Shown here piece by piece: positions 1 through 64,000 of a stretch of DNA of 64,000 bases. Origin of the DNA: Acidobacteriota bacterium (lineage in GTDB: Bacteria; Acidobacteriota; Terriglobia; Bryobacterales; UBA6623); assembly GCA_016125275.1 (NCBI GenBank), contig WGMB01000002.1:379231-443230 (forward strand), in the 5' to 3' direction. The notes beneath the pieces are model-generated. The model did not search any database, had not been told where the DNA came from, and saw only the letters and a program-made list of their open reading frames with translations. The stretch's first letter is position 1, and each line of letters opens with the position of its first letter. The position numbers and the translations under genes are program-made.

Positions 1-559
1 GCGCCACGGCGTTGACCGTGATGTTCCGACCGCGCAGCTCGTTCGCCAGCACCCGAACCAGACCCTCCACGCCGGCTTTGGAAGCGATGTAGGAACCGTA
101 GCCCGGAAACGACTTGGCCAACACGCTGCTCGAGAACGCGATGATGCGCCCGCCGTCGGCCACCCGCCGAGCAGCCTGCGACAGCACCAGAAAGGACCCG
201 CGCAGGTTCGTGCGAAGGGTCTTGTCGAACGCCTCCACGTCGCCGTCGGCGATCGGCGACAGCGTCATGACTCCTGCATTCTGCACCACCACGTCGAGGC
301 GGCCGAACTGCTCGGTCGTCACGGAGAACAGCCGTTCCACCGCCGTCGGGTCGGACACATCGGCTTGGACCGTAATCGCGCGTCCGCCGGCCGCGACGAT
401 CTCCTCCGCCACGGCTTCGGCGGCGCTGCGGCTGCCGGCGTAGTTCACCGCCACGGCGAAACCGTCCGCGGCCAGCCGCAGCGCAACGGCGCGTCCGATG
501 CCGCGCGAAGCGCCCGTCACGAGGGCCGCCTTGGGCTGGGGGTTGTTTGCTTGGCTCAT
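1..559 (-). CDS. SDR-family NAD(P)-dependent oxidoreductase, C-terminus cut by window edge
   Basis: Reading the minus strand from the ATG at 559 gives an open frame to base 1 with no stop, so the C-terminal part lies outside the window. About 186 residues are visible. The N-terminus has the classical Rossmann cofactor motif TGASRGIG near residues 15-22, the NAG motif of the central strand is present, and the catalytic Tyr-Lys pair appears as YIASK, preceded by the conserved serines (FSSSV). This order is typical of classical SDRs such as 3-oxoacyl-ACP-reductase-like enzymes. The family reduces or oxidises carbonyl/hydroxyl groups with NAD(P)H; the substrate cannot be told. There is no Shine-Dalgarno site, but a GATACT hexamer ends 6 nt before the ATG, so the mRNA may be leaderless. 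Confidence 0.93.
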   Translation of the reverse strand, partial: MSQANNPQPKAALVTGASRGIGRAVALRLAADGFAVAVNYAGSRSAAEAVAEEIVAAGGRAITVQADVSDPTAVERLFSVTTEQFGRLDVVVQNAGVMTLSPIADGDVEAFDKTLRTNLRGSFLVLSQAARRVADGGRIIAFSSSVLAKSFPGYGSYIASKAGVEGLVRVLANELRGRNITVNAVA

Positions 560-605
560 ACCCCGAGTATCGCGGCGGCGCAGGCTCGCCGCCAACTCGG
601 CGGGG

Positions 606-1178
606 TCAGGCGTCCAGCCGGTGACGCAGGATCGGACGGGCCGGCTTGTGGCGCGCGACCTCCTCAAAACCCAGCCGCAGAAAGGTCGAGGCGAAGCCTG
701 TGAACGACGCGCTGGCGGCGTGCTCGCGATCGAGCGGATACGCTTCCAGAGCGGGCGCTCCCGCCCGACGGGCGACGGCGACGGCCTCGCGGATCAAGGC
801 TTCCGTCACCCCGCCGCGGCGGTAGCCCTTGCGCACTTGAAAGCAGGAGATGCACCAGACCGGCGCCTCGTCGGTCGACCGCAGATCGCGCGCCCGCTCC
901 ATCCAAGGCAGCGCGGAGCGCGGCGTCAGCTGACACCAGCCCACCGCCACGTCACCGCGGAAAGCCAGCAAGCCCGGGGCGGGCCCTTGCTCGACGATCT
1001 CGCGGAAGGCCGCGCGATTGTCCTCCGGCCGGCGGCGGCGGTAAGCGGCGCCCACGCGCCAGTACATGCACCAGCAGCGGCCACACGCCCCGCCCTCGCC
1101 GAACAGCTCCTCCAAGTCGGGCCAGAGCTCCGGGGTCAGCGGCTCCACCCGCAGGCTGAGCGAAGTCTGGTCGTCCAC
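606..1178 (-). CDS. GNAT-family N-acetyltransferase with Cys-rich N-terminus
   Basis: A 190-residue protein with a GNAT-type core: an acetyl-CoA-loop-like stretch (VRKGYRRGGV near residue 115) followed by a helix and the typical closing strand with FLRLGFEEVAR. The N-terminal quarter contains CGRCWCMYWR, a cysteine cluster seen in a subgroup of bacterial GNAT proteins of unknown substrate; whether it binds metal is not shown here. The start is GTG at 1178. It lacks a Shine-Dalgarno site but has an extended -10 (TGG-TATCGT) ending 6 nt upstream, which supports this start and suggests a leaderless transcript. It is divergent from the methyltransferase at 1233 and their start codons are 54 nt apart. 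An acetyl-transfer role is likely from the fold; the acceptor is unknown. Confidence 0.85.
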   Translation of the reverse strand: MDDQTSLSLRVEPLTPELWPDLEELFGEGGACGRCWCMYWRVGAAYRRRRPEDNRAAFREIVEQGPAPGLLAFRGDVAVGWCQLTPRSALPWMERARDLRSTDEAPVWCISCFQVRKGYRRGGVTEALIREAVAVARRAGAPALEAYPLDREHAASASFTGFASTFLRLGFEEVARHKPARPILRHRLDA

Positions 1179-1184
1179 GGCGGA

Positions 1185-1193
1185 ACGATACCA
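1185..1193 (-). promoter_or_regulatory. Extended -10 element for the GNAT gene (leaderless-type)
   Basis: On the minus strand TG-G-TATCGT occupies 1193-1185 and ends exactly 6 nt before the GTG at 1178. No Shine-Dalgarno site is present. Start of transcription at or next to the start codon is inferred. Confidence 0.5.
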
Positions 1194-1196
1194 CGG

Positions 1197-1226
1197 TTGA
1201 CGCGCCCGAGCCCCCGTCGCTAGCCT
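1197..1226 (+). promoter_or_regulatory. TTGACG-N18-TAGCCT promoter for the methyltransferase gene
   Basis: A -35-like TTGACG (1197-1202) is followed after 18 nt by TAGCCT (1221-1226), which ends 6 nt before the GTG start at 1233. This spacing leaves no room for a 5' leader, so a leaderless mRNA is predicted. Confidence 0.55.
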
Positions 1227-1232
1227 CGCAGT

Positions 1233-1862
1233 GTGCCGGCTTCAACGCTGCTGGAGCAGTTTGGGCAGATCGACATCTACCTGTTCGACCAGATCCTGAA
1301 GGGCCGCATTCCGCCCGGCAGCCGCATCCTCGACGCCGGCTGTGGCGGCGGGCGCAACCTCGTCTATTTCCTGCAGCAGGGTTATGACGTCTATGCCGCC
1401 GACGCCGACCCGCGAGCGCTGGACCAGGTTCGCGCCCTGGCCCGGCGGCTTGCGCCGAACCTGCCGGAGACGAACTTGCGTCTCGAGCCAATCGAGCGGC
1501 TGTCGTTCCCCGACGCCTTCGCCGACGTCGTCGTGTGCAGCGCAGTGTTGCACTTCGCCGCCGACGACGCGCAGTTCCACGCCATGCTCCAGGCTCTTTG
1601 GCGCACCCTCCGACCCGGCGGCCTCTTCTTCGCGCGTCTAGCCTCCAGCATCGGCATCGAAACCCAGGTCCGGCCCCTCCAAGGCCGCCGCCACCTGCTG
1701 CCGGACGGTTCCGAGCGCTATCTCGTCGACGAGGCTCTGCTGACCGCCCAAGCCGAGCGCTGGGACGCCAAGGCCGCCGACCCCCTCAAGACCACCGTCG
1801 TCCAGGGCCTCCGCTCGATGACCACCTGGGTCCTGCGAAAGCCCGCCCATCCCGCCGGATAG
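1233..1862 (+). CDS. Class I SAM-dependent methyltransferase (TehB/UbiE-like)
   Basis: A 209-residue protein. Motif I of class I methyltransferases is clear (LDAGCGGGRNLVYF near residues 34-47), followed by an acidic residue at the end of strand 2 (YAADADP) that would bind the ribose of S-adenosylmethionine. Motif IV-like VVVCSAVLHF and post-motif LRPGGLFFARL complete the Rossmann fold. The family methylates small molecules or detoxifies; the substrate cannot be read from the sequence. The GTG start is supported by the -10 hexamer 6 nt upstream and by the divergent arrangement with the acetyltransferase gene. It converges on the sulfatase gene with about 100 bp between them; I saw no clear terminator there. 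Confidence 0.88.
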   Translation: MPASTLLEQFGQIDIYLFDQILKGRIPPGSRILDAGCGGGRNLVYFLQQGYDVYAADADPRALDQVRALARRLAPNLPETNLRLEPIERLSFPDAFADVVVCSAVLHFAADDAQFHAMLQALWRTLRPGGLFFARLASSIGIETQVRPLQGRRHLLPDGSERYLVDEALLTAQAERWDAKAADPLKTTVVQGLRSMTTWVLRKPAHPAG

Positions 1863-1961
1863 CTTTTCCGCGTTGCGCCGCACGGGATCTTTCGACGCGC
1901 GCCGCCGAAAGCTGGAAGACCTTCCCCTACAACCGCAAGCGGTGGGAGAAGTAGCGGCTCG

Positions 1962-4067
1962 TCAGCGCCAGAACGCCCCAGCCGCGACCGGCGCCTTCGC
2001 CATCCCCGGCCCCTGCCACTGCAGATCCAAAGCCTTCTCGCCCCCGGTCCGCTTCCAAAAGTAGATGCGGATCGGGTGGAAGCCCGCCTGCAGCATGGCT
2101 TTGCCCGAGGAGACCTCCGCGCCGGGCTGGTACCCGTGGCTCCCGTCCAGCAACTGCGCCTCATGCAGCCTCACCAGGAACGGCGAGTCGGCCTTCAGGA
2201 AGAACTCGTAGGCGCCGTCCTTCGGAACCTGGATCATCCCTTCGTAGACCAGCATCCCGGCCTGCTTCATCACGCCGGGGTCGGGCCGCCCCGCCGACCC
2301 TTGGGCCGCCGGGCTCATCCCATCCACCCGCGACACCCACGGGAACGACCCCGGATAGGCGCTCCACTGCAAGCCTGCGTTCGGCAACCGAGGCTCTACC
2401 GCGGGGATCAGCGCCTCGTCATACGGACGCGGCGCCTCGGCGTCCGGCCGGCGCATCCGCAACGCCGTCTGCTTCAGCAGCGCCTGCAACCCCTGGTAGG
2501 CCCCGTCGGCGGCCAGGTTGCGGCTCTCCTGCGGGTCTTCCACCACGTTGTAGATCTCGAAGTCATCCTCGGCGGATTGGATGTCGTACCGCACGCCCGA
2601 AAAATCCCCCATGCGGATCGTCTGCATCTGGTTGCGGCGGCGGTCCCGGTGGCTCGGCAAAAACTCCCCGTAGCTCGGCGTCACCCCGTTGTTGAAGTAC
2701 TCGATATACACCGTATGCTCCACGGAGCTCTTCTGCCGCGTCAGCATCGGCAGCAGCGAGACCCCGTCCGCCCGCGCCGGCGCCGGAACGCCCGCCGCCT
2801 CCGCGAACGTGGCCATCCAGTCGTACATCGCGCTCGGCTCATCGATCACCTGGTCGCCCGGAATGCGGGCCGGCCAACTCACAATGGCGGGCTCGCGCAC
2901 GCCGCCCTCCCAGGTGTCGCGCTTGATGCCGTCATAGGGGCCGAAGCTGTTGAAGAAGTCCGGCTCATTCGGCGCGTACTTCGGTTCGGGCAAATAGGCT
3001 TCCTTGGACGGGCCGTTGTCCGACGAGAAGACGATCACCGTGTTCTCGTACACGCCAAGATCCTTCAGCAGCGTCACGATGTCGCCCACCGCGTCATCGA
3101 TGCGGCGGCAGGAGGAGGCGTAGCGCTGGTAGGTCTCCGGCCAACTCACCTCCGGCGTCGCCGGGTTGTCGTCGTGGTCGTAGGTCGCCTGCGCGTACTC
3201 CGGGTAGACGTAGCTGTCCACGGTCCCTGAAGCCGTGTTGATCATCCGCCCCGGCTTGCCCACCCACTGCACGCCGCCCTTCAGCCCCCCTCCCGCGGGA
3301 TAGGCCTGGGTGGGCAGCTCGAGCACGGCGTGCGGCGTGTCATAGGCCAAGTACAGGAAGAACGGAGCCCCGTCCGAGGCGCGAGCCTGCTGCGTGATGT
3401 AGCGCTTGGCGGCCGCCGTCCACAGGTCGGCAGTGTAGGCCTTGTCGAGCCCGTCGGCGATGTTCACGCGGTTCTCCCAAACCTCTTTGGCCCCACGGTA
3501 GACGCCCTCCTTGGGGTAGTGCTCATGGCCGTCCCGGTGGCGTATGTAGCCCAGGTAGTAGTCGAAGCCGCGGTTCAAGGGATGCGCCGGCCAGTCCGGC
3601 CCTTGCGCGTCGCCGCCTCCGCCCTGCAGCCCCCACTTGCCGATGGCCGCCGTGCGATAGCCTGCGCCCTTCATCACCGAGCCCAGGGTGTAGGTATCCT
3701 GCAAAGCCTTGTCGAACTGGTTGTCGCGCACGTTCGCATGGCCCTGGCTCACGCCCAGCAGCAGCGAAGCCCGCGACGGCGCGCACACCGGCGCCGCCGT
3801 GTAGTGGTTGGTGAGCATCGCGCCGCTCGCCGCCAGCGCATCGAGCGACGGCGTGCTCTGCCACGGCTCGGTCCGGTCGTTGTTCTTCTTGCGCTGGTTC
3901 TGCCAGAACGCTCCCACGTCGCCCCAGCCCATGTCGTCCACCAGAATGAACAGGATGTTCGGCTTCTTCGGCTTGGCCTGGCTCTGGCCGCGAGCCTGTT
4001 GCAGGGAGTGCAGGGCGCCGGCGATGAGCGCAACAAGGATCAATCCGCCGAGGGTCTTTCTATACAT
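1962..4067 (-). CDS. Exported formylglycine-dependent sulfatase with C-terminal PA14-like module
   Basis: The protein is 701 residues from the ATG at 4067. It opens with a signal peptide or anchor (YRKTLGGLILVALIAGA), then the sulfatase core: metal-binding DD in ILVDDMGWGD, the formylglycine motif CAPSR with the modifiable cysteine near residue 95, GKWGL, and the later metal site FSSDNGPS. About 120 extra C-terminal residues (VYEGMIQVPKDGAYEFFLKA onward) resemble a PA14-type beta-sandwich, often carbohydrate-binding. The enzyme should hydrolyse sulfate esters of exported or environmental glycans after Cys-to-formylglycine conversion. The frame is open upstream to a TTG at 4091, but ATG 4067 has GGAG 4 nt upstream and places the signal peptide at the N-terminus. 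Substrate unknown; the PA14 assignment is moderate. Confidence 0.9.
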   Translation of the reverse strand: MYRKTLGGLILVALIAGALHSLQQARGQSQAKPKKPNILFILVDDMGWGDVGAFWQNQRKKNNDRTEPWQSTPSLDALAASGAMLTNHYTAAPVCAPSRASLLLGVSQGHANVRDNQFDKALQDTYTLGSVMKGAGYRTAAIGKWGLQGGGGDAQGPDWPAHPLNRGFDYYLGYIRHRDGHEHYPKEGVYRGAKEVWENRVNIADGLDKAYTADLWTAAAKRYITQQARASDGAPFFLYLAYDTPHAVLELPTQAYPAGGGLKGGVQWVGKPGRMINTASGTVDSYVYPEYAQATYDHDDNPATPEVSWPETYQRYASSCRRIDDAVGDIVTLLKDLGVYENTVIVFSSDNGPSKEAYLPEPKYAPNEPDFFNSFGPYDGIKRDTWEGGVREPAIVSWPARIPGDQVIDEPSAMYDWMATFAEAAGVPAPARADGVSLLPMLTRQKSSVEHTVYIEYFNNGVTPSYGEFLPSHRDRRRNQMQTIRMGDFSGVRYDIQSAEDDFEIYNVVEDPQESRNLAADGAYQGLQALLKQTALRMRRPDAEAPRPYDEALIPAVEPRLPNAGLQWSAYPGSFPWVSRVDGMSPAAQGSAGRPDPGVMKQAGMLVYEGMIQVPKDGAYEFFLKADSPFLVRLHEAQLLDGSHGYQPGAEVSSGKAMLQAGFHPIRIYFWKRTGGEKALDLQWQGPGMAKAPVAAGAFWR

Positions 4068-4220
4068 GGGGCTCCGCGGGGTCCGAGCCAACGGTCGCCG
4101 CCGCGCGAACCCCGCGTTCTAGTAAAACACGAATCGCGCCGGCCCCAGCCCGCCCACGGCCCTGGCTCCGTGCGCAGCCGCCCACCGGCCGAAACCGTCG
4201 GCGCGACGACGTTCGCGATA

Positions 4221-4682
4221 ATGAAGGCCGTGCGGATCGCATTCACCATCCTCGTCCTCGCCGTCGCCGGCGTCTACGGCTGGTCTCTCTATCAGGAGAA
4301 ATTCGGCGGCCCCGAGATCGACGCCCGCGACCAGTTCGCCCTCCGGACGGTCCACGAGCTCATCGAAGCGCAGGACGCCTACCGCGACAAGTACCACCGC
4401 TACGCCCGCAAGCTCTACGAGCTGGGACCGCCGCTGATGCCGGGCGGACCGTCGGAGAACGGCGCCAACCTGATCCCGCGCGACATCGCCACGGGCAAGA
4501 AGCTCTCCTACGAGTTCAGCGTGCGCGAGTACGGCAATGCCTTCATCATCAACGCCGACCCGATCGGCCCGCCGACCTCGCCCGACTCCGCGCCGCTGCG
4601 GCACTTCTACGCCGACCAGAGCGGCAAAGTCCGCTTCGCCGTCGGGCACGCCGCCAACGAAGGCTCCGAGCTGGTGCGCTGA
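4221..4682 (+). CDS. Membrane-anchored pilin-like hypothetical protein
   Basis: A 153-residue protein with one N-terminal hydrophobic segment (residues 3-20) followed by a soluble domain. The section ARDQFALRTVHELIEAQDAYRDKY with downstream YARKLYELG resembles the helix-to-sheet start of type IV pilin/pseudopilin-like domains that are common in Acidobacteriota. There is no prepilin peptidase motif (G-F-x-x-x-E), so it is probably not a processed pilin. It is divergent from the sulfatase gene (about 150 bp between starts) and convergent with the TIR-STAND gene. The ATG at 4221 is the only start that gives an N-terminal membrane segment. Function unknown; the pilin-like reading is an inference from pattern only. 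Confidence 0.7.
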   Translation: MKAVRIAFTILVLAVAGVYGWSLYQEKFGGPEIDARDQFALRTVHELIEAQDAYRDKYHRYARKLYELGPPLMPGGPSENGANLIPRDIATGKKLSYEFSVREYGNAFIINADPIGPPTSPDSAPLRHFYADQSGKVRFAVGHAANEGSELVR

Positions 4683-4728
4683 CGAGGCGCACCCCCGTTC
4701 AACGGCCTACCCGCCTCTCCTCCTCCCC

Positions 4729-7563
4729 TCACTCCGGGGGTTCCAGCCCCAAACCTCGAACCCAAGAAAGCGCAACCTGCGTGTGTGGGTGCTCCGCCCC
4801 CAGCTTGCGCCGAAACGCCCCATACGCCAGCAACACCTGTTCCCGCGCCTCCTGAACCTCCCCCAGCTCCTGCAACACCCCCGCCAAGTTGATTCGACGG
4901 ATACCCATGTTGGGGTGATCCGGCTCGAAGCGAGCCTCGTCCGACGCGAGCGCCTTGCGCAGCAGATCGCGAGCCTCGGGCAGCTCTCCCAGGTCCTTCA
5001 ACACCATCGCGAGGTTGGACTGACTGGTAGCGACGCTGGGGTGACCGGGGCCGTAGCGGGCAAGGGCGGAGGCCAGCGCCGACCGCAGCAGATCGCGGGC
5101 CTCGGGCAGCTCCCCCAGGTCCTGCAAGACCGTCGCGAGGTTGGACTGCCTGGTCGCGACGCTGGGGTGGTCGGGGCCGTAGCGGGCGAGGTCGGAGGCC
5201 AGGGCCAGTCGCAGCAGATCGCGAGCCTCGGGCAGTTCTCCCAGCTCCTTCAAGACCAGCGCGAGGTTGGACTGCCTGGTGGCGACGCTGGGGTGGTCGG
5301 GGCCGTAGCGCGCGAGGTCGGAGGCCAGGGCCTCCCGCAGCAGATCGCGGGCCTCCGGCAGCTCCCCCAGGTCCCGCAAGACCAGCGCGAGGTTGGACTG
5401 ACTGGTTGCGACGCTGGGGTGGTCGGGGCCATAGCGCGCGAGGGCGGAGGCCAGGGCCGCTCGGAGCAGATCGCGGGCCTCGGCCGGCTCCCCCAGGTCC
5501 TGCAAGACCATCGCGAGGTTGCACTGCTTCTTTGCAACCTCCGGGTGGTCGGGGCCGTAACGAGCCTCGTCCGACGCGAGCGCCTTGCGCAGCAGATCGC
5601 GGGCCTCGGGCAGCTCCCCGAGGTCCTGCAAGACCGTCGCGAGGTTGGACTGAGTGGTGGCGACGTTGGGGTGATCGGGCCCGTAGCGGGCGAGGACGGT
5701 GGCCAGGGCCGGCCGCAGCAGATCGCGGGCCGCGGCCGGCTCCCCCAGGTCCTTCAAGATCAGCGCGAGGTTGGACTGCCTGGTAGAGACGTTCGGGTGG
5801 TCGTCGCCGTGAGTGGCCAGATCCAAAGCCAGCGCCTTCCGCAGGGCCGCGGCCGCTTGGCGAAGGCGGCCGTGGAGCTGATGGTGAGTTCCGATGCGGT
5901 CGAGGATCGAGCTGCGAGCCGCCGCGTCCGCCCGCTGCTCGTGAGCGAGGAGCCAGGCATGCGGCAGGATCGCCTCCAGCTCGTCGTAGGCGGCTCTGTC
6001 CTCCTGCTCCACGGTCGCCCGTTGCATCTCCGCGTGAACCGCCTCGACCGCCCGCTCGAACAACGGGCTCTCCGGCTGCACATGCTCCGCGAAGGCCAGG
6101 ACCAGCCGGTGAACGGTCGGGTCGCCGGTTCCCTCCTGGGTCGCGTCACGCTCCAGCAGCGAAAGCCGCTCGAGCTCGCCCAGCGCTTCCTCCAGCGGAT
6201 CATCGAGCGGGCTCTCGGACTCGTTGGGCAAGATCCGCCGCAGCAGACGCAGCGGGACCGCCACCGGCGCCAAGTCGGCCAGGACGCGCAGCAGGTTGCG
6301 GGCGGGCTCGCCCAGCAGATTCCAGCTCAACTGGAACGTCGCCGCCACGTTCTTCTCATGCCCGCTGGGCAGCTCGTCCGTATACTTCTCAGCAAACCGC
6401 TCCAGCGCCGCCATCGCGCCGGCACGTTCGATCTCCCCGGCAAGATCGGCGGGGCCGAGGTCCTTGCGGAATTGCAGAAAGCCCCGGGCGATCTCCAACG
6501 CCAGCGGCAGGCCGCCCAGCAGGTCGAGCAACGGCTGGGCTTCCGCCCGGCTGTATGCGCGGTGGTTCGGGTTGACGGGGTCTCCATTGATTAGCGCCAG
6601 TGAGTCCTCGTCAGACAGGAAATCGAGGTTCAGTGTGGCGTAGCCGCCAAAGTCACGGCCGCGGGTTGTGACCAGCGTTTGGGCCGTTGCAGCACCGGTT
6701 GGAAGGTAGGGTCGAAGAGGCTCATTTTCGGGGAAATTGTCGAGGATGACGAGACTTGGCGGTCCGGAAAATCCCCGCCAGAGCTGCTGCGCTTGTTCCT
6801 GAGGCTCTAGCTCTCCATCGATCGTGATCCCTCTTGGCCCTGCAAGAGCGGAGACATAGCTCAGGAGTCGGTCGCGCGGTTCTGCGGTAAGGCCTTGCTC
6901 AGCGTCGACCCAAAAGACGCCTCCGGGATAAGCCTCTGCAAAACGATAAGCATATTCGATGGCGAGTTGCGTCTTTCCAAGGCCTGCCGTGCCATGGACT
7001 ACGCCCACGCCCTGCACGACTGCCGTCCGTTGCCGCTGCAACAGGCCGTGCAGTGTCAAGAGATCCTCGACTCGGCCGGCGAACTGATTGCCCATAGAAG
7101 AATGCCTCAGGTTGCTGTTCGCGGGAAGCGCTTTCGCCGGCTGCAACTTGCCGCGATGGGGAGCTTCTTGAGCGACTGCGGATGCCACTCCCAAGCCGGC
7201 CAGGATCTTCGGGTAGTTCGCTGCGAACATCTCGTCGGTGCGAACATCAACCCGTTGGACAAGCCCCAGAAAAGGCGGCTCATCGCAGTCGGCGCGCACT
7301 ACGGGAATCACCCTCCTCACAACCCGTAGCGCCTCCTGGTATTCTCGATTCGACCAGACGGACTCCACGTAGCTCGGCGTCAAGATTGCGATAACGGCTT
7401 GGCAGTTGACGATTTCGCGCGCGAGGGCGGGCATCCATTCCTCACCAGCCCGCAGATCCTGATCCCAAAAGACCTCGACTCGATCCCCGGTCAGCCGGTC
7501 GCGTAGATTCCTCGCGAAGTCCCCGTCCGCATGCGAATAGCTCAAAAATACCTGGGGCGCCAC
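4729..7563 (-). CDS. TIR-NB-ARC(STAND)-TPR protein, candidate antiphage or cell-death NADase
   Basis: A 944-residue three-part protein. (1) A TIR domain at about residues 3-125 (QVFLSYSHADGDFA at the start) with TPSYVESVWSNRE, where the Glu four residues after Trp matches the catalytic glutamate of NAD-cleaving TIR domains. (2) A STAND/NB-ARC ATPase from about 160: Walker A GTAGLGKT near 191-198, Walker B in SLVILDNF, and a GLPLA box. (3) A C-terminal sensor of eight 42-residue kinesin-light-chain-type TPRs plus a partial ninth (about 570-944). Known TIR-STAND proteins oligomerise on sensing a ligand and deplete NAD; that role here is inferred. The GTG at 7563 has TAGTAT ending 6 nt upstream, favouring it over the TTG at 7569. 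No partner gene lies next to it. Confidence 0.9.
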   Translation of the reverse strand: MAPQVFLSYSHADGDFARNLRDRLTGDRVEVFWDQDLRAGEEWMPALAREIVNCQAVIAILTPSYVESVWSNREYQEALRVVRRVIPVVRADCDEPPFLGLVQRVDVRTDEMFAANYPKILAGLGVASAVAQEAPHRGKLQPAKALPANSNLRHSSMGNQFAGRVEDLLTLHGLLQRQRTAVVQGVGVVHGTAGLGKTQLAIEYAYRFAEAYPGGVFWVDAEQGLTAEPRDRLLSYVSALAGPRGITIDGELEPQEQAQQLWRGFSGPPSLVILDNFPENEPLRPYLPTGAATAQTLVTTRGRDFGGYATLNLDFLSDEDSLALINGDPVNPNHRAYSRAEAQPLLDLLGGLPLALEIARGFLQFRKDLGPADLAGEIERAGAMAALERFAEKYTDELPSGHEKNVAATFQLSWNLLGEPARNLLRVLADLAPVAVPLRLLRRILPNESESPLDDPLEEALGELERLSLLERDATQEGTGDPTVHRLVLAFAEHVQPESPLFERAVEAVHAEMQRATVEQEDRAAYDELEAILPHAWLLAHEQRADAAARSSILDRIGTHHQLHGRLRQAAAALRKALALDLATHGDDHPNVSTRQSNLALILKDLGEPAAARDLLRPALATVLARYGPDHPNVATTQSNLATVLQDLGELPEARDLLRKALASDEARYGPDHPEVAKKQCNLAMVLQDLGEPAEARDLLRAALASALARYGPDHPSVATSQSNLALVLRDLGELPEARDLLREALASDLARYGPDHPSVATRQSNLALVLKELGELPEARDLLRLALASDLARYGPDHPSVATRQSNLATVLQDLGELPEARDLLRSALASALARYGPGHPSVATSQSNLAMVLKDLGELPEARDLLRKALASDEARFEPDHPNMGIRRINLAGVLQELGEVQEAREQVLLAYGAFRRKLGAEHPHTQVALSWVRGLGLEPPE
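4849..5856 (-). repeat. Eight tandem 126-bp in-frame repeats encoding TPRs
   Basis: Eight consecutive 126-bp units each encode 42 residues around ARDLLR-ALAS-LARYGPDHP-VAT-QSNLA-VL-DLGELPE. The central units are nearly identical at the DNA level, including synonymous positions. A ninth divergent, partial unit (4732-4848) closes the protein. Such homogeneity points to recent duplication or gene conversion. Confidence 0.95.
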
Positions 7564-7569
7564 GAGCAA

Positions 7570-7575
7570 ATACTA
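7570..7575 (-). promoter_or_regulatory. -10-like TAGTAT of the TIR-STAND gene
   Basis: TAGTAT on the minus strand ends 6 nt before the GTG at 7563, with no Shine-Dalgarno site between. It supports GTG 7563 as the start and a leaderless mRNA. Confidence 0.45.
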
Positions 7576-7733
7576 CCGCAGCCCCGGGCGCTTTCAGCCG
7601 TTCGCCCCATCCCACATTCTCCAAAACAATCAATCCACGCATTATCAACAACTTCCAATCCCGACACGCCCGATTCCTTGGCGCCCCGCGCTACCCTGGA
7701 AGTGCGGAGCAAAAGCTCCCGGCCCAGCCCAAA

Positions 7734-7762
7734 TGTCAGGTCAAACGCAACGAAACCTGACA
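7734..7762. promoter_or_regulatory. Dyad TGTCAGGT-N13-ACCTGACA
   Basis: A perfect 8-bp inverted repeat with a 13-nt spacer lies in the 293-bp gap between the divergent TIR-STAND gene and the proline-rich gene. A further related half (GACATTT, 7769-7775) follows. It may be an operator; the position is about 160 bp from the TIR start and 95 bp from the other start. Apart from this and the -10 site, I see nothing else in the gap. Confidence 0.45.
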
Positions 7763-7856
7763 AATCCGGACATTTCAGCCCCGGCCGCCCTCGTGGCGCG
7801 CGCGTTGACGCGAGCCTCGTAGGCCCCCGAGGCCTCCGTACTCATCCCGTACTGCC

Positions 7857-8456
7857 ATGGTCAGCCTGCCGAACAACAACCTCCGCCGCCGCATCGAGCG
7901 CATGGAGCGCCGACTCCCGCGCCGCCTGACCGAACCGGAGGTTATCATCCGCGTCTTCGGCAATGAGGAGCAGGGCGGCTACACGATCTCCGAGATTCGC
8001 TACGGAACCCATACGGAAACCTTCGTTTATGACCTGGATCCAGACGAATACGCCGAGTTCATGAGCCCCATGGAAGGCGAAGACTGTGAACCCGCGGACA
8101 TCCCGGAGCCCGGCGAACCGTCAGCCTTCCGAGCCCCGTCTCCCGAACCCGAACCGGAGCCCGCCCCAAACCCCCCGGTTCTCGCCTCAAAACCCGCCGT
8201 TCTTGCCCCAAGAACCCCCATTCGCATCACGCCGTCCGACGGCCCCCGCCACCTCGACCCCGTTCTCGCCTACCATCTCCGCCTGCCCCAAACCGCCGCC
8301 GCGCCCGCCGTCCGCAACGAGCCGCCTCCCCCGCACCGAGACTTCCTCAGCCCGGCCGCGCCCGGCGCCTACGGCGTCGTCTCCAACCCCCGCCTCACCT
8401 TCTCCTCCCCCCAAAAGCAAAGGACCCCGGGCCGTAGCCCAGGGTCCATTCACTAG
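7857..8456 (+). CDS. Hypothetical protein with proline-rich C-terminus
   Basis: A 199-residue product. The first 85 residues look like a real folded or helical region (basic RRRIERMERRLPRRL, then VIIRVFGNEEQGGYTISEIRYGT and an acidic DLDPDEYAEF). The rest is low-complexity and rich in Pro, Ala and Ser. Third-position GC in the first part fits coding. The frame runs through a hairpin at 8422-8447 that serves as terminator for the opposite strand, so the last dozen residues are an accident of that overlap or the gene tolerates it. There is no clear Shine-Dalgarno site. I do not recognise a family; the ATG at 7857 is the first start of the frame. Confidence 0.55.
   Translation: MVSLPNNNLRRRIERMERRLPRRLTEPEVIIRVFGNEEQGGYTISEIRYGTHTETFVYDLDPDEYAEFMSPMEGEDCEPADIPEPGEPSAFRAPSPEPEPEPAPNPPVLASKPAVLAPRTPIRITPSDGPRHLDPVLAYHLRLPQTAAAPAVRNEPPPPHRDFLSPAAPGAYGVVSNPRLTFSSPQKQRTPGRSPGSIH
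8411..8447 (-). terminator. Intrinsic terminator of the cytochrome c/PQQ dehydrogenase operon
   Basis: Arms GGACCC..GGGC (from 8422) and GCCC..GGGTCC (to 8447) form an 11-bp stem with one mismatch and a 4-nt loop. On the minus strand it is followed by TTTGCTTTTG (8421-8412). It lies 36 nt past the stop of the dehydrogenase gene. Confidence 0.75.
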
Positions 8457-8482
8457 CGCAGCCCAAGCTTTCCGCCCGGGGC

Positions 8483-10153
8483 TCAGTACAGGACGTAGTC
8501 GTAGAGCCGGTCCCTCACCGCCACCAGCAGGTGCTGCTTCCCGTCGACCAGGTGCGTCTGGACCGCGTTCGACGGGTCGCCGATGCGCGAGTGCCACAGC
8601 GGCTTGCCGTTGGTCGCGTCGACCGCCACGAGGTTGCCGCTGCCGTCGCCCGTGAACAGCACATTGCCCGCCGTCGCCAGCAGTCCGCCGCCGCCCCGGC
8701 CCGGCCACTCGTGCCGCCATTGCGTCTCGCCCGTCAGCGGGTCCAGCGCGATCAGATAGTCGCCCAGCGAGCCGATCTGCACCCGCTCCTTGCCGCCCAG
8801 GCCCATCGAGCCCCGCGGGTCCGGCTCGGTCAGGTACAGCATGTTGAAGCCGTTCTTCTCATGCGTGTAGAACAGCCCCGTCACCGGTGAATACGCCGGC
8901 GGCGGCCAGTTCACCACGCCCCCCTCCACCGGCGACACCAGCGCCCCCGGAATCGTCGCTTCCTTCTCCGGATTCGGTTCCACCACGCCCGTCGGCCGCG
9001 TCTCCAGCGACCAGTTCGTATACGTGCCGAACTTCTTCGTCAGCAGGTGCTCGCCCGTCACGCGGTCCAGCGTGTAGAAGTACCCGTTGCGGGCCGCCGT
9101 CGACACCAGCTTGCGCATCTTGCCGTCGATCTTCGCGTCGTACAGCACCGGCGTCTGCGCCGAATCCCAGTCATGCGTATCGTGCGCCGAGGTCTGGAAG
9201 TACCACTTCAGCTTGCCCGTGTCGATATCCACCGCCATCAGCGTGCAGGTGAACAAGTTGTCGCCCGGCCGCGGCGCGCCCGTGTAGCCCGGCGTGGGGT
9301 TGCCCGTGCCGTAGATGTAGAGCCGCGTCTCCGGGTCATACGAGCCGGGAATCCACACCTGCCCGCCGCCGTGGCTGGCCGTGTCGAGGTTCGGCCAAGT
9401 TTCCAAGCCCGGGTCGTCCGCCTTCATCGGCACCGAGTAGGTAATCCATTGGCGCTTGCCGGTCTCCGGGTCGAACGACTGCAAGAAGCCCGGCGAGTCC
9501 AGGTCGTTGCCCGTACCCACGAGCACGTGATTGTCCACCACGATCGGCGCCGGCGTCGAAAAGTACTGCTGCTCGAAGTCGGCGATCTCCACGTGCCAGC
9601 GCTCCTTGCCGGTGCGCGCATCGAGCGACACCAGATAGTCGTCCGGCGTCTCGAAGAACAGATAGTTGTTCCAGATCGCCGCGCCGCGGTTACCGATGTG
9701 CGTGCCGCCGCGCGTCTCCCAGAAGTAGCGCCACAGCACCGTACCGTCGCGGGCGTCCATCGCCCACACGTTGTCGGGCGAGGTGACGTAGAGGATGTCG
9801 TCGACCACCAGGATCGAGCCCTTGACGTTGACGTTGTGCCCCGAGGTGAATTCGCCGCTGCCTTCGCCGCCGGTGATCACGGGCGTCGAAGACGCTCCGC
9901 CGCGGCCGAAGCTCTTGTCCGGGCCGCCGGTCAGCTCCGCCGTCCAGGCCAGGGTCAGGTGCTTCACCGTCTGCTGGTTCACCTGGTCCAACGCGCTGTA
10001 GCGCCGCCCCGTATAGTCGCCCGAGTACGAAGTCCAGGAACCCGCCAGGGGCTTGCGCAGGACGGACGGCGCCAGCACCACATCCTCGGCCGCCGCCGGA
10101 GAGAGAGCCAGCGCCGACAACGCGACGGATAGAAAGAGTCTTCTCGATGTCAT
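8483..10153 (-). CDS. Exported PQQ-dependent alcohol dehydrogenase (soluble quinoprotein)
   Basis: The protein is 556 residues with a signal peptide (MTSRRLFLSVALSALALSPAAA) and an eight-bladed quinoprotein propeller showing repeated tryptophan-docking segments (GTVLWRYFW, GKERWHVEI, GKLKWYFQT, GETQWRHEW). The active-site stretch HDTHDWDSAQTP carries the catalytic Asp. Two residues later is Ala rather than the Asp that marks lanthanide-dependent XoxF enzymes, so a calcium-type site is suggested. It would oxidise an alcohol or sugar in the periplasm and pass electrons to the cytochrome encoded just upstream. Its ATG overlaps the stop of the cytochrome gene (TGATG), indicating translational coupling. 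The substrate is unknown; the typical MDH disulphide motif was not identified. Confidence 0.9.
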   Translation of the reverse strand: MTSRRLFLSVALSALALSPAAAEDVVLAPSVLRKPLAGSWTSYSGDYTGRRYSALDQVNQQTVKHLTLAWTAELTGGPDKSFGRGGASSTPVITGGEGSGEFTSGHNVNVKGSILVVDDILYVTSPDNVWAMDARDGTVLWRYFWETRGGTHIGNRGAAIWNNYLFFETPDDYLVSLDARTGKERWHVEIADFEQQYFSTPAPIVVDNHVLVGTGNDLDSPGFLQSFDPETGKRQWITYSVPMKADDPGLETWPNLDTASHGGGQVWIPGSYDPETRLYIYGTGNPTPGYTGAPRPGDNLFTCTLMAVDIDTGKLKWYFQTSAHDTHDWDSAQTPVLYDAKIDGKMRKLVSTAARNGYFYTLDRVTGEHLLTKKFGTYTNWSLETRPTGVVEPNPEKEATIPGALVSPVEGGVVNWPPPAYSPVTGLFYTHEKNGFNMLYLTEPDPRGSMGLGGKERVQIGSLGDYLIALDPLTGETQWRHEWPGRGGGGLLATAGNVLFTGDGSGNLVAVDATNGKPLWHSRIGDPSNAVQTHLVDGKQHLLVAVRDRLYDYVLY

Positions 10154-10998
10154 CACAAGCTCGCCAGGTAAGCCGTCACGTCGTGAATGTCTTTGTCCGA
10201 GTACTTCGGCAACAGTTGCAGGTGCGCCTGCCGCGGGTCGTCGATCTTCACCTTCAGCGCCTCGTCGCCGCGGCTGAAGGAGCGGTAGGTCCCATCGGCT
10301 TCGCGCAGGGAGACGATGAAGTCGTCGTAGCGCACCAAGTCCCCTTTGAAGGTCTTGCCCGCCGGCGTCTTCACGGTCACCGTCGTCGGCGTCTCAGGCT
10401 TACCCGTCCGACGGCTGTCGCCGCCGCCGCGCACCCAGTAGTTCTGCAAATCCATCGCCTCAGGAAACTTCTCCGTCAGGCCCTTCATGTCCCCCGCCGA
10501 GTGGCACGACGAGCAGGTCTTCTTGAAGTAGGCCTTGCCGGCGGAGGCGTCGCCCACCAGCACGTTCAGCACCTTCTCCTCGCCGGCCGGCGGATTGCCC
10601 TGCCCGCGCATACTGGCCTGTACGCTGTGCAGGTAGGCGGCCAGCGCCTTCACATCCTCGCTGGGCATCGGAATGGGCGGCATCATGCCGCCGCCTGCGG
10701 TCTGGCTGCCTTGCGTGACGATGGGAGCGATCAGCTCGCCCTCCTTGTCATTGAAGACCAGCCGCGAGCGCAGCAGGTTCGGGCCGCCGGAGTCGCCGCC
10801 GCGCAGATCGGCCCCGTGACAAAACCGACAGTTGGCGGTGTAAATCTGCTCGCCGCGCGCGATAGTGGCGGCGTCAGCCAGAGCGCGCTGCTGCGCCGGA
10901 AAATCCGGCGGCTTCTTGCCGCCCTGCGCCCCCGCGGAGGGCGCCAGCCCCAAAGCCAGCAACCAAATCCCAGCGGACCAAGCAATCTTCGCGCGCAT
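10153..10998 (-). CDS. Exported diheme cytochrome c, electron acceptor of the PQQ dehydrogenase
   Basis: The product is 281 residues from ATG 10998, with a signal peptide ending near SAGAQ. It has two c-type haem motifs: CRFCH in the first domain, with downstream MMPPIPMPSEDVKALAAYL providing a probable axial Met, and CSSCH in the second. Between the second haem and the C-terminus is an inserted beta-rich segment (TVTVKTPAGKTFKGDLVRYDDF) seen in cytochromes paired with acidobacterial PQQ dehydrogenases. Three start codons stand in a row (GTG 11004, ATG 11001, ATG 10998); the last has GAGG at 5-nt spacing and is preferred. It is first in a two-gene operon and its stop overlaps the start of the dehydrogenase gene. 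An electron-shuttle role is inferred from pairing. Confidence 0.92.
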   Translation of the reverse strand: MRAKIAWSAGIWLLALGLAPSAGAQGGKKPPDFPAQQRALADAATIARGEQIYTANCRFCHGADLRGGDSGGPNLLRSRLVFNDKEGELIAPIVTQGSQTAGGGMMPPIPMPSEDVKALAAYLHSVQASMRGQGNPPAGEEKVLNVLVGDASAGKAYFKKTCSSCHSAGDMKGLTEKFPEAMDLQNYWVRGGGDSRRTGKPETPTTVTVKTPAGKTFKGDLVRYDDFIVSLREADGTYRSFSRGDEALKVKIDDPRQAHLQLLPKYSDKDIHDVTAYLASL

Positions 10999-11021
10999 CA
11001 TCACCTCAAACCCGACTCATC

Positions 11022-11030
11022 CTTATAGCA
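11022..11030 (-). promoter_or_regulatory. Extended -10 (TGC-TATAAG) of the cytochrome/PQQ operon
   Basis: On the minus strand TGC-TATAAG lies 23 nt before the chosen ATG at 10998. The match to the extended -10 is good; no convincing -35 was seen. Confidence 0.5.
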
Positions 11031-11091
11031 AACCCTCGGGATTGTACCGCGCACGCTTCGTGACGCACGGCTCCCCCCGTGCGATCAGTCG

Positions 11092-11322
11092 CTACTGCAG
11101 AAGTCCGAATTCGCGCAGAATCTCAGCATGGGGGACGCCCTCGTCCCGATCGAGGGAGGCGCGGGCTTGGTCGAGTGCCGTCGCTGTCTCCGCCGTGATC
11201 GCTTCATCTTCGACGGGAACATCGGCAAGCGATTGGCGCAGCGAAGCCGGCCGGCCAGGCTTATCAACCAAACGAGGCGCTCGTGGCTTGTCCGTGGTTC
11301 CTTCCTGCTGCCCGGCCATCAT
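11092..11322 (-). CDS. Small antitoxin-like hypothetical protein
   Basis: A 76-residue product from the ATG at 11322 (a second ATG follows directly). The C-terminal part DQARASLDRDEGVPHAEILREFGLL resembles the tail of short antitoxin-like proteins in which a helix is followed by a G-x-P-H-x-E segment, often found beside RelE/ParE-type toxins. No toxin gene is adjacent: only 93 bp separate it from the cytochrome gene downstream, and the upstream side is non-coding. CATAAT ends 10 nt before 11322. A longer frame begins at 11412 but adds an uncharacteristic N-terminus. It may be an orphan antitoxin or an unrelated small protein. Confidence 0.5.
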   Translation of the reverse strand: MMAGQQEGTTDKPRAPRLVDKPGRPASLRQSLADVPVEDEAITAETATALDQARASLDRDEGVPHAEILREFGLLQ

Positions 11323-11548
11323 TCTACGCGAAATTATGCTAGCGGATTGAAGCGCAAATAGCCCCACGCGATCCGCGAAGCGGGAGCAAGTGAGAGCCCG
11401 GTAGGGCGACATGGCCGTAGCCCGGGGCGCCGGCCCCTGAAACCGAAGCAGCGATCGTAAGCTACTGTTTTTGAGAGCGTCCGAGCCTCTCGGCGCGGCC
11501 TACTGATATGCCGTCCCTACCGAGCCTCAGGCGGGCTCTCGCTCCGCG

Positions 11549-12079
11549 ATGGCCCGTTTCGTACGGGCTCCGTCTTCGTCCATGGTGCGCGATACTCCAT
11601 ACGTGTCTGCAAGCCCTAATTGGCCGACGGAAGTAGTGATATATGGCGCCAACTCCCAGCTCATCGAGCAGTTCCAACGTCACGCGATGCCGGCGCCGTT
11701 CATCGGCTGCGCGACAGGCTACGGACCCGAGGTTACGGCACGGGCGTCCCTGGATGCCATCTGGGTGAGCCTGATGGCCGGTGTGGAGCTCTTCGGAGCC
11801 AATCCGCCCTTCCCGCAGCATGAAGCTCGCGTCTTTTCGACTCCCAAGAGCCAAATGGAACGAGGTCTACCGCGCTACGGAATCGTAGGCGTGGCAACAG
11901 CGGATGACGATCCCAAGACGCCGGAGTATGCCCTCCGGCTCGTGCTCACTTCCCTGCTTCGCGCAGTCCGGGATTTCAATGCGGTGAGCCTTGATCAGAT
12001 CCACGCTGTTGGGATACTCCCTGAAGACCTTGGACTCGATAGGATCGAGTTGACTACGGCTCGTGGAAATCGTCAATGA
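11549..12079 (+). CDS. Hypothetical protein, no recognised family
   Basis: A 176-residue frame with mixed alpha/beta character: EVVIYGANSQLIEQFQ, then PAPFIGCATGYG, a helix ASLDAIWVSLMAGVELFGA, then strand GIVGVATADDD followed by helix EYALRLVLTSLLRAVRDF and a C-terminal HAVGILPEDLGL. The alternation fits a small nucleotide- or ligand-binding fold, but I cannot name one. Another ATG in frame at 11582 would trim 11 weak residues; neither start has a Shine-Dalgarno site. Its third-position AT is visibly higher than in neighbouring housekeeping genes, consistent with acquired DNA. The 226 bp before it (11323-11548) hold only a short GGGGC/GCCCC hairpin near 11440 and no gene I can support. Confidence 0.6.
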   Translation: MARFVRAPSSSMVRDTPYVSASPNWPTEVVIYGANSQLIEQFQRHAMPAPFIGCATGYGPEVTARASLDAIWVSLMAGVELFGANPPFPQHEARVFSTPKSQMERGLPRYGIVGVATADDDPKTPEYALRLVLTSLLRAVRDFNAVSLDQIHAVGILPEDLGLDRIELTTARGNRQ

Positions 12080-12163
12080 GGTCTACGAGTGCGAAACCAG
12101 TGCACCCGGGTAGACCGCGCGTGCAACCGTGGCTGGGCGACGACTTCTAAGCCAACCTTGACG

Positions 12164-12769
12164 CTATTCTCGGTCTAGACGACTAATCCCCTCAGGGCTG
12201 TCAGCCTCGCGGTCTGCGAGCCCCAGAGTCTGAAAGTTTTGTCCGAATGCTGAGACCTTCGCCCATTGCTGGCGCAGGTCAGGGAACTTGTCCTGAATTC
12301 GCTCGATCACCGAGTAAGTTTGGTTTGCATCCGCGTACGGCAGCAGGCAAATATTACGCCAGCGCAAGACGGCGTACAAGCCTCCGGGATGGTCGGCATT
12401 GTCCACCCCTGTAGTATCTTCCTGGTACTCTAGCCACTTCACCTCAGAGGATGAGACAGCACGACTCGAGCCGAGACGATCGCCAATGCGACCCCGGGCC
12501 TCAAATCGATTCCGCGTAACTCGCAACTGGCCACTCTGTTGGCGCCTTGCCGTCATGAATGCGACTGCAGCAGCGGCAACCGACGCCAATCCGGCGAATA
12601 TTGTGTCCGCCTCGACGTACTGAAGAAGGACCAACGCCGTACATCCCCCCGCGACGACAGCCGAAACTACCGCCTCAGGAATCGAGGAGCGCCATTCCGA
12701 ATTCACCACCAATTCGTCGTCGAGGTCGACAATCTCGATACACGAGCGAGTGGCAGGGCGAAGGGTCAT
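12164..12769 (-). CDS. Small membrane protein with PH-like soluble part, function unknown
   Basis: A 201-residue protein. Two adjacent hydrophobic segments (AVVSAVVAGGCTALVLLQYV and IFAGLASVAAAAVAFMTA, about residues 33-70) form a hairpin in the membrane. They are flanked by an N-terminal strand-rich piece (CIEIVDLDDELVVNSEW) and a C-terminal domain with LRVTRNRFEARGRIGD and VKWLEYQED. Strands before and after a two-helix membrane hairpin are the pattern of bacterial PH-like membrane proteins, but the match is by eye only. It converges with the hypothetical gene at 11549. No Shine-Dalgarno site or TANNNT hexamer is evident before the ATG. Codon use is less GC-biased than in neighbours. Confidence 0.6.
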   Translation of the reverse strand: MTLRPATRSCIEIVDLDDELVVNSEWRSSIPEAVVSAVVAGGCTALVLLQYVEADTIFAGLASVAAAAVAFMTARRQQSGQLRVTRNRFEARGRIGDRLGSSRAVSSSEVKWLEYQEDTTGVDNADHPGGLYAVLRWRNICLLPYADANQTYSVIERIQDKFPDLRQQWAKVSAFGQNFQTLGLADREADSPEGISRLDRE

Positions 12770-12817
12770 CGATCAAAGAGAAGACTGTGAACCGGCCCCA
12801 GCATTCAGACGACCAAA

Positions 12818-12841
12818 GCGGCGCGGCGTGAGCCGCGCCGC
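12818..12841 (-). terminator. Hairpin terminator after the exported hypothetical gene
   Basis: A perfect 10-bp GC-rich stem (arms 12818-12827 and 12832-12841) with a GTGA tetraloop lies 7 nt past the stop at 12849. On the minus strand only TTT follows, so it is a weak intrinsic terminator or a 3'-end stabiliser. Confidence 0.55.
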
Positions 12842-12848
12842 CCCAACC

Positions 12849-14087
12849 CTACTCGCTCCGCGGCGCTTCATCCAACTTGCTCACGCAGAAGTGCGAATCC
12901 CGGCCCACCCAGTAATCCACATCGAGCTGCGGCGTCTCCAGCCGCTTGTGGCCCTGGAACCGCGACTCCAACGCAAAGTCCAGCATTCCGCTCGTCAGCA
13001 TCGTGCGCTGCACAGGGTACGTCGCCACACCCGTCTCGAACATCTTCTCGATGTTCATCACCAGGCAGCCGAAGTGCGGGTGCGGGCGGCCGTTCTGCAG
13101 GTACATCAGCGTGGAGAGCGGCTCCGTCTGGCCCACCACGTCGATCGCCACGGTAAAGTCTTCCACCGCGCCGGTCAGCAAGAACGCCGCCGCCTTCAAG
13201 CCGTCGTTGTACTCGATCACGAACACCGACGGCGACTTCACGTTCTGGCGCATGTCGCCCGGCTTCAAAGTCTCGCTGCGGGTCAGCGCCGTGTCGAACA
13301 GCCGCTTGGCCCAGGCGTTGTCGTCCAGAAACTTCCAAACGGCGTCGAACTCCAAGCACTGGATCGCCCGCACGCCCGTCTCGCCGCCCTGGCGCCGCTC
13401 CACCATGCATTGCAGCGACTCGAGCAGGTGGAAGCCGTAGATATCCAGGCCGCTGTAGCTGATCGCCACAGCGTGCGTCGCCTTCTTACCCCACGGAAAG
13501 TCGATGGCGGGCCGCCGGTGCGCCACCGGCACCGACGAGCCGGCCATCATCGGGAAACCCATCTGCTCGGAGATCTCGACGATCCGCTTGGCCTTGATGA
13601 AGCTGTAGGAGAGGTGCTTGTCGTTGAAGATCGGCGCCGTGCGGCCGGTGCGGCGAAACGTGTCCGTGATCTCCAGGAACATCTTGAAGCGCGGATACAG
13701 CTTCTGGTCCTTGTCGTTCATCGGGTAGTCGCCGTGCTCGCCGATCAGCAATACTGCGTCCACCGCCAAGTCGTCGCCGCCCAGGGTCAGCGCTTCATGG
13801 ATCGTGCGGAAGATCGGCACGCCGTACTTGGCGGCCATCGGGCGGCTCATGTCGTTGTCGGGCACTTGCTCGGTGTACATCGAGACGATCTTGGAGCGCG
13901 GGCCGGGCGACTTGCCGTCCTGCAGCCAGCCTTCCAGATACTTACCCACGACGACGTCCGAATGGGACCCCGGCCGGTACTCGGTCATGATGGCGGCGAC
14001 CCGCTTGGGCGGCCCTTCGGCCCCCTGAAGAAGTGCGGCTGCGCCAAGGACGCCCGTGGAGGACGCCAAAAAGGAACGACGATTCAT
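12849..14087 (-). CDS. Tat-exported hypothetical protein of Acidobacteria/Planctomycetes type
   Basis: The product is 412 residues from ATG 14087, beginning MNRRSFLASSTGVLGAAALL, a Tat-like signal. The mature part starts with a Rossmann-like strand (KRVAAIMTEYRPGSHSD), has further strands such as VDAVLLIGEHGDYP, and ends in beta-rich sequence (LDVDYWVGRDSHFCVSKL). I recognise it as a widespread uncharacterised exported protein rather than a named enzyme; a Gfo/Idh-like fold is possible but not shown. The start lies 4 nt after the stop of the aminotransferase gene with AGAGAG as ribosome-binding site, so the two form an operon. The frame is open further upstream but would overlap the aminotransferase gene and displace the signal peptide. 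Confidence 0.75.
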   Translation of the reverse strand: MNRRSFLASSTGVLGAAALLQGAEGPPKRVAAIMTEYRPGSHSDVVVGKYLEGWLQDGKSPGPRSKIVSMYTEQVPDNDMSRPMAAKYGVPIFRTIHEALTLGGDDLAVDAVLLIGEHGDYPMNDKDQKLYPRFKMFLEITDTFRRTGRTAPIFNDKHLSYSFIKAKRIVEISEQMGFPMMAGSSVPVAHRRPAIDFPWGKKATHAVAISYSGLDIYGFHLLESLQCMVERRQGGETGVRAIQCLEFDAVWKFLDDNAWAKRLFDTALTRSETLKPGDMRQNVKSPSVFVIEYNDGLKAAAFLLTGAVEDFTVAIDVVGQTEPLSTLMYLQNGRPHPHFGCLVMNIEKMFETGVATYPVQRTMLTSGMLDFALESRFQGHKRLETPQLDVDYWVGRDSHFCVSKLDEAPRSE

Positions 14088-14091
14088 GTTG

Positions 14092-15372
14092 CTAGGCTCT
14101 CTGCTTGACGATCGACTCGACTGCATCGCAGAAGAAATCGATCTCCCTGAGGGTCGTGTAGATATTCGGGGAGACGCGGACTCCCTGAAACTCATCTTCT
14201 TGGATGATGCCGGTGGTGAGGATGCGGTGGTTGTTCCAGAGCTTGCCGATCAGCTCGTTGGGCTCCATCCCTTCCACTGTGAGCAGACCGATCCCCCAAG
14301 CCTGCCCCTCCTCGTAAGGCGTGAGCGTACCCACGCCTTTGATCTGCTCCAGCCGCCGCGACCAGCGCTCGCGCAGGTAGCGCAACCGGGCGCCCTTGCG
14401 GTCCACGCCCAGCGACTGGTGGAAGGTCATGGCCTCGGCGATGGCCAGCCGGTTGGCGGCCGGGTGCGTGCCGATCTCCTCGAACTTCCGGATGTCGTTC
14501 TCCTGCCCCGGGTTGCCGGTCATCAGCGGCCACAGGTTGCGGATTTTCTCCTTCTTCACGTAGAGAAAGCCGGTCCCGATGGGCGCCATCAGCCACTTGT
14601 GCAGGCTGGTGCCGAAGTAGTCGCAGTCCAGGTCGTCGCGCTTGAAGGGGAAATGGGCATAGCTGTGCGAGCCGTCGATGATGACCTCGATGCCGCGCTT
14701 GCGGCCCAGCTCGCAGATGTCCTTGACGGGCAGCACCTGGCCGGTGCGATTGGTGACGTGGCAAACCAGGATGATGCGCGTGCGGGGGGTGATGGCGCGC
14801 TCGATCTGCTCCGTGATGTAGTCGAGCGAAGGCGGCGGAACCTGGAACTTCACCTGCTTGAGCACAATGCCCTCGCGGGCTTCGCGCTGCTTCCAGGTGT
14901 TGATCATCCGCGGGTAGTCCTGGGTGGTGGTGATGATCTCGTCGCCGCGCTCGAGGTCGATGCCGTACTGGCAAATCTCGAGCGACTCGGAGGCGTTGCG
15001 GGTAATGGCGACCTCTTCGGGGTCGCAGCCGAAATCCTCGGCCAACATCTGGCGCACGGTCTCGACCTTGGGGTCGAGCTGACGCCACATATAAGAGACC
15101 GGCGCCATGTCCGACATGGACAGGTAGCGCGCCATGGCCTCGGAGGCGTAGCGACTGGGCGGGGAGCAGCCGCCGTTGTTGAGGTTGATGATCGTGCGAT
15201 CGACGGTGAAGGCGTTGCGAGCCTCCATCCAGAAATCCTCGTTGGTGGCGGCTTTCACCGGGTCCGGCTCGGCGTATTTGGCCGCAGCCTGAATGTGCTC
15301 GATGGCCGTCGGGGCGAAAGCGGCAGCCGCACCAGCAGCAGCCGCAGTGGTGAAGAAGGATCGACGGTTCAC
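14092..15372 (-). CDS. Tat-exported class V aminotransferase (isopenicillin N epimerase-like)
   Basis: The protein is 426 residues from GTG 15372 (VNRRSFFTTAAAAGAAAAFAP, a Tat signal). It is a PLP fold-type I enzyme: ATRNASESLEI near the phosphate-binding turn, EVIIDGSHSYAHFPF with the Asp that contacts the pyridine nitrogen, and GTSLHKWLMAPIG with the Schiff-base lysine. It belongs to the class V group that includes cysteine desulfurase- and epimerase-like proteins; the reaction is unknown. TGC-TATCTT ends 8 nt before GTG 15372, which selects this start over the GTG at 15390, and no Shine-Dalgarno site is present. It is the first gene of a two-gene operon with the exported hypothetical protein. 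PLP loading before Tat export would be expected. Confidence 0.88.
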   Translation of the reverse strand: MNRRSFFTTAAAAGAAAAFAPTAIEHIQAAAKYAEPDPVKAATNEDFWMEARNAFTVDRTIINLNNGGCSPPSRYASEAMARYLSMSDMAPVSYMWRQLDPKVETVRQMLAEDFGCDPEEVAITRNASESLEICQYGIDLERGDEIITTTQDYPRMINTWKQREAREGIVLKQVKFQVPPPSLDYITEQIERAITPRTRIILVCHVTNRTGQVLPVKDICELGRKRGIEVIIDGSHSYAHFPFKRDDLDCDYFGTSLHKWLMAPIGTGFLYVKKEKIRNLWPLMTGNPGQENDIRKFEEIGTHPAANRLAIAEAMTFHQSLGVDRKGARLRYLRERWSRRLEQIKGVGTLTPYEEGQAWGIGLLTVEGMEPNELIGKLWNNHRILTTGIIQEDEFQGVRVSPNIYTTLREIDFFCDAVESIVKQRA

Positions 15373-15380
15373 AACCGCTG

Positions 15381-15389
15381 AAGATAGCA
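15381..15389 (-). promoter_or_regulatory. Extended -10 (TGC-TATCTT), leaderless-type
   Basis: On the minus strand TGC-TATCTT ends 8 nt before the GTG at 15372. The element would itself be translated if GTG 15390 were used, so it argues for the shorter protein. Confidence 0.5.
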
Positions 15390-15515
15390 CGTCACCACCG
15401 ACCCAGGAGCCGGCGACGCAATAGATTCAACGAGGAACGGACGATTGCAGCCGCGCCGAGGCACCGGGAGCCGGCCCTGGCTGCGGTCCGGTTTCGGACG
15501 AAAAGACGCTCGCGG

Positions 15516-15806
15516 ATGGAGCTCGTCGAACGGTCGCGCCAACTTGTTTGGGTTCTAGCGCCGTCCGTGAGCCCGGACGAAGACTGGGCGGCGCGGGTGC
15601 GGGAGTTGCTGCGACAGGGGCAAGAGCTTCCGGAGCTCGCGCCAATCCACCGCCGACTCGAGGAAGACCTGCAATCCGCGCGCATCGGCGAAGCCGCCAA
15701 GACGGTGGAGCTTGCAGCAGAGGCGCTTCCGGGGACCCTGGCGCACGTGTTTTCCCAGGCTGCGCTGCTTCGGATCAAGTCGCTACGAAGCCGAGGCCTT
15801 TTGTAG
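15516..15806 (+). CDS. Possible small hypothetical protein
   Basis: A 96-residue frame with amphipathic helical sequence (DWAARVRELLRQGQELPELAPIHRRLEEDL) and plausible codon use in an otherwise gene-free 510-bp stretch between the aminotransferase and cinA. No family is recognised and no clear ribosome-binding site or -10 hexamer precedes the ATG. It may be a gene remnant or chance frame. The rest of the stretch (15373-15515 and 15807-15884) shows nothing else apart from the aminotransferase -10 element. Confidence 0.35.
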   Translation: MELVERSRQLVWVLAPSVSPDEDWAARVRELLRQGQELPELAPIHRRLEEDLQSARIGEAAKTVELAAEALPGTLAHVFSQAALLRIKSLRSRGLL

Positions 15807-15884
15807 GGACATGCAGAAGCGGCCTCGCGAAATAGATCCCCAAGCCTGCCTCAATCCTCTCCGGCGGGGAAGATAGCCAGACCA

Positions 15885-17132
15885 CTACAGACCGAGTAAC
15901 CGACGCCGCAGCAAATCCAACGCCGATCGGGCGGACAGCTCGCGGTTGCGGTCGCGTTCCTTTCCCAGGCTCAGCTTGCGGACGACGGTCTCGCCACCGT
16001 CAGCCAAGCCGATGAAGATCGTCCCCACCGGCGCCGCCTCCGTGCCGCCCTCGGGGCCGGCGAAACCGGTGACCGACACCCCCACGGCCTTCCCCGCCCC
16101 GCCGGCGTGGTCGCGGGCGCGCTCGGCCATCTCGCGGGCGCACTCCTCGCTCACCGCGCCGTATTCCGCGATGGTGGCCGCGCTCACGCCCAGCCACTCG
16201 ATCTTGGCGCGCTCGCTGTAGCTCACGAAGCCGCCGGCAAAATAGTCGGAGCTGCCGGGGATCTCCGTGATCTTTTCCGCCAGCAAGCCGCCCGTGCAGC
16301 TCTCCGCCAAGCCCAGTTGCAGCCCCCTCGAGCGCAACAGGTCGCCGATCACCTGCTCGATCGGCTCGTTGACTCGCGTGTAGACCCGGTCGCCCAGCTC
16401 CGCCGCCACCTTCTCCGCCACGGCGTCCGCGATCGCCCGAGCTTCCTCCTCCGTCGCCGCTTGCCCGCGCACGTGGAGCTGGATCTCGCCCGGCGCGGCG
16501 AGGATCGTGGTGACGGCGCGCGGCTCGGCCGAATAGATCGGGCCGATGCGCTGGTCCACGTCGGACTCGCCCATGCCTGCGATGCGCAACGACGCCGTGT
16601 AGTAGCGCAGCGGCGACGGCAGCAGGTCCAGCCGCGGCTCGCACTCGTTCAGAAACATCGGGCGCAGCTCACGCGGCGGCCCGGGCAGCAGGATCACGAT
16701 GCCCGCTTCGTCGCGGTAGTACTGTCCCGGAGCGGTGCCGTTGGGGTTGGCCAGAATCTCCGCGCCTTCGAGGATCAGGGCCTGCCGACGGTTGTTGTCG
16801 GTCATCTTGCGGCCGTGGCGCGCAAACCGCTCCGCGATCCACTCGAGGATCTCCGGATGCTCGATCAGCGGCTTGCCGAGCGCTTCGGCCACCCCGTCGC
16901 GGCTCAAGTCGTCGAGCGTGGGCCCCAAGCCACCGGTCACGATCACCAACCGCGCCTCCTCGCGGGCGCGGCGCACTTCGCGGGCGATGCGCGCCTCGTC
17001 GTCGCCCACCACCACTTTGCGGACCACGTCCACGCCGCGGCGGCCCAGCCGCTCGGTCAGAAACAGCGAATTGGTGTCCAAACGAGCCGGCGTCAGGAGC
17101 TCCGAGCCGACTGCGATGATCTGAGCCTGCAT
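15885..17132 (-). CDS. cinA: CinA-family protein: COG1058 domain plus NMN amidohydrolase domain
   Basis: A 415-residue full-length two-domain protein. The N-terminal molybdopterin-binding-like domain begins QIIAVGSELLTPARLDTNS and carries VTGGLGPTLDDLSRD; this part has ADP-ribose pyrophosphatase-type activity in characterised homologues. The C-terminal CinA domain starts near residue 265 with LGLAESCTGGLLAEKIT, followed by GSSDYFAGGFVSYS and VTGFAGPEGG, and deamidates nicotinamide mononucleotide in pyridine nucleotide recycling. The length matches the family (about 410-420). It starts 22 nt after the stop of the propeller gene at 17155, suggesting cotranscription. In several Acidobacteriota cinA sits directly after pgpA (from memory); here the propeller gene separates them. 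Confidence 0.95.
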   Translation of the reverse strand: MQAQIIAVGSELLTPARLDTNSLFLTERLGRRGVDVVRKVVVGDDEARIAREVRRAREEARLVIVTGGLGPTLDDLSRDGVAEALGKPLIEHPEILEWIAERFARHGRKMTDNNRRQALILEGAEILANPNGTAPGQYYRDEAGIVILLPGPPRELRPMFLNECEPRLDLLPSPLRYYTASLRIAGMGESDVDQRIGPIYSAEPRAVTTILAAPGEIQLHVRGQAATEEEARAIADAVAEKVAAELGDRVYTRVNEPIEQVIGDLLRSRGLQLGLAESCTGGLLAEKITEIPGSSDYFAGGFVSYSERAKIEWLGVSAATIAEYGAVSEECAREMAERARDHAGGAGKAVGVSVTGFAGPEGGTEAAPVGTIFIGLADGGETVVRKLSLGKERDRNRELSARSALDLLRRRLLGL

Positions 17133-17154
17133 GAGCGTCGGGTCCCGCGAAGGC

Positions 17155-18186
17155 TCAGTCCAGCCAGCCAGCCCCGGGCACTCGGTAGAGGCTGGAGGCC
17201 GTGGCCACGATCATCTCGCCGTTCTTGGTGAGAACCTGGCCGACGATGCCCGGCCCGGAGACCACCAGTTCGGGCTCGCCGTCGCCGTCGAGCGACATCC
17301 GGAAGACGCCCTTGCGGCCGCGGTAGGAGCAAGCGGCGTACATGCGTCCGGCGGCGTCGAAGGTAAGCCCCTGCGGACGGCCGAAGCCGCGCCGAAAGAC
17401 CTCCACGTCGCCGGTCGGCAGCACGCGGTAGATCGGGTCGTAGCTCGACGTCGTAGGGCCGCTCACGTAGAGGTTGCCGTCCGGCCCGAACGCCAAGTGA
17501 TAGGCCGAGATCGAGGGCTCCAGCGTCGCGAAGACAAAGATCTGGCGGTCTCGCGCGATCTTGAAGATCGTGCCCGTCCGGTCGCCGACGTAGAGGTTCT
17601 CGGCGGCGTCCATCGCCAGCCCGGTCGCCACACCCATGCCCTCGGCATAGGCCTCCACCTGCCCGTTGGGGTCCACCGAGTAGATCGTGCCGTCATGGCG
17701 GCCCGAAACCAGCAGCGAGCCGTCGGGGTCCACCAGCAGCCCGGTCGGGTTGATGATCTCCGAGACCAGCGGGCGCAGGTTGAAGTTCAGGTCGATCTTG
17801 AAGACCGACACCGGCACCTTCTCGCCGCGGCTGCCGCTGCGGGTGGTGTAGATGTTGCCTTCCGCGTCCACGGCCGGGTTGGCCACCGGGTGCAGGTTCT
17901 CGGCGATCGCCAGGCCCAGCGAACAGTGCGCTGCTTCACTGCGCTGACCATTGCGCTGCACCGTAATGGAACCCTCGGCGGCGTCCTCCGGCACGCTCAC
18001 CACCACGCGATGCGAGCCGCCCACAATCAACCGTCCGGCGGCCTTGCCGAAGCGCACCACGGGCTGCTGCTCGGTCGGAGCGGAGAGGTTCGAACCACGC
18101 AGCTCGAACGAGCCCCCGGCGATGGCGGCGGGCGGATCGAGCCGATCGATGACCGGCCGGTCTTCGGCGTCGGAAGCTGAGCTCAT
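17155..18186 (-). CDS. IPT/TIG-like plus NHL-type beta-propeller protein
   Basis: A 343-residue protein. The first about 85 residues form an IPT/TIG-like beta-sandwich (PVIDRLDPPAAIAGGSFELRG, then GGSHRVVVSVPEDAAEGSITV). The rest is an NHL/SMP-30-type propeller with repeated NPTGLLVDPDGSLLVSG, ATGLAMDAAENLYVGD and RPQGLTFDAAGRMYAA units. No signal peptide is visible, so it appears cytoplasmic unless the start is misplaced. The family is used for binding or as lactonases; no catalytic residues are evident. The ATG directly abuts the T-tract of the pgpA terminator (18188-18210), leaving no room for a normal ribosome-binding site. It probably is cotranscribed with cinA. Confidence 0.8.
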   Translation of the reverse strand: MSSASDAEDRPVIDRLDPPAAIAGGSFELRGSNLSAPTEQQPVVRFGKAAGRLIVGGSHRVVVSVPEDAAEGSITVQRNGQRSEAAHCSLGLAIAENLHPVANPAVDAEGNIYTTRSGSRGEKVPVSVFKIDLNFNLRPLVSEIINPTGLLVDPDGSLLVSGRHDGTIYSVDPNGQVEAYAEGMGVATGLAMDAAENLYVGDRTGTIFKIARDRQIFVFATLEPSISAYHLAFGPDGNLYVSGPTTSSYDPIYRVLPTGDVEVFRRGFGRPQGLTFDAAGRMYAACSYRGRKGVFRMSLDGDGEPELVVSGPGIVGQVLTKNGEMIVATASSLYRVPGAGWLD

Positions 18187-18187
18187 A

Positions 18188-18210
18188 ACAAAAAACAGGC
18201 CAAAGGCCTG
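18188..18210 (-). terminator. Intrinsic terminator of rimO-yacG-pgpA, abutting the next start codon
   Basis: CAGGCC/GGCCTG form a perfect 6-bp stem with a 3-nt loop (18196-18210), followed on the minus strand by TTTTTTGT. The next ATG (18186) begins one base after this tract. Confidence 0.7.
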
Positions 18211-18235
18211 CGCGGGCGGCGCTCGTTCTACAGGG

Positions 18236-18709
18236 TCAAGACAGCCCTACAGCCCAGCGGTACGCAACAACTAGCATCATAGCGCAGAGCCCGGCGGCGG
18301 CATCGTCCGCCATCACGCCCACGCCGTTGGGCAACTTTTCGAGCTGACGCACCGGCGGCGGCTTGGAAATATCCAGCGCCCGGAACAGTACCAGCGCCAG
18401 CAGCCAGTCCTGCCACACGTCAGCCCGCGCGGCCGAAAGAGCCAGCCACTGGCCCACCACCTCGTCCACCACGATGAACCCGGGATCTTCGCGGCGCAGG
18501 TCGCGCTCGATGCGTCCCGAGGCCCGCACGCCGGGGTAGAACAGCAGCAAGGCCAGCAGCGCCAGGGCCTCCATCGGCAGCCCGGCGTACCGCACCAGCA
18601 GCCAGGCGACCGCCACGGCCGCCAACGCGCCCACGGTGCCCGGCGCGACAGGCGAAAGCCCCGCGCCGCCCCAAGTGGCCAGCCAATACGCCCAACGCGC
18701 CGTCTTCAT
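18236..18709 (-). CDS. pgpA: Phosphatidylglycerophosphatase A
   Basis: A 157-residue membrane protein with four hydrophobic segments. The family hallmark at the N-terminus is present (WLATWGGAGLSPVAPGTVGAL), followed by DPGFIVVDEVVGQWLAL with the acidic catalytic residues and FRALDISKPPPVRQLEKLPNGVGVMADDAAAG at the C-terminal side. It dephosphorylates phosphatidylglycerol phosphate to phosphatidylglycerol in the inner membrane. Length matches E. coli PgpA closely. It follows yacG after 12 nt and ends before a terminator, so it closes the rimO-yacG-pgpA operon. Confidence 0.96.
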   Translation of the reverse strand: MKTARWAYWLATWGGAGLSPVAPGTVGALAAVAVAWLLVRYAGLPMEALALLALLLFYPGVRASGRIERDLRREDPGFIVVDEVVGQWLALSAARADVWQDWLLALVLFRALDISKPPPVRQLEKLPNGVGVMADDAAAGLCAMMLVVAYRWAVGLS

Positions 18710-18721
18710 GGACCGCTTCTC

Positions 18722-18913
18722 TTACTCGTCCGCCTTTTCCAGGGAACCTTCTCCGGTCTGGAAGGCTTCGTCGGACTCGTTCAACGGGCGCGAGACCACG
18801 TACTCCTCGGCCGCCCACGCGCCGAGGTCGATCGTTTTGCAGCGGGGGCTGCAAAACGGGAAGTGCTTTTCCTTGGGATCGGCCGGCTGGCGGCAGATCG
18901 GGCAGGGTCTCAT
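18722..18913 (-). CDS. yacG: DNA gyrase inhibitor YacG (zinc-binding)
   Basis: A 63-residue protein with the characteristic Zn site: CPIC at residues 4-7 and CSPRC at 21-25, followed by the family signature KTIDLGAWAAEEYVV. In characterised homologues YacG binds GyrB and blocks DNA binding. The frame is open well upstream, but the ATG at 18913 gives the canonical N-terminus MRPCPIC. It begins 20 nt after the rimO stop with GAGG just before the ATG, and pgpA starts 12 nt after its stop. The small size makes it easy to miss, but the four cysteines and their spacing are decisive. Confidence 0.93.
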   Translation of the reverse strand: MRPCPICRQPADPKEKHFPFCSPRCKTIDLGAWAAEEYVVSRPLNESDEAFQTGEGSLEKADE

Positions 18914-18933
18914 CCTCGGCACGGCCTTCGATC

Positions 18934-20316
18934 CTACTGCAAAATGGGCAACGCCGTCACGGCGGCGGAGGGCTGGGGACGCGGCGCGCGGCTCTGCACG
19001 GACTCGAGCACGCCGAACAAATCGTAGTCGGTGGCGCGCGTAATGCGCACCGTGCCCAGATCGCCCGGCTGCGCCTCGCCGCACTCGAAATCCGTGAGGA
19101 AGGTCTTGCCGTCGATCTCTTCGGCCTGCGACTGCAAACGGCCCTCCCACAGCAGCTCCGTCTCGCTCGACGGCCCGCCTACCAGAATCGGCAGCCGCTT
19201 GCCCACCAGGGCCCGGTTGCGGCCCTTCGAGATCTTCCGCTGCAGCGCCATCAGCCGCCGGAAGCGATTGTAGCTGACGCCTTTCTCCACCTTGCCGTCG
19301 AGGGCGTAGCTGGCGCTGAGCTCATCGTCGGAGTAGCGGAATACGCCCACGCGGTCGAACTGCGCCGCCTCCACGAACTGGCACAGCTCCTCGAAATCCG
19401 CCTCGGTCTCGCCGGGAAATCCCACGATGAAGCTCGTGCGGATCGCCACGCCCGGCACGCTGCGCCGGATGCGCTCGATCAGCTCCAAAAAGATGTCGCC
19501 GTTGGCCCCGCGCTTCATCCGCTTGAGCACCCGCGCCGAGGCGTGCTGCAGCGGCATGTCGATGTAGCTGCAGATGTTGTCGTGCGCCGCCATGGCGTCC
19601 AGCAGTCGCCGGCTGATGCGGTTCGGGTAGGCGTAGAGAAACCGCGTCCACCCGGCGTTGGGCAACACGGCCAGGCGTTCGAGCAGCGCCGGCAGCCCAT
19701 CCTTGATCCCCAGGTCCTCGCCGTACATGGTGGTGTCCTGGCCGATCAGGTTGATCTCGCGCACGCCCTGGCTGAACAGTTGCTCGGCCTCGCGCAGCAC
19801 GGACTCGAAGCGCCGGCTGCGGAATCCTCCGCGGAACTGCGGAATGATGCAGAACGTGCAGGGGTGGTCGCAGCCTTCGTTGATCTTGAGGTAGGCGAAC
19901 GAGCGCGGCGTGGAAAGCCGCCGCGGCGTCAGGTCGTGGTAGAGGAACGGCTGCCCGGTCGGCCGCGCCTCGCCGCCCTCGCAGTGGTCCACGATCGTCT
20001 CGAGCTCATTGGTGCCGAGCACGGCGTCCACTTCCGGAATCTGCGCGCGGATGTCGTTGCGGTAGCGCTCCACCAAGCACCCGGCCACCACGAGCCGCTG
20101 CGCCCGCCCGTCGGTCTTGTAGCGAGCCATCTCGAGGATCGTCTCGATGGACTCCTGCTTGGCGGGATCGATGAACGAGCAAGTGTTGACGACGAGCGCA
20201 TCGGCCTCTTCCGGAGAAGAGGTCAGCTCGTGGCCCCGCTGCTCGAGCAGGCCCATCATCACTTCGCTGTCCACCAGATTCTTGGGGCAGCCCAGGCTGA
20301 CGAAGCCGATCTTCAT
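18934..20316 (-). CDS. rimO: Ribosomal protein uS12 methylthiotransferase RimO
   Basis: A 460-residue radical-SAM methylthiotransferase. The N-terminal UPF0004 domain has three cluster-binding cysteines in VSLGCPKN, VNTCSF and VAGCLVERY. The radical-SAM motif follows as INEGCDHPCTFCIIPQFRG, and a C-terminal TRAM-like domain starts around residue 365. RimO adds a methylthio group to an Asp of ribosomal protein uS12; the sequence CPKNLVDSE at the N-terminus distinguishes RimO from MiaB. It leads the rimO-yacG-pgpA operon. TAAGCT ends 8 nt before the ATG, and AAGG overlaps this interval, so the message is either leaderless or very short-leadered. The C-terminal about 25 residues (RAPRPQPSAAV) are longer than typical. 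Confidence 0.96.
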   Translation of the reverse strand: MKIGFVSLGCPKNLVDSEVMMGLLEQRGHELTSSPEEADALVVNTCSFIDPAKQESIETILEMARYKTDGRAQRLVVAGCLVERYRNDIRAQIPEVDAVLGTNELETIVDHCEGGEARPTGQPFLYHDLTPRRLSTPRSFAYLKINEGCDHPCTFCIIPQFRGGFRSRRFESVLREAEQLFSQGVREINLIGQDTTMYGEDLGIKDGLPALLERLAVLPNAGWTRFLYAYPNRISRRLLDAMAAHDNICSYIDMPLQHASARVLKRMKRGANGDIFLELIERIRRSVPGVAIRTSFIVGFPGETEADFEELCQFVEAAQFDRVGVFRYSDDELSASYALDGKVEKGVSYNRFRRLMALQRKISKGRNRALVGKRLPILVGGPSSETELLWEGRLQSQAEEIDGKTFLTDFECGEAQPGDLGTVRITRATDYDLFGVLESVQSRAPRPQPSAAVTALPILQ

Positions 20317-20324
20317 GAACCTTC

Positions 20325-20330
20325 AGCTTA
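20325..20330 (-). promoter_or_regulatory. -10-like TAAGCT before rimO
   Basis: TAAGCT on the minus strand ends 8 nt before the ATG at 20316. An AAGG between them could also serve as a Shine-Dalgarno site, so this case is ambiguous. Confidence 0.35.
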
Positions 20331-20406
20331 ACGGGTCGCGCACGCTGGAGGCGCGCCGAAGTCGACCGGGCGCTCCGCCTCCTCAATCCTGGCCCATCGA
20401 AGGCCA

Positions 20407-22503
20407 TTAGGCCGACAGCAGAGTACGGGCCTGTTGGATAACCGGCAATGCCTTCGCGACGTCCTCAGGAACTGAGACCGAGACGAAGACGCCGCCGTCG
20501 TATTGCGCATGAACGAAGAACTTGAAGTCTGAGGCGTCCTGGGCCACGCTGTGCGGATCGTCCACCTCATTGAAATCGAGCGCCAATAACAAGGTCAGCT
20601 TGTTCTTGCGAGGGATGATCTCGAGAAAGAACTCAGGGCCGTGATAACTCACGGAGTGAGGTTCCGCGAGCTCGATGATCTCGCTGTCGACCTCAAGAAC
20701 GGCCGTCCGGAGTTGGTCGAAGAGTTTACGGGCTGCGTCCGTCATGGGAACCTTGGCGACATCGCGCCGTTCGGCGCGTCGCCTCAAATCATCCCTTTCC
20801 GCAGCCTGCACCATGGCGGGGTCAGCCTCGAGGCGGGGCCAGATCGCGAGCGCGCGCTTGGCCAAATCGTCGCCGCGGACCCTCATCTGCGCGGGTGTCC
20901 AGGCGGCTTGTTCGCGGATGTACTTATTCAGGCGCACCGAGCTTTCTTCAAATCCCCCGCTGATCGTCTTCTTCTCGGCAAACGGTCGGTCCGAGTAACT
21001 GCTGTTGTAACCCGTCAGAGTAAGGTTGCCGAGGCGGTGTAGCCACTGTCTCTGAATCGCCGCCCAGTCCTCGCCGAGCATGGCGCGCCATTCCGCAGAG
21101 AGCTTCTCATTTTGCGGCATCACGTGCTCGATCGAATAACCGCTGGTGTCGGTCGGCTCCTTACTGCCGTGGTTCTCCAATCGATCCAACAGATCGAAGC
21201 ACACCCGCTTGCCGTAGACATCCCGCTCGACAAGCGCCTGCTCGAACTCTTCATCACTGGGAAACCGATATGCGTCGCGCTGTCGAGCAAGCCCAACCGT
21301 CAGCGAGTCGAGTGGTCGAGCGGCGTCAATCTGATGCGCCAGACCGGCAAAAACCTGCCAGTACCCCCGAGTTTGTTCGCCACAAATGGCGCGCCGAAAC
21401 ACGTAGCTCTCGATCAACGCGATCGCAGCGACGAAACCTCTCAGATCCAGCGTCTTGTGCGTGTCGTAGCACTCGAAAAGCCGCATGATCAGGATTGCGG
21501 GAACATCCACCAGTCGCCGGAGGCGTGCTAGAGGCTTTCGCAGCTCTTCCGGCGAGTGAGCGCCCAAACTGAAAGCGGCGTAGTAGCGAGCGAACCGCAA
21601 GAGCTCGCCAAGCAGCGCGTCGAGCTTCTCCGGCTCGGACCCTATAGCCCCGAACGCGCGGCGGAAGGCGGCATAGATTTCGTCAGCCCTCTCCTGTTTG
21701 GTCGCTCGTGACCGCAGTGCCAAATACTCTCGAATAAACCCGTCGAACGCCTTGTCGGATCCGTGGAAGAGGCTTTCGATGCTACTCCAATACCGATCGT
21801 ACAAACGGGTCTGATCGGACTCGGGAAGGCACATGAGTATGAAGTTCCGGATCAGGTCCGACTGACTCAGGTCCATTCCCGTGGAATTTAGACTTTCGAA
21901 GATGAGCTGTGGGTCATCCGTACCGCGGTGCAGCATGACATCGACGACCAACAACCGATTGATCCCGTTGTACACGAGCTCCGGGTCGACGCCGGTGAGT
22001 TGCTCGCGAAACCAGTCGTAGTTGTCCCTGATCCGCTCTGACGGACTGTTGGGCGGATCGTCGCCATCGAGGATCGCCTGGAGGCTCGCTTGATCGCGAC
22101 GGCGCAGCACGAGCTTGGACTGTCGGCTCCCCTCCTCGTCGACGTTCTTCAAAAAGTACCGTTCGACGCGCCTGGCCGTCGGCCCGTCATCGGTTCCAGA
22201 CCATCCGCTCTGCGCGATGTGGTCGCGAAGCGCCGCGAGAAGCAGCGTCAGCGTGGTGACGCGCTGCTGGCCGTCAATCAAGAGCCAGCGAGTAAATGCG
22301 GCTGAAGTATCCGTCGCCGAAACATAAACGACGGATCCCAGAAAATGGCCTCGATCGGTGGTATCCGAGGCGATATGGAGAATATCTTGCCAGAGCCGGC
22401 GGCACTGAGCCTCGGTCCAACTGTAGTCGCGTTGAAATACCGGAATCAAGAACTGCGAGGTTCCGTTGATGATCTTGGCAAACGGACGGTCGATGGCTTT
22501 CAT
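20407..22503 (-). CDS. DUF262-DUF1524 protein with DUF5655-like tail, restriction-like
   Basis: The protein is 698 residues from ATG 22503. The N-terminal DUF262 (GmrS/ParB-like NTPase) domain has IPVFQRDYSW and the signature DGQQR at about 77-81. A DUF1524 His-Asn-His-type nuclease domain follows near 475-520 (GYSIEHVMPQN, HRLGNLTLTGYNSSYSD). The last about 120 residues (AARKLFDQLRTAVLEVDSEIIEL onward) resemble DUF5655. The same DUF262-DUF1524 pairing makes up GmrSD-type modification-dependent nucleases, so defence against modified phage DNA is a reasonable inference. It is a single-gene unit; no methylase or specificity subunit lies beside it. GGGGA 3-7 nt upstream supports ATG 22503. Codon use is more AT-rich than in flanking rimO, suggesting acquisition. 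Confidence 0.88.
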   Translation of the reverse strand: MKAIDRPFAKIINGTSQFLIPVFQRDYSWTEAQCRRLWQDILHIASDTTDRGHFLGSVVYVSATDTSAAFTRWLLIDGQQRVTTLTLLLAALRDHIAQSGWSGTDDGPTARRVERYFLKNVDEEGSRQSKLVLRRRDQASLQAILDGDDPPNSPSERIRDNYDWFREQLTGVDPELVYNGINRLLVVDVMLHRGTDDPQLIFESLNSTGMDLSQSDLIRNFILMCLPESDQTRLYDRYWSSIESLFHGSDKAFDGFIREYLALRSRATKQERADEIYAAFRRAFGAIGSEPEKLDALLGELLRFARYYAAFSLGAHSPEELRKPLARLRRLVDVPAILIMRLFECYDTHKTLDLRGFVAAIALIESYVFRRAICGEQTRGYWQVFAGLAHQIDAARPLDSLTVGLARQRDAYRFPSDEEFEQALVERDVYGKRVCFDLLDRLENHGSKEPTDTSGYSIEHVMPQNEKLSAEWRAMLGEDWAAIQRQWLHRLGNLTLTGYNSSYSDRPFAEKKTISGGFEESSVRLNKYIREQAAWTPAQMRVRGDDLAKRALAIWPRLEADPAMVQAAERDDLRRRAERRDVAKVPMTDAARKLFDQLRTAVLEVDSEIIELAEPHSVSYHGPEFFLEIIPRKNKLTLLLALDFNEVDDPHSVAQDASDFKFFVHAQYDGGVFVSVSVPEDVAKALPVIQQARTLLSA

Positions 22504-22646
22504 AAGTCCCCGCACCCCTGAGTCGGGCTTGTTCAGCGTGCAGCCGGCGGCCTCAAGAAGGTCGACTCGTTAACGTACAACGCCGAGGACCGATCGCGCA
22601 TCCCGCGAGAGACGCGTACTCGGGTCAAGCGTTATAGGACTTCCCC

Positions 22647-25082
22647 TCACTCCGACCGCAGCGCCTGGGCCGGGTCCACCCGCAGCGCCCGCCGCGTCGG
22701 GGCCCAGCAAGCCAGCCCGGCGACCGCCGCGAACAGCAACAGCGCGGCCCCAAACGTGACTGGGTCGCCAGCGTCCACCCCGTAGAGCAGCGAGCGCAGC
22801 GCGCGCGCCACGCCCAGCGAAACGACGGCTCCGATCGCTATGCCGCCCGCCACCAGCCGCAGACACTCGCCGAACACCAGGCTCTGGATGGAGCGCCGCT
22901 CGGCGCCCACGGCCACCCGGATCGCGATCTCCCGCTGGCGCGAGGCGACCCACAACGCCAGCACGCTGTAGATGCCCACCAGCGTGAGCAGCCCCGCCAC
23001 CACGGCAAAGCCGATCAGCAGCTCCATCGCAAACGAGCGCGCGGCCAGCGAATCCCCGCGGATCGCGTCGAGCGTCTTCACGTTTTCGACGGCTACCTTC
23101 GGGTCGATCGCCCGCAACTCCCGCTGGATGGCGGCGGAGAGCGCCCTCGGCTCTCCGCTGGTGCGAACCACCAGATGCTTCGAGAACGCGTGCGCTTGCC
23201 ACAGGGGCAGATAGATCTCCGGCGTCGCTTCCTGCGTCAGGCTGGTCGTGCGCGAATCAGTCACCACGCCCACGACCTGCGCGGCGGACTGTTCGCGCCC
23301 CCACAGCCAGATCTTCCGGCCGATCGCCGGCTCTCCCGGAAAGTACCGGTCCGCCAGAGCCTGATTCACGATCACGACCTGCGGCGCATCCTGCGCATCG
23401 CTGTCGCGGAAAGGCCTCCCATCGGCCATCTCCATCCCCAAGAGCTCGAAGTAGTCCGGCGTGACCGAACGCAGCGGCAACGCGATGCGGTCTGCGGCTC
23501 GGGCCGCCGGCGGCTGGCCTTCGATCTCCACGGCGGCGGGCCAGTTGTTGCCGGTGAGCGGCAGCCCCCAGGCGAAGGCTGCGTGGTCCACGCCGGGCAA
23601 GGCGGCAACTCGCTCCAGCGCCCGCCGGTGAAAATCGTCCCACGAGCCGTCCTGACCGAGCGCCGTCACCGTCATGGTGAGCGTGCGGCTGGTATCATAG
23701 CCGGCCGACACCTCCCCCAGCTTCACCATCGTGCGGATCAGCAAGCCCGCCCCGACCAGCAGGACCAACGTCAGAGCGGTCTGTAGCAGGGTGACCCCGC
23801 GTAGCACGCGTCGTTCTCTCGGGCTCGCACTGCTCTTGGGGCCGGCGCTCTTGAGAGCCTCCATCGGGGCGGAGGCACCCGCTCGGTAAGCCGGGTAGAT
23901 CCCGGCCCCCAGCGCGGCCGCCGCCGCCGCGGCCATCGCCCAACCCAGCACGGGCCAGCCCATCTGGACCGCGTCGAGCCGGGGGATCGCACTGGCTCCG
24001 ATGAGCTGGAACAGCCGGACGACCCCGAAACCGATCCCCGCCCCCAACACGCCGCCCATCGTCGCCAGCACCAGGCTCTCCACGGCCGTTTGCCGGAACA
24101 GCGCCGCCCGGCTCCCGCCCAGGGCGCGCTGCACGGCGTGCTCCTGCGTCCGTCCCAAGCCGCGCAGCAGCAGCAGCGCGGCGGCGTTGGCGCACGCGAT
24201 CAGCAGCACCAGCGCCGCGGCCCCAAACAGCGGCCACAGAATGCCCCGCGCGCTGCTGTTGAGCTCATCGGTCAGCGACCGCACCGCCGGAACCATGCCC
24301 TCGAAGTCCTGGTTCAGCTCGGCTTGCCGACGCACGATCAGGCCGAGCTCTTCCTGCGCCTGGCGCGCCGACGTTCCCTTGCGCAGCCTGCCCATCACGT
24401 CCCAAGCCGGCATGTCCAGCCGATCGTTGGGAAGAGAGACCGGAACCCAGAAATCCACCGTGGAGTCGACGTTGTAATTGGGCTCCTGCGCGGCGCTGGG
24501 CGACGGCAGAAAGCGCACGCCCGGAGGCATCACGCCCGCCACGGTCGGCGCCGTGTCCCAGCGGCTGATGCGCACCGACTTGCCGACGATGTCCGGGTCG
24601 CCGTGGAAGGCCTGCTGCCAAAGGTCATGGCCGATGAGGATCGCCGTCGCGTCCGAAGCCCGCAGCTCCTCTTCGGAAAAGCCTCGCCCGAGCGCCGGCT
24701 CCAGCCCCAGCGCCTCGAAGTAGTCGCCGGTCACGAGCATCCCCTCGATCGACTGGCTTCCGTCCGGCAGGATCAAGAAGTTGAACGTCCACATGTAGGC
24801 GGCGATCGCGTCGAACGACTCCGCTTCCTGCTGCCAGGCGAGCCATTGCGAGGCCGCCCACCGCCGTTCTCGGGAGGCGTCTCGCCCGTCCGCGCGCTCG
24901 GCCGGGATCAGGACAAGGTCCTCCGGGCTCTCGTAGGGCGGAGGGGTGAGCAACACGCCGTGGATGAGACTGAAGACGGCGGAAGTCGCGCCGATGCCCA
25001 ACGCCAGCGTCAGCACGGCGACGGCCGCAAAGCCGCGCTGCTTTCTCAACATTCGAAGACCCAGCCGAAAATCGCGCAGCAC
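22647..25082 (-). CDS. ADOP-type duplicated MacB/FtsX ABC permease
   Basis: An 811-residue membrane protein with two copies of the FtsX-like permease module. It starts with FRLGLRMLRKQRGFAAVAVLTLALGIGATSAVFSLIHGVLL, the typical acidobacterial ADOP N-terminus. A large MacB-type periplasmic domain follows, then transmembrane helices (about 280-400) ending in the first FtsX unit, a second periplasmic domain (about 455-650), and a final four-helix FtsX unit closing in DPAQALRSE. Such proteins are strongly expanded in Acidobacteriota and usually lack an adjacent ATPase, as here. Their substrates are unknown; macrolide, lipoprotein or peptide transport has been proposed for relatives. The GTG start at 25082 has GGAGG upstream. 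No regulator (PadR type) is adjacent. Confidence 0.94.
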   Translation of the reverse strand: MLRDFRLGLRMLRKQRGFAAVAVLTLALGIGATSAVFSLIHGVLLTPPPYESPEDLVLIPAERADGRDASRERRWAASQWLAWQQEAESFDAIAAYMWTFNFLILPDGSQSIEGMLVTGDYFEALGLEPALGRGFSEEELRASDATAILIGHDLWQQAFHGDPDIVGKSVRISRWDTAPTVAGVMPPGVRFLPSPSAAQEPNYNVDSTVDFWVPVSLPNDRLDMPAWDVMGRLRKGTSARQAQEELGLIVRRQAELNQDFEGMVPAVRSLTDELNSSARGILWPLFGAAALVLLIACANAAALLLLRGLGRTQEHAVQRALGGSRAALFRQTAVESLVLATMGGVLGAGIGFGVVRLFQLIGASAIPRLDAVQMGWPVLGWAMAAAAAAALGAGIYPAYRAGASAPMEALKSAGPKSSASPRERRVLRGVTLLQTALTLVLLVGAGLLIRTMVKLGEVSAGYDTSRTLTMTVTALGQDGSWDDFHRRALERVAALPGVDHAAFAWGLPLTGNNWPAAVEIEGQPPAARAADRIALPLRSVTPDYFELLGMEMADGRPFRDSDAQDAPQVVIVNQALADRYFPGEPAIGRKIWLWGREQSAAQVVGVVTDSRTTSLTQEATPEIYLPLWQAHAFSKHLVVRTSGEPRALSAAIQRELRAIDPKVAVENVKTLDAIRGDSLAARSFAMELLIGFAVVAGLLTLVGIYSVLALWVASRQREIAIRVAVGAERRSIQSLVFGECLRLVAGGIAIGAVVSLGVARALRSLLYGVDAGDPVTFGAALLLFAAVAGLACWAPTRRALRVDPAQALRSE

Positions 25083-25216
25083 CTCGCCTCCTCCAGCCCC
25101 CGCACGGGGAGCGTTTCGATTCGATACGAGGGTCTCTGACGAATGTTCCGCCGAATCGTTAGGAACGGCGCCGCCCCGATCGAGAACGTCGCACGGACCT
25201 CTGTCGCCAATGCGTC

Positions 25217-25245
25217 TTGACTCCGCCCCGGTCCTTCCCTACCAT
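25217..25245 (+). promoter_or_regulatory. Promoter TTGACT-N17-TACCAT of the NHL gene
   Basis: TTGACT (25217-25222) is separated by 17 nt from TACCAT (25240-25245). About 20 nt of leader then carry AGGAGG (25260-25265), 7 nt before the ATG at 25273. This is a conventional leadered promoter. Confidence 0.65.
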
Positions 25246-25272
25246 CGACTCGCGTTGCCAGGAGGCCTCTCG

Positions 25273-26172
25273 ATGTCCATCCGCGTCAGCTTGCTCTTGC
25301 TTGCGGCTCTCTGCGCCGGTCGGGCGGAAACCAAGTTCCCGCCCCTGCCCTACGCCATCCAAGAGAGCTGGCCGACGCTGCCCGCGGGCTGGAATTTCGG
25401 CGAGACGCCCGGCGTGGCGACCGACTCCCGAAACCACGTCTACGTGCTTCATCGCGGCCCCAACCCCATCCTCGAGTTCACCCCCGACGGACGCTTGGTG
25501 CGCTCCTGGGGCGAAGGCCTGTTCATCCGTGCGCACGCCATCCGCATCGACCCGCAGGGCAACATCTGGACCGTCGACAACGACACTCATCAGATCCTGA
25601 AGATGGACCCGTCGGGCCGCGTGCGCATGGTGATCGGCCGGCGAGGCCAAAGCGGCGAGAACGAGGAATCCTTCAATCGCCCCACGGACATCGCGTTCGC
25701 CGCCAACGGCAGTTTCTATATCACCGACGGCTACGTCAACTCCCGAGTCGTGAAGTTCTCCAAAGACGGGCGATATCTGACGGCTTGGGGTAAGAAGGGC
25801 CGGGGCGACGGCGAGTTCGACCTGCCGCACTCGGTGGCGGTGGACCCGCAGGGCCGCGTCATCGTCGCCGACCGCGAGAACCGCCGCATCCAAATCTTCG
25901 ACGCCAACGGCAAGTTCCTCGAAAAGTGGACGCACGTAGGCTCCCCGTGGGGCCTGCAATTGATGCCGGACGGAACGCTGTTCATCGTGGACGGCTACAA
26001 CAATCGGGTGCTGAAGACCGACCTGAAAGGCAACGTCCTCGGCGCGTTCGGCCGGCAGGGGCGCCTACCGGGCGAGCTGAACTACTCGCACCACATCGCC
26101 GTGGACGGCAACGGGAACATCTACGTCGGCGAGATCAAGAACCAGCGGGTCTCGAAGTTCTCACCACGGTAG
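25273..26172 (+). CDS. Exported NHL-repeat propeller protein (peptidyl-hydroxyglycine lyase-like)
   Basis: The product is 299 residues with a clear signal peptide (MSIRVSLLLLAALCAGRAE). It is a six-bladed NHL propeller with repeated GVATDSRNHVYVLHRG, RIDPQGNIWTVDND, AFAANGSFYITDGYVNSRVVKFS, AVDPQGRVIVADRENRRIQIFD and MPDGTLFIVDGYNNRVLK units, the arrangement of bacterial relatives of the lyase half of peptidylglycine amidating enzymes. Actual lyase activity is not established for most bacterial members. AGGAGG 7 nt before the ATG and a TTGACT-N17-TACCAT promoter define the start; the frame is open further upstream but has no better site. It converges with the gene at 26311, with two hairpins between. 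Confidence 0.88.
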   Translation: MSIRVSLLLLAALCAGRAETKFPPLPYAIQESWPTLPAGWNFGETPGVATDSRNHVYVLHRGPNPILEFTPDGRLVRSWGEGLFIRAHAIRIDPQGNIWTVDNDTHQILKMDPSGRVRMVIGRRGQSGENEESFNRPTDIAFAANGSFYITDGYVNSRVVKFSKDGRYLTAWGKKGRGDGEFDLPHSVAVDPQGRVIVADRENRRIQIFDANGKFLEKWTHVGSPWGLQLMPDGTLFIVDGYNNRVLKTDLKGNVLGAFGRQGRLPGELNYSHHIAVDGNGNIYVGEIKNQRVSKFSPR

Positions 26173-26181
26173 GGCTGCGAT

Positions 26182-26206
26182 GAGCGCCTAGTTTACCTGG
26201 GCGCTC
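26182..26206. terminator. Hairpin between convergent genes (first)
   Basis: GAGCGCC (26182-26188) and GGCGCTC (26200-26206) form a 7-bp stem with an 11-nt loop, 10 nt after the stop of the NHL gene. There is no T-tract. Confidence 0.4.
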
Positions 26207-26246
26207 CGCACGTTGGGTCAGGCGCGGACCCAGCCATTGCCCACCG

Positions 26247-26311
26247 GGGCCGGACAGTACCAAACGGATCGACCGCCGGGAAATCCCGGCGGCCCGTTCT
26301 CCAACCGGCCC
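26247..26311. terminator. Nested hairpin between convergent genes (second)
   Basis: An outer 7-bp stem (GGGCCGG 26247-26253 with CCGGCCC 26305-26311) encloses a perfect 8-bp stem (CCGCCGGG 26273-26280, CCCGGCGG 26285-26292) with an AAAT tetraloop. It touches the stop codon of the minus-strand gene. It may act in both directions; no T-tract is present. Confidence 0.4.
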
Positions 26312-27174
26312 TAAACGAAGTCGATGCGGAAGATCCAGCCGGCCGTGGGGCTGTCGTAGTTTGGCCAATTCGGGTGGATGCCCGCGTCGCAGCCGTAGAA
26401 CTTGCCGTCGTGCACGGTCAACCCATGCGGATCGCTCGACCCGGGGAGGAACTCGATGACTTCGAGCGCGCGCCCGGTCTGCATGTCCTGGCGCACCAAG
26501 CCCGGCTTGTAGTCCTTGTGTCCCGTGCTGTTGTTGCCCACCACCTGCCACAGGCTCCCCTCGTGGATGGCGATGCCGTGGTAGCGAATCCAGTCCGGGT
26601 AGGACTGGTAGAAGGGGATCATGTACTCCGGCTCCCACGTCTTGGGGTCCACGCGCAGGTTGCCGCGCAGGCGCAGGGAAGAGATCCACAGCTTGCCCTC
26701 ATGCCACACGCCGCCGTGCGAGCCGCCGCCGTCTCCGCCGGACGGGCCGAGCGGAATCTGCCGGTGGCTCACCAGCTTGGAGTTCATATCCACCTGGAAC
26801 ACGCCTTGCGGAGGCGCGTTGGCGATCATCCAAACGTAGCCGCCGCCCACAGCCATGCCGCTGGTGTTGCGCGACGGCGTGCTCACCGTCTTGAGCAGCT
26901 TGCCGTTCCAGTCCACCAGCCAGGCGCACTCGTCGCGGGTCTTGGGCTCAGGCAGCCCGTAAGCCTTGGCCTGCGCGCCTGACAGCTTCTGCTCGCCGAT
27001 CCACAGCCCTTCCGGCGTGGCCGAGATCGCGTTGGGGAATCCTTCCGGACTCTTGAACAGCTTGGTCGTTTTGGCCTTCCGCACCGGCAGCTTGTCTTGG
27101 GCGGGGGCGGCGCCGCGGAAGCCGAGGGCCAAGCCGGCGCCGAGGCCGGCGGCAAGAAATTCACGTTTCGTCAT
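26311..27174 (-). CDS. Exported beta-propeller protein of unknown function
   Basis: The protein is 287 residues from ATG 27174, starting MTKREFLAAGLGAGLALGFRG, a Tat/Sec-like signal with KR in place of RR. The mature part is a propeller-like beta protein (SATPEGLWIGEQ, MAVGGGYVWMIANAPPQGVFQVD, HGGVWHEGKLWISSL, HGIAIHEGSLWQVVGN, HGLTVHDGKFYGCDAG) with recurring H-G-x-x-x-H-x-G-x-x-W segments that suggest metal or substrate binding at the propeller centre. Proteins of this kind are common in Solibacter-like genomes and uncharacterised. GGAGCTCTG precedes the ATG, giving an acceptable ribosome-binding site. The frame is open further upstream but lacks a comparable signal. Confidence 0.8.
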   Translation of the reverse strand: MTKREFLAAGLGAGLALGFRGAAPAQDKLPVRKAKTTKLFKSPEGFPNAISATPEGLWIGEQKLSGAQAKAYGLPEPKTRDECAWLVDWNGKLLKTVSTPSRNTSGMAVGGGYVWMIANAPPQGVFQVDMNSKLVSHRQIPLGPSGGDGGGSHGGVWHEGKLWISSLRLRGNLRVDPKTWEPEYMIPFYQSYPDWIRYHGIAIHEGSLWQVVGNNSTGHKDYKPGLVRQDMQTGRALEVIEFLPGSSDPHGLTVHDGKFYGCDAGIHPNWPNYDSPTAGWIFRIDFV

Positions 27175-27287
27175 CAGAGCTCCATGGCCCTTTGGCCGTA
27201 CCAACGCGAGGAGTTTAGCTGCGTCACAGCCGCCGAAGCAAGAGTATCCGTGAGCGTGTCCCCTTGTAGACGCAGGTGTTTCCGATT

Positions 27288-27322
27288 GTCCCGGGCGGCC
27301 GGCGCCGCAAATCCGCCGGGAC
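27288..27322. other. Hairpin in the divergent intergenic region
   Basis: Arms GTCCCGGGCGG (27288-27298) and CCGCCGGGAC (27313-27322) pair over 10 bp with one bulged G. It sits in the 275-bp gap between the divergent genes starting at 27174 and 27450. The gap also has a poor promoter-like TTGCAA-N16-TACCGG just before 27450 and no other feature I can support. Confidence 0.35.
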
Positions 27323-27449
27323 CGGGCGCGTTTTGCCACGCAATTCCCCGCCCCACCCCTCCCCGGGAAAGCATTGGCCGCACCCAGCCCGGCCGCCGAG
27401 TTGCAAATGGCCCCCTCCTTGCTACCGGCCCGCCGCAGGAGGAGTTTCC

Positions 27450-30400
27450 ATGCGTTTGTTTTTCGCAATGACCTTGTTGTTCGCACAAAGTCTGTTCGCC
27501 GGGATATCCCCGACGGACATTCAGACTCTTGCGCTGCCCGCCGAGCTCAACGGACTCGACATCTGGCTCGGCCATGCCATTTTCGACGACGCCGGCAATC
27601 AATACGTCGTCGGCCAGGCGCGAGTCCCCGAATCCGCCACGCCCACGCGGTTCCCTTCCAGTAATTCGGGCGACGCCTTGGCTCTCAAATACTCGCCCAC
27701 CGGTGAGCTCGTCTATTTCAAAACCTTTGGCGCGGCCAGCACTGAGTCGGTCGGCTCCAGCGATTGGGCCGTGCGCGCCGCCGTGGCGCCCGACGGACGC
27801 CTCTACATCATTGGCATGACCAACTCGCCCGACTTTCCCAACGCCGGCGACGGCCGGACGCGGGAAGGCTTCGTGGCGACCCTCAGCGCCGACGGCTCTC
27901 AGATCCTCGGCGGCCGCCGCATCGACGGCTCGCCGACCGAGATCGCCCTCGGCCCCAACGGCGCCGTCTATGTCGCCGGCGACACCACGTCGCCGACCTT
28001 TCCGGTGACCGTCGGCCCGATCCCGGTGACCGGACCCGGCGAGATCTACGTCAGCGCCGACGGCGGCGTGACCTGGCAAGCGTCGAGCACGGGCCTCATC
28101 GACCGTTCCTTCGGCCGTCCGATCATTCATCCGACTGATCCGCAGACGATCTACCTCGAGCAGGCGCGCGGGCTGGCGCGCAGCGACGACGGCGGCGCCA
28201 CCTGGACCGAAAGCGGCGTCCCCACCAGCAGCCAGGCATCGTACGGCCCGCCGTGGTTTCGTCCACGCGCCATTGCGCTGGACCCTCATGACGTCGACCG
28301 CGTCTACAACGGAGGGACCGACGGCCTCTACCGCAGTGACGACGGCGGCGCGAGTTGGACCAAGTTGCCGCTCGAGCCCGGCTTCGTGAGCGACCTCGTC
28401 CTCGACCCCGACAGCCCGGACACCCTCTACGCGCTCACTCCCAACGGCGTGTTCAAGTCCGCCGACGCCGGCCAGACCTGGACCCTGAAGACGACCGCCG
28501 CCGGAACCCGCGGCGCGCTGGCCCTCGACCCCTCGGCGCCGCAGACGGTCTACTTCGCCGAATCGCGCCCAGGCGGGCAGGTCCAACGCTCCACCGACGG
28601 AGGAGAGACCTGGACGTCGATCCGCAACGGCCTCCCAGAAAACCTCGTGGTTTCGTCCTTGGCCGTGGACCCGCGCAGCTCGCAGACGCTCTATCTCGCG
28701 TCTGACTATCTCGGGGTCTTCCGCAGCGAAGACGCCGGCGCCTCCTGGCAGGCCCGCGGCGCCGACACCTACGCAAACTCGGCCGGAGCCCGCATCGTCG
28801 TCGATCCGTTCACCGACGGGCGCCTGTGGGTCAACGGGCAGCGCAGCGACGACGAGGGTCTCACCTGGGAGCGCGTGGGCGCTGACCTCGAGTTCCCCCT
28901 CACGACGTCCTTCGCCCTGGACCCGCTCACACCGAATCGGCTGCTGGCCTCGGCCGTCGCCGGAGACCGCGAGCCGAACGCCTTCTTGCTGCGGCTGACC
29001 GCAGACCTCGAGACGGACTACGCCCGGGCGTTCGGCGGCATCCACAAGGATTCCGTCGGCGGGCTGGCCGTGGATGACTTGGGCGGCGCTGCAATCGTGG
29101 GCGTCACCGCCTCGCGGGACTTTCCCCTGGTCAACCCCCTCGACGCCGAGATCGGCGATCGCGAGGACGCCTTCCTCATCGTGCTCAGCCCGGACGGCGA
29201 GACCGTCGAGTTGGCGACGTTCCTCGGCGACCGCTCCGCCCAGCGCGCCGACGGCGTCGTCTACGCCTCGGACCGCTCCCTGTACGTCGCCGGTCGCTCC
29301 GAGGGCCCCATCGTCAACGGGTCGAGCTTCGAGTCCACTGACGGCTTCGTCGCCAAGATCGCCGCCGACCTGGGAGCCGTGGACGCCTGGCTGCCGGTGG
29401 GCGGCTCGAACCTGGACTACCTTACTGACCTGGCGATCAACTCGTCGGGTCAGCCGGTGATCCTGGGCGCCACCTCGTCGAACGATCTGCCGGTCACCGC
29501 CTCCGGCGGCGATTGCGGCCCGCTGGACTTGCCGAACAGCGCCTTGTTCGTGGCGCTGCTCGACGCGGACCTCGCCGGCGTGGAGAGCTTGCTGCGCTAC
29601 GCCGGGCCGCCCCACTTCGTCACGGCCGTGCTGGGCCTTGCGGCCGGATCCGGCTCGCAAGTGGAGATCGTCGTGAACGGCCCGACGAAGCTGGCCCTGC
29701 CGGACGGCCCGCTGGAGCAGCGGCAAGGCCTGCAGCGCCTCACCGTGGAGGCGTCTCCCTCCTCCGCCATCGCCGTGACCTGCGCCGTCAACGGAGCGAG
29801 CTTCCTCTCCGGGACCGTGGCGCCGGGCCAGATCCTGACGCTGCGGGGAACCGGCCTCGGCCCCGACGAGCTGGTCGCCTTCGCCTACGTGGAAGGGGAG
29901 CCGCTGCCGACGGAGCTGGGCGGCGTGCGCGTGCTGTTCGACGGGGAGCCCGCCCCGGTCATCCACGCCTGGGACTTGCAAACCAGCGTGGTCGCGCCGG
30001 CCTCCGTGGCGGGCAAGAGCCAAGTCTCGGTGGAAGTGGAAGTGGACGGGGAGCTCTCGGACCCGATCACGTTGGCGGTCTCGGCGGCGTCGCCCGGAGT
30101 GTTCGTGCTCGGCCCCAACGGCGAATCCGCCCTCAGCGTGGATTGGCTGCTGGTGGGCGCGGAGCACCCGGTGGCGGGCGGCGACTACGTAGCCGTCTAC
30201 ATCACCGGCGCCGGACAACTCTCGTCGGCGGTGGACTGGGCGAGTTGGGCGCAGTTGGACGCTCCCTACGCCACCGTCTCCGGCGAGGTGGTCGCGACCA
30301 TCGGCGGCGCACCGGCCGAGGTCGCCTACGCCGGCCAAGCGCCGGGGCTGGTGAACGCCGTCCAGCAGGTGAACCTGCTGGTGCCTGCGGGAACGCCCGC

Positions 30401-30479
30401 GGGCGAGGTCGACTTGACGCTGGAGATCGCCGGACGGCCGGCGCAGACCGTCAAGCTGTTCGTGGGCGGGGCGCAGTAG
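27450..30479 (+). CDS. Large secreted protein with SBBP/BNR-type repeats and Solibacter-type C-terminal domain
   Basis: A 1009-residue protein with signal peptide MRLFFAMTLLFAQSLFAG and AGGAGGAG 4-11 nt before the ATG. Residues about 25-200 carry SBBP-like segments (GNQYVVGQARVP, ALKYSPTGELVYFKTFG). Residues about 205-500 are a sortilin/BNR-like propeller with repeated S-x-D-G-G-x-T-W boxes (SADGGVTWQAS, SDDGGATWTES, STDGGETWTSI). SBBP-like segments return (about 530-690). The C-terminus (from VNGASFLSGTVAPGQILTLRG, about residue 779) is the TIGR03437-like domain typical of Solibacter, ending in NAVQQVNLLVPAGTPAGEVDLTLEI. Such proteins are exported or surface-linked with unknown role, probably binding or structural. 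It converges with copB across an 11-bp hairpin. Confidence 0.9.
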   Translation: MRLFFAMTLLFAQSLFAGISPTDIQTLALPAELNGLDIWLGHAIFDDAGNQYVVGQARVPESATPTRFPSSNSGDALALKYSPTGELVYFKTFGAASTESVGSSDWAVRAAVAPDGRLYIIGMTNSPDFPNAGDGRTREGFVATLSADGSQILGGRRIDGSPTEIALGPNGAVYVAGDTTSPTFPVTVGPIPVTGPGEIYVSADGGVTWQASSTGLIDRSFGRPIIHPTDPQTIYLEQARGLARSDDGGATWTESGVPTSSQASYGPPWFRPRAIALDPHDVDRVYNGGTDGLYRSDDGGASWTKLPLEPGFVSDLVLDPDSPDTLYALTPNGVFKSADAGQTWTLKTTAAGTRGALALDPSAPQTVYFAESRPGGQVQRSTDGGETWTSIRNGLPENLVVSSLAVDPRSSQTLYLASDYLGVFRSEDAGASWQARGADTYANSAGARIVVDPFTDGRLWVNGQRSDDEGLTWERVGADLEFPLTTSFALDPLTPNRLLASAVAGDREPNAFLLRLTADLETDYARAFGGIHKDSVGGLAVDDLGGAAIVGVTASRDFPLVNPLDAEIGDREDAFLIVLSPDGETVELATFLGDRSAQRADGVVYASDRSLYVAGRSEGPIVNGSSFESTDGFVAKIAADLGAVDAWLPVGGSNLDYLTDLAINSSGQPVILGATSSNDLPVTASGGDCGPLDLPNSALFVALLDADLAGVESLLRYAGPPHFVTAVLGLAAGSGSQVEIVVNGPTKLALPDGPLEQRQGLQRLTVEASPSSAIAVTCAVNGASFLSGTVAPGQILTLRGTGLGPDELVAFAYVEGEPLPTELGGVRVLFDGEPAPVIHAWDLQTSVVAPASVAGKSQVSVEVEVDGELSDPITLAVSAASPGVFVLGPNGESALSVDWLLVGAEHPVAGGDYVAVYITGAGQLSSAVDWASWAQLDAPYATVSGEVVATIGGAPAEVAYAGQAPGLVNAVQQVNLLVPAGTPAGEVDLTLEIAGRPAQTVKLFVGGAQ

Positions 30480-30495
30480 CTGCTCACCCACGGCT

Positions 30496-30523
30496 CCGGG
30501 GCCGCCCGCCGCGGCGGCCCCGG
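30496..30523. terminator. Bidirectional GC-rich hairpin between convergent genes
   Basis: A perfect 11-bp stem (CCGGGGCCGCC 30496-30506, GGCGGCCCCGG 30513-30523) with a 6-nt loop lies between the stop of the Solibacter-type gene (30479) and the stop of copB (30525). There is no T-tract, so termination may be factor-assisted. Confidence 0.5.
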
Positions 30524-30524
30524 C

Positions 30525-32621
30525 CTAGATCTTGAGAAATCGGGCGTTGATGGCGACCACGACCGTGCTCAGGCTCATCAGCACCGCGCCCACGGCGGGG
30601 CTCAACACCACGCCGATGCCGGCCAGCGCCCCGGCCGCCAGGGGGATCGCCACGATGTTGTAGCCGGCGGCGTACCAAAGGTTTTGCACCATCTTGCGAT
30701 AGGTGGCCTTGGCCAGCAGCGCGGCTTGAGCCACGTCTCGCGGGTCGCTGCGCACCAGCACCACGTCCGCCGTCCCCACCGCCACGTCCGTGCCGGCGCC
30801 GATCGCTATGCCCAAGTCGGCCGTCGCCAGGGCCGGAGCGTCGTTCACGCCGTCGCCGGTCATCGCCACGATGCGCCCCTCGCCCTGCAGCTCGCGAATC
30901 TTGGCGCCCTTCTGGTCGGGCAGGACTTCGGCGATCACCTCGTCCACCCCGACCTCGCGACCCACCCATTCCGCCGTGCGACGGTTGTCGCCGGTCAACA
31001 TCACCACCCGTACGCCCCTGTCGCGCAGGGTCCGCACGGCCTCTTTCGACTCCGGCCGCACCACATCGGCGAGCGCCAACAGGCCCACAGGCTCGCCGTC
31101 GCGCAGCACGTAGGCCAGCGTCTTGCCCTGTCCGGCAAGCTCTTCCTCGTCCTTCGCCGCAGAGCCCTCTTCCCCAAAGGCCTTCGGGCTGAGGACGCGG
31201 ATCTCCCGGCCCTCGACCATCGCGCGCACGCCCTTGCCTGCAATCGCCTCGAAGTCGCTCGCCTCGGGGATGCTCAGCTCCTTCTCCTGCGCCGTCCGCA
31301 GCACGCCCTGTGCGATCGGATGCTCGCTGTGCGCTTCCACGGCCGCCGCCAGCCGCAGCGTCTCGTCCTCGGATAGATCAGCCAGCGCCCGCACGTCCGA
31401 CACGCCGAAGCGGCCTTCGGTCAGCGTGCCCGTCTTGTCGAACACGACCACATCGAGATCCTTGGCGCGTTCGAAGGCGGCCCTGTCGCGAATCAGCAAG
31501 CCCTTGCTCGCCCCCAGCGACGTGGAGGCCGCCACGACCAGCGGAATCGCCAGGCCCAGCGCGTGCGGGCAGGTGATGACCATGACCGTCACCGCCCTCT
31601 CCAGCGAGAACGCCAAGTCCTGCTGCACGATCAGCTTCCAGACGAGAAACGTCGCCGCGCCCGACGACAGGCCGATCACCGTGAGCCACATCGCCGCGCG
31701 ATCGGCCAGATTCTGCGTACGGCTCTTGGACTGCTCGGCCTCCCGAACCAGGTTCACCACCTGGTTCAGGTAGCTGTCCTCGCCGGTCTTGCTCACCTCC
31801 ACGGTCAGCGACCCGGACCCGTTCGCCGAACCCGCCACCACCTGCGCCTCGGCCTCTTTGCGGACCGGCTTGCTCTCGCCGGTAAGCATGCTCTCGTCCA
31901 CGCTGCTGCGGCCCTCGATCACGACGCCGTCGGCCGGGATGGTCTCGCCGGGCTTGACGCGGATGCGGTCTCCCGGTCGAAGCTCTTCCACCGGCACATC
32001 TTCGGCCGAACCGTCCTCGGCCAGCCGGTGCGCCTCGGACGGCATCAGCTTGGCCAACTCCTCCAGGGCCCGGCCGGCCCCCATCACCGAGCGCATCTCG
32101 ATCCAGTGGCCCAGCAGCATCAGGTCCACCAGAGTCGCCGTCTCCCAGAAGAACATCTTGCCTTCCAGGCCGAGCGCCACAGCCGCGCTGTAGAGGTAGG
32201 CCGTCGAGATCGCGATGGCCACCAGCGTCATCATCCCGGGCCGCCGCGAGGAGAGCTCTTCCACCAGCCCCCGCAGAAACGGCAGCCCGCCGTAGAGATA
32301 CACGAACGTGGAGCAACCCAGCAGGAGCCACAGATCGCCCTCGAAGCGCCAGCCCTCCAAGCCCGCCCACTGCTGCAGCATCGGGCTCAACAGCAGGATC
32401 GGAACCGTCGCCAGGGCGGAGACGAAGAAGCGCGTCCGGAAGTCCGCCGCCATCATGGCGTGATGATCGTGGTGGGAATGGCCGCCGTGAGACTGGCCGT
32501 GGCCGGAATGGCCGTCCGCCGAGGGGCCGCGCTTCGAGCCGTCGCCCCGTCCCCCGGACTCGTGCGACGCCTTCGCCTCGTGGGAAGCGTGCGAGTGGTG
32601 TTGCTTGGCCTCCATCTTCAT
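30525..32621 (-). CDS. copB: CopB-type (P1B-3) copper-exporting P-type ATPase
   Basis: A 698-residue P1B ATPase with CPH (residues 351-353, TCPHALGLAIP) instead of CPC in the sixth membrane helix, the mark of the CopB subgroup that prefers Cu(II)/Ag. About 13 histidines crowd the first 54 residues, replacing the Cys-x-x-Cys heavy-metal domains of CopA. Standard elements are present: TGES (247-250), DKTGT with the phosphorylated Asp near 395, the HP pair (SEHPIAQ), and GDGVNDAPAL. It would pump copper out of the cytoplasm. ATG 32621 has GAGG upstream. No copper regulator or chaperone lies beside it; the transglutaminase gene is 41 bp upstream in the same direction. Confidence 0.93.
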   Translation of the reverse strand: MKMEAKQHHSHASHEAKASHESGGRGDGSKRGPSADGHSGHGQSHGGHSHHDHHAMMAADFRTRFFVSALATVPILLLSPMLQQWAGLEGWRFEGDLWLLLGCSTFVYLYGGLPFLRGLVEELSSRRPGMMTLVAIAISTAYLYSAAVALGLEGKMFFWETATLVDLMLLGHWIEMRSVMGAGRALEELAKLMPSEAHRLAEDGSAEDVPVEELRPGDRIRVKPGETIPADGVVIEGRSSVDESMLTGESKPVRKEAEAQVVAGSANGSGSLTVEVSKTGEDSYLNQVVNLVREAEQSKSRTQNLADRAAMWLTVIGLSSGAATFLVWKLIVQQDLAFSLERAVTVMVITCPHALGLAIPLVVAASTSLGASKGLLIRDRAAFERAKDLDVVVFDKTGTLTEGRFGVSDVRALADLSEDETLRLAAAVEAHSEHPIAQGVLRTAQEKELSIPEASDFEAIAGKGVRAMVEGREIRVLSPKAFGEEGSAAKDEEELAGQGKTLAYVLRDGEPVGLLALADVVRPESKEAVRTLRDRGVRVVMLTGDNRRTAEWVGREVGVDEVIAEVLPDQKGAKIRELQGEGRIVAMTGDGVNDAPALATADLGIAIGAGTDVAVGTADVVLVRSDPRDVAQAALLAKATYRKMVQNLWYAAGYNIVAIPLAAGALAGIGVVLSPAVGAVLMSLSTVVVAINARFLKI

Positions 32622-32662
32622 CAAGACCTCGTCGGCCGGCCCTGCGTTTCAGTCTGACGCTC

Positions 32663-34777
32663 TCAAGCCCTCTCGAGAGCCCGCACCGCTTGCGGTAGAG
32701 CCCGCTCCGCCGCCGCGTCTCCGCCGAAGCGGGCCGCGCTGTAGGCCTCGGCGACGGCCGCCGCCAGGGCGCGCAATCGCTCGTCGGGAATGGAGGCCGC
32801 AAACTCCTCGGCCGATTGCCAGGGCTTCCGCCGAAAGCCCCTGCGTTCCAAGGCCCGCAAGGCCAGCTCGTAGAAGTAGCTGCTGGCCGTCTCCGCGGCC
32901 CGCCCCCGCTCCAGCCTGCGCCGCATCAGCAACCGCCGCAAGCGCGGCGCCGCCCAGGGAACCAGCAGCAGCAGGGCCAGCGCGCCGAGCGCCGCCTTGG
33001 ATCGGTTGTTCCAGGCCACGGCGTCCAGGCTCGGCCAAGCGTCCGGATTGCGCAGCCGGTCCCACTGCGTCTCGAGAGTGAGCCACAGGTCCACGGCCTC
33101 GAACACGGCCTCCCGCGATCCCTCCTGCAGCGCGATGGCGATCTCCACCTGGCGGCGCGTGTCGTAGTCGACCACCCATTCGAGCCACGTGGACTGGAAG
33201 GCGTCCCAATACATCCACAGGCCGCTGGCGGAGATCGCCCGGTCGAACACGCCCGCCGTCGGCGTGGCGTCGAACTCCAGCCAGCCATAGCCGGGGATGT
33301 AGGCCTCCACCCAGCTATGCGCATCGCTCGAGCGCAGCACCAGCATCCCGGTGAGCGGGTTGGAGACGCCGCCGGCAAAGCCGCTGACGATGCGCGAAGG
33401 GATGCCCAGCGTCCGCAGCATCAACGCCATCGACGTCGCGAAGTACTCGCAGTGGCCCTTGCGGCGCTCGAACAGGAAGTTCGCCACCGGATCGGCGGCG
33501 CGCTCGGCCGGCAGGTCCAGGGTGTAGTCGAACTGCGTCTTGAGATACTCCTCCAGCAGACGGGCCCGCTCGAGCGGCGAGCGAGCGTCGCCCACGATCT
33601 GTCGCGCCAGCTCGCCGATGCGCGGGTCCAGATCGGGCAGGTCCAAGTAGTCGCTCTGGAACTCGCGGCTGAATAGCTCGATCACGTCGTTCGGACGCAG
33701 TCGACTGGGGTCGGGCAGCCACGCGACGACCTCGTAGCGCATGCTGCCGCCGCGGCCTTCCGGCGCGCGGAAGACGCCCTCGTCGTTCATCAGCAGACGG
33801 GAGAACAGGCCGCTGATGCGCTCCGGCTGTCCCGCCAGGAACAGCGCGTCGGTCTCCAGCGGCTCTTGCGTCACCCGGTACTCCAGCCGCTTGCCCTCGT
33901 CGGCGCGGCGCTCGTGGCCCAGGCGGGCGGCATAGCCGGCGCCGCGCGAGCTCAGCTCGCGTAGCCGGCTGCTCGGCGCGGACCAGCGCATGCCGTCAAA
34001 GCGGTACAGCGCCACCCCGCGCCAGCGCAGGTTGCGCACGTCCGAGCCCGCCAGCGGCTGCACGCGCATCACCGGCCGCGGATCGGGGTCCAGCGCGCCG
34101 GTCAGCCCCAGGTTCACTTCGCTGGAGAAGCCCACCCGGTGGCGGTCGCTGAAGCCGCCGTTGGACGAATAGGGCCGCGGCAGCACCGCGAACAGCCCCG
34201 AGGTCAACAGCAGAATGCCCGCCGCCAGCCCCACCGCCCAACGCGCCAGCGCCGCGCCCAGCCTGCGTCCCGACGGCGCCGCGATCACCCGCGGAGAGCC
34301 CTCGTAGCCGCTCTGCAACTGCCACGCCGCCGCCGTCAGGCAGGCCAGAAACAAGAACAGCCCCAGCGAAACCAGAAAGCTCGGCCCGGCCGTGAAGACC
34401 GACGCCGTCAACAACTCCAGAAAGGCCAGCAGCCCCAGGTAGACGAAATCCCTCGAACGCTCGGCGATCAGCAGCTTCAGCGAGGCGAATAGGAACATCA
34501 TCCGCACCGTCGCCACCACGAAGTCGCCGGAGATCCACAGAATGTCCGCCGGATAGAACAGGACGAAGCCGATGGCCAGCGCCGACGCCGCCGGGCGCGA
34601 CAGCGCCGTCCGGAGCCGGCCGGTCAGCATCAAGGTGCGGCCGATCAAGGCCAGCACGTGAACGATGGCGGTAACGGGGTCGAGGCCGCCGTTGAGCCAC
34701 ACGGCCAGAAAGCCGTTGAGCAGCAACAGCAGCAGAGCGGACTCGAAGAGTCTGCGATGAGGGTGCTCCGCGACCAT
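32663..34777 (-). CDS. TgpA-like membrane transglutaminase (DUF3488-transglutaminase core-DUF4129)
   Basis: A 704-residue protein with about five N-terminal membrane helices (DUF3488-type, residues 10-200), an extracytoplasmic transglutaminase-like domain with the Cys-His-Asp triad in RKGHCEYFATSMALMLRTLGIPSR, SDAHSWVEAY and WLEFDATP, one further helix (ALGALALLLLVPWAA), and a C-terminal cytoplasmic DUF4129-like segment (YFYELALRALERRGFRRKPWQSAEEFA). Relatives such as Pseudomonas TgpA are essential or cell-envelope linked, and the family often sits with MoxR and DUF58 genes. Here those partners are absent locally; a DUF58 cluster lies 24 kb away at 58994. No strong ribosome-binding site or -10 hexamer precedes the ATG. 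Confidence 0.9.
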   Translation of the reverse strand: MVAEHPHRRLFESALLLLLLNGFLAVWLNGGLDPVTAIVHVLALIGRTLMLTGRLRTALSRPAASALAIGFVLFYPADILWISGDFVVATVRMMFLFASLKLLIAERSRDFVYLGLLAFLELLTASVFTAGPSFLVSLGLFLFLACLTAAAWQLQSGYEGSPRVIAAPSGRRLGAALARWAVGLAAGILLLTSGLFAVLPRPYSSNGGFSDRHRVGFSSEVNLGLTGALDPDPRPVMRVQPLAGSDVRNLRWRGVALYRFDGMRWSAPSSRLRELSSRGAGYAARLGHERRADEGKRLEYRVTQEPLETDALFLAGQPERISGLFSRLLMNDEGVFRAPEGRGGSMRYEVVAWLPDPSRLRPNDVIELFSREFQSDYLDLPDLDPRIGELARQIVGDARSPLERARLLEEYLKTQFDYTLDLPAERAADPVANFLFERRKGHCEYFATSMALMLRTLGIPSRIVSGFAGGVSNPLTGMLVLRSSDAHSWVEAYIPGYGWLEFDATPTAGVFDRAISASGLWMYWDAFQSTWLEWVVDYDTRRQVEIAIALQEGSREAVFEAVDLWLTLETQWDRLRNPDAWPSLDAVAWNNRSKAALGALALLLLVPWAAPRLRRLLMRRRLERGRAAETASSYFYELALRALERRGFRRKPWQSAEEFAASIPDERLRALAAAVAEAYSAARFGGDAAAERALPQAVRALERA

Positions 34778-34852
34778 CGAGCGGTCCCGACCGGCCGTCG
34801 GCGCCGGTCTCGCTCATTGTCGCGCAGGCTTTGGCAGGCAGGCGAGCGATTC

Positions 34853-34965
34853 GCGCTGAGCCGCGAGCGTAAGCCCGCCGCGGCAACCCTGGAGCTCAGG
34901 CAGGGTATGAAAGGATATTTCGAGCTCCAAAGTTACGTTGCGGGCCTACGCTCGCGGCTCAGCGC
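34853..34965. repeat. 113-bp imperfect palindrome in a 413-bp gene-free region
   Basis: Two 26-nt arms (34853-34878 and 34940-34965) are reverse complements at 25 of 26 positions. They enclose 61 nt that contain a second perfect inverted repeat, TGGAGCTC (34890-34897) with GAGCTCCA (34922-34929). No gene is supported within 34778-35190. The remaining part (34966-35160) is unusually T-rich between 35020 and 35115. No target-site duplication is evident. Confidence 0.85.
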
Positions 34966-35161
34966 CTCCCCCCCTTACACTCTTCGTCCCATCCGGGGCT
35001 GAAGCTGCGTAAGAGCATGTGGTTTCGTTCTCAATTTTTCGTTGCTATCTGGATCAGCGACGAAGCGGCCACGTTACCCTCACCGCTCCCTCACTTTTTT
35101 GAGAAGTTTTTTCGACCGGCCGGCGGATGCCCTGGCCCCGGACGGCCCGTTCTCCGCGCCT

Positions 35162-35170
35162 TGCTACACT
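35162..35170 (+). promoter_or_regulatory. Extended -10 (TGC-TACACT) of the bacilliredoxin gene
   Basis: TGC-TACACT ends 20 nt before the ATG at 35191, with GGAGG between at 5-nt spacing. This is a short-leader, conventional arrangement. Confidence 0.5.
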
Positions 35171-35190
35171 AACGGTCTGCTGGAGGACGT

Positions 35191-35619
35191 ATGTATCCCG
35201 AGTATTTCATTGCACCGATGCGCGAAGAGCTGTCCCGTTACGGGATCGAAGAGACCCGTTCGGCCGCCGACGTCGACGGCCTGCTGGCCAAGGGCGGCAC
35301 GGCGATGATCGTGGTCAACTCCGTGTGCGGTTGCGCGGCCGGCAAGGCGCGGCCCGGCATCGTGCAGTCCTTGCAGCATTCGGTCAAGCCCGACCATGTG
35401 GCGACCGTCTTCGCCGGCGGCGATGTGGAAGCGACGGCGCGCGTGCGCGAGATCCTCTCCGACTATCCGCCCTCGTCGCCCTCGGTGGCGCTGTTCCAGG
35501 ACGGCAAGCCCGTCTACTTCATGCCGCGCATGGCGATCGAGAGCTCGGACGCGCTCACGATCTCTGAAAACCTCAAGCGCGCCTACGAGCAGTACTGCGG
35601 CCAGAGCCAGCAGGCCTGA
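35191..35619 (+). CDS. BrxA/BrxB-family bacilliredoxin
   Basis: A 142-residue full-length UPF0403-type protein. The thioredoxin-like fold carries the atypical active site CGC in VNSVCGCAAGKARP (about residues 45-50), and the N-terminus MYPEYFIAPMREEL matches the family. In Firmicutes these proteins remove bacillithiol from S-bacillithiolated proteins. Acidobacteriota commonly keep a BrxA/B homologue, and bacillithiol or another thiol could be the partner. GGAGG precedes the ATG. The sulfatase gene follows after 35 bp in the same direction but has its own -10 signal. Confidence 0.95.
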   Translation: MYPEYFIAPMREELSRYGIEETRSAADVDGLLAKGGTAMIVVNSVCGCAAGKARPGIVQSLQHSVKPDHVATVFAGGDVEATARVREILSDYPPSSPSVALFQDGKPVYFMPRMAIESSDALTISENLKRAYEQYCGQSQQA

Positions 35620-35639
35620 GTCGGCCCCACGCGGTCCGC

Positions 35640-35645
35640 TATCAT
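35640..35645 (+). promoter_or_regulatory. -10-like TATCAT before the second sulfatase gene
   Basis: TATCAT ends 9 nt before the ATG at 35655, and no Shine-Dalgarno site is present. A near-leaderless transcript is predicted. Confidence 0.45.
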
Positions 35646-35654
35646 GGCGATCGC

Positions 35655-37031
35655 ATGGCTCGATTGGCGCGGCTGCTCGTTGCTCTCTGCTGGTTTGTCG
35701 GCCTCGGCGCCGTCTCGGGCCGCTCGGCTCCCAACGTCGTCATCCTGTTTGCGGACGACCTGGGCTACGGCGACATCGGCCCGTACGGCGCTGAAGGCTA
35801 CTCCACCCCCAATCTGGACCGCATGGCCGCCGAAGGAATCCGTTTTACGGATTTCTACGTGCCGGCCCCGGTCTGCACGCCTTCCCGGGCCGCGCTGCTC
35901 ACCGGCAGCTATCCGATGCGGGTGGGTCTGGCGAACCGCGTCCTGTTCCCGTTCTCCCAGCACGGCCTGAACCCCGACGAGATCACCCTGGCCGAGCTCC
36001 TCAAAGGCCAAGGCTACCGTACGATGGCCGTGGGCAAGTGGCATCTGGGCCACCAGAAGAAGTTCCTGCCCACGCGGCAAGGCTTCGATGAGTACTTGGG
36101 TATCCCGTATTCCAACGACATGGGCAGCCACCGCTACCCGGCCCAAGGCTTCGTCTCGCCGCCCCTGCCGATCCTCCACAACGAAGACCTGGTGGACCAG
36201 CACCCCAGTCAAGCTCTGCTCACCCAGCGCTGGACGGCCGCCGCCGTGGACTTCATCGAGCGCAGCGCCGGCTCGCCGTTCTTCCTCTACCTCGCGCACA
36301 GCATGCCGCACCTGCCCATCGACGCCTCGTCGGACTTCAAGGGCGGCACCGAGCACGGCCTCTACGGCGACGTGATCGAGGAGCTGGACTGGTCCGTCGG
36401 TCAGATCTTCGCTGCGCTGGCCCGCGCCGGCGTGGATGACGACACGCTCGTCGTCTTCACGTCCGACAACGGTCCCGTCGTGCGGCCGGCCCGTCAGCTC
36501 GGGCATCAGTCGGGCTCGGCCGGCCCCCTGCGCGGCTCCAAGAACACTACCTGGGAAGGCGGCATGCGCGAACCCGGCCTGATGCGCTGGCCGGCGAAGA
36601 TCCCCGCCGGCGCGGTCTGCCGCGAGTTGGCCACCACCATGGACCTGCTGCCGACCATCGCCAAGCTGGCCGGAGCGACGCCGCCCGCCGACCGCATCAT
36701 CGACGGCAAAGACATCGCGCCGCTGCTGTTCGCCGAGCCCGGCGCGCGGTCGCCCCACGAGGCCTTCTACTACTACCGCGACGAGCGGCTGCAGGCCGTG
36801 CGCAGCGGCCGCTGGAAGCTCCACACCTACCGCCCCGAGTGGAACGACCAGCCGCACGAGCCGCTGCTGTTCGACCTGGAGACCGACGTCGGCGAGACCA
36901 CCGACGTGGCGGCAAAAAACCCCGAAGTCGTGGCCCGCCTGCAAGTCCTGGCCGACAAGGCCCGAGCCGACCTGGGAGACGCCGCCCGCGGCCGGCGCGG
37001 ACAGAACGCCCGGCCTCCCGGCAGACTGTAG
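35655..37031 (+). CDS. Exported formylglycine-dependent arylsulfatase
   Basis: A 458-residue sulfatase with a signal peptide (MARLARLLVALCWFVGLGAVSGRS). The core starts PNVVILFADDLGYGDIG (metal-binding DD). The formylglycine motif is CTPSR with Cys near residue 74, followed by GKWHLG, HSMPHLP and FTSDNGPV. It ends after a short C-terminal subdomain (LQAVRSGRWKLHTY, FDLETDVGETTDVA), the usual length for arylsulfatase A-like enzymes. Periplasmic sulfate-ester hydrolysis is expected, requiring a formylglycine-generating system not present in this window. It differs from the sulfatase at 1962 in lacking the PA14-like tail. Substrate unknown. Confidence 0.93.
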   Translation: MARLARLLVALCWFVGLGAVSGRSAPNVVILFADDLGYGDIGPYGAEGYSTPNLDRMAAEGIRFTDFYVPAPVCTPSRAALLTGSYPMRVGLANRVLFPFSQHGLNPDEITLAELLKGQGYRTMAVGKWHLGHQKKFLPTRQGFDEYLGIPYSNDMGSHRYPAQGFVSPPLPILHNEDLVDQHPSQALLTQRWTAAAVDFIERSAGSPFFLYLAHSMPHLPIDASSDFKGGTEHGLYGDVIEELDWSVGQIFAALARAGVDDDTLVVFTSDNGPVVRPARQLGHQSGSAGPLRGSKNTTWEGGMREPGLMRWPAKIPAGAVCRELATTMDLLPTIAKLAGATPPADRIIDGKDIAPLLFAEPGARSPHEAFYYYRDERLQAVRSGRWKLHTYRPEWNDQPHEPLLFDLETDVGETTDVAAKNPEVVARLQVLADKARADLGDAARGRRGQNARPPGRL

Positions 37032-37048
37032 GAGGTCCAGCAGAGCTC

Positions 37049-37090
37049 ATGCGCAACTTTCGCCGAGTTCTGGTGTTGACCAACAGGTGA
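37049..37090 (+). CDS. Possible 13-residue leader peptide coupled to the hydrolase gene
   Basis: ATG at 37049, preceded by AGGAGG (37030-37035) at 13-nt spacing, opens a 14-codon frame (MRNFRRVLVLTNR, stop TGA). Its stop overlaps the GTG start of the hydrolase gene as GTGA (37087-37090). The hydrolase itself has no Shine-Dalgarno site at the usual distance, so translation may be coupled through this small frame. It may instead be chance; the spacing of the AGGAGG is long. Confidence 0.35.
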   Translation: MRNFRRVLVLTNR

Positions 37091-38094
37091 GCCCCTCCGG
37101 CCGCATCCTCGCCTGCCTGCTCGCCCCTGTGGCCTGGGCCTGCGCGGCCGACTCGTTCGAAGTTCCCTCGGCCTGCCGGAACCCGGTCTACTGCCGCGAA
37201 TCCGGCCGGTTCGAGGTCGAATCCCAGCTCGCCGATTGGACCGACGACGCCCGCAACCGGACCCTGCCCGTCAAGATCTACCGGCCCAAGGGAGTGTCCG
37301 AGCCGCTGCCGGCGATCCTGTTCTCGCACGGGCTGGGCGGCTCCCGCGAGGCGGCTGAATACGCCGGCCGCTTCTGGGCCTCGTTCGGCTACCTTTCGGT
37401 CCACGTGCAGCACCCCGGTACGGACGCCTCCGCCTGGCGCGGCGAAACCAGCCGGGAAGGCGTGATGGAAGCCCTGCAGGGGTCGCTGACTTGGCGCAAT
37501 ATCGACGCCCGCTACCGCGACGTCGGCTTCGTCGTCGAGCAGCTACGCCAAGGCGTGGCGGGCCGCGTCGATCCTCGCCGGATCGGCATCGCCGGCCACT
37601 CCATGGGCGCTCACACCGTACTGGCCGCCGTCGGGCAGCGCCCCGGAGGCATCCGCCGGCTGTCCTACAAGGTCGACGGCTTGGCAGCCGCCGTCGCCAT
37701 GAGCCCATCCCCGCCGCAGAACGCAGGCGCCGGCCGGCTGGAGGCCGTCTACGCGGACATCGAAGCACCGATCCTGCACCTGACCGGCACGGAAGACGAC
37801 TCGCCGCTGCAGAAGGATCTGCGGCCCGCGGACCGCCAAAAACCCTTCCACGACATCCCCTCCCACCCGCAGTACCTGCTGGTGTTCGAGGGCGGCGACC
37901 ACATGCTCTTCTCCGGACGCACGCCCGGCCTGCGGGAAAACCCCCTCTATGCCCGCGACCACGGCTGGATCTGCGCCGTCACGACGGCTTTCTTCGACGC
38001 CACGCTGCGCGGCGACGCGCAAGCGAAAGCCTGGCTCGACGGCCTGCGGGCGGAAGACTTCGGCGGCGACGCCGCGGTGTACGAGACCAAGTAA
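37087..38094 (+). CDS. Exported alpha/beta-hydrolase (PAF-acetylhydrolase/dienelactone hydrolase-like)
   Basis: A 335-residue protein with signal peptide MSPSGRILACLLAPVAWACAA. The alpha/beta-hydrolase core has the oxyanion segment LFSHGLGGSR, the nucleophile elbow GHSMGA with Ser near residue 178, an acid candidate in LTGTEDD and the His in GGDHMLF. The ester or lactone substrate is unknown; relatives include plasma PAF acetylhydrolase-like proteins. The GTG at 37087 is the first start in frame after the sulfatase gene and gives a good signal peptide. It overlaps the stop of a possible 13-residue leader. The sulfatase stop is 55 bp upstream, so the two may be cotranscribed. Confidence 0.82.
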   Translation: MSPSGRILACLLAPVAWACAADSFEVPSACRNPVYCRESGRFEVESQLADWTDDARNRTLPVKIYRPKGVSEPLPAILFSHGLGGSREAAEYAGRFWASFGYLSVHVQHPGTDASAWRGETSREGVMEALQGSLTWRNIDARYRDVGFVVEQLRQGVAGRVDPRRIGIAGHSMGAHTVLAAVGQRPGGIRRLSYKVDGLAAAVAMSPSPPQNAGAGRLEAVYADIEAPILHLTGTEDDSPLQKDLRPADRQKPFHDIPSHPQYLLVFEGGDHMLFSGRTPGLRENPLYARDHGWICAVTTAFFDATLRGDAQAKAWLDGLRAEDFGGDAAVYETK

Positions 38095-38104
38095 GCGACC
38101 CGCC

Positions 38105-38587
38105 CTAGGCCCCGGCCAGCCTGGGCGTCAGCAGCCAGCACAGCGAGGCCTGCGGCTGCGGCCCCATGCCATGGAGCTCAAAGCAAGCCAGGGCGGCCTT
38201 CTTCATCGCGATGGCGTCGCCGGGCGTGCCCAGCAGGGTGCAGGCCAGCTCGCTCAACTGCGGATTGTGACCCACGATCAGCAACTGCCCGGAGTCTCGA
38301 AAGTCCCGCAGCTCGTCCCAAATCTCGAGCGGCGGCGAGTACGGCAGCAGCTTGTCGGTCTCGATCAAGGGCTCCTCGAAGGCCAGCTCCTCGGCCGCGA
38401 TCTGCGCCGTCTGCACGGCTCGCACATATGGGCTTACGAGGATGTGGTCCGGCGCAAAACCGGCAGCGCGGGCCGTTGCGATCACCTTGCGCAGCTTCCT
38501 GCGTCCGTCCTGCGTGAGCTGGCGTTGGGAGTCCGGTCCGCCGGCGCGATCCTCGGCGATGGCATGCCGCAGGACGTAGAGCTTCAT
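38105..38587 (-). CDS. sixA: Phosphohistidine phosphatase SixA-like
   Basis: The protein is 160 residues from ATG 38587, a small histidine phosphatase-superfamily member. The active site LRHAIAED carries the RH pair with the His that is transiently phosphorylated; later VSPYVRAVQTAQ and GHNPQLSELA supply the second Arg and His. Its size and RHA-I-x-x form are typical of SixA, which in E. coli acts on the phosphohistidine of an Hpt domain or on the nitrogen PTS. The frame extends upstream, but ATG 38587 gives the canonical MKLYVLRHA N-terminus, and TACGCT ends 8 nt before it. It is divergent from the TMTC-like gene with only 43 bp between start codons. Confidence 0.9.
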   Translation of the reverse strand: MKLYVLRHAIAEDRAGGPDSQRQLTQDGRRKLRKVIATARAAGFAPDHILVSPYVRAVQTAQIAAEELAFEEPLIETDKLLPYSPPLEIWDELRDFRDSGQLLIVGHNPQLSELACTLLGTPGDAIAMKKAALACFELHGMGPQPQASLCWLLTPRLAGA

Positions 38588-38595
38588 GGTGTTCC

Positions 38596-38622
38596 AGCGT
38601 AGCACCCGCGGCGGGCTACAAT
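38596..38622. promoter_or_regulatory. Overlapping divergent leaderless-type -10 elements (sixA and TMTC-like gene)
   Basis: TACGCT on the minus strand (38601-38596) ends 8 nt before the sixA ATG. TACAAT on the plus strand (38617-38622) ends 8 nt before the ATG at 38631. The two promoters must overlap in their -35 regions, so they may exclude each other. Confidence 0.5.
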
Positions 38623-38630
38623 CCCAAGTG

Positions 38631-40262
38631 ATGGCGTCCCGCAAACGCCGCGCCGCCGCGGCGTCGACGTCCCCGGATTGGGTCCTCCGCCTGCCGTGGC
38701 TGGCCGCCCTGACGGCCTTCGTGGTCTTCCTGCCGGCGTTGGGCAACGGCTTCGTCAACTGGGACGACGACCGCAACTTCCTCGACAACCCTTTCTTCCG
38801 CGGCCTCGCTCCGGAAAACCTGCGCTGGGCTTTCTCCACCTTCCTACTCGGCCACTATCACCCGCTCACTTGGCTGAGCCTGGAGGCCGACTACGCCGTC
38901 TGGGGCCTCGATTCCGTCGGCTACCACCTCACCAGCGCCCTGTTGCACGCCGCCGCCACCTTCTTCGTGTGCCTGCTGTTCGGGGAGCTGATCCGGCGAG
39001 CGCGCGGCGAGGCCGCGGCGTCGCCGGCGACCCTGTGGGGCGCCTTCGTCGGGGCTCTGCTGTTCGCCCTGCACCCTTTGCGCGTGGAGTCGGTGGCCTG
39101 GGCCAGCGAGCGCCGCGACGTGCTCTCCGGCTTGTTCTACGCCCTCACGCTGTGGCTCTATGTGCGGGGCCGTCTGGCCGCCTCGCTGGCCGCCTTCACC
39201 GCCGCTTTGCTGTCGAAGGTGATCGTCGTCACGCTGCCGGTCGTGCTGCTGATTCTAGACGTCTACCCGCTCCGGCGCCCGCTTTCGCTGCGCGTGGCGC
39301 TCGAAAAGGCGCCGTACTTCGGCCTGGCGCTGCTGTTCGGGCTGATCGGCGTGGGCCGCTACGAGGCCGGCGTCAGTGGCGTGGCGGCCAACCTGGACCT
39401 GTATCCGGGCCTACGCCTGGCCCTTTCGGTCTGGGGGCTGGCGTTCTATGCCTTCAAGACGGTCGTCCCGTTCGGCCTCTACCCGATGGTGGTCCCCACG
39501 GCCGACCCGCAGCCGACCGATGCGCTGTTTCTGGCCTCCGGCGCGCTGGTCGTCGGCGTCACCGCAGCGGCCCTGTGGCTGTGGCGCGGCGGCCGGCCCG
39601 CGCTGGCGGCGGCTTGGGCGGCCTACGGGGTCACGCTGCTGCCGGTCCTGTCGATTCTGCGGCTGGACCGCCAGCAGTCGGTCGCCGACCACCACAGCTA
39701 TCTGGCCACACTGGGGCTGGCGGCGCTGGCCGGCGGCCTCTGGTCCTTCTGGAGCGACCGAGCCCGGCGGCCCGCCGCCGCCACGGCCGCCGCCGCGCTG
39801 GTCCTGCTGGCCGCCCTCACCATCCGGCAGATCGGCTTCTGGGCCGACTCGGAAACGCTCTGGCGGCGCACCGCCGAGGCCTTTCCCGAGGCGATCGTCG
39901 CCCACAACAACCTAGGCCGGGCGCTGGCGGAGCAGGGCCGCGCCGATGACGCCATCGCCTCGTTCGAGCGCGCCGTGGCCGTCGATCCGCGCTACGCCCA
40001 CGCACAGTACAACCTCGGCTCGATGCTGATGCAGAGCGGCCGCCTGGCCGAAGCCGAGGCCGCCTTCCGCGCCGGACTGGACCGCCAGCCGCGCTTCGCC
40101 CAAGGCTGGAGCGACCTCGGCAACTGCCTGCTGCGCCAGCGCCGCGTCGAAGAGGCGATTCAGGCCTACGACCGAGCGCTCGAGGTCGACCCCAACCACG
40201 CCGACGCCCGGCACAACCGCAACCTGGCCATGCAACTGCTCTCCGCGGAGGGCCGGCCCTAG
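38631..40262 (+). CDS. TMTC-like integral membrane protein with C-terminal TPRs
   Basis: A 543-residue protein: about ten membrane helices in the first 410 residues, with the TMTC/DUF1736-like early loop NGFVNWDDDRNFLDNPFFRGL and HYHPLTWLSLEADY, then three TPRs (AIVAHNNLGRALAEQGRADDAIASFERAVAVDP and two more, about 425-535). The DD motif in the first extracytoplasmic loop is the catalytic-site signature of GT-C glycosyltransferases. Eukaryotic TMTCs are O-mannosyltransferases; bacterial members of this build are mostly uncharacterised. A glycosyl-transfer role from a lipid-linked sugar is inferred. TACAAT 8 nt before the ATG and no Shine-Dalgarno site favour this start. Confidence 0.85.
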   Translation: MASRKRRAAAASTSPDWVLRLPWLAALTAFVVFLPALGNGFVNWDDDRNFLDNPFFRGLAPENLRWAFSTFLLGHYHPLTWLSLEADYAVWGLDSVGYHLTSALLHAAATFFVCLLFGELIRRARGEAAASPATLWGAFVGALLFALHPLRVESVAWASERRDVLSGLFYALTLWLYVRGRLAASLAAFTAALLSKVIVVTLPVVLLILDVYPLRRPLSLRVALEKAPYFGLALLFGLIGVGRYEAGVSGVAANLDLYPGLRLALSVWGLAFYAFKTVVPFGLYPMVVPTADPQPTDALFLASGALVVGVTAAALWLWRGGRPALAAAWAAYGVTLLPVLSILRLDRQQSVADHHSYLATLGLAALAGGLWSFWSDRARRPAAATAAAALVLLAALTIRQIGFWADSETLWRRTAEAFPEAIVAHNNLGRALAEQGRADDAIASFERAVAVDPRYAHAQYNLGSMLMQSGRLAEAEAAFRAGLDRQPRFAQGWSDLGNCLLRQRRVEEAIQAYDRALEVDPNHADARHNRNLAMQLLSAEGRP

Positions 40263-40267
40263 GGCCT

Positions 40268-40276
40268 TGCTATCCT
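40268..40276 (+). promoter_or_regulatory. Extended -10 (TGC-TATCCT), leaderless-type
   Basis: TGC-TATCCT ends 8 nt before the ATG at 40285, inside the 22-bp gap after the TMTC-like gene. This gives the isomerase gene its own promoter. Confidence 0.45.
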
Positions 40277-40284
40277 GACCGCTG

Positions 40285-41208
40285 ATGACCCGCCGCGATC
40301 TCCTCGTCGCCTCCCCCGCCCTGGCCGCCGCCGTCGGCTGCTCCCGCGGGCCCGACTCCGCGCCCGGCGGCGCCCCCGTCGAAACCGCCAAGACCCACCA
40401 GTGGCATCTGCGCTACGCCCCGCGCATGTCCTTCCTCGGCGACGCCTACTCGGTCGAGCAGCATCTGGAGATCTACGCCGACTACGGCTTCCGCGCCTTT
40501 GAATACAACAACCTGCCCCGCAACCACTCCCTGCAGGAGGCCGAGGGCATCCGCCGCAAAATGGATTCGCTCGGCATGGAGATGGGCGTCTTCGTCGTCA
40601 ATTCCGGGGGCTGGAAGGGCGACGCCCTCGTCGACCGCAAGTTCCACGAAGGCTTCCTCAACGACGTGCGCACCGCCGTCGACTACCACAAGGTCATCCG
40701 CAACCGCTGGGCCACCGTCACCAGCGGCCTCTCGGTCGACTACCTCTCGCTCGAACGCCAAACCGAAAATGTGATCGAAGGGCTGAAGAAGGCCGCCGAG
40801 ATCGTCGAGCCGACCGACCTGACGCTGGTGCTCGAGCCCCTCAACGTCCTCGTCGACCACGCCGGCTACCACGTGGTCACGTCCGAGTTGGCCGCCCGCA
40901 TCATCGACGGCGTCGGCAGCCCTCACGTGCGAATCCTCTTCGACATCTACCACCAGCAGATCTCCGAAGGGAATCTCACCAACAACATCGACAAATACTG
41001 GGACCGCATCGCCTACTTCCAGGTCGGCGACGTGCCCGGGCGCAAGGAGCCCGGCACCGGCGAGATCCGCTACCAGCACCTGTTCCGCCACCTCTACGAG
41101 AAGGGCTACCAGGGGATCCTGGGCATGGAGCACGGCCTCTCCGGCGAAGGCCTCGCGGGCCTCGAAAAATGCTTCGAGGAGTACCGCCGGGCCGACACCT
41201 GGGAGTAG
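40285..41208 (+). CDS. Exported hydroxypyruvate isomerase-like TIM-barrel protein
   Basis: A 307-residue protein with an export signal starting MTRRDLLVASPALAAAVGC (twin Arg plus a lipobox-like LAAAVGC). The mature part is an AP-endonuclease-2-type TIM barrel related to hydroxypyruvate isomerase: WHLRYAPRMSFLG at the start, LVLEPLNV (metal Glu), LFDIYHQQISEGN (Asp and His) and GILGMEHGL (Glu). Metal-dependent aldose-ketose isomerisation of a small sugar is expected. Export of such an enzyme is unusual outside Acidobacteriota, Planctomycetes and Verrucomicrobia. It has its own leaderless-type -10, and rlmH follows after 15 bp. Confidence 0.87.
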   Translation: MTRRDLLVASPALAAAVGCSRGPDSAPGGAPVETAKTHQWHLRYAPRMSFLGDAYSVEQHLEIYADYGFRAFEYNNLPRNHSLQEAEGIRRKMDSLGMEMGVFVVNSGGWKGDALVDRKFHEGFLNDVRTAVDYHKVIRNRWATVTSGLSVDYLSLERQTENVIEGLKKAAEIVEPTDLTLVLEPLNVLVDHAGYHVVTSELAARIIDGVGSPHVRILFDIYHQQISEGNLTNNIDKYWDRIAYFQVGDVPGRKEPGTGEIRYQHLFRHLYEKGYQGILGMEHGLSGEGLAGLEKCFEEYRRADTWE

Positions 41209-41223
41209 CGCTCAGCCGGTTCC

Positions 41224-41628
41224 ATGCGGATTCAACTCTTCTACATCGGCAAGGCCCGCAGCCGTCCGCTCAACCAGGCCGCTCAGGAGTACGCCACCCG
41301 CCTGGGCCGCTACTGCCGCTTCGAGATGCGCGAGATCAAGGGCGAGAAGGACGCGGCTGATGACCGCAAGGCGCTTCGCATCCTGCTCGATCCCCTCGGC
41401 GAATCGCTCAGCTCCGACCAGTTGGCCGGTGTGGTGGAAAAAGCCGAGCGCGATATCTCCTTCTACGTGGGCGGCGCCGACGGCTGGACCGACGAGTTTC
41501 GCGCCTCGGCTGACCGGCTCCTGTCCCTGTCGAAGATGACCCTACCGCACGAGCTGGCCCGCGTGATGCTGGCCGAGCAGATCTACCGGGCGTTCACGAT
41601 CCTGCGCAACCACCCCTACCCGCGCTAG
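41224..41628 (+). CDS. rlmH: 23S rRNA pseudouridine-1915 N3-methyltransferase RlmH
   Basis: A 134-residue SPOUT methyltransferase. The N-terminus MRIQLFYIGKARSRPLNQAAQEYATRL, the SAM-knot ISFYVGGADGWTDEF and the tail MTLPHELARVMLAEQIYRAFTILRNHPYPR identify RlmH. It methylates pseudouridine 1915 of 23S rRNA in a late assembly step. The protein is about 20 residues shorter than E. coli RlmH, mainly within the middle. The C-terminus reads HPYPR where most members have HPYHR; the Tyr and Arg that matter most are retained. The start is 15 bp after the isomerase stop with no clear Shine-Dalgarno site. Its stop codon directly abuts the stop of the convergent gene at 41629. Confidence 0.94.
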   Translation: MRIQLFYIGKARSRPLNQAAQEYATRLGRYCRFEMREIKGEKDAADDRKALRILLDPLGESLSSDQLAGVVEKAERDISFYVGGADGWTDEFRASADRLLSLSKMTLPHELARVMLAEQIYRAFTILRNHPYPR

Positions 41629-42606
41629 CTACTCGTCGAGGTACTCGCTCAGCGGGGGCCGCAGCAGCTTGGCGACTTCCGGGTCGTTGCGGTTCTCCGG
41701 CGTCGCCACCGCGATGCCCGTGTCGACGCGGTTGGGAACCGACTGCCCCTTGATCTTGTCGACGATCGTGCGCACGCCCTCCTCGCCCATCTTGAAGGGG
41801 TTCTGGAGTACCAGGCCCTGGATATCGCCGGCCTCGAGCGCCTGGATCAGCTTGTCGCTGGTGTCGAAGCCCACGAACTTCACCTTGCCCGTCAGGCCCG
41901 CGTCAGTCAGCGCCCGCAGCATCCCGAAGGTCGTCGATTCGTTCGGCGTGAAGATGCCCGTCACGTCGCCGCGAAAACGGTTGAGCAGGTTCTCGGCCAT
42001 CTGGTAGCCGCTCTCCACGGTCACGCCGCCGTACTGGTTGTCTGACAGGATCTCGATCTCGGGAAACTTGCGAATCTCGTCGAGAAAGCCCTGCTCGCGG
42101 GCGCCCGTGGATTCCACGCCCACCATCGCGCGCATCATGATGATCTTGCCCTTGCCGTCCAGGATCTCCGCCAGCCGCTTGGCGCCGGCCACGCCGCCGT
42201 CGTAGTTGTCGGTGGCGACCAGGCTCACGTGGTCGTCGCCCTCGAGTCCGGAATCCACGCACACGGTGGGAATGCCGGCGGCCTTGGCCTCCCGCACCAC
42301 CTGCCGCAGCCCGGCCCTGTCTAGCGGCGCCAGCACGATGCCGTCGACCTGCCGGGCGACCATGTCTTCCACCACGGCGATCTGCTGCTCGCGGTCGTCT
42401 TCCTTCTGCGGGCCCTTCCAGACGATCTCCACGCCGAGCTCGCGGCCCGCCTTCACCGCTCCCGCGTGGATGGCTTTCCAGTGCTCATGGGTGGTGCCCA
42501 TGGGGATGACGGCGATGGTGAGTGTCCCTTCCTTGGGACCGTCGCCGCCGCCGCAAGCGCTCAGCAGCAGGGCCGAGAGGAGGATCGCAGGCAAGTAGGT
42601 GCGCAT
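41629..42606 (-). CDS. Sugar ABC transporter substrate-binding lipoprotein (orphan)
   Basis: A 325-residue periplasmic-binding protein of the ribose/LacI type. The signal has a lipobox (LLLSAC, Cys at about residue 18). The core has two Rossmann-like lobes: TIAVIPMGTTHEHWKAIHAGA, DGIVLAPLDRAGL, IPTVCVDSGL, VATDNYDGG in lobe one and GIFTPNESTTFGML, VKFVGFDTS in lobe two. It should bind a sugar or similar small ligand at the outer face of the inner membrane. No permease or ATPase gene is adjacent. TACAAT ends 10 nt before the ATG, and AGGA also occurs there. It follows the sigma-54 activator gene in the same direction after 49 bp. Confidence 0.92.
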   Translation of the reverse strand: MRTYLPAILLSALLLSACGGGDGPKEGTLTIAVIPMGTTHEHWKAIHAGAVKAGRELGVEIVWKGPQKEDDREQQIAVVEDMVARQVDGIVLAPLDRAGLRQVVREAKAAGIPTVCVDSGLEGDDHVSLVATDNYDGGVAGAKRLAEILDGKGKIIMMRAMVGVESTGAREQGFLDEIRKFPEIEILSDNQYGGVTVESGYQMAENLLNRFRGDVTGIFTPNESTTFGMLRALTDAGLTGKVKFVGFDTSDKLIQALEAGDIQGLVLQNPFKMGEEGVRTIVDKIKGQSVPNRVDTGIAVATPENRNDPEVAKLLRPPLSEYLDE

Positions 42607-42616
42607 CGATCCTGCG

Positions 42617-42622
42617 ATTGTA
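42617..42622 (-). promoter_or_regulatory. -10-like TACAAT before the sugar-binding protein gene
   Basis: TACAAT on the minus strand ends 10 nt before the ATG at 42606. It implies that this gene can be transcribed independently of the upstream sigma-54 activator gene. Confidence 0.4.
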
Positions 42623-42655
42623 CCGAAGGCGGCCTTCGGCGCCGGACCGGCCGAC

Positions 42656-44245
42656 TCAATCGCCCGCCGAAGCCGCCACGCCCAACCGCTTCATCTTCTT
42701 GATCAGCCCCTGCCGGCTGATTCCTAGCGTCTCCGCCGTCCGCGCCTGGTTGAAGCCGTGCGCCGCGAGAGCCTTCTCCACCAGCCGCCGCTCGTGCTCG
42801 GCCAGGGCCGCCTCCAGCGACGAGGGCTCCTCCGCCGCCTCTTCGCCCGCCGCCGCCTCCTTGGGCGGAACGGCCGCGCGGGCCACCTCCGGCGAAAAGT
42901 CTCCGGGCTCGATGCGCTTGCCCATGGCGCAGATCGCCGCCCGCTTGACCTCGTTCTGGAGCTGCCGCACATTGCCCGGCCAAGGGGCGTTCCCCAAGCA
43001 GTCCAGCGCTTCGGGCGAAAACGTCAGCTCGCTCCGGCGCATCTGTCCGGCGATTTCGCGCAGAAACGAATGCGCCAGCTCCGGGATGTCGTCGCGAATC
43101 TCCCGCAACGCCGGCGTGCGGATGCGGATCACGTTGAGGCGATAGAAGAGGTCTTCGCGAAACCGCCCGGCGCGGATCTCGGCTTCCAGGTCGCGGTTCG
43201 TGGCCGCCACCACGCGCACGTCCACCGCGGTCTCGCTGCGCGCCCCCAAGCGCTGTACGCGCCGCTCCTGCAAGACCCTCAGGATCTTGGCCTGCGTGCC
43301 CGGCGGCAGCTCTCCGATCTCATCCAGAAACAGCGTGCCGTGCTGGGCCGCCTCGAACTGCCCGATGCGCTTCTCCACCCCCGTCGCCACGCCCTTCTCG
43401 ATGCCGAACAGCTCCGCCTCCACCAAGCTCTCCGGCAGGGCGGCGCAGTTGAGCGCCACGAACGGGCCGTCGGCCCGCAAGCCGCTGTAGTGGATCGCTT
43501 TGGCGAAGACTTCCTTGCCGGTGCCGGACTCGCCGGTGATTAGCACGTCCACATCGGCGTCGCGCACCCGCTCCACCATCCGCAGCGCCTCCTGGATGGG
43601 CGCGGACGAGCCGAGAATGCCCTGCGGCGAGAACCGCGAGCGCACCTCGCGCAGCAATTGGGTGTTTTGGGTCGCCAGCCGGTCGCGGTCCTGGCGCAGC
43701 TCGCCGATGAGCTGCGCCGTCCGCAACACCGGCGCGGCGTGGCCGGCGATGATGCCCAGCAGACGCCGGTCGGCGTCGTCGAACCCGCCGTCGTCACGCT
43801 TGTTGAAGGCCAGCACGGCCCCCAGCATCGCGCCCTTGAAGCGCAGCGGGGCGGCCAGCAGCGAGCGCAACCGCGGCTGCCCCTCGGCCAGATCGGAGAA
43901 GCGCTCGTCGCCGGCCGGGTCGTTGACCGTCAGCGCCCGCTGGTTCTGCAGCATCCACCCCAGGATCTGCTTGCCCGCCGAAAACGAGCCTTGGGGACCG
44001 CTGGAACGCTGCTGCCGCCAGAAGGTCTCCAGGCCGCCCTTGCCCAGCTCGTCGTCCGAGAGCAGATAGATCACCGCCTGCTCGGCGTCGAGCGCGCTGA
44101 CGCATTTCTGCGTCAGCAGCTCGATGATGTCTTCCAGGCTGTCGGCCGCGCCGGTGGCGTTGGTGATCTCGGCCAGCGTCGAGAGCTCGCGGACGGAGCG
44201 CCGCAGCCCGCGATTCTCTTCTTCGATCTGTGCGGGCGTCGGCAT
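42656..44245 (-). CDS. GAF-AAA+-Fis sigma-54-type regulator with altered GAFTGA loop
   Basis: The protein is 529 residues from ATG 44245. A coiled N-terminus leads into a GAF domain (about 25-180), then the AAA+ sigma-54 activator core with Walker A GESGTGKE at 238-245, Walker B GTLFLDEIGEL near 303-313, and R-finger region FREDLFYRLNVIRIRTP. A Fis-type helix-turn-helix ends the protein (HGFNQARTAETLGISRQGLIKKMKRLG). The sigma-54-contacting loop normally reads GAFTGA; here it is GVATGV (285-290), so productive sigma-54 contact is uncertain and it may use another mode. GAF implies a small-molecule signal. It lies 20 bp after the isomerase gene, in a likely operon. Confidence 0.9.
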   Translation of the reverse strand: MPTPAQIEEENRGLRRSVRELSTLAEITNATGAADSLEDIIELLTQKCVSALDAEQAVIYLLSDDELGKGGLETFWRQQRSSGPQGSFSAGKQILGWMLQNQRALTVNDPAGDERFSDLAEGQPRLRSLLAAPLRFKGAMLGAVLAFNKRDDGGFDDADRRLLGIIAGHAAPVLRTAQLIGELRQDRDRLATQNTQLLREVRSRFSPQGILGSSAPIQEALRMVERVRDADVDVLITGESGTGKEVFAKAIHYSGLRADGPFVALNCAALPESLVEAELFGIEKGVATGVEKRIGQFEAAQHGTLFLDEIGELPPGTQAKILRVLQERRVQRLGARSETAVDVRVVAATNRDLEAEIRAGRFREDLFYRLNVIRIRTPALREIRDDIPELAHSFLREIAGQMRRSELTFSPEALDCLGNAPWPGNVRQLQNEVKRAAICAMGKRIEPGDFSPEVARAAVPPKEAAAGEEAAEEPSSLEAALAEHERRLVEKALAAHGFNQARTAETLGISRQGLIKKMKRLGVAASAGD

Positions 44246-44265
44246 CCGGCCAGGTCTCGGGTTCG

Positions 44266-45123
44266 TCAGGCGGCGGCGATCAGCTCCTGCAGGGCCTTGG
44301 CGCACAGCACGCTGCCCTGGAACTTGTTGCCGCCCGGGCCGCCCCAGTGGGTCTCCACGCTCACCATGCCCTCGTAGCCGTCTTCGACCAGCGCCGTGAG
44401 CTGGCCGGCCCAGCCCACCGAGCCTTCCCCGATCACGCACCACTCCATGCCGTCCTCGAAGAAGCCGTCCTTGGCGTGTACGTGCACGATGCGGTCCGCC
44501 GGAGCCTCCCGGTAGTCATCGGGATAACCCTGAAAGCCCGAAACGCTCGAGTTGGCGGGGTCCCACACCAGGCCCAACTTCGGGTGCGGCACGGCGTCGA
44601 GCACCGGCCGGACCTCTTTGGCGGTGGAGAGGTTGCAGGCGTGCTCGTTCTCGAGCCCGATCGTCACGCCGTGCGGCGCGGCGATCTCCACGGCCTGCTG
44701 CAACGACTCGATGATCGGGTCGCGCAGGGCCAGCGGCTCCACCGTGCGCCAAAAGCTGAACACGCGCACGATCGGCGCTTCGAGCATGTTCGCCACCTCC
44801 ACCGCGCGGCGCAGCACTTTCGGCTGGTCCTCGAAGGTGTGAGCGGCCTTGAAGGCGTCCTGGTGGAAGCGCTGATCGATCGGCCCGCCGGCCGGGTGGA
44901 CGCATTTGAACACCGGCGAGGCGACGCCGATAATGCTGCGGCCATAGCGGTCCGCCAGCGCCTTGATCTCCTTCACCTTCTCGTCGCTGAGGTCGACGAT
45001 GTTCTGGTCCCAAACAGTGCGGACTTCCAGGGCGGGCACGCCGATCTCGACGGCGGTCTGGCACATCCGCTCGAAGTCCTGGGTAAATTCGTCAGTAATG
45101 ACGGCAACGGGAAACTTGGCCAT
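44266..45123 (-). CDS. Sugar phosphate isomerase/epimerase-like TIM-barrel protein (cytoplasmic)
   Basis: A 285-residue AP-endonuclease-2-type TIM barrel without a signal peptide. Metal-ligand positions are visible: IGLENEHACN (Glu), LGLVWDPANSS (Asp), VHVHAKDG (His) and MVSVETHWGG (Glu). These fit a divalent-metal isomerase or epimerase of sugars or inositols. It is followed at 20 bp by the sigma-54-type regulator, and upstream, on the same strand, lies the HDOD gene 54 bp away. TACACT occurs 12 nt before the ATG, slightly further than in the leaderless set. The substrate is unknown; association with the sugar-binding protein at 41629 is an inference from order. Confidence 0.88.
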   Translation of the reverse strand: MAKFPVAVITDEFTQDFERMCQTAVEIGVPALEVRTVWDQNIVDLSDEKVKEIKALADRYGRSIIGVASPVFKCVHPAGGPIDQRFHQDAFKAAHTFEDQPKVLRRAVEVANMLEAPIVRVFSFWRTVEPLALRDPIIESLQQAVEIAAPHGVTIGLENEHACNLSTAKEVRPVLDAVPHPKLGLVWDPANSSVSGFQGYPDDYREAPADRIVHVHAKDGFFEDGMEWCVIGEGSVGWAGQLTALVEDGYEGMVSVETHWGGPGGNKFQGSVLCAKALQELIAAA

Positions 45124-45177
45124 GGCTGTTAGACCAGTGTATCCCGCCCGGGCCGAACGAGCCCTCCGCCAAGGCCG

Positions 45178-46032
45178 TTACAGCGACACAGCGTCCTGAA
45201 TTTTCTCGGCAATCGCGGGCAAACCGGCCAGTCTCGCCGCCGGGTCGCGCAAAGGCATCCGAGCCAGCAGCGCCTCCGGCGGGCTCTGGACAAGGTCTCC
45301 GCCGATTCCCGAACCGATCGTCTCAGCCAGCAGGCTCGCGGCGCCGACCAGACAAGCTTCGCAGCCCCTCAGACCCAAGTCGCTGTCGTGGTGCTGCGAG
45401 AGCGCCGCGCGCATCGATTCCGGTAACCCCATGTGGTCCACCAACAGCGCCCCGACCTGTTCGTGGTCCATGCCGAAGATCCGCCGCTCGGCCTCCCGCC
45501 AGTCCACCGGCTCGTGATCGTACAGCACGATCAGCCGGCGGTACTCCTCCGGATGCATCGCCAGCAGCGCCAGCGCGCCCAAGTCGTGCAGCAAGCCCAA
45601 CGCGTACGCCCGGCCGGCGGGAATGTCGTAGTCCTCGCTCAAGTACTCCGTCAGAATGGCCGAAGCCACCGAATGCCGCCACAGCCGGCGCAGCTCGGGC
45701 ATGCCCAGGGCCGCGCCGATCAGCCCCCGCACCGCCGCGTTCAGGCAGACGCGGCGGGCCTCCTTCATCCCGATCACGACCAGGGCTGTATCCAGGTCCA
45801 AAATGGCTCCCTGGTGCCGCGCGTAGCGCGCCGAGTTCGAGACTTTGATGGCCTCGGCCGCCAGCGCCGGCTCGCGGCGCAACACGGTGGCGATGTCTTG
45901 CACCGACGCTTCCTGATCGTCGAGTAAGCTGATCAGCTCCAGCGCCACCGCCGGAAAGACCGGCAGCCGGTCGAAGGAGAACCCTTGGGGGGTCACGAGC
46001 GCGGCCGCAGTGGGATCCGTCGAGGGTCTCAT
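45178..46032 (-). CDS. HDOD-domain signalling protein
   Basis: A 284-residue protein consisting mostly of an HDOD domain: [45 protein letters not shown], then [14 protein letters not shown] and [14 protein letters not shown]. The second half keeps [31 protein letters not shown] proteins are HD-related but usually lack phosphodiesterase activity and act in signalling, motility or stress regulation. No partner receiver or EAL domain is fused; an EAL gene lies nearby at 47785. It is divergent from dtd. Start choice rests on the ATG at 46032, with no clear Shine-Dalgarno site. Confidence 0.9.
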
Positions 46033-46089
46033 GCCTAGTCTCTACATCGGCACTTTGGGCCGCTTTCGGCACACGACTCACAAAAAACC

Positions 46090-46095
46090 GATAAT
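46090..46095 (+). promoter_or_regulatory. -10-like GATAAT before dtd
   Basis: GATAAT (5 of 6 match to TATAAT) ends 7 nt before ATG 46103. It overlaps the alternative ATG at 46094, which argues for the later start. Confidence 0.4.
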
Positions 46096-46102
46096 GGCGG
46101 GG

Positions 46103-46552
46103 ATGCGGGCGGTGGTCCAGCGCGTGACGCGCGCCGAGGTCAAGGTTGACGGAGCCACCACCGGCCGAATCGGCGCAGGCCTGCTCACCCTACTCGGCGT
46201 GGGGCAGGGAGACGACGAGTCCGACGCGGTCTACCTCGCCGACAAGATCGCCGGCCTGCGCATCTTCGAAGATGACGACGGCAAGATGAACCTCTCGGTC
46301 GGCGATATCGGCGGCGCCGTGCTGGTCGTCTCGCAGTTCACCCTCTTCGGCGATGTGCGCCGCGGCCGGCGGCCCAGCTTCGACGGCGCCGCGCCTCCCG
46401 CCGAAGCCAACCGGCTCTACGAACGCTTCTGCGAGCTGTTGCGCGAGCGCGGCCTGCCGGTGGAAACCGGCGTCTTCCAGGCCATGATGGACGTCGAGCT
46501 GCTCAACCAGGGCCCCGTCACCATCCTGCTGGACTCCAAGAAGCTGTTCTGA
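46103..46552 (+). CDS. dtd: D-aminoacyl-tRNA deacylase
   Basis: The protein is 149 residues, starting [17 protein letters not shown] as is standard for Dtd. The active-site motifs are [23 protein letters not shown] and, near the C-terminus, [11 protein letters not shown] containing the Gly-cisPro of the chiral proofreading site. The enzyme hydrolyses D-amino acids (and glycine) mischarged on tRNA. Length equals the family norm. An upstream ATG at 46094 would add only three residues and lies inside the GATAAT hexamer. It is divergent from the HDOD gene, and the esterase gene follows after about 60 bp with its own promoter. Confidence 0.95.
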
Positions 46553-46576
46553 TCGCCCGATTCTCGCCGGCCGCCC

Positions 46577-46604
46577 TTGCGGCGCGCGCCGATTCGCGTA
46601 GGAT
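46577..46604 (+). promoter_or_regulatory. TTGCGG-N16-TAGGAT, leaderless-type promoter
   Basis: TTGCGG (46577-46582) and TAGGAT (46599-46604) are 16 nt apart. TAGGAT ends 7 nt before ATG 46612 and includes the beginning of the alternative ATG at 46603. The AGGA in it could also act weakly as a Shine-Dalgarno site. Confidence 0.45.
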
Positions 46605-46611
46605 GGTCAGC

Positions 46612-47769
46612 ATGTCGGACCAACTCACCCGTCGTCAGCTCGGTCTCGCGGGCCTGGGAGCCGCCGCCCTGGCCTCTCCCGCCGCCGCCCAACCGCCGGC
46701 CGCCTACTCCGGCGCACTCGACGGCGCCGCCGACCGCGTCGACCCCAAGACCTTCGACACCGTGGCCTGGAGCCGCGCCCGCCACGCCGAAGCGCCCCTG
46801 CGGATGACCTTCCGGGCCTCCAACGCCGCCGACGCCCGCCGCTGGCAGCAGCAGCTCCGCAAAAAGCTCGTGGAGCTGCTCGGCGGCTTCCCCGCCAAGA
46901 AGGTCGAGCTGCGTCCGGAGACGCTCGAGGTCCGCGACTTCCCCGGCTACCGCCGAGAGAAGTTCGTCTTCTCCAGCCGCGACGGCGTGAGCGTTCTCGG
47001 CTACATGCTCACGCCCAAGTCCGGCGCGGCGCCGCATCCGGCCATGATCTGCCTGCCCGGCCACGGCCGCGGCGTCGACGACATCATCGGCGTCAACGAT
47101 CAGGGCGGCGACCGCACCGACAAGGACGGCTATCAGCACGATTTCGCGCTGCAATGTGTGGAGCACGGGCTGGCCGCCGTGGCCATCGAGCAGATGGCCT
47201 TCGGCTGCCGCCGCGACGCGCGTGCGCAGGCCAAGGGGCTGGGCTCCTCGTCTTGCCAGCCCGCCGCCGGAGCCGCCCTGCTGCTGGGCGAGACCATGGT
47301 CGGCTGGCGCGTCTATGACGTGATGCGGACCATCGACTGGATCGAGACGCGCCCGGAGCTCGACGCCGCCCGCGTCGGCTGCATGGGCATCTCCGGCGGC
47401 GGAACCATCACCACCTTCGCCTCGGCGCTCGAGCCGCGCATCAAGGCCGCCATGATCAGCGGCTACCTCAACACCTTCCGTGACAGCATCCTCAGCCTGT
47501 CGCACTGCATCGACAACTACGTGCCCGGCATCCTCAACTGGTGCGAGATGTACGACGTGGCCGGCCTCATCGCGCCCCGCCCCTTGTTCGCCGAGTCCGG
47601 CGAGAAGGACGGCATCTTCCCCGTGGAAGCCAGCCGCGCCAGCTTCGAGCGGGTCAAGAAGGTATACGAGACGTTCGGACAGGGCGCTCTGGCCGAGCAG
47701 GAAGTCTTTCCCGGCGAGCACAGCTTCTGGGGCAAGCGCGGGCTGCCTTTCCTGGCCGCGCACCTGTAG
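46612..47769 (+). CDS. Tat-exported alpha/beta-hydrolase (acetylxylan esterase/Abhydrolase_7-like)
   Basis: The protein is 385 residues from ATG 46612, with a Tat-like signal (LTRRQLGLAGLGAAALASPAAAQ). The hydrolase domain shows PAMICLPGHGRGVDD at the oxyanion turn, the nucleophile elbow GISGGG (Ser near residue 263), PLFAESGEKDGIFP with an acid candidate, and GEHSFWG with the catalytic His. Such proteins are predicted carbohydrate esterases or dienelactone hydrolase relatives; the substrate is not known. The alternative ATG at 46603 adds three residues but overlaps the -10 hexamer. It converges with the EAL gene, leaving only 15 bp between stops. Confidence 0.86.
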   Translation: MSDQLTRRQLGLAGLGAAALASPAAAQPPAAYSGALDGAADRVDPKTFDTVAWSRARHAEAPLRMTFRASNAADARRWQQQLRKKLVELLGGFPAKKVELRPETLEVRDFPGYRREKFVFSSRDGVSVLGYMLTPKSGAAPHPAMICLPGHGRGVDDIIGVNDQGGDRTDKDGYQHDFALQCVEHGLAAVAIEQMAFGCRRDARAQAKGLGSSSCQPAAGAALLLGETMVGWRVYDVMRTIDWIETRPELDAARVGCMGISGGGTITTFASALEPRIKAAMISGYLNTFRDSILSLSHCIDNYVPGILNWCEMYDVAGLIAPRPLFAESGEKDGIFPVEASRASFERVKKVYETFGQGALAEQEVFPGEHSFWGKRGLPFLAAHL

Positions 47770-47784
47770 CGTCCGGCGGACCGT

Positions 47785-49020
47785 TCAGTGCGTCTTGCGC
47801 TGAGCGCCGGCGGCGGAGATCCGCGCGTGCCGGTCCGCCGTCAGCATCTGGCGCATCAGCCGGTCGACCCGCACCACGCCCTCCAGCGTCCCTTGCGCAT
47901 CGGTCACCGCCAACGGGTCGAAGCGCTGGTCCGGCGGACGCGTCAACGCGCGCTCCAGTGTGTCTTGCGCGCTATGTTCCGGCTGCGCCTTCAGGAACTC
48001 GCTCAGCGTCCGCACGCCGGCCAGCGGATGGCGCTGCACCACGCGGCTGGGACGGCCCCAACCGTCCACCACCACCGCCAGGTCCACCCGGTCGCTGTTC
48101 GCCAGCAAGGCCTCGGCTTCCTCCAGGTTCTCGTAGACCGGGCACTTCTCCGTCGACAGAGCCACCGTCTCGGCCGACTGCGCGGCCTTCACGCGCGAGC
48201 GGATGCCGTCAGCCTTCTCCTGATCCACCGGACACATCTCCGGCACAGGACGGCCCAGCCAGTAGCCCTGGCCCAGCGGCACCGACAGCCGGATCAACTC
48301 GTCGAGCTCGTCCGACGTCTCGATGCCCTCGGCGATCACCCAAGCGTCCAGGCGGCCCGCCGCCGCCCCCACCATCTCGATCAGGGCGGACTTGGCGCAG
48401 TCGGAATCACAGTCGGTGACGAAGATCCGGTCCAGCTTCACGAACTCGGGCTTGAGCTCCATCACGTGCTTCAAGCTCGAATAGCCCGAGCCGGCGTCAT
48501 CCACGGCCAGCAAACCGCTGCGCTCGCGAACCGCTTTGATCTTCTTGTGGACTTCCGCGTACTCGGCCACGGACTCGTTCTCGGTGATCTCCACCACGAC
48601 TCCGGCCAAGCTGCGGTGACTCTCCAGAATGGCGTCCCAGCGCGAGGAGAGCAGAAAGCTGGGGCTGACGTTGATGGTCAGAAAGCAGTTGGCCGGCAGG
48701 TGGCGCCGCGACAGGATGGCCTGGCGGGTCACCAGCTCCTCGAGCTCCGGCCGCTGCCCGAATCTCTCGGCGGCGGCAAACCACTTGTCAGGCGACAGCG
48801 GCACGCGCCCCTGGAAGCGCACCAGCGCCTCATACCCCACGGCCACGCCGCGGTGCAGGTCGACGATGGGCTGGTAGCAGAAGCCGAAGGGAAGCTTTCC
48901 CTCGAGCACGGACTGCAACGTCGAGCGCAGATCCGCCTCGGAGCCCGCCTCCGGCCTGTCGGCGGCCGACCCCGCCACGAAGGGGCTATTGAACGCAGGG
49001 CTGGTCTTCTCCGCCGGCAC
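47785..49020 (-). CDS. EAL-domain c-di-GMP phosphodiesterase with C-terminal CBS region
   Basis: A 411-residue protein. The EAL domain spans about 35-270 with the signature GYEALVRF (Glu near 64), TINVSP (Asn), VEITENE (Glu), VDDAGSGYSSLKH (Asp pair), VKLDRIF (Lys), AEGIET (Glu) and GQGYWLGRP (Gln). All residues needed for metal and c-di-GMP binding appear present, so activity is likely. The C-terminus (about 285-395) has CBS-pair-like sequence (VDLAVVVDGWGRPSRVVQRHPL, FDPLAVTDAQGTLEGVVRVDRL) that may bind adenine nucleotides. The GTG start is 29 nt after the DUF1059 gene, with which it probably forms an operon. Confidence 0.92.
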   Translation of the reverse strand: MPAEKTSPAFNSPFVAGSAADRPEAGSEADLRSTLQSVLEGKLPFGFCYQPIVDLHRGVAVGYEALVRFQGRVPLSPDKWFAAAERFGQRPELEELVTRQAILSRRHLPANCFLTINVSPSFLLSSRWDAILESHRSLAGVVVEITENESVAEYAEVHKKIKAVRERSGLLAVDDAGSGYSSLKHVMELKPEFVKLDRIFVTDCDSDCAKSALIEMVGAAAGRLDAWVIAEGIETSDELDELIRLSVPLGQGYWLGRPVPEMCPVDQEKADGIRSRVKAAQSAETVALSTEKCPVYENLEEAEALLANSDRVDLAVVVDGWGRPSRVVQRHPLAGVRTLSEFLKAQPEHSAQDTLERALTRPPDQRFDPLAVTDAQGTLEGVVRVDRLMRQMLTADRHARISAAGAQRKTH

Positions 49021-49049
49021 TTCCGGTCAGGCCCTTTCGATCCCCAGCC

Positions 49050-49226
49050 TCAAGCGACCGGCTGAATGAGCGAACGGACGCGCTCCACGAGCTCGGCGGG
49101 AATATCGGTCATGCCGTGGTCATCGCGCGCATGGGCCGCCACGGCCTCCAAAATCTTTCCTTCGGAATCCGCGCGAAACACGGCCTTGCAACCGGGAACG
49201 ACATCGCCGCACGAGAACTGCTTCAT
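49050..49226 (-). CDS. DUF1059 small protein
   Basis: A 58-residue product read directly from the minus strand: MKQFSCGDVVPGCKAVFRA, then ILEAVAAHARDDHGMTDIP and ELVERVRSLI. This is the DUF1059 pattern, with two cysteines (FSCGDVVPGC) and AHARDDHG as the conserved core. Function unknown; the Cys and His residues could bind a metal. It has one of the best ribosome-binding sites in the window, AAAGGAGG with 7-nt spacing, and precedes the EAL gene by 29 nt, suggesting cotranscription. Confidence 0.92.
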   Translation of the reverse strand: MKQFSCGDVVPGCKAVFRADSEGKILEAVAAHARDDHGMTDIPAELVERVRSLIQPVA

Positions 49227-49484
49227 GGAAAATCCTCCTTTCAGCCGGAGCCTACAACTCCGTTACATCCCACAGTGTAGGAGGGCGAACAAGCGTTGGT
49301 ATCAGGCCTTGCCCTGACCCATCTCAGGAAAGCCCCCCAGAAAACACAGCGTCCCAGCCTATGACTGTTGGAACCGGGGAAGATGGAGGGCGGCGGAATC
49401 CCTGGGCCTTCCAGTCGAAAAAGGCTCCGAAATAGCGTTTGGATTCCAACTCCCCGCGGGCGAGAATGCCCGCCGCCATCCGTC

Positions 49485-50186
49485 CTAGTAGTAGCTCCGG
49501 CGCAGCACCCGCGGACGCCGCCGCGGCCGGGTCAGAATCAGCAAAGCCCCCGCGACGAACCCGCCGATATGAGCCCACCAAGCCACCCCCGCCCCCTCGG
49601 ACACCGTCGTGGCGCCCGACAGGAACTGGATCGCGAACCAGTACAGCAGCATCACCGCCGCCGGCAGCTCCACGGTCGTGAACACGACCAGAATCGGGAT
49701 GAGCGTGGTGATGCGAGCCCTCGGAAAGCGCACCACATAGGCGCCCATGACGCCCGAGATCGCCCCGCTGGCCCCCACCGACGGCAGCGTCGACAGCGGA
49801 TTCGACAGATAGTGCGCCAGCGAAGCCAGCACGCCGCAGCCCAAGTAGAACGCCAGATATTGGCCGTGGCCCAGGTCGTCTTCGATGTTGTCGCCGAAAA
49901 TCCACAGGAACCACATGTTCCCCAGCAGGTGCATCCAGCCCCCGTGCAGGAACATCGACGTGAAAATCGGAATGAGCCCCGCCTCCAGCGACGCCCGTCC
50001 CGTCAGAGCCGCCGACACCCGGGCCGGCACCGCCCCGAACGACATCACGAAGGCCTGCTCGCCTTCCGGCCCGTACCGCGTGTACAGGCTCATCTGGAAC
50101 AGGAACACCAGCACGTTGACGCCGATCAGCGCCAGCGTCACGCCGGGAAACGTCCAGCGCGGAGCGTCGTCGCGAAGAGGAATCAT
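49485..50186 (-). CDS. Rhomboid-family intramembrane serine protease
   Basis: A 233-residue protein with six or seven membrane helices. The catalytic serine lies in GASGAISGVMGAYVVRFPRA and the catalytic His in WWAHIGGFVAGALL. The conserved HGGWMHLLGNMWFLWIFGDNIED of loop 1/helix 2 carries the His and Asn that stabilise the oxyanion. It would cleave membrane proteins within the bilayer; targets unknown. It follows the pfkB gene after 33 bp on the same strand. The 258 bp between its stop and the DUF1059 gene hold a small GCGGGC/GCCCGC hairpin (about 49456-49473) and nothing else I can support. Confidence 0.93.
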   Translation of the reverse strand: MIPLRDDAPRWTFPGVTLALIGVNVLVFLFQMSLYTRYGPEGEQAFVMSFGAVPARVSAALTGRASLEAGLIPIFTSMFLHGGWMHLLGNMWFLWIFGDNIEDDLGHGQYLAFYLGCGVLASLAHYLSNPLSTLPSVGASGAISGVMGAYVVRFPRARITTLIPILVVFTTVELPAAVMLLYWFAIQFLSGATTVSEGAGVAWWAHIGGFVAGALLILTRPRRRPRVLRRSYY

Positions 50187-50219
50187 CGGGCGGGCTTTAC
50201 CTCGGACCAGCCTAGCAGG

Positions 50220-51173
50220 CTACTTTCCGTTGACGCGCGTATGAAACTCGGGGTGCGTCCGCCGCTCTCCGTGGGCCATCAGCTCCTCGGCTTCGGCCCG
50301 CGAACGGACCCCGCCGCGCGCCCCCAGCGCTTTGCAGTTCAGCGCCGCCATGGCGTTGCTGAACTCCAGAATGCGTCCCAGTGGCCAGCCTTCGAGCACG
50401 CCGTAGCAGAATCCGCCGTGGAAGACGTCGCCGGCGCCGGTGGTGTCCACGCAGTTCACCACGAAGGCCGGCGCGTAGTGGAACTTGCCGTCCTCGAGAG
50501 CCAGCGAGCCATGGGCGCCCAGCGTCATCGCCGCCACCCGCATGCCGTACTCGTTCTGGATCAGCTCGAGCGCCTTGAAGGGGTCTCGCTCGTTGGTCCA
50601 CTGGACCGGAAAGTTCGTGCTGGCGATCAGATAGTCCACGTACGGCAGCACCTGGTCGAAGCCGTGGTAGATCGTGTCCACGTCCACCGTCACCGGCACG
50701 CCGTGCTCGCGGGCGATGCGGGCCGCCTTGGCGACCGCCGGCGTATCGTGCCCGTCGATGTGCAGCAGCCGGGCGCAGGCGATCTGCTCCTCGTTGATCT
50801 CGTCGGGCTCCAGGCGCAGGCAGTCCTGCCGACGCCACAGCACCGTCCGCTCGCCGGTCGACTGGTCGATGATGATGTAGGCCGACTGGTTGGGGCAGCC
50901 CTCGCGGATCTGTACGTCGGAGACGTCCACGCCTGACTCGGTCAGGCTCTTCATCTGCAGCTTGCCCCGAAAATCGTCGCCGACCGTGCCGATGTATTTG
51001 GTCCGCAAGCCGAGCTTCTGGCAGGTGACGATGGCGCTGGCGACCTGGCCGCCGACGCTCAAGATCTCCTCGACGAAGGGTTCCTTGCCGCTGTAGGAGG
51101 GAAAGCGCGGCACGATCAGCAAGGTATCGGTCGCGTTCAACCCGACGCCGACGGCGTCGAACGTTTTGGACAT
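50220..51173 (-). CDS. PfkB-family carbohydrate kinase
   Basis: The protein is 317 residues from ATG 51173 with GGAG at 3-nt spacing. It is a ribokinase-like fold: FDAVGVGLNATDTLL at the start, GGQVASAIVTCQKLGLRTKYIGTVGDDFRG (signature 1) and VDTTGAGDVFHGGFCYGV (signature 2) with the catalytic Asp in GAGD. It phosphorylates a sugar or nucleoside with ATP; the substrate cannot be told. Length and motifs are complete. The rhomboid gene follows 33 bp later. It is divergent from the exported gene at 51271, whose -10 lies about 80 bp from this start. Confidence 0.93.
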   Translation of the reverse strand: MSKTFDAVGVGLNATDTLLIVPRFPSYSGKEPFVEEILSVGGQVASAIVTCQKLGLRTKYIGTVGDDFRGKLQMKSLTESGVDVSDVQIREGCPNQSAYIIIDQSTGERTVLWRRQDCLRLEPDEINEEQIACARLLHIDGHDTPAVAKAARIAREHGVPVTVDVDTIYHGFDQVLPYVDYLIASTNFPVQWTNERDPFKALELIQNEYGMRVAAMTLGAHGSLALEDGKFHYAPAFVVNCVDTTGAGDVFHGGFCYGVLEGWPLGRILEFSNAMAALNCKALGARGGVRSRAEAEELMAHGERRTHPEFHTRVNGK

Positions 51174-51254
51174 CAACTCCACAACGTACCCCAGCCCGCC
51201 CGAAGGCGGCAACGGGCGCACCCCGTCGGCCGGGCATGCAATGTCGGCGGGGCG

Positions 51255-51260
51255 TACAAT
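51255..51260 (+). promoter_or_regulatory. -10-like TACAAT before the exported repeat-rich gene
   Basis: TACAAT ends 10 nt before the ATG at 51271. GAGGAG within those 10 nt is also a fair Shine-Dalgarno site, so a very short leader with a ribosome-binding site is possible. Confidence 0.4.
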
Positions 51261-51270
51261 GAGGAGCGTC

Positions 51271-52077
51271 ATGCGCTGGCTGACGCTTCTCGGTGTGTTG
51301 ACGGCGACGGCGACCGCCGCGCCGGCTCAGATGACGGTGAGCCCCGCCGCCGGGGCGTCGCACCAGTCGACCCACGGCGTGCAGCCGTCCGCCGGCTACG
51401 GCGTGGCGCACGGCTCCGGGGGCGGCGACGCCCGCGTCGGCGCCGGCGGCATCGGTCCGCGCACCGGCAACATCGTCTATCCCGGCACGCCCGGCGGTTC
51501 CAGCACCGGCAGCATCGTCTCGCCCGGCCTGCCGAATTCGCCGGCCCGGCCGCCCAATATCCTGCATCCCGGCACGCCCAGCCCGACCACGCAAACCCCG
51601 ACCACCCAGCGGCCTCCGGTGGTCTCGCCCGCGCCTCCCGTCAACCCGGGCCCGCGCCCGGGCCGAGGCGGCCGTACCGCCTACTATCCGCTCTACTTCC
51701 CCATCTACGGGATGTATCCCTACTACAGCGCGCCGAACGTGATCCAGGTCCAGCCGAACGTGCAGACCCAGTCCAGCGCCAGCCACGTCATCGTCGTCGG
51801 CGATGAGAAGGCGGATGCAACGGCCCCGGAACCGGAAGCCCCTGCGGACGGCAGCGATCCGAACGCGGCCCCGGCCCAAGACCCCGAGTACTGGCTGATC
51901 GCCCTGCGCGGCGGGCTCATCTACGCCGCCGCCGACTATCAGGTCGAGCCGCACGCCCTGTGGTTCCTGACCGCCCAGGGAGACGAGTACGTCGTCCCGC
52001 TGGCCGAAGTCGACGTGGCCTTCAGCCGCAAGCTCAACACCGAGCGCGGCGTCGAGATCAACCTCGACCTACCTTGA
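51271..52077 (+). CDS. Exported Gly/Pro-rich hypothetical protein
   Basis: The product is 268 residues with signal peptide MRWLTLLGVLTATATAAPAQ. The middle region is Gly/Pro/Thr-rich with a repeated motif of the form NI-x-x-PGTP (GNIVYPGTPGG, GSIVSPGLP, NILHPGTPS), then YYPLYFPIYGMYPYYS. The C-terminal about 60 residues form a small folded domain (EYWLIALRGGLIYAAADYQVEPHALWFLTAQGDEYVVPLAEVDVAFS), seen in other acidobacterial exported proteins. Function unknown; it may be a wall- or matrix-associated protein. ATG 51271 is favoured over earlier in-frame ATGs by GAGGAG at 5-nt spacing and by the signal peptide. Confidence 0.7.
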   Translation: MRWLTLLGVLTATATAAPAQMTVSPAAGASHQSTHGVQPSAGYGVAHGSGGGDARVGAGGIGPRTGNIVYPGTPGGSSTGSIVSPGLPNSPARPPNILHPGTPSPTTQTPTTQRPPVVSPAPPVNPGPRPGRGGRTAYYPLYFPIYGMYPYYSAPNVIQVQPNVQTQSSASHVIVVGDEKADATAPEPEAPADGSDPNAAPAQDPEYWLIALRGGLIYAAADYQVEPHALWFLTAQGDEYVVPLAEVDVAFSRKLNTERGVEINLDLP

Positions 52078-52100
52078 AGCGCCGCCTGGCCCCATTGGAC

Positions 52101-52137
52101 AAACAAAAAGCCCGGGCCGTGTCCCGCGGCCCGGGCT
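52101..52137 (-). terminator. Strong intrinsic terminator after clpB
   Basis: AGCCCGGGCC (52109-52118) and GGCCCGGGCT (52128-52137) form a perfect 10-bp stem with a 9-nt loop, followed on the minus strand by TTTTTGTTT. It lies 45 nt past the clpB stop. Confidence 0.9.
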
Positions 52138-52181
52138 GAAGAAGCGCGCCCTGCTCGGCAGAGCGCGCCGGGAGAAGATCG

Positions 52182-54839
<2,658 letters not shown>

Positions 54840-54870
54840 GGCTGCTTGTCTCCCTCGTTTGAATTCGATG

Positions 54871-54931
54871 CGCCCTCAGGGGCGTTCGATGCAGGCGGGC
54901 GGGAACGCCGTCTCCCGGCGCCCCGCCCGCC
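54871..54931. other. Two hairpins between hsp20 and clpB
   Basis: The larger pairs GGCGGGCGGG (54894-54903) with CCCGCCCGCC (54922-54931) and encloses an inner CGCC/GGCG stem. The smaller pairs CGCCC with GGGCG around a 4-nt loop (54871-54884). Neither is followed by a T-tract, so they are more likely mRNA-stabilising or processing signals within the operon than terminators. Confidence 0.55.
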
Positions 54932-54948
54932 GCCGACCCCGATTCCGG

Positions 54949-55395
54949 CTACTTCTGGATCGGAATCGTACGGGCCGTATTGGCCGGCTTGTCCACCTTC
55001 GGCAGATGGACCTTCAGCACGCCCTTGTCGTACTTCGCCTCGATCTTGTCGGCGGCGACGGTCTCCGGAAGAGCGAAGGTCCGCTGGAAGGAGCCATAGC
55101 GACGCTCCACCCGGTGGTAGTTCTCCTTCTTCTCCTCGTTCTCGAACTTGCGCTCGCCCTTGATGGTCAGATGGCCGTCCTCGACGCGCACGTCCAGGTC
55201 CTTCTCTTCCATCTCCGGCAGATCGGCCGAGACGACGATCTCCTTGTCGTCCTCGTAGATATCGACCGCCGGCGCCCAAGCCCGCGTCTCGCCGCGCGCC
55301 GGGGTCATGCCGAAGCCTCGGTCGAAGTCCTCGAAGAAGCGATCGAAATCGAACCACGGGGTCATGCCCCGGGGGTTGTACTTCATCAGCGACAT
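54949..55395 (-). CDS. Small heat-shock protein Hsp20 (second in operon)
   Basis: A 148-residue alpha-crystallin-type protein. The start MSLMKYNPRGMTPWFDFDRFFEDFDRGFG is a short N-terminal arm. The alpha-crystallin domain follows (AVDIYEDDKEIVVSADLPEMEEKDLDVRVEDGHLTIKGER) and ends with LPKVDKPANTARTIPIQK, where IPI is the I-x-I anchor motif used for oligomer assembly. ATG 55395 has AAGGAGG 8 nt upstream and fixes the start, although the frame is open upstream. It lies 26 nt after the first Hsp20 gene and 109 nt before clpB. It holds unfolded proteins for later ClpB/DnaK refolding. Confidence 0.96.
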   Translation of the reverse strand: MSLMKYNPRGMTPWFDFDRFFEDFDRGFGMTPARGETRAWAPAVDIYEDDKEIVVSADLPEMEEKDLDVRVEDGHLTIKGERKFENEEKKENYHRVERRYGSFQRTFALPETVAADKIEAKYDKGVLKVHLPKVDKPANTARTIPIQK

Positions 55396-55421
55396 CGTCT
55401 TGTCCTCCTTGCTTTGGCTGC

Positions 55422-55808
55422 TTACTGAATCGGGATGCGGCGGCTGCGATCGACCTTGGGGATGCGGATCTCGAGCACTCCGCGCTCGAAGCGCGCCTGC
55501 ACGCCGTCGGCGTCCACGGCTTCCGGCAACCGGAAGCTGCGCTCGAAGGCGCCGCTCAGGCGCTCCCTCCGTAGCCACTGGGTCGAACCGTTCGTCTCCG
55601 GGCCCTTGCGCTCGCCGCTGACGCGCAAGACGCCCCCCTCGATCCTGGCCTCGACGTTGGATTCCTCCACGCCGGGCAGATCCAGGCGCAACAGATACTC
55701 CTTCTCGCTGTCGATCACGTCGACCGGCGGAGTCCAGGCCGTCGCCTTCTCCGGGGAAACGGCGACGCGCGGCCGCCAAGTCGGGTTCGTGTAGCGGATC
55801 AGTCTCAT
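55422..55808 (-). CDS. Small heat-shock protein Hsp20 (first in operon)
   Basis: A 128-residue alpha-crystallin-type protein, shorter and divergent from its neighbour. The domain runs from PPVDVIDSEKEYLLRLDLPGVEESNVEARIEGGVLRVSGERKG to GVLEIRIPKVDRSRRIPIQ, again with an I-x-I (IPI) end. The N-terminal arm (MRLIRYTNPTWRPRVAVSP) is short. Two different Hsp20 paralogues in tandem suggest hetero-oligomers or different client ranges. ATG 55808 is preceded by GGAG at a long spacing. The unit is driven by the TTGACA-N17-TATTCT promoter. Confidence 0.95.
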   Translation of the reverse strand: MRLIRYTNPTWRPRVAVSPEKATAWTPPVDVIDSEKEYLLRLDLPGVEESNVEARIEGGVLRVSGERKGPETNGSTQWLRRERLSGAFERSFRLPEAVDADGVQARFERGVLEIRIPKVDRSRRIPIQ

Positions 55809-55841
55809 GATGGGTGCGGGCTCCTTTGTGCCTCCATCTCT

Positions 55842-55870
55842 AGAATAAAACCTTAGCGCAAGACTGTCAA
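55842..55870 (-). promoter_or_regulatory. Near-consensus promoter TTGACA-N17-TATTCT of the hsp20-clpB operon
   Basis: TTGACA (55870-55865) and TATTCT (55847-55842) are separated by exactly 17 nt on the minus strand. Transcription should begin about 55835, giving a leader of about 27 nt. No CIRCE element was found. Confidence 0.8.
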
Positions 55871-55882
55871 GAATGTTTTTAT

Positions 55883-55909
55883 AAATATGATCGACTCACG
55901 CTCATATTT
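55883..55909. promoter_or_regulatory. Dyad AAATATGA-N11-TCATATTT upstream of the heat-shock promoter
   Basis: A perfect 8-bp inverted repeat with an 11-nt spacer ends 12 nt upstream of the -35 element. It sits in an AT-rich island within very GC-rich surroundings. Its place suggests an activator site, or a repressor site acting from upstream. It differs from CIRCE and from the HspR-bound HAIR element. Confidence 0.6.
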
Positions 55910-55995
55910 CATTCGCACAACACTTCAGATGCTCGTTGTTCCCGCCCGGTTGCAACCGCCTCGAATTTCCCTCGACGCCGCCGCCCCCGAGCGCG

Positions 55996-56001
55996 TATGA
56001 T
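55996..56001 (+). promoter_or_regulatory. -10-like TATGAT before the isomerase-like gene
   Basis: TATGAT ends 10 nt before ATG 56012; an ATG at 55997 lies inside it. It therefore supports the later start. Confidence 0.45.
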
Positions 56002-56011
56002 GGGGCCGCCC

Positions 56012-56986
56012 ATGACCCGCCGCGAGCTCTTGCTGACCGCCTCCTCCGCCCTGCTGCCGGCGGCTTGCGCCTCCGGCCCGCAACCCTCCCCGGAACAGGC
56101 TCCGTCGGCCTCCGCGGCCGACATCACCGTCGGCATCACCTCCAACACCCGCCCCGACTGGTCCGGCGGCGAGAACTTCCTGCTCTCGCTCGACGCGTGC
56201 GCCGCTCTGGGCTACCACTGGATCGAGACCTTCTACGGCTATCTCGAGCCCTGGTGGGATGAGCCGCAGAAGCTCGTCGACCTGCTGGCCGAGAAGGGCC
56301 TGAAGATGGAGACGGTCTCCAACAGCGGCCCCCTGAACATGCGCTTCCAGGACCCCGCCGCACGCGACGAGGTGATCGCCGATCACCTGCGGCTGGTCGA
56401 CTTCATCCGCGCCATGGGCTGCGACCACCTCAAGATCAACTGCGGCGCCCCCAACCCCGGCGGCAACACCGAGGAGATCTACCGCGAACAGGCCAAGACC
56501 TTCGACGAGCTCGGCAAACGGATCTCGGACAAGGGGCTCAGGTTCGGCATCCACGCCCACCTGTGGTCGCAGTTCGAGACGCCGCGCGACGTCGAGCGCA
56601 TCCTCGAGCTCACCGACCCCCGGCACGTCTGGTTCGTGCTCGACACCGGCCACGTGACGATGGCCGGCATGGACTCGCTCGAGCTGACCCGCCGCTACGG
56701 GCCGCGCATCATCGAGTACCACCTCAAGGACGTCGCGCCCAAGGACAAGGGCGGCTACAAGGGCCCGCCCATGGCGTCCGGCTCGGTCAACAACACCGCC
56801 GACGACCGCATCTTCTTTGAGCTCGGCGAGGGCGGCGTGGACTTTCCGGCCATCCTCGCCCACTTGAACGAGATCGCCTGGAAGGGCTGGTTCACCGTGG
56901 AGCTCGACCGCACCGGCTCCACCGCCAAGCAGAGCGCGGCGACCAGCAAGAAGTATATTGAAGAGGTCCTCGGGCTCACGGTTTGA
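56012..56986 (+). CDS. Exported sugar phosphate isomerase/epimerase-like protein
   Basis: The protein is 324 residues from ATG 56012, with an export signal starting MTRRELLLTASSALLPAAC (twin Arg plus a lipobox-like Cys). The TIM barrel has LRFGIHAHLWSQFET, WFVLDTGHVTMAGMD (Asp, His), IIEYHLKDV (His) and WFTVELDRT (Glu) as probable metal ligands. The first Glu position of the family is taken by His-x-His, a variant seen in exported members. Substrate unknown. It is the third isomerase-like barrel in this window (with 40285 and 44266). queF follows, its ATG 27 nt after this stop. Confidence 0.87.
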   Translation: MTRRELLLTASSALLPAACASGPQPSPEQAPSASAADITVGITSNTRPDWSGGENFLLSLDACAALGYHWIETFYGYLEPWWDEPQKLVDLLAEKGLKMETVSNSGPLNMRFQDPAARDEVIADHLRLVDFIRAMGCDHLKINCGAPNPGGNTEEIYREQAKTFDELGKRISDKGLRFGIHAHLWSQFETPRDVERILELTDPRHVWFVLDTGHVTMAGMDSLELTRRYGPRIIEYHLKDVAPKDKGGYKGPPMASGSVNNTADDRIFFELGEGGVDFPAILAHLNEIAWKGWFTVELDRTGSTAKQSAATSKKYIEEVLGLTV

Positions 56987-57012
56987 CCCGCCCCGAGCCG
57001 ACCTCTCCCCGC

Positions 57013-57405
57013 ATGTCCGACTACACTGACGAGCACGCCCGCGCCGGCATCGAAGCCGAGCTGCCCTCCATCGAGACCTGGCCCAACCAATACCGCGGCT
57101 ACGTCATCCGCATCGAGATCCCTGAGTTCACCTCGGTCTGCCCCAAGACCGGGCTGCCCGACTTCGGCAAGATCATCCTCGAGTACGAGCCGGCCGAGCT
57201 GTGCCTGGAGCTCAAGTCGCTCAAGATGTACACGCTCGCCTACCGCAACCTGGGGATCTTCTACGAGAACGTCACCAACCGCGTGCTGGCCGACGTCGTC
57301 GCGGCGGTGCGTCCCGTGTGGGCCACCGTGACCGGCGAGTTCACCCCGCGCGGCGGCATCCAGTCCGTCATCACGGCGCGCTACAGGGCCTCCCAGGCGA
57401 GCTGA
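57013..57405 (+). CDS. queF: NADPH-dependent 7-cyano-7-deazaguanine reductase (QueF, short type)
   Basis: The protein is 130 residues from ATG 57013. QueF motifs are clear: FTSVCPKTGLPDFG with the catalytic Cys that forms a thioimide with preQ0, and LELKSLKMYTLAYRNLGIFYENVTNRV with the NADPH-binding QueF box. It reduces preQ0 to preQ1 in queuosine synthesis. The size is that of the unimodular (B. subtilis-like) class. A TTG at 56983 in frame would overlap the stop of the isomerase gene; neither start has a good ribosome-binding site. No preQ1 riboswitch or other queuosine gene lies beside it. Confidence 0.95.
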   Translation: MSDYTDEHARAGIEAELPSIETWPNQYRGYVIRIEIPEFTSVCPKTGLPDFGKIILEYEPAELCLELKSLKMYTLAYRNLGIFYENVTNRVLADVVAAVRPVWATVTGEFTPRGGIQSVITARYRASQAS

Positions 57406-57461
57406 ACGCTTCAGCGAAAGGACGAGCGGCCGAGGCTGATGCCGCGCCGAAATCGGCCGAT

Positions 57462-57484
57462 GAGGAGAGCAGGAGCTCTTCCTC
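57462..57484 (+). promoter_or_regulatory. Hairpin presenting the Shine-Dalgarno site in its tetraloop
   Basis: GAGGAGAGC (57462-57470) pairs with GCTCTTCCTC (57475-57484) over 9 bp with one bulged U. The loop is AGGA (57471-57474), so the AGGAG ribosome-binding site sits in the loop and first stem pair. The stem ends directly at the ATG (57485). Confidence 0.6.
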
Positions 57485-58954
57485 ATGTCCCCTCAACGCT
57501 CTCTCGGCCGCCGCGGGCAGGCCATGGTCTTCATCCTGCTGACGGCGACGTTTTCGTTCCTGATGGCAGGCCTGGCCGTCGATTTCCTGTGGGCCTACGT
57601 CGTCAAGTCCCGGCTGGTGATGGCGGTGGACGCCTCCGCGCTGGCCGCCGTGCGCGCCCTGGGACGCGGCGACATCGCCATGAACCGCACGGTCTCGCTG
57701 GTTTTCGAGACCAACTTCCCGTCCGACTACATGCTGGCCAAGGGCGTCAACTTCACGCCGCCGGTGGTGAGCACGCCGGAGCCCGGCATCCGCGACGTCT
57801 TCCTCTCGGGAGAAGCCATCGCGCCCACCTTCTTCATGCGCATCCTCGGCTTCAACAGCCTGGAGGTCAGCGCCTCGGCCACGGCTTCGCGGCGCGACGT
57901 GAACATGATGCTGGTGCTGGACCGCTCGGCCTCGCTGCACCCGGACTTGGCCAACGCCTGGGGCGACGTGCAGGAGGCCGCCATCTTCTTCGTGGAGCAG
58001 TTCGATGACGCCCGCGACAAGCTCGGCGTGGTCACCTTCGGCACCGGCGCCCACGTGGACCGCGCCCTGAGCACCAACTTCAAATCGTCGGTCACCAGCG
58101 CCATCAACTCGCAGGTCGTGGCCCGCTCGGCCTCCACCAACTCGCCCCAAGGGCTGTGGCTGGCCTATGCGGAGCTGCTGAGGGTCAGCGACCCCAACCC
58201 CATCAACGCCATCGTCTTCTTCACCGACGGCCAGCCGTCCTCCTACACCGCCTCGTTCGCCGTGAGCACCACGCGCAACTACAGCAACAACAGCATTCCG
58301 TACTGCAACAGCTCCCCCAAGACGGCCGTCATCGGAGCCTTGCAGGACGCCGCGTCCGGAGCCTTCTATGAGGTCAACGGCTTCTGGAACCCCAACGCCG
58401 ACGGCCCCCCGGTGACCACCGGCTACTCCAGCGGCTATACCTACGATCACTTCGTCGTCAGCGGCTGCAACAGCCCCAACGGCGTCTTCACGCCCTGGGC
58501 TTCGGACACCGAATGGCTGTTCGACAGCGGCTCCTGCCTGCCCAATTCCTGGACGGCCACCTACGGCTCCATCACCCGGAACTTCTCGATTACCTCCGGG
58601 CCTTACAGCGTCAACCAGTGCTCGTCGTACTTGAAGTCCACCAGCACCAACTGGTCGCAGCGCACCTACCGCGGCGAGCAAGTGCACAACGCGGCCAAGA
58701 ACCTCACCGTCAACATCGCCCAGGCGGCCCGCCAGAACACCTCGCTGGGCGAGGTCCGCATCTACTCCATCGGCCTGGGCGGCTGGGGCTACCCCGCCGA
58801 CGCGGGCTTCCTGCGCCAGGTCGCCAACGATCCGCAATCGCCGACCTTTACCACTGACGAGCCCCAGGGCATCTACGTCTACGCGCCCTCCAAGCTCCAA
58901 CTACGGGCGGCGTTCAACACCGTGGCGAGCGAGATCTTCCGCTTGATTCGCTAG
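57485..58954 (+). CDS. TadG-like membrane-anchored VWA protein
   Basis: A 489-residue protein. The N-terminus has the TadE/TadG-type segment (RRGQAMVFILLTATFSFLMAGLAVDFLWAYVVKSRLVMAVDASALA), a positively charged start, one membrane helix and a VDASALAA helix, as in Flp-pilus pseudopilin TadG. A von Willebrand A domain follows from about residue 138 with the MIDAS motif MMLVLDRSAS (D-x-S-x-S intact) and IVFFTDGQPSS. A Ser/Thr/Asn-rich insertion (about 250-400) precedes the end (GEVRIYSIGLGGWG). No other tad genes are in the window. Its ribosome-binding site lies in a hairpin loop. Surface adhesion or pilus assembly is inferred. Confidence 0.85.
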   Translation: MSPQRSLGRRGQAMVFILLTATFSFLMAGLAVDFLWAYVVKSRLVMAVDASALAAVRALGRGDIAMNRTVSLVFETNFPSDYMLAKGVNFTPPVVSTPEPGIRDVFLSGEAIAPTFFMRILGFNSLEVSASATASRRDVNMMLVLDRSASLHPDLANAWGDVQEAAIFFVEQFDDARDKLGVVTFGTGAHVDRALSTNFKSSVTSAINSQVVARSASTNSPQGLWLAYAELLRVSDPNPINAIVFFTDGQPSSYTASFAVSTTRNYSNNSIPYCNSSPKTAVIGALQDAASGAFYEVNGFWNPNADGPPVTTGYSSGYTYDHFVVSGCNSPNGVFTPWASDTEWLFDSGSCLPNSWTATYGSITRNFSITSGPYSVNQCSSYLKSTSTNWSQRTYRGEQVHNAAKNLTVNIAQAARQNTSLGEVRIYSIGLGGWGYPADAGFLRQVANDPQSPTFTTDEPQGIYVYAPSKLQLRAAFNTVASEIFRLIR

Positions 58955-58981
58955 GCCTCGGGCGGGGCCGCACCGCTCTGA

Positions 58982-58987
58982 TACAGT
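58982..58987 (+). promoter_or_regulatory. -10-like TACAGT before the DUF58 gene
   Basis: TACAGT ends 6 nt before the second of two consecutive GTG codons (58994). It selects GTG 58994 and suggests that the DUF58 cluster begins its own leaderless transcript. Confidence 0.4.
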
Positions 58988-58993
58988 GATGTG

Positions 58994-59905
58994 GTGCAGG
59001 CCCCCGACCCGCCTCTCGAGAGGCAGACGCTGGAGCGTCTGGAGCGCTTGGCGCTGCGCTGGCGGCAGTCCTTCGCCGGCCTGCTGGGCGGCAACAACGT
59101 CTCGCGTTTTTCCGGCGTCGGCCACGAATTTCTCGACCACCGCCACTTCCACCACGGCGACGACTTGCGCTCGGTCAACTGGCGCGCCTTTCTGCGGCTC
59201 GAACGCCTGTTCCTGAAGATGTTCCGCACCGAGCCGCGGACGCCGGTGCGCATCCTGCTCGACACCAGCGAGTCGATGTCCTGCGGCGCCGTCGACGGCC
59301 TGCCCGGCGAGGCCAAGTTCACCTTCGCCTGCCGCCTGGCCGCCGCCCTCACCTACGTCGGCCTGGTGCGGCTGGAGACCATGGTCCTGCAGCCGTTCGC
59401 GCAGGGACTGGGCGAGAGCTTCCGCGCCCAAGGCGGCCGCCATCGCTACGCCCCCGCGGCGCGCTTCCTCTCCGGGCTGCGCTCGGGAGGGAGCTCCAAC
59501 TTCCGCGAAACGTCACGGCAGTTCGCCCATCGTTACGGGTCCGCCGGACTCGCCGTGATCATCTCCGACTTTCTCGACGACGACTCCGCCGGCGCCGCTC
59601 TGGACGTGCTGGCCGAGCAGGGCCACGAGCTCTATCTGGTCCACCTGGCCGGCCCCGCCGACCGCGAGCCGCCCTGGCGCGGCGAGCTCGAGATGGTCGA
59701 CGCCGAGACCGGCAATTTGGTCCGCCTGCAGCTCGACGACGCGGGCGCCCGCGAGTATCGCGCCAACTACGACGCCTACTGCGCCGAGATCGAGCACACC
59801 GCCATTCGCCACGGCGGACGCTACGTCCAACTCTCGACCCAGGCGCCGCTCGAAGACGCTCTCTACGGCGCCCTGATGGCCTCCGGAGCCGTCTCGTTGC
59901 AGTAG
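58994..59905 (+). CDS. DUF58-domain protein of the MoxR-associated type
   Basis: A protein of 303 residues. The DUF58 core shows VSRFSGVGHEFLDHRHFHHGDDLRSVNWRAFLRLERLFLKMFRTEP, in which the H-x-G-D-D-x-R-x-V-N-W stretch is the family signature, and a VWA-like strand VRILLDTSESM with D-x-S-x-S intact. DUF58 proteins accompany MoxR ATPases and VWA membrane proteins in clusters thought to act in metal insertion, stress or envelope functions. Here it is followed at 19 nt by a BatA-like gene and then a VWA gene, but no MoxR gene precedes it. GTG 58991 is an alternative start; GTG 58994 fits the -10 spacing. Confidence 0.9.
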   Translation: MQAPDPPLERQTLERLERLALRWRQSFAGLLGGNNVSRFSGVGHEFLDHRHFHHGDDLRSVNWRAFLRLERLFLKMFRTEPRTPVRILLDTSESMSCGAVDGLPGEAKFTFACRLAAALTYVGLVRLETMVLQPFAQGLGESFRAQGGRHRYAPAARFLSGLRSGGSSNFRETSRQFAHRYGSAGLAVIISDFLDDDSAGAALDVLAEQGHELYLVHLAGPADREPPWRGELEMVDAETGNLVRLQLDDAGAREYRANYDAYCAEIEHTAIRHGGRYVQLSTQAPLEDALYGALMASGAVSLQ

Positions 59906-59924
59906 CCGGATGCAGTAAAACCGG

Positions 59925-61862
59925 ATGGAGCTGCTCAACCTCACGCTCGGCCAGTTGTTGGCGATTTTCGTGCCGCTCGCCGCGGGGCTGGTGGCGCTCT
60001 ACTTCTACGACCGCTCCCGCCGCAGGGTGCGGGTCTCCACGCTGCGGTTCTGGCCCAAGCGGTCGGCGCCGCCGGTCCGCCGCCGTCACAAGAAGATCCA
60101 GCAGCCGCTGTCACTGCTATTGCAGATCGCCGCCGCGCTGCTGCTGCTGCTGGCGATCGCGGATTGGCGTTGGGGCTCGGCAGCCACCCGCCGCCACCAC
60201 GTGCTGATCCTGGACGCCTCCTCGGCCATGCGCTACCAAGACGCTGCCGGCGGCCTCCGCATGCTCCGCGCCCGCCGCTTGGCCGAGCAGTATCTGGCCG
60301 CATTGCCCTCCGGCGACCCTGTGCTGCTGATCCGGGCCCAGGGTACGGCCGACCCCGCCACGCCCCTCACCGGCGACCGGGTGGAGTTGCAGGAAGCCAT
60401 CGAGGCCACCGAGCCCGGCTGGACCGCCCTCGACCTCCCCGCCGCCCTCGATCTGGCCCGCAGCTCCCTGCGCTTGGCCCTGGACGCTCCCGACATGGAA
60501 GCCCTGCGCCAGAACCCGGGCGTCGGCGAGATCGCCGTGGTGGCCGCCGGCCGCCTGCGCCAACCGGTGGAAGGGCTGCCCGCCTTCCCGCCGCTGCGCT
60601 TCATCGAGGTCGACGGCGCGGTCAACGACGCCGGTTTCGCGCGGATGGCCGCCCGCCGGCTGCCCGACGACCCCGAGCGCTGGGAGATCCAGGTGCGCCT
60701 GACCAACGAGTCCCCGGCCCCGCGCACCCTCACCGCCGAATTCTTCTTTGAGGGCCGCAAGCTCGGCGAACGCGCCTTGCAGGCCCCTGCGCGCGGCTCG
60801 TCGGACCTCGGCTTCCGCATTCGTACGGCGCAAGCGGGTTCGCTCGAAGCCCGCCTAGCCTTGGCCGACGACTTCGCCGACAACAACATCGCGCGGCTCG
60901 ACCTGCCCGCCGCCGACCGCCGCCGCATGGCCATCCTCACCGAGCGTCCGCGCCGCTTCGCCGCGCTGGAAGGCGCCGCCCCCGGCGTCGAGCTCGTGGT
61001 GGGGAGGGACGCCCCCGACGCTGCCGTACGCCTCTACGACCGCACCGCGCCGCCGACGGCCGACGCGCCGGGCATCTACGTAGAGCCGCCCCCGGCCGCC
61101 TCGCCGATCCCCGTCGAACGCACCGTGCGCAACGTCGAGATCACCGCCTGGAATACCTCGCACCCGCTCGCCGCCGGCCTGCGCGAGAGCGACCTCACGC
61201 TGCCCGAGGCCCAGGTGCTGCGGCTCGACCCATCGGACATCGTCATCGCCGAGGGCGCCGAAGGCCCCTTCGCCGCCGCCCGCGAAACCGCCGACGGCTG
61301 GCGCATCGTCTTCGGCTTCGACCCCTTCTCCGGCGAGATGGCCAACCGCCTGGCCGGCCCCTTGCTCTTCGCCAACGCTCTGCGCTGGCTCGAACCCGGC
61401 GCCTTCCGCACGGCCGAGTACCGCGCCGAGCCGCCCGGGGCCTTGCAGCTCGAGCTGGGCGAGGCGACCGCCGAGAACGTCAGCGTGCAAGCCCCGGACG
61501 GCGCCGTCTGGCTCACCGCCGACGGCAAGCTCCGCCTGTTCAGCCAATCGCCCGGAACCGTCGCCGTCACCACGCCGAACCAGCATCTCAAGCTCAGCCT
61601 CACGCTGCCGGAGATCGCCGAAGCGACCTGGGAGCCGCCAGCCGCCGTCCTGCGGGGCGTGCCGCCGGCCTCCGCCGCGCTGGGCTCCGCCCTCGCCCTG
61701 TGGCCCTGGCTCGCGCTGGCGGCGCTGGCCTTGTGGATTCTCGACTGGACCTGGTTCGGCCGTGGAGAAGAGGCCCCGGCCGTCGCGCCGGAGAGCTTCT
61801 CGGCCTTCCCGGCTTCAGCCGGCCCGGCGGAGCGCTCCGCCGAGGAGGTCGTGCGGCAATGA
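59925..61862 (+). CDS. BatA-type VWA membrane protein with degenerate MIDAS
   Basis: A 645-residue protein. The N-terminus is the BatA-domain pair of helices (LLNLTLGQLLAIFVPLAAGLVALYFYDRSRRR, then LQIAAALLLLLAIADW near residue 68), followed by an extracytoplasmic VWA-like domain beginning HVLILDASSAMRYQD. The MIDAS reads D-x-S-x-A, so the last serine of D-x-S-x-S is missing and metal binding may be impaired. Further beta-rich domains follow (about 205-520), and a C-terminal helix (LALWPWLALAALALWILDW) anchors it again. Its ATG lies 19 nt after the DUF58 gene, and its stop overlaps the next ATG (ATGA). Function unknown beyond association with MoxR-type systems. Confidence 0.87.
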   Translation: MELLNLTLGQLLAIFVPLAAGLVALYFYDRSRRRVRVSTLRFWPKRSAPPVRRRHKKIQQPLSLLLQIAAALLLLLAIADWRWGSAATRRHHVLILDASSAMRYQDAAGGLRMLRARRLAEQYLAALPSGDPVLLIRAQGTADPATPLTGDRVELQEAIEATEPGWTALDLPAALDLARSSLRLALDAPDMEALRQNPGVGEIAVVAAGRLRQPVEGLPAFPPLRFIEVDGAVNDAGFARMAARRLPDDPERWEIQVRLTNESPAPRTLTAEFFFEGRKLGERALQAPARGSSDLGFRIRTAQAGSLEARLALADDFADNNIARLDLPAADRRRMAILTERPRRFAALEGAAPGVELVVGRDAPDAAVRLYDRTAPPTADAPGIYVEPPPAASPIPVERTVRNVEITAWNTSHPLAAGLRESDLTLPEAQVLRLDPSDIVIAEGAEGPFAAARETADGWRIVFGFDPFSGEMANRLAGPLLFANALRWLEPGAFRTAEYRAEPPGALQLELGEATAENVSVQAPDGAVWLTADGKLRLFSQSPGTVAVTTPNQHLKLSLTLPEIAEATWEPPAAVLRGVPPASAALGSALALWPWLALAALALWILDWTWFGRGEEAPAVAPESFSAFPASAGPAERSAEEVVRQ

Positions 61863-64000
61863 GCTTCGTTCGACCCGAGATGCTGTTACTGGTCCTGCTG
61901 CCGGCCGTCTGGGCCTTCTGGGAGAGCCGCAAGACCGACCGCTGGGTGGGCCTGGCGCTCAAGGCCGTCGCCGCCGCCCTCGTGCTGCTCGCCCTGGCCG
62001 AGCCCCAGTGGACCCGCGAAACCCGCCGCTTGGCCGTGGCCGTGCTGCTCGACGAGTCTTCCAGCATCCCCACGACGCAGCTCGAGCAGGAGCAGTCCTG
62101 GCTCGAGGAGCTTCGCGGCGCCGCCGGAGGCGCCGAGCTGCGCCCGCTCTCGTTCGCTGACACCGTGCGCCGCGGCGGCCCCGAGCTCGACGAAGAAGTC
62201 GCGCTGCTCCGCGGCACCAACCTGGAAGCCGGTCTGCGCGACGCCTTGGCCGCCCTGCCCGAAGGCCGCTCCGGCCGCATCGTGCTCGCCAGCGACGGGC
62301 TGGAGAACGAAGGTTCGGTGGAACGGGCCGTCTACCAGGCCCGCCGCCGTGGCGTGGCCGTCGACGTCGTGCCGCTGCCCGGCCGCGCCAAGCCCGATCT
62401 GCTGCTCGATGGCGTCAGCATCCCCTCGCAGGCCTTCGTCGGCGAACAGTTCCCCGTGGAGCTCACCATCGAGAGCCCAGGGCCAGCCGCCGCCACCATC
62501 CAGCTCAGCGCCGAGGGCCGCGTGCTCGGAACCACCCCGGCGCGCTTGGAAGCCGGCCGCAACCTGGTTCGCCTGCGGGCCCGGCTGGAGGCGCCCGGCT
62601 CGGCTCTGTTGCAGGGGGAGATCGTCACGCCCGGCCGCGAGCCCGTGCCGTTCGCCGGCGTCGTCAGCCTGCACAAGCCCCGCGCCCTGCTGCTGTCGGC
62701 GGGCCAAGCCGGCGGCGAACCCCATCTCGAACAGGTGCTGCGCGCCTCCGGCTTCGAGATCACCCGCCTGGCGGGCCTGCAGGCCGCCGGAGACCTGCGC
62801 GACGCCCGCAACGACTACGACGTGATCGTGGCCGACAACCAGGACTTCGAAGGCTGGCCGGCCGCCCGCAAGTCCGAAATGGAGGCCTTCGTGCGCCAAG
62901 GCGGCGGCTTCCTGCTCATCGCCGGCGAGAACAACCTCTACGTCGAGCGCGAGAGCAAGGACGACGACCCGCTCAACCGCATGCTGCCCGCCGTGCTGGC
63001 GCCGCCCCGCACGCCCGAAGGCGCTGCCGTCGCGCTGGTGCTCGACAAGTCCTCGTCCATGGAAGGCAAGAAGATGCAGCTCGCCCGGCAGTCCGCCATG
63101 GGCGTCATCGACAATCTGCGCCCCGTTGACAACGTCGGCGTGCTCGCCTTCGACAACTCCTTTCAGTGGACCGTCCCGATCCGCAAGAACGACGACCCCG
63201 AAGCCATCAAGCAGATGATCGCCGGCATCATCGCCGACGGCGGCACGCAGATCGCCCCGGCGCTGAGCGAAGCCTACCGCCAGATCCGCCCGCAAGAAGC
63301 CGTCTACCGCCACATCCTGCTGCTCACCGACGGCATCAGCGAAGAGGGCGACTCGATCCAGCTCGCCCGCGAAGCCGCCCGCGAAAAGATCACCATCTCG
63401 ACCATCGGCCTCGGCCAAGACGTCAACCGCGCCTACCTCGAGCGCGTGGCCTCCACCGCCGAGGGCCGCTCCTATATGGTCATCGACGTGGCCCAGTTGG
63501 CCGAGGTCGTCCTCCGCGACGTGCTCGAGCACACCGGCACCTCGGTCACCGAGCGCGAGTTCCGACCCAAGGAGATGCGCAAGGTCGAGCTGCTCGACGG
63601 CGTAAACCTCTCCTCGGCCGGGCCCCTGTTGGGCTGGGTCAAGTTCGAAGCCAAGGACGCCGCCGAGACCATCCTCGAAGTGGACGACGAGCAGGACCCC
63701 TTGCTCTCTCGCTGGCAGTACGGGCTGGGCCGCTCGGCCGTGTTCGCCTCCGACGCCAAGAACCGCTGGGCCGCCAACTGGATCGGCTGGCCCGGCTTCG
63801 ACCGTTTTTGGGCCAACGTGCTGCGCGACCTGCTGCCCCGCGCCCAAACCATCGAGACCGAGACCCGCTGGGACCCCGCCTCCGGCGAAATCGTCATCAC
63901 CTGGCGCAACCTCTCCGGCCAATCCGGCGCCGGCGAGCCGCCTCAGGCGCTCGTGCTCGGGCCGGACGGCTTCCGGCAAGCCGTCGATATCCAGCCCGTC
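61859..64000 (+). CDS. Large membrane VWA protein with glutamine amidotransferase-like segment, C-terminus outside window
   Basis: At least 714 residues are encoded and the frame is open at the window edge. Two N-terminal helices (LLLVLLPAVWAFW, VGLALKAVAAALVLLALA) precede a first VWA-like domain (VAVLLDESSS, D-x-S-x-S intact, and RIVLASDG). A beta-rich part follows, then a GATase1-like segment (YDVIVADNQDFEGWP, FVRQGGGFLLIAGENN) interrupted by a second complete VWA domain (VALVLDKSSSMEGKKM to HILLLTDGISEEG), then return to the amidotransferase-like fold (SRWQYGLGRSAVFASDA). This is the build of the large bacterial VWA/GATase membrane proteins in DUF58 clusters. The four-base ATGA overlap with the upstream gene shows coupling. 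Confidence 0.9.
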   Translation, partial: MSFVRPEMLLLVLLPAVWAFWESRKTDRWVGLALKAVAAALVLLALAEPQWTRETRRLAVAVLLDESSSIPTTQLEQEQSWLEELRGAAGGAELRPLSFADTVRRGGPELDEEVALLRGTNLEAGLRDALAALPEGRSGRIVLASDGLENEGSVERAVYQARRRGVAVDVVPLPGRAKPDLLLDGVSIPSQAFVGEQFPVELTIESPGPAAATIQLSAEGRVLGTTPARLEAGRNLVRLRARLEAPGSALLQGEIVTPGREPVPFAGVVSLHKPRALLLSAGQAGGEPHLEQVLRASGFEITRLAGLQAAGDLRDARNDYDVIVADNQDFEGWPAARKSEMEAFVRQGGGFLLIAGENNLYVERESKDDDPLNRMLPAVLAPPRTPEGAAVALVLDKSSSMEGKKMQLARQSAMGVIDNLRPVDNVGVLAFDNSFQWTVPIRKNDDPEAIKQMIAGIIADGGTQIAPALSEAYRQIRPQEAVYRHILLLTDGISEEGDSIQLAREAAREKITISTIGLGQDVNRAYLERVASTAEGRSYMVIDVAQLAEVVLRDVLEHTGTSVTEREFRPKEMRKVELLDGVNLSSAGPLLGWVKFEAKDAAETILEVDDEQDPLLSRWQYGLGRSAVFASDAKNRWAANWIGWPGFDRFWANVLRDLLPRAQTIETETRWDPASGEIVITWRNLSGQSGAGEPPQALVLGPDGFRQAVDIQPV

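Follow-up and report, generated by a model that had tools for sequence, protein, structure and literature searches.

A palindrome between divergent transglutaminase and bacilliredoxin genes is very probably an orphaned REPIN-like element of the class 3 Y1 HuH kind

Results

The palindrome and its genomic setting

The window (the whole 64-kb stretch of DNA that was analysed) contains a 413-bp gap between genes (34778-35190). On one side lies a TgpA-type transglutaminase gene with TgpA_N, Transglut_core and DUF4129 domains (32663-34777, minus strand), and on the other a BrxA/BrxB (YphP/YqiW) bacilliredoxin gene (brxA/yphP; 35191-35619, plus strand). Both are transcribed away from a palindrome that lies between them, and the gene-free gap between divergent genes described in an earlier note on this DNA was thereby confirmed. 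Elsewhere in the window, a plus-strand gene (27276-30479) encodes a large protein with BNR/Ycf48-like repeats and a C-terminal Soli_cterm domain (TIGR03437). This protein, along with the taxa that share the repeat described below, suggests a place for the genome in the Solibacter/Bryobacter branch of Acidobacteria.

The palindrome (34853-34965, about 113 bp, no strand assigned) consists of two 26-nt arms, 34853-34878 and 34940-34965, which an inverted-repeat search found to be reverse-complementary at 25 of 26 positions. The 61 nt between them (34879-34939) are partly self-complementary and enclose a perfect 8-bp inverted repeat, TGGAGCTC (34890-34897) and GAGCTCCA (34922-34929), which can be read from the sequence; the arms, centre and inner repeat are therefore as the earlier note had given them. 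This is the strongest inverted repeat of the window, the next near pairs being 71-89% complementary. Within 200 nt, exact inverted pairs reached 19 nt at most, whereas 20 first-order Markov sequences of equal length gave maxima of 0-15 nt. When folded as RNA, the 113 nt gave -78.4 kcal/mol (z = -9.7), and 0 of 200 shuffles were as good.

Each arm has the form of a REP-like unit: a 6-bp stem with a GTRR loop, preceded by the 5' foot CTGA, which conforms to CnGA. Unit A (34853-34878, plus strand) comprises the foot CTGA (34856-34859), the stem GCGAGC (34863-34868), the loop GTAA (34869-34872) and the stem GCCCGC (34873-34878). Unit B (34940-34965, minus strand) is inverted, with the foot CTGA at 34962-34959, the stem GCGAGC at 34955-34950, the loop GTAG at 34949-34946 and the stem GCCCGC at 34945-34940. 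In both units the foot takes the CnGA form of class 3 hairpins, the hairpin follows the foot region directly, as in that class, and 5 of the 6 stem pairs are standard, the other being an A-C mismatch. The sole mismatch between the arms, which had been placed inside the arm, was indeed found there: it is the A/G difference between the GTAA and GTAG loops. The two units are inverted and fold together, as in a REPIN doublet, and the whole element is read as an inverted pair of REP-like units from the repeat search, the fold and an architecture common to two other genomes (G100 and G101, below).

Lying upstream of both divergent genes and folding very stably, the palindrome would suit control of the bacilliredoxin or transglutaminase gene by a structured RNA or a cruciform site for protein binding. 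However, no Rfam 15 family matched above its gathering score anywhere in the window, and a scan restricted to the sigma-70 consensus found no promoter-like site in the gap. The regions upstream of the bacilliredoxin gene in 29 relatives held no convincing unit (three matches, at 13.8-15.6 bits, were near chance level), no comparable palindrome was present there in the 21 relatives examined, and the transglutaminase neighbour was not retained at that position in the relatives examined. The arm sequence is also dispersed elsewhere as a repeat. Structured RNA and a cruciform binding site, two of the guesses made in the earlier note, lose support because there is no Rfam match and the element is missing upstream of bacilliredoxin in the 29 relatives; we regard a regulatory role of either kind as very improbable. 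A terminator had already been thought unlikely, and a scan of 34700-35260 supported this, with 0 sites at which a stem was followed by a T run.

A family of REP-like units with paired stems

In related units of the same genome, GAGCC is followed by a first 6-nt stem strand, GTNA and the complementary 6-nt strand; examples of these stems are GCGGGC/GCCCGC, GCAACC/GGTTGC, CCCAGC/GCTGGG and GCGGCC/GGCCGC. In an alignment of 33 units, 86.9% of cells pair and 32 cells are changed on both sides, while alignment positions C7, G9 and A10 (CnGA) are invariant or at least 90% conserved. Stem covariation was 0.371, against 0.100 when shuffled and at most 0.101 when slid. Some of this covariation reflects selection, since pairing was a criterion for many of the training units; L004, L006 and L010, the earliest units from this genome, were however located by their 5' part alone and pair equally well.

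A covariance model (R1) was built from these 33 units, with the two window units left out. When R1 was run on the 64-kb window, the arms ranked first and second: unit A scored 23.5 bits (E 1.5e-4), and unit B scored 14.9 bits (E 0.032), barely ahead of the next match at 14.6 bits. Units A and B score lower than the genome's other copies. Scaled to 7.5 Mb, their E values become about 0.02 and about 4, and neither unit by itself would be called at a genome-wide threshold. Their flank, GCGCT, also departs from the usual CAACA or CATCA. The case for the window pair rests on an exact 17-mer, a near-exact inverted partner, orientation and length.

In the rest of the window's genome (G000), R1 found 23 units at E<=0.001, none of which is of the window's exact sub-type. 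Several of these form inverted pairs, 88 bp over the R1 model, and REP-like units also occur singly. The distribution of R1 units across genomes is patchy: they were found in 21 of 61, with 0 in many genomes of the same family and more than 100 in two others.

Inverted pairs with the same arms in other genomes

The earlier note had proposed a search of the genome and its relatives for dispersed copies. A DNA search found no second full-length copy of the palindrome in its own genome or in 100 relatives. An arm-gap-arm pattern scan of 84,980 species genomes returned six loci, five of them in one Acidobacteria metagenome-assembled genome (MAG), JAPKYU01 (G100), and one in a Phycisphaerales MAG, WQYP01 (G101). 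When up to one mismatch was allowed, G100 had 80 occurrences of the arm 17-mer GAGCCGCGAGCGTAAGC and G101 had 53, compared with 0 for a reversed control pattern. Many of these copies are arranged as inverted pairs of 57-108 bp, usually with CAACA or CATCA in front; the window pair, from GAGCC to GGCTC, is 103 bp long.

The 17-mer is exact in one window arm, unit A, and one mismatch off in the other. The exact form is shared with G100, G101, G106 and G196 and is rare in the window's phylum, where it was found in three of 396 genomes, the window's own included. In foot, stem, loop, orientation and length, the architecture of the window element matches that of the G100/G101 repeat. Viral contigs gave four single matches to the arm with no inverted partner, and these were taken as chance. 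A search of literature text for the arm sequence found none.

The inner arms were also compared. In G101 (L240-L256) they differ between copies, yet match within a copy better than under permutation (0.711 vs 0.584; 6 of 10000 permutations). In G100, inner arms match no better within copies (0.815) than between them (0.864), and co-evolution of the inner arms is therefore not general. Most G100 units (L257-L276) keep a tandem G-A/A-G mismatch in the middle of the stem (GCGAGC-GTAA-GCGAGC), as if sheared G-A pairs had replaced Watson-Crick pairs.

Units lie beside class 3 Y1 transposase genes

Quentin et al. 2018 (PMC6006769), in their brief treatment of class 3 TnpA_Y1, describe proteins with an NHVH motif, a YV[VI][AENY]EQ motif and a profile of 155 aa. 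The genes are flanked by atypical hairpins with a CnGA foot and occur in Planctomycetes, Acidobacteria and Proteobacteria; Solibacter usitatus is given about 600 class 3 hairpins.

The Y1_Tnp (PF01797) genes of the REP-rich relatives are of two kinds. Proteins of one kind match only the middle of the Pfam profile; their N-terminus is long and conserved, and they carry NHVH (or THVH) together with motifs resembling YVVDDQ, YLVGEQ or YVLDEQ. Judged by sequence, they fit class 3 TnpA_Y1 as described in PMC6006769. The Y1_Tnp membership of these proteins is assigned from Pfam; a PDB sequence search with the class 3 profile returned chance matches and no HuH match.

An R1 unit was found within about 1.5 kb of 11 of the 13 class 3 loci, as against 1 of 28 other Y1 transposase loci (Fisher 2.8e-7), the exception being L189 at 20.6 bits. 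A re-scan of 25 of those 28 loci, with L189 left out, found 0 (Fisher 6e-8 against the class 3 loci). An intact class 3 gene of G100 is followed, 2 nt beyond its stop codon, by an inverted pair that carries the identical 17-mer. Of 61 genomes, 14 combined units with a strong class 3 gene (E below 1e-20), 2 had the gene only, 7 units only and 38 neither (Fisher 4.6e-7, uncorrected for kinship). Strong class 3 genes were present in G039 and G048 (genus g19), where R1 found no unit; these genes perhaps belong with a different hairpin sub-family.

No intact class 3 gene was found in the window's genome, the assembly of which is 97.6% complete. The sole trace is a 46-aa stretch (G000:C20:204762-204899; L222) from the beginning of a truncated class 3 gene; it is frameshifted, and a REP-like unit scoring 26.7 bits lies on its 5' side. 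The genome also has three class 2-like Y1 genes, none with an R1 unit nearby. At L118 (the G000:C14:694166 region), a class 2-like RAYT gene (1086-2087) is flanked by four 104-nt direct repeats, 74-100% identical, which probably represent another, unrelated REP family of this genome.

Discussion

The palindrome is very probably a REPIN-like element of the CnGA/class 3 Y1 HuH kind that has diverged and been orphaned. The analysis showed the unit itself, with its pairing and dispersal, its arrangement in inverted pairs and its location next to class 3 genes. On the best reading, the kind is already known, having been briefly noted by Quentin et al. 2018 (PMC6006769), and the window element is a further member.

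Of the three guesses in the earlier note, a mobile remnant came nearest. A MITE moved by a DDE transposase would likewise be short and non-coding, with near-perfect terminal inverted repeats and arms dispersed in other genomes. Yet there is no second full-length copy in the genome and no flanking target-site duplication or other direct repeat is visible, so the element does not look like a classical MITE. Moreover, the conserved parts are hairpin units that are also found singly, and the genes adjoining such units are Y1 HuH genes; we consider this origin very unlikely. Chance, or a local inverted duplication with arms that resemble the repeat by accident, would agree with the single copy in the genome and the weak genome-wide match of each unit alone, but is very unlikely: in the window's only strong palindrome, one arm matches the repeat of other genomes exactly over 17 nt and the other with one mismatch, and the foot, stem, loop, orientation and length are those of the repeat.

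If the palindrome is a REPIN-like element, its behaviour may be pictured by analogy with IS200/IS605 and TnpA_REP (PMC6006769). Where the DNA is single-stranded, as in the lagging-strand template, a small hairpin could form from each unit, or a single long one from the pair as a whole. Such a hairpin would be bound by the transposase, with the CnGA foot directing cleavage beside it, and the DNA from foot to foot would be copied or transferred to a new location. The copy in the window is probably a remnant that no longer moves and has no required local function, as only a truncated, frameshifted class 3 gene and no intact enzyme was found in the genome, the flank is diverged and there is one A-C stem mismatch. 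The earlier note's remark that the arms have been kept nearly identical holds for the near-identity (25/26), but selection is not required, because pairs that are copied as one piece, or that correct each other as a hairpin, look alike.

As a tentative generalization, class 3 Y1 transposases may drive a third kind of REPIN population, one that crosses phyla, has its own foot code (CnGA) and a stem free in sequence if paired, and can outlive its transposase, as in the window's genome. In the literature found, there was little on class 3 Y1 transposases and their hairpins beyond one short paragraph. The set collected here provides a usable unit model with a covarying stem. Across many genomes the unit goes with class 3 genes rather than with other Y1 transposase genes, and Acidobacteria and Planctomycetes both have inverted pairs with these arms. 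Whether class 3 systems are REPtrons or insertion sequences is thereby made directly testable in vitro. For the window, this reading also explains a conspicuous palindrome and cautions against annotating it as a regulator.

The window element resembles several known systems to different degrees. With the IS200/IS605 subterminal hairpins (PMC6006769) it shares, by analogy, a small hairpin, a 5' guide tetranucleotide and putative recognition by a Y1 HuH enzyme; unlike them, the window hairpins have no transposase gene between them and the units are mutually inverted. The REPIN/BIME of class 2 RAYTs, with GTAG-tagged REPs (PMC3116915, PMC3733652), are likewise inverted REP pairs that can form one long hairpin and are mostly intergenic. 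Assignment to this group (GTAG/CGTC REPs, class 2 RAYT) was nevertheless rejected: the window foot is CTGA, of the form CnGA and not GT[AG]G, and units lie beside only 1 of the 28 other (class 2-like) Y1 genes. The class 3 hairpins, as outlined in PMC6006769, have the CnGA foot at the 5' side of the hairpin, occur in Acidobacteria and Planctomycetes, adjoin class 3 genes with the NHVH and Y....Q motifs and reach high copy number in some genomes, all as seen here. The window pair differs in lying far from any transposase, in a genome in which only a broken class 3 gene was found. From the foot, the protein class and the taxa, we infer that the units described here and the published class 3 hairpins are the same in sequence.
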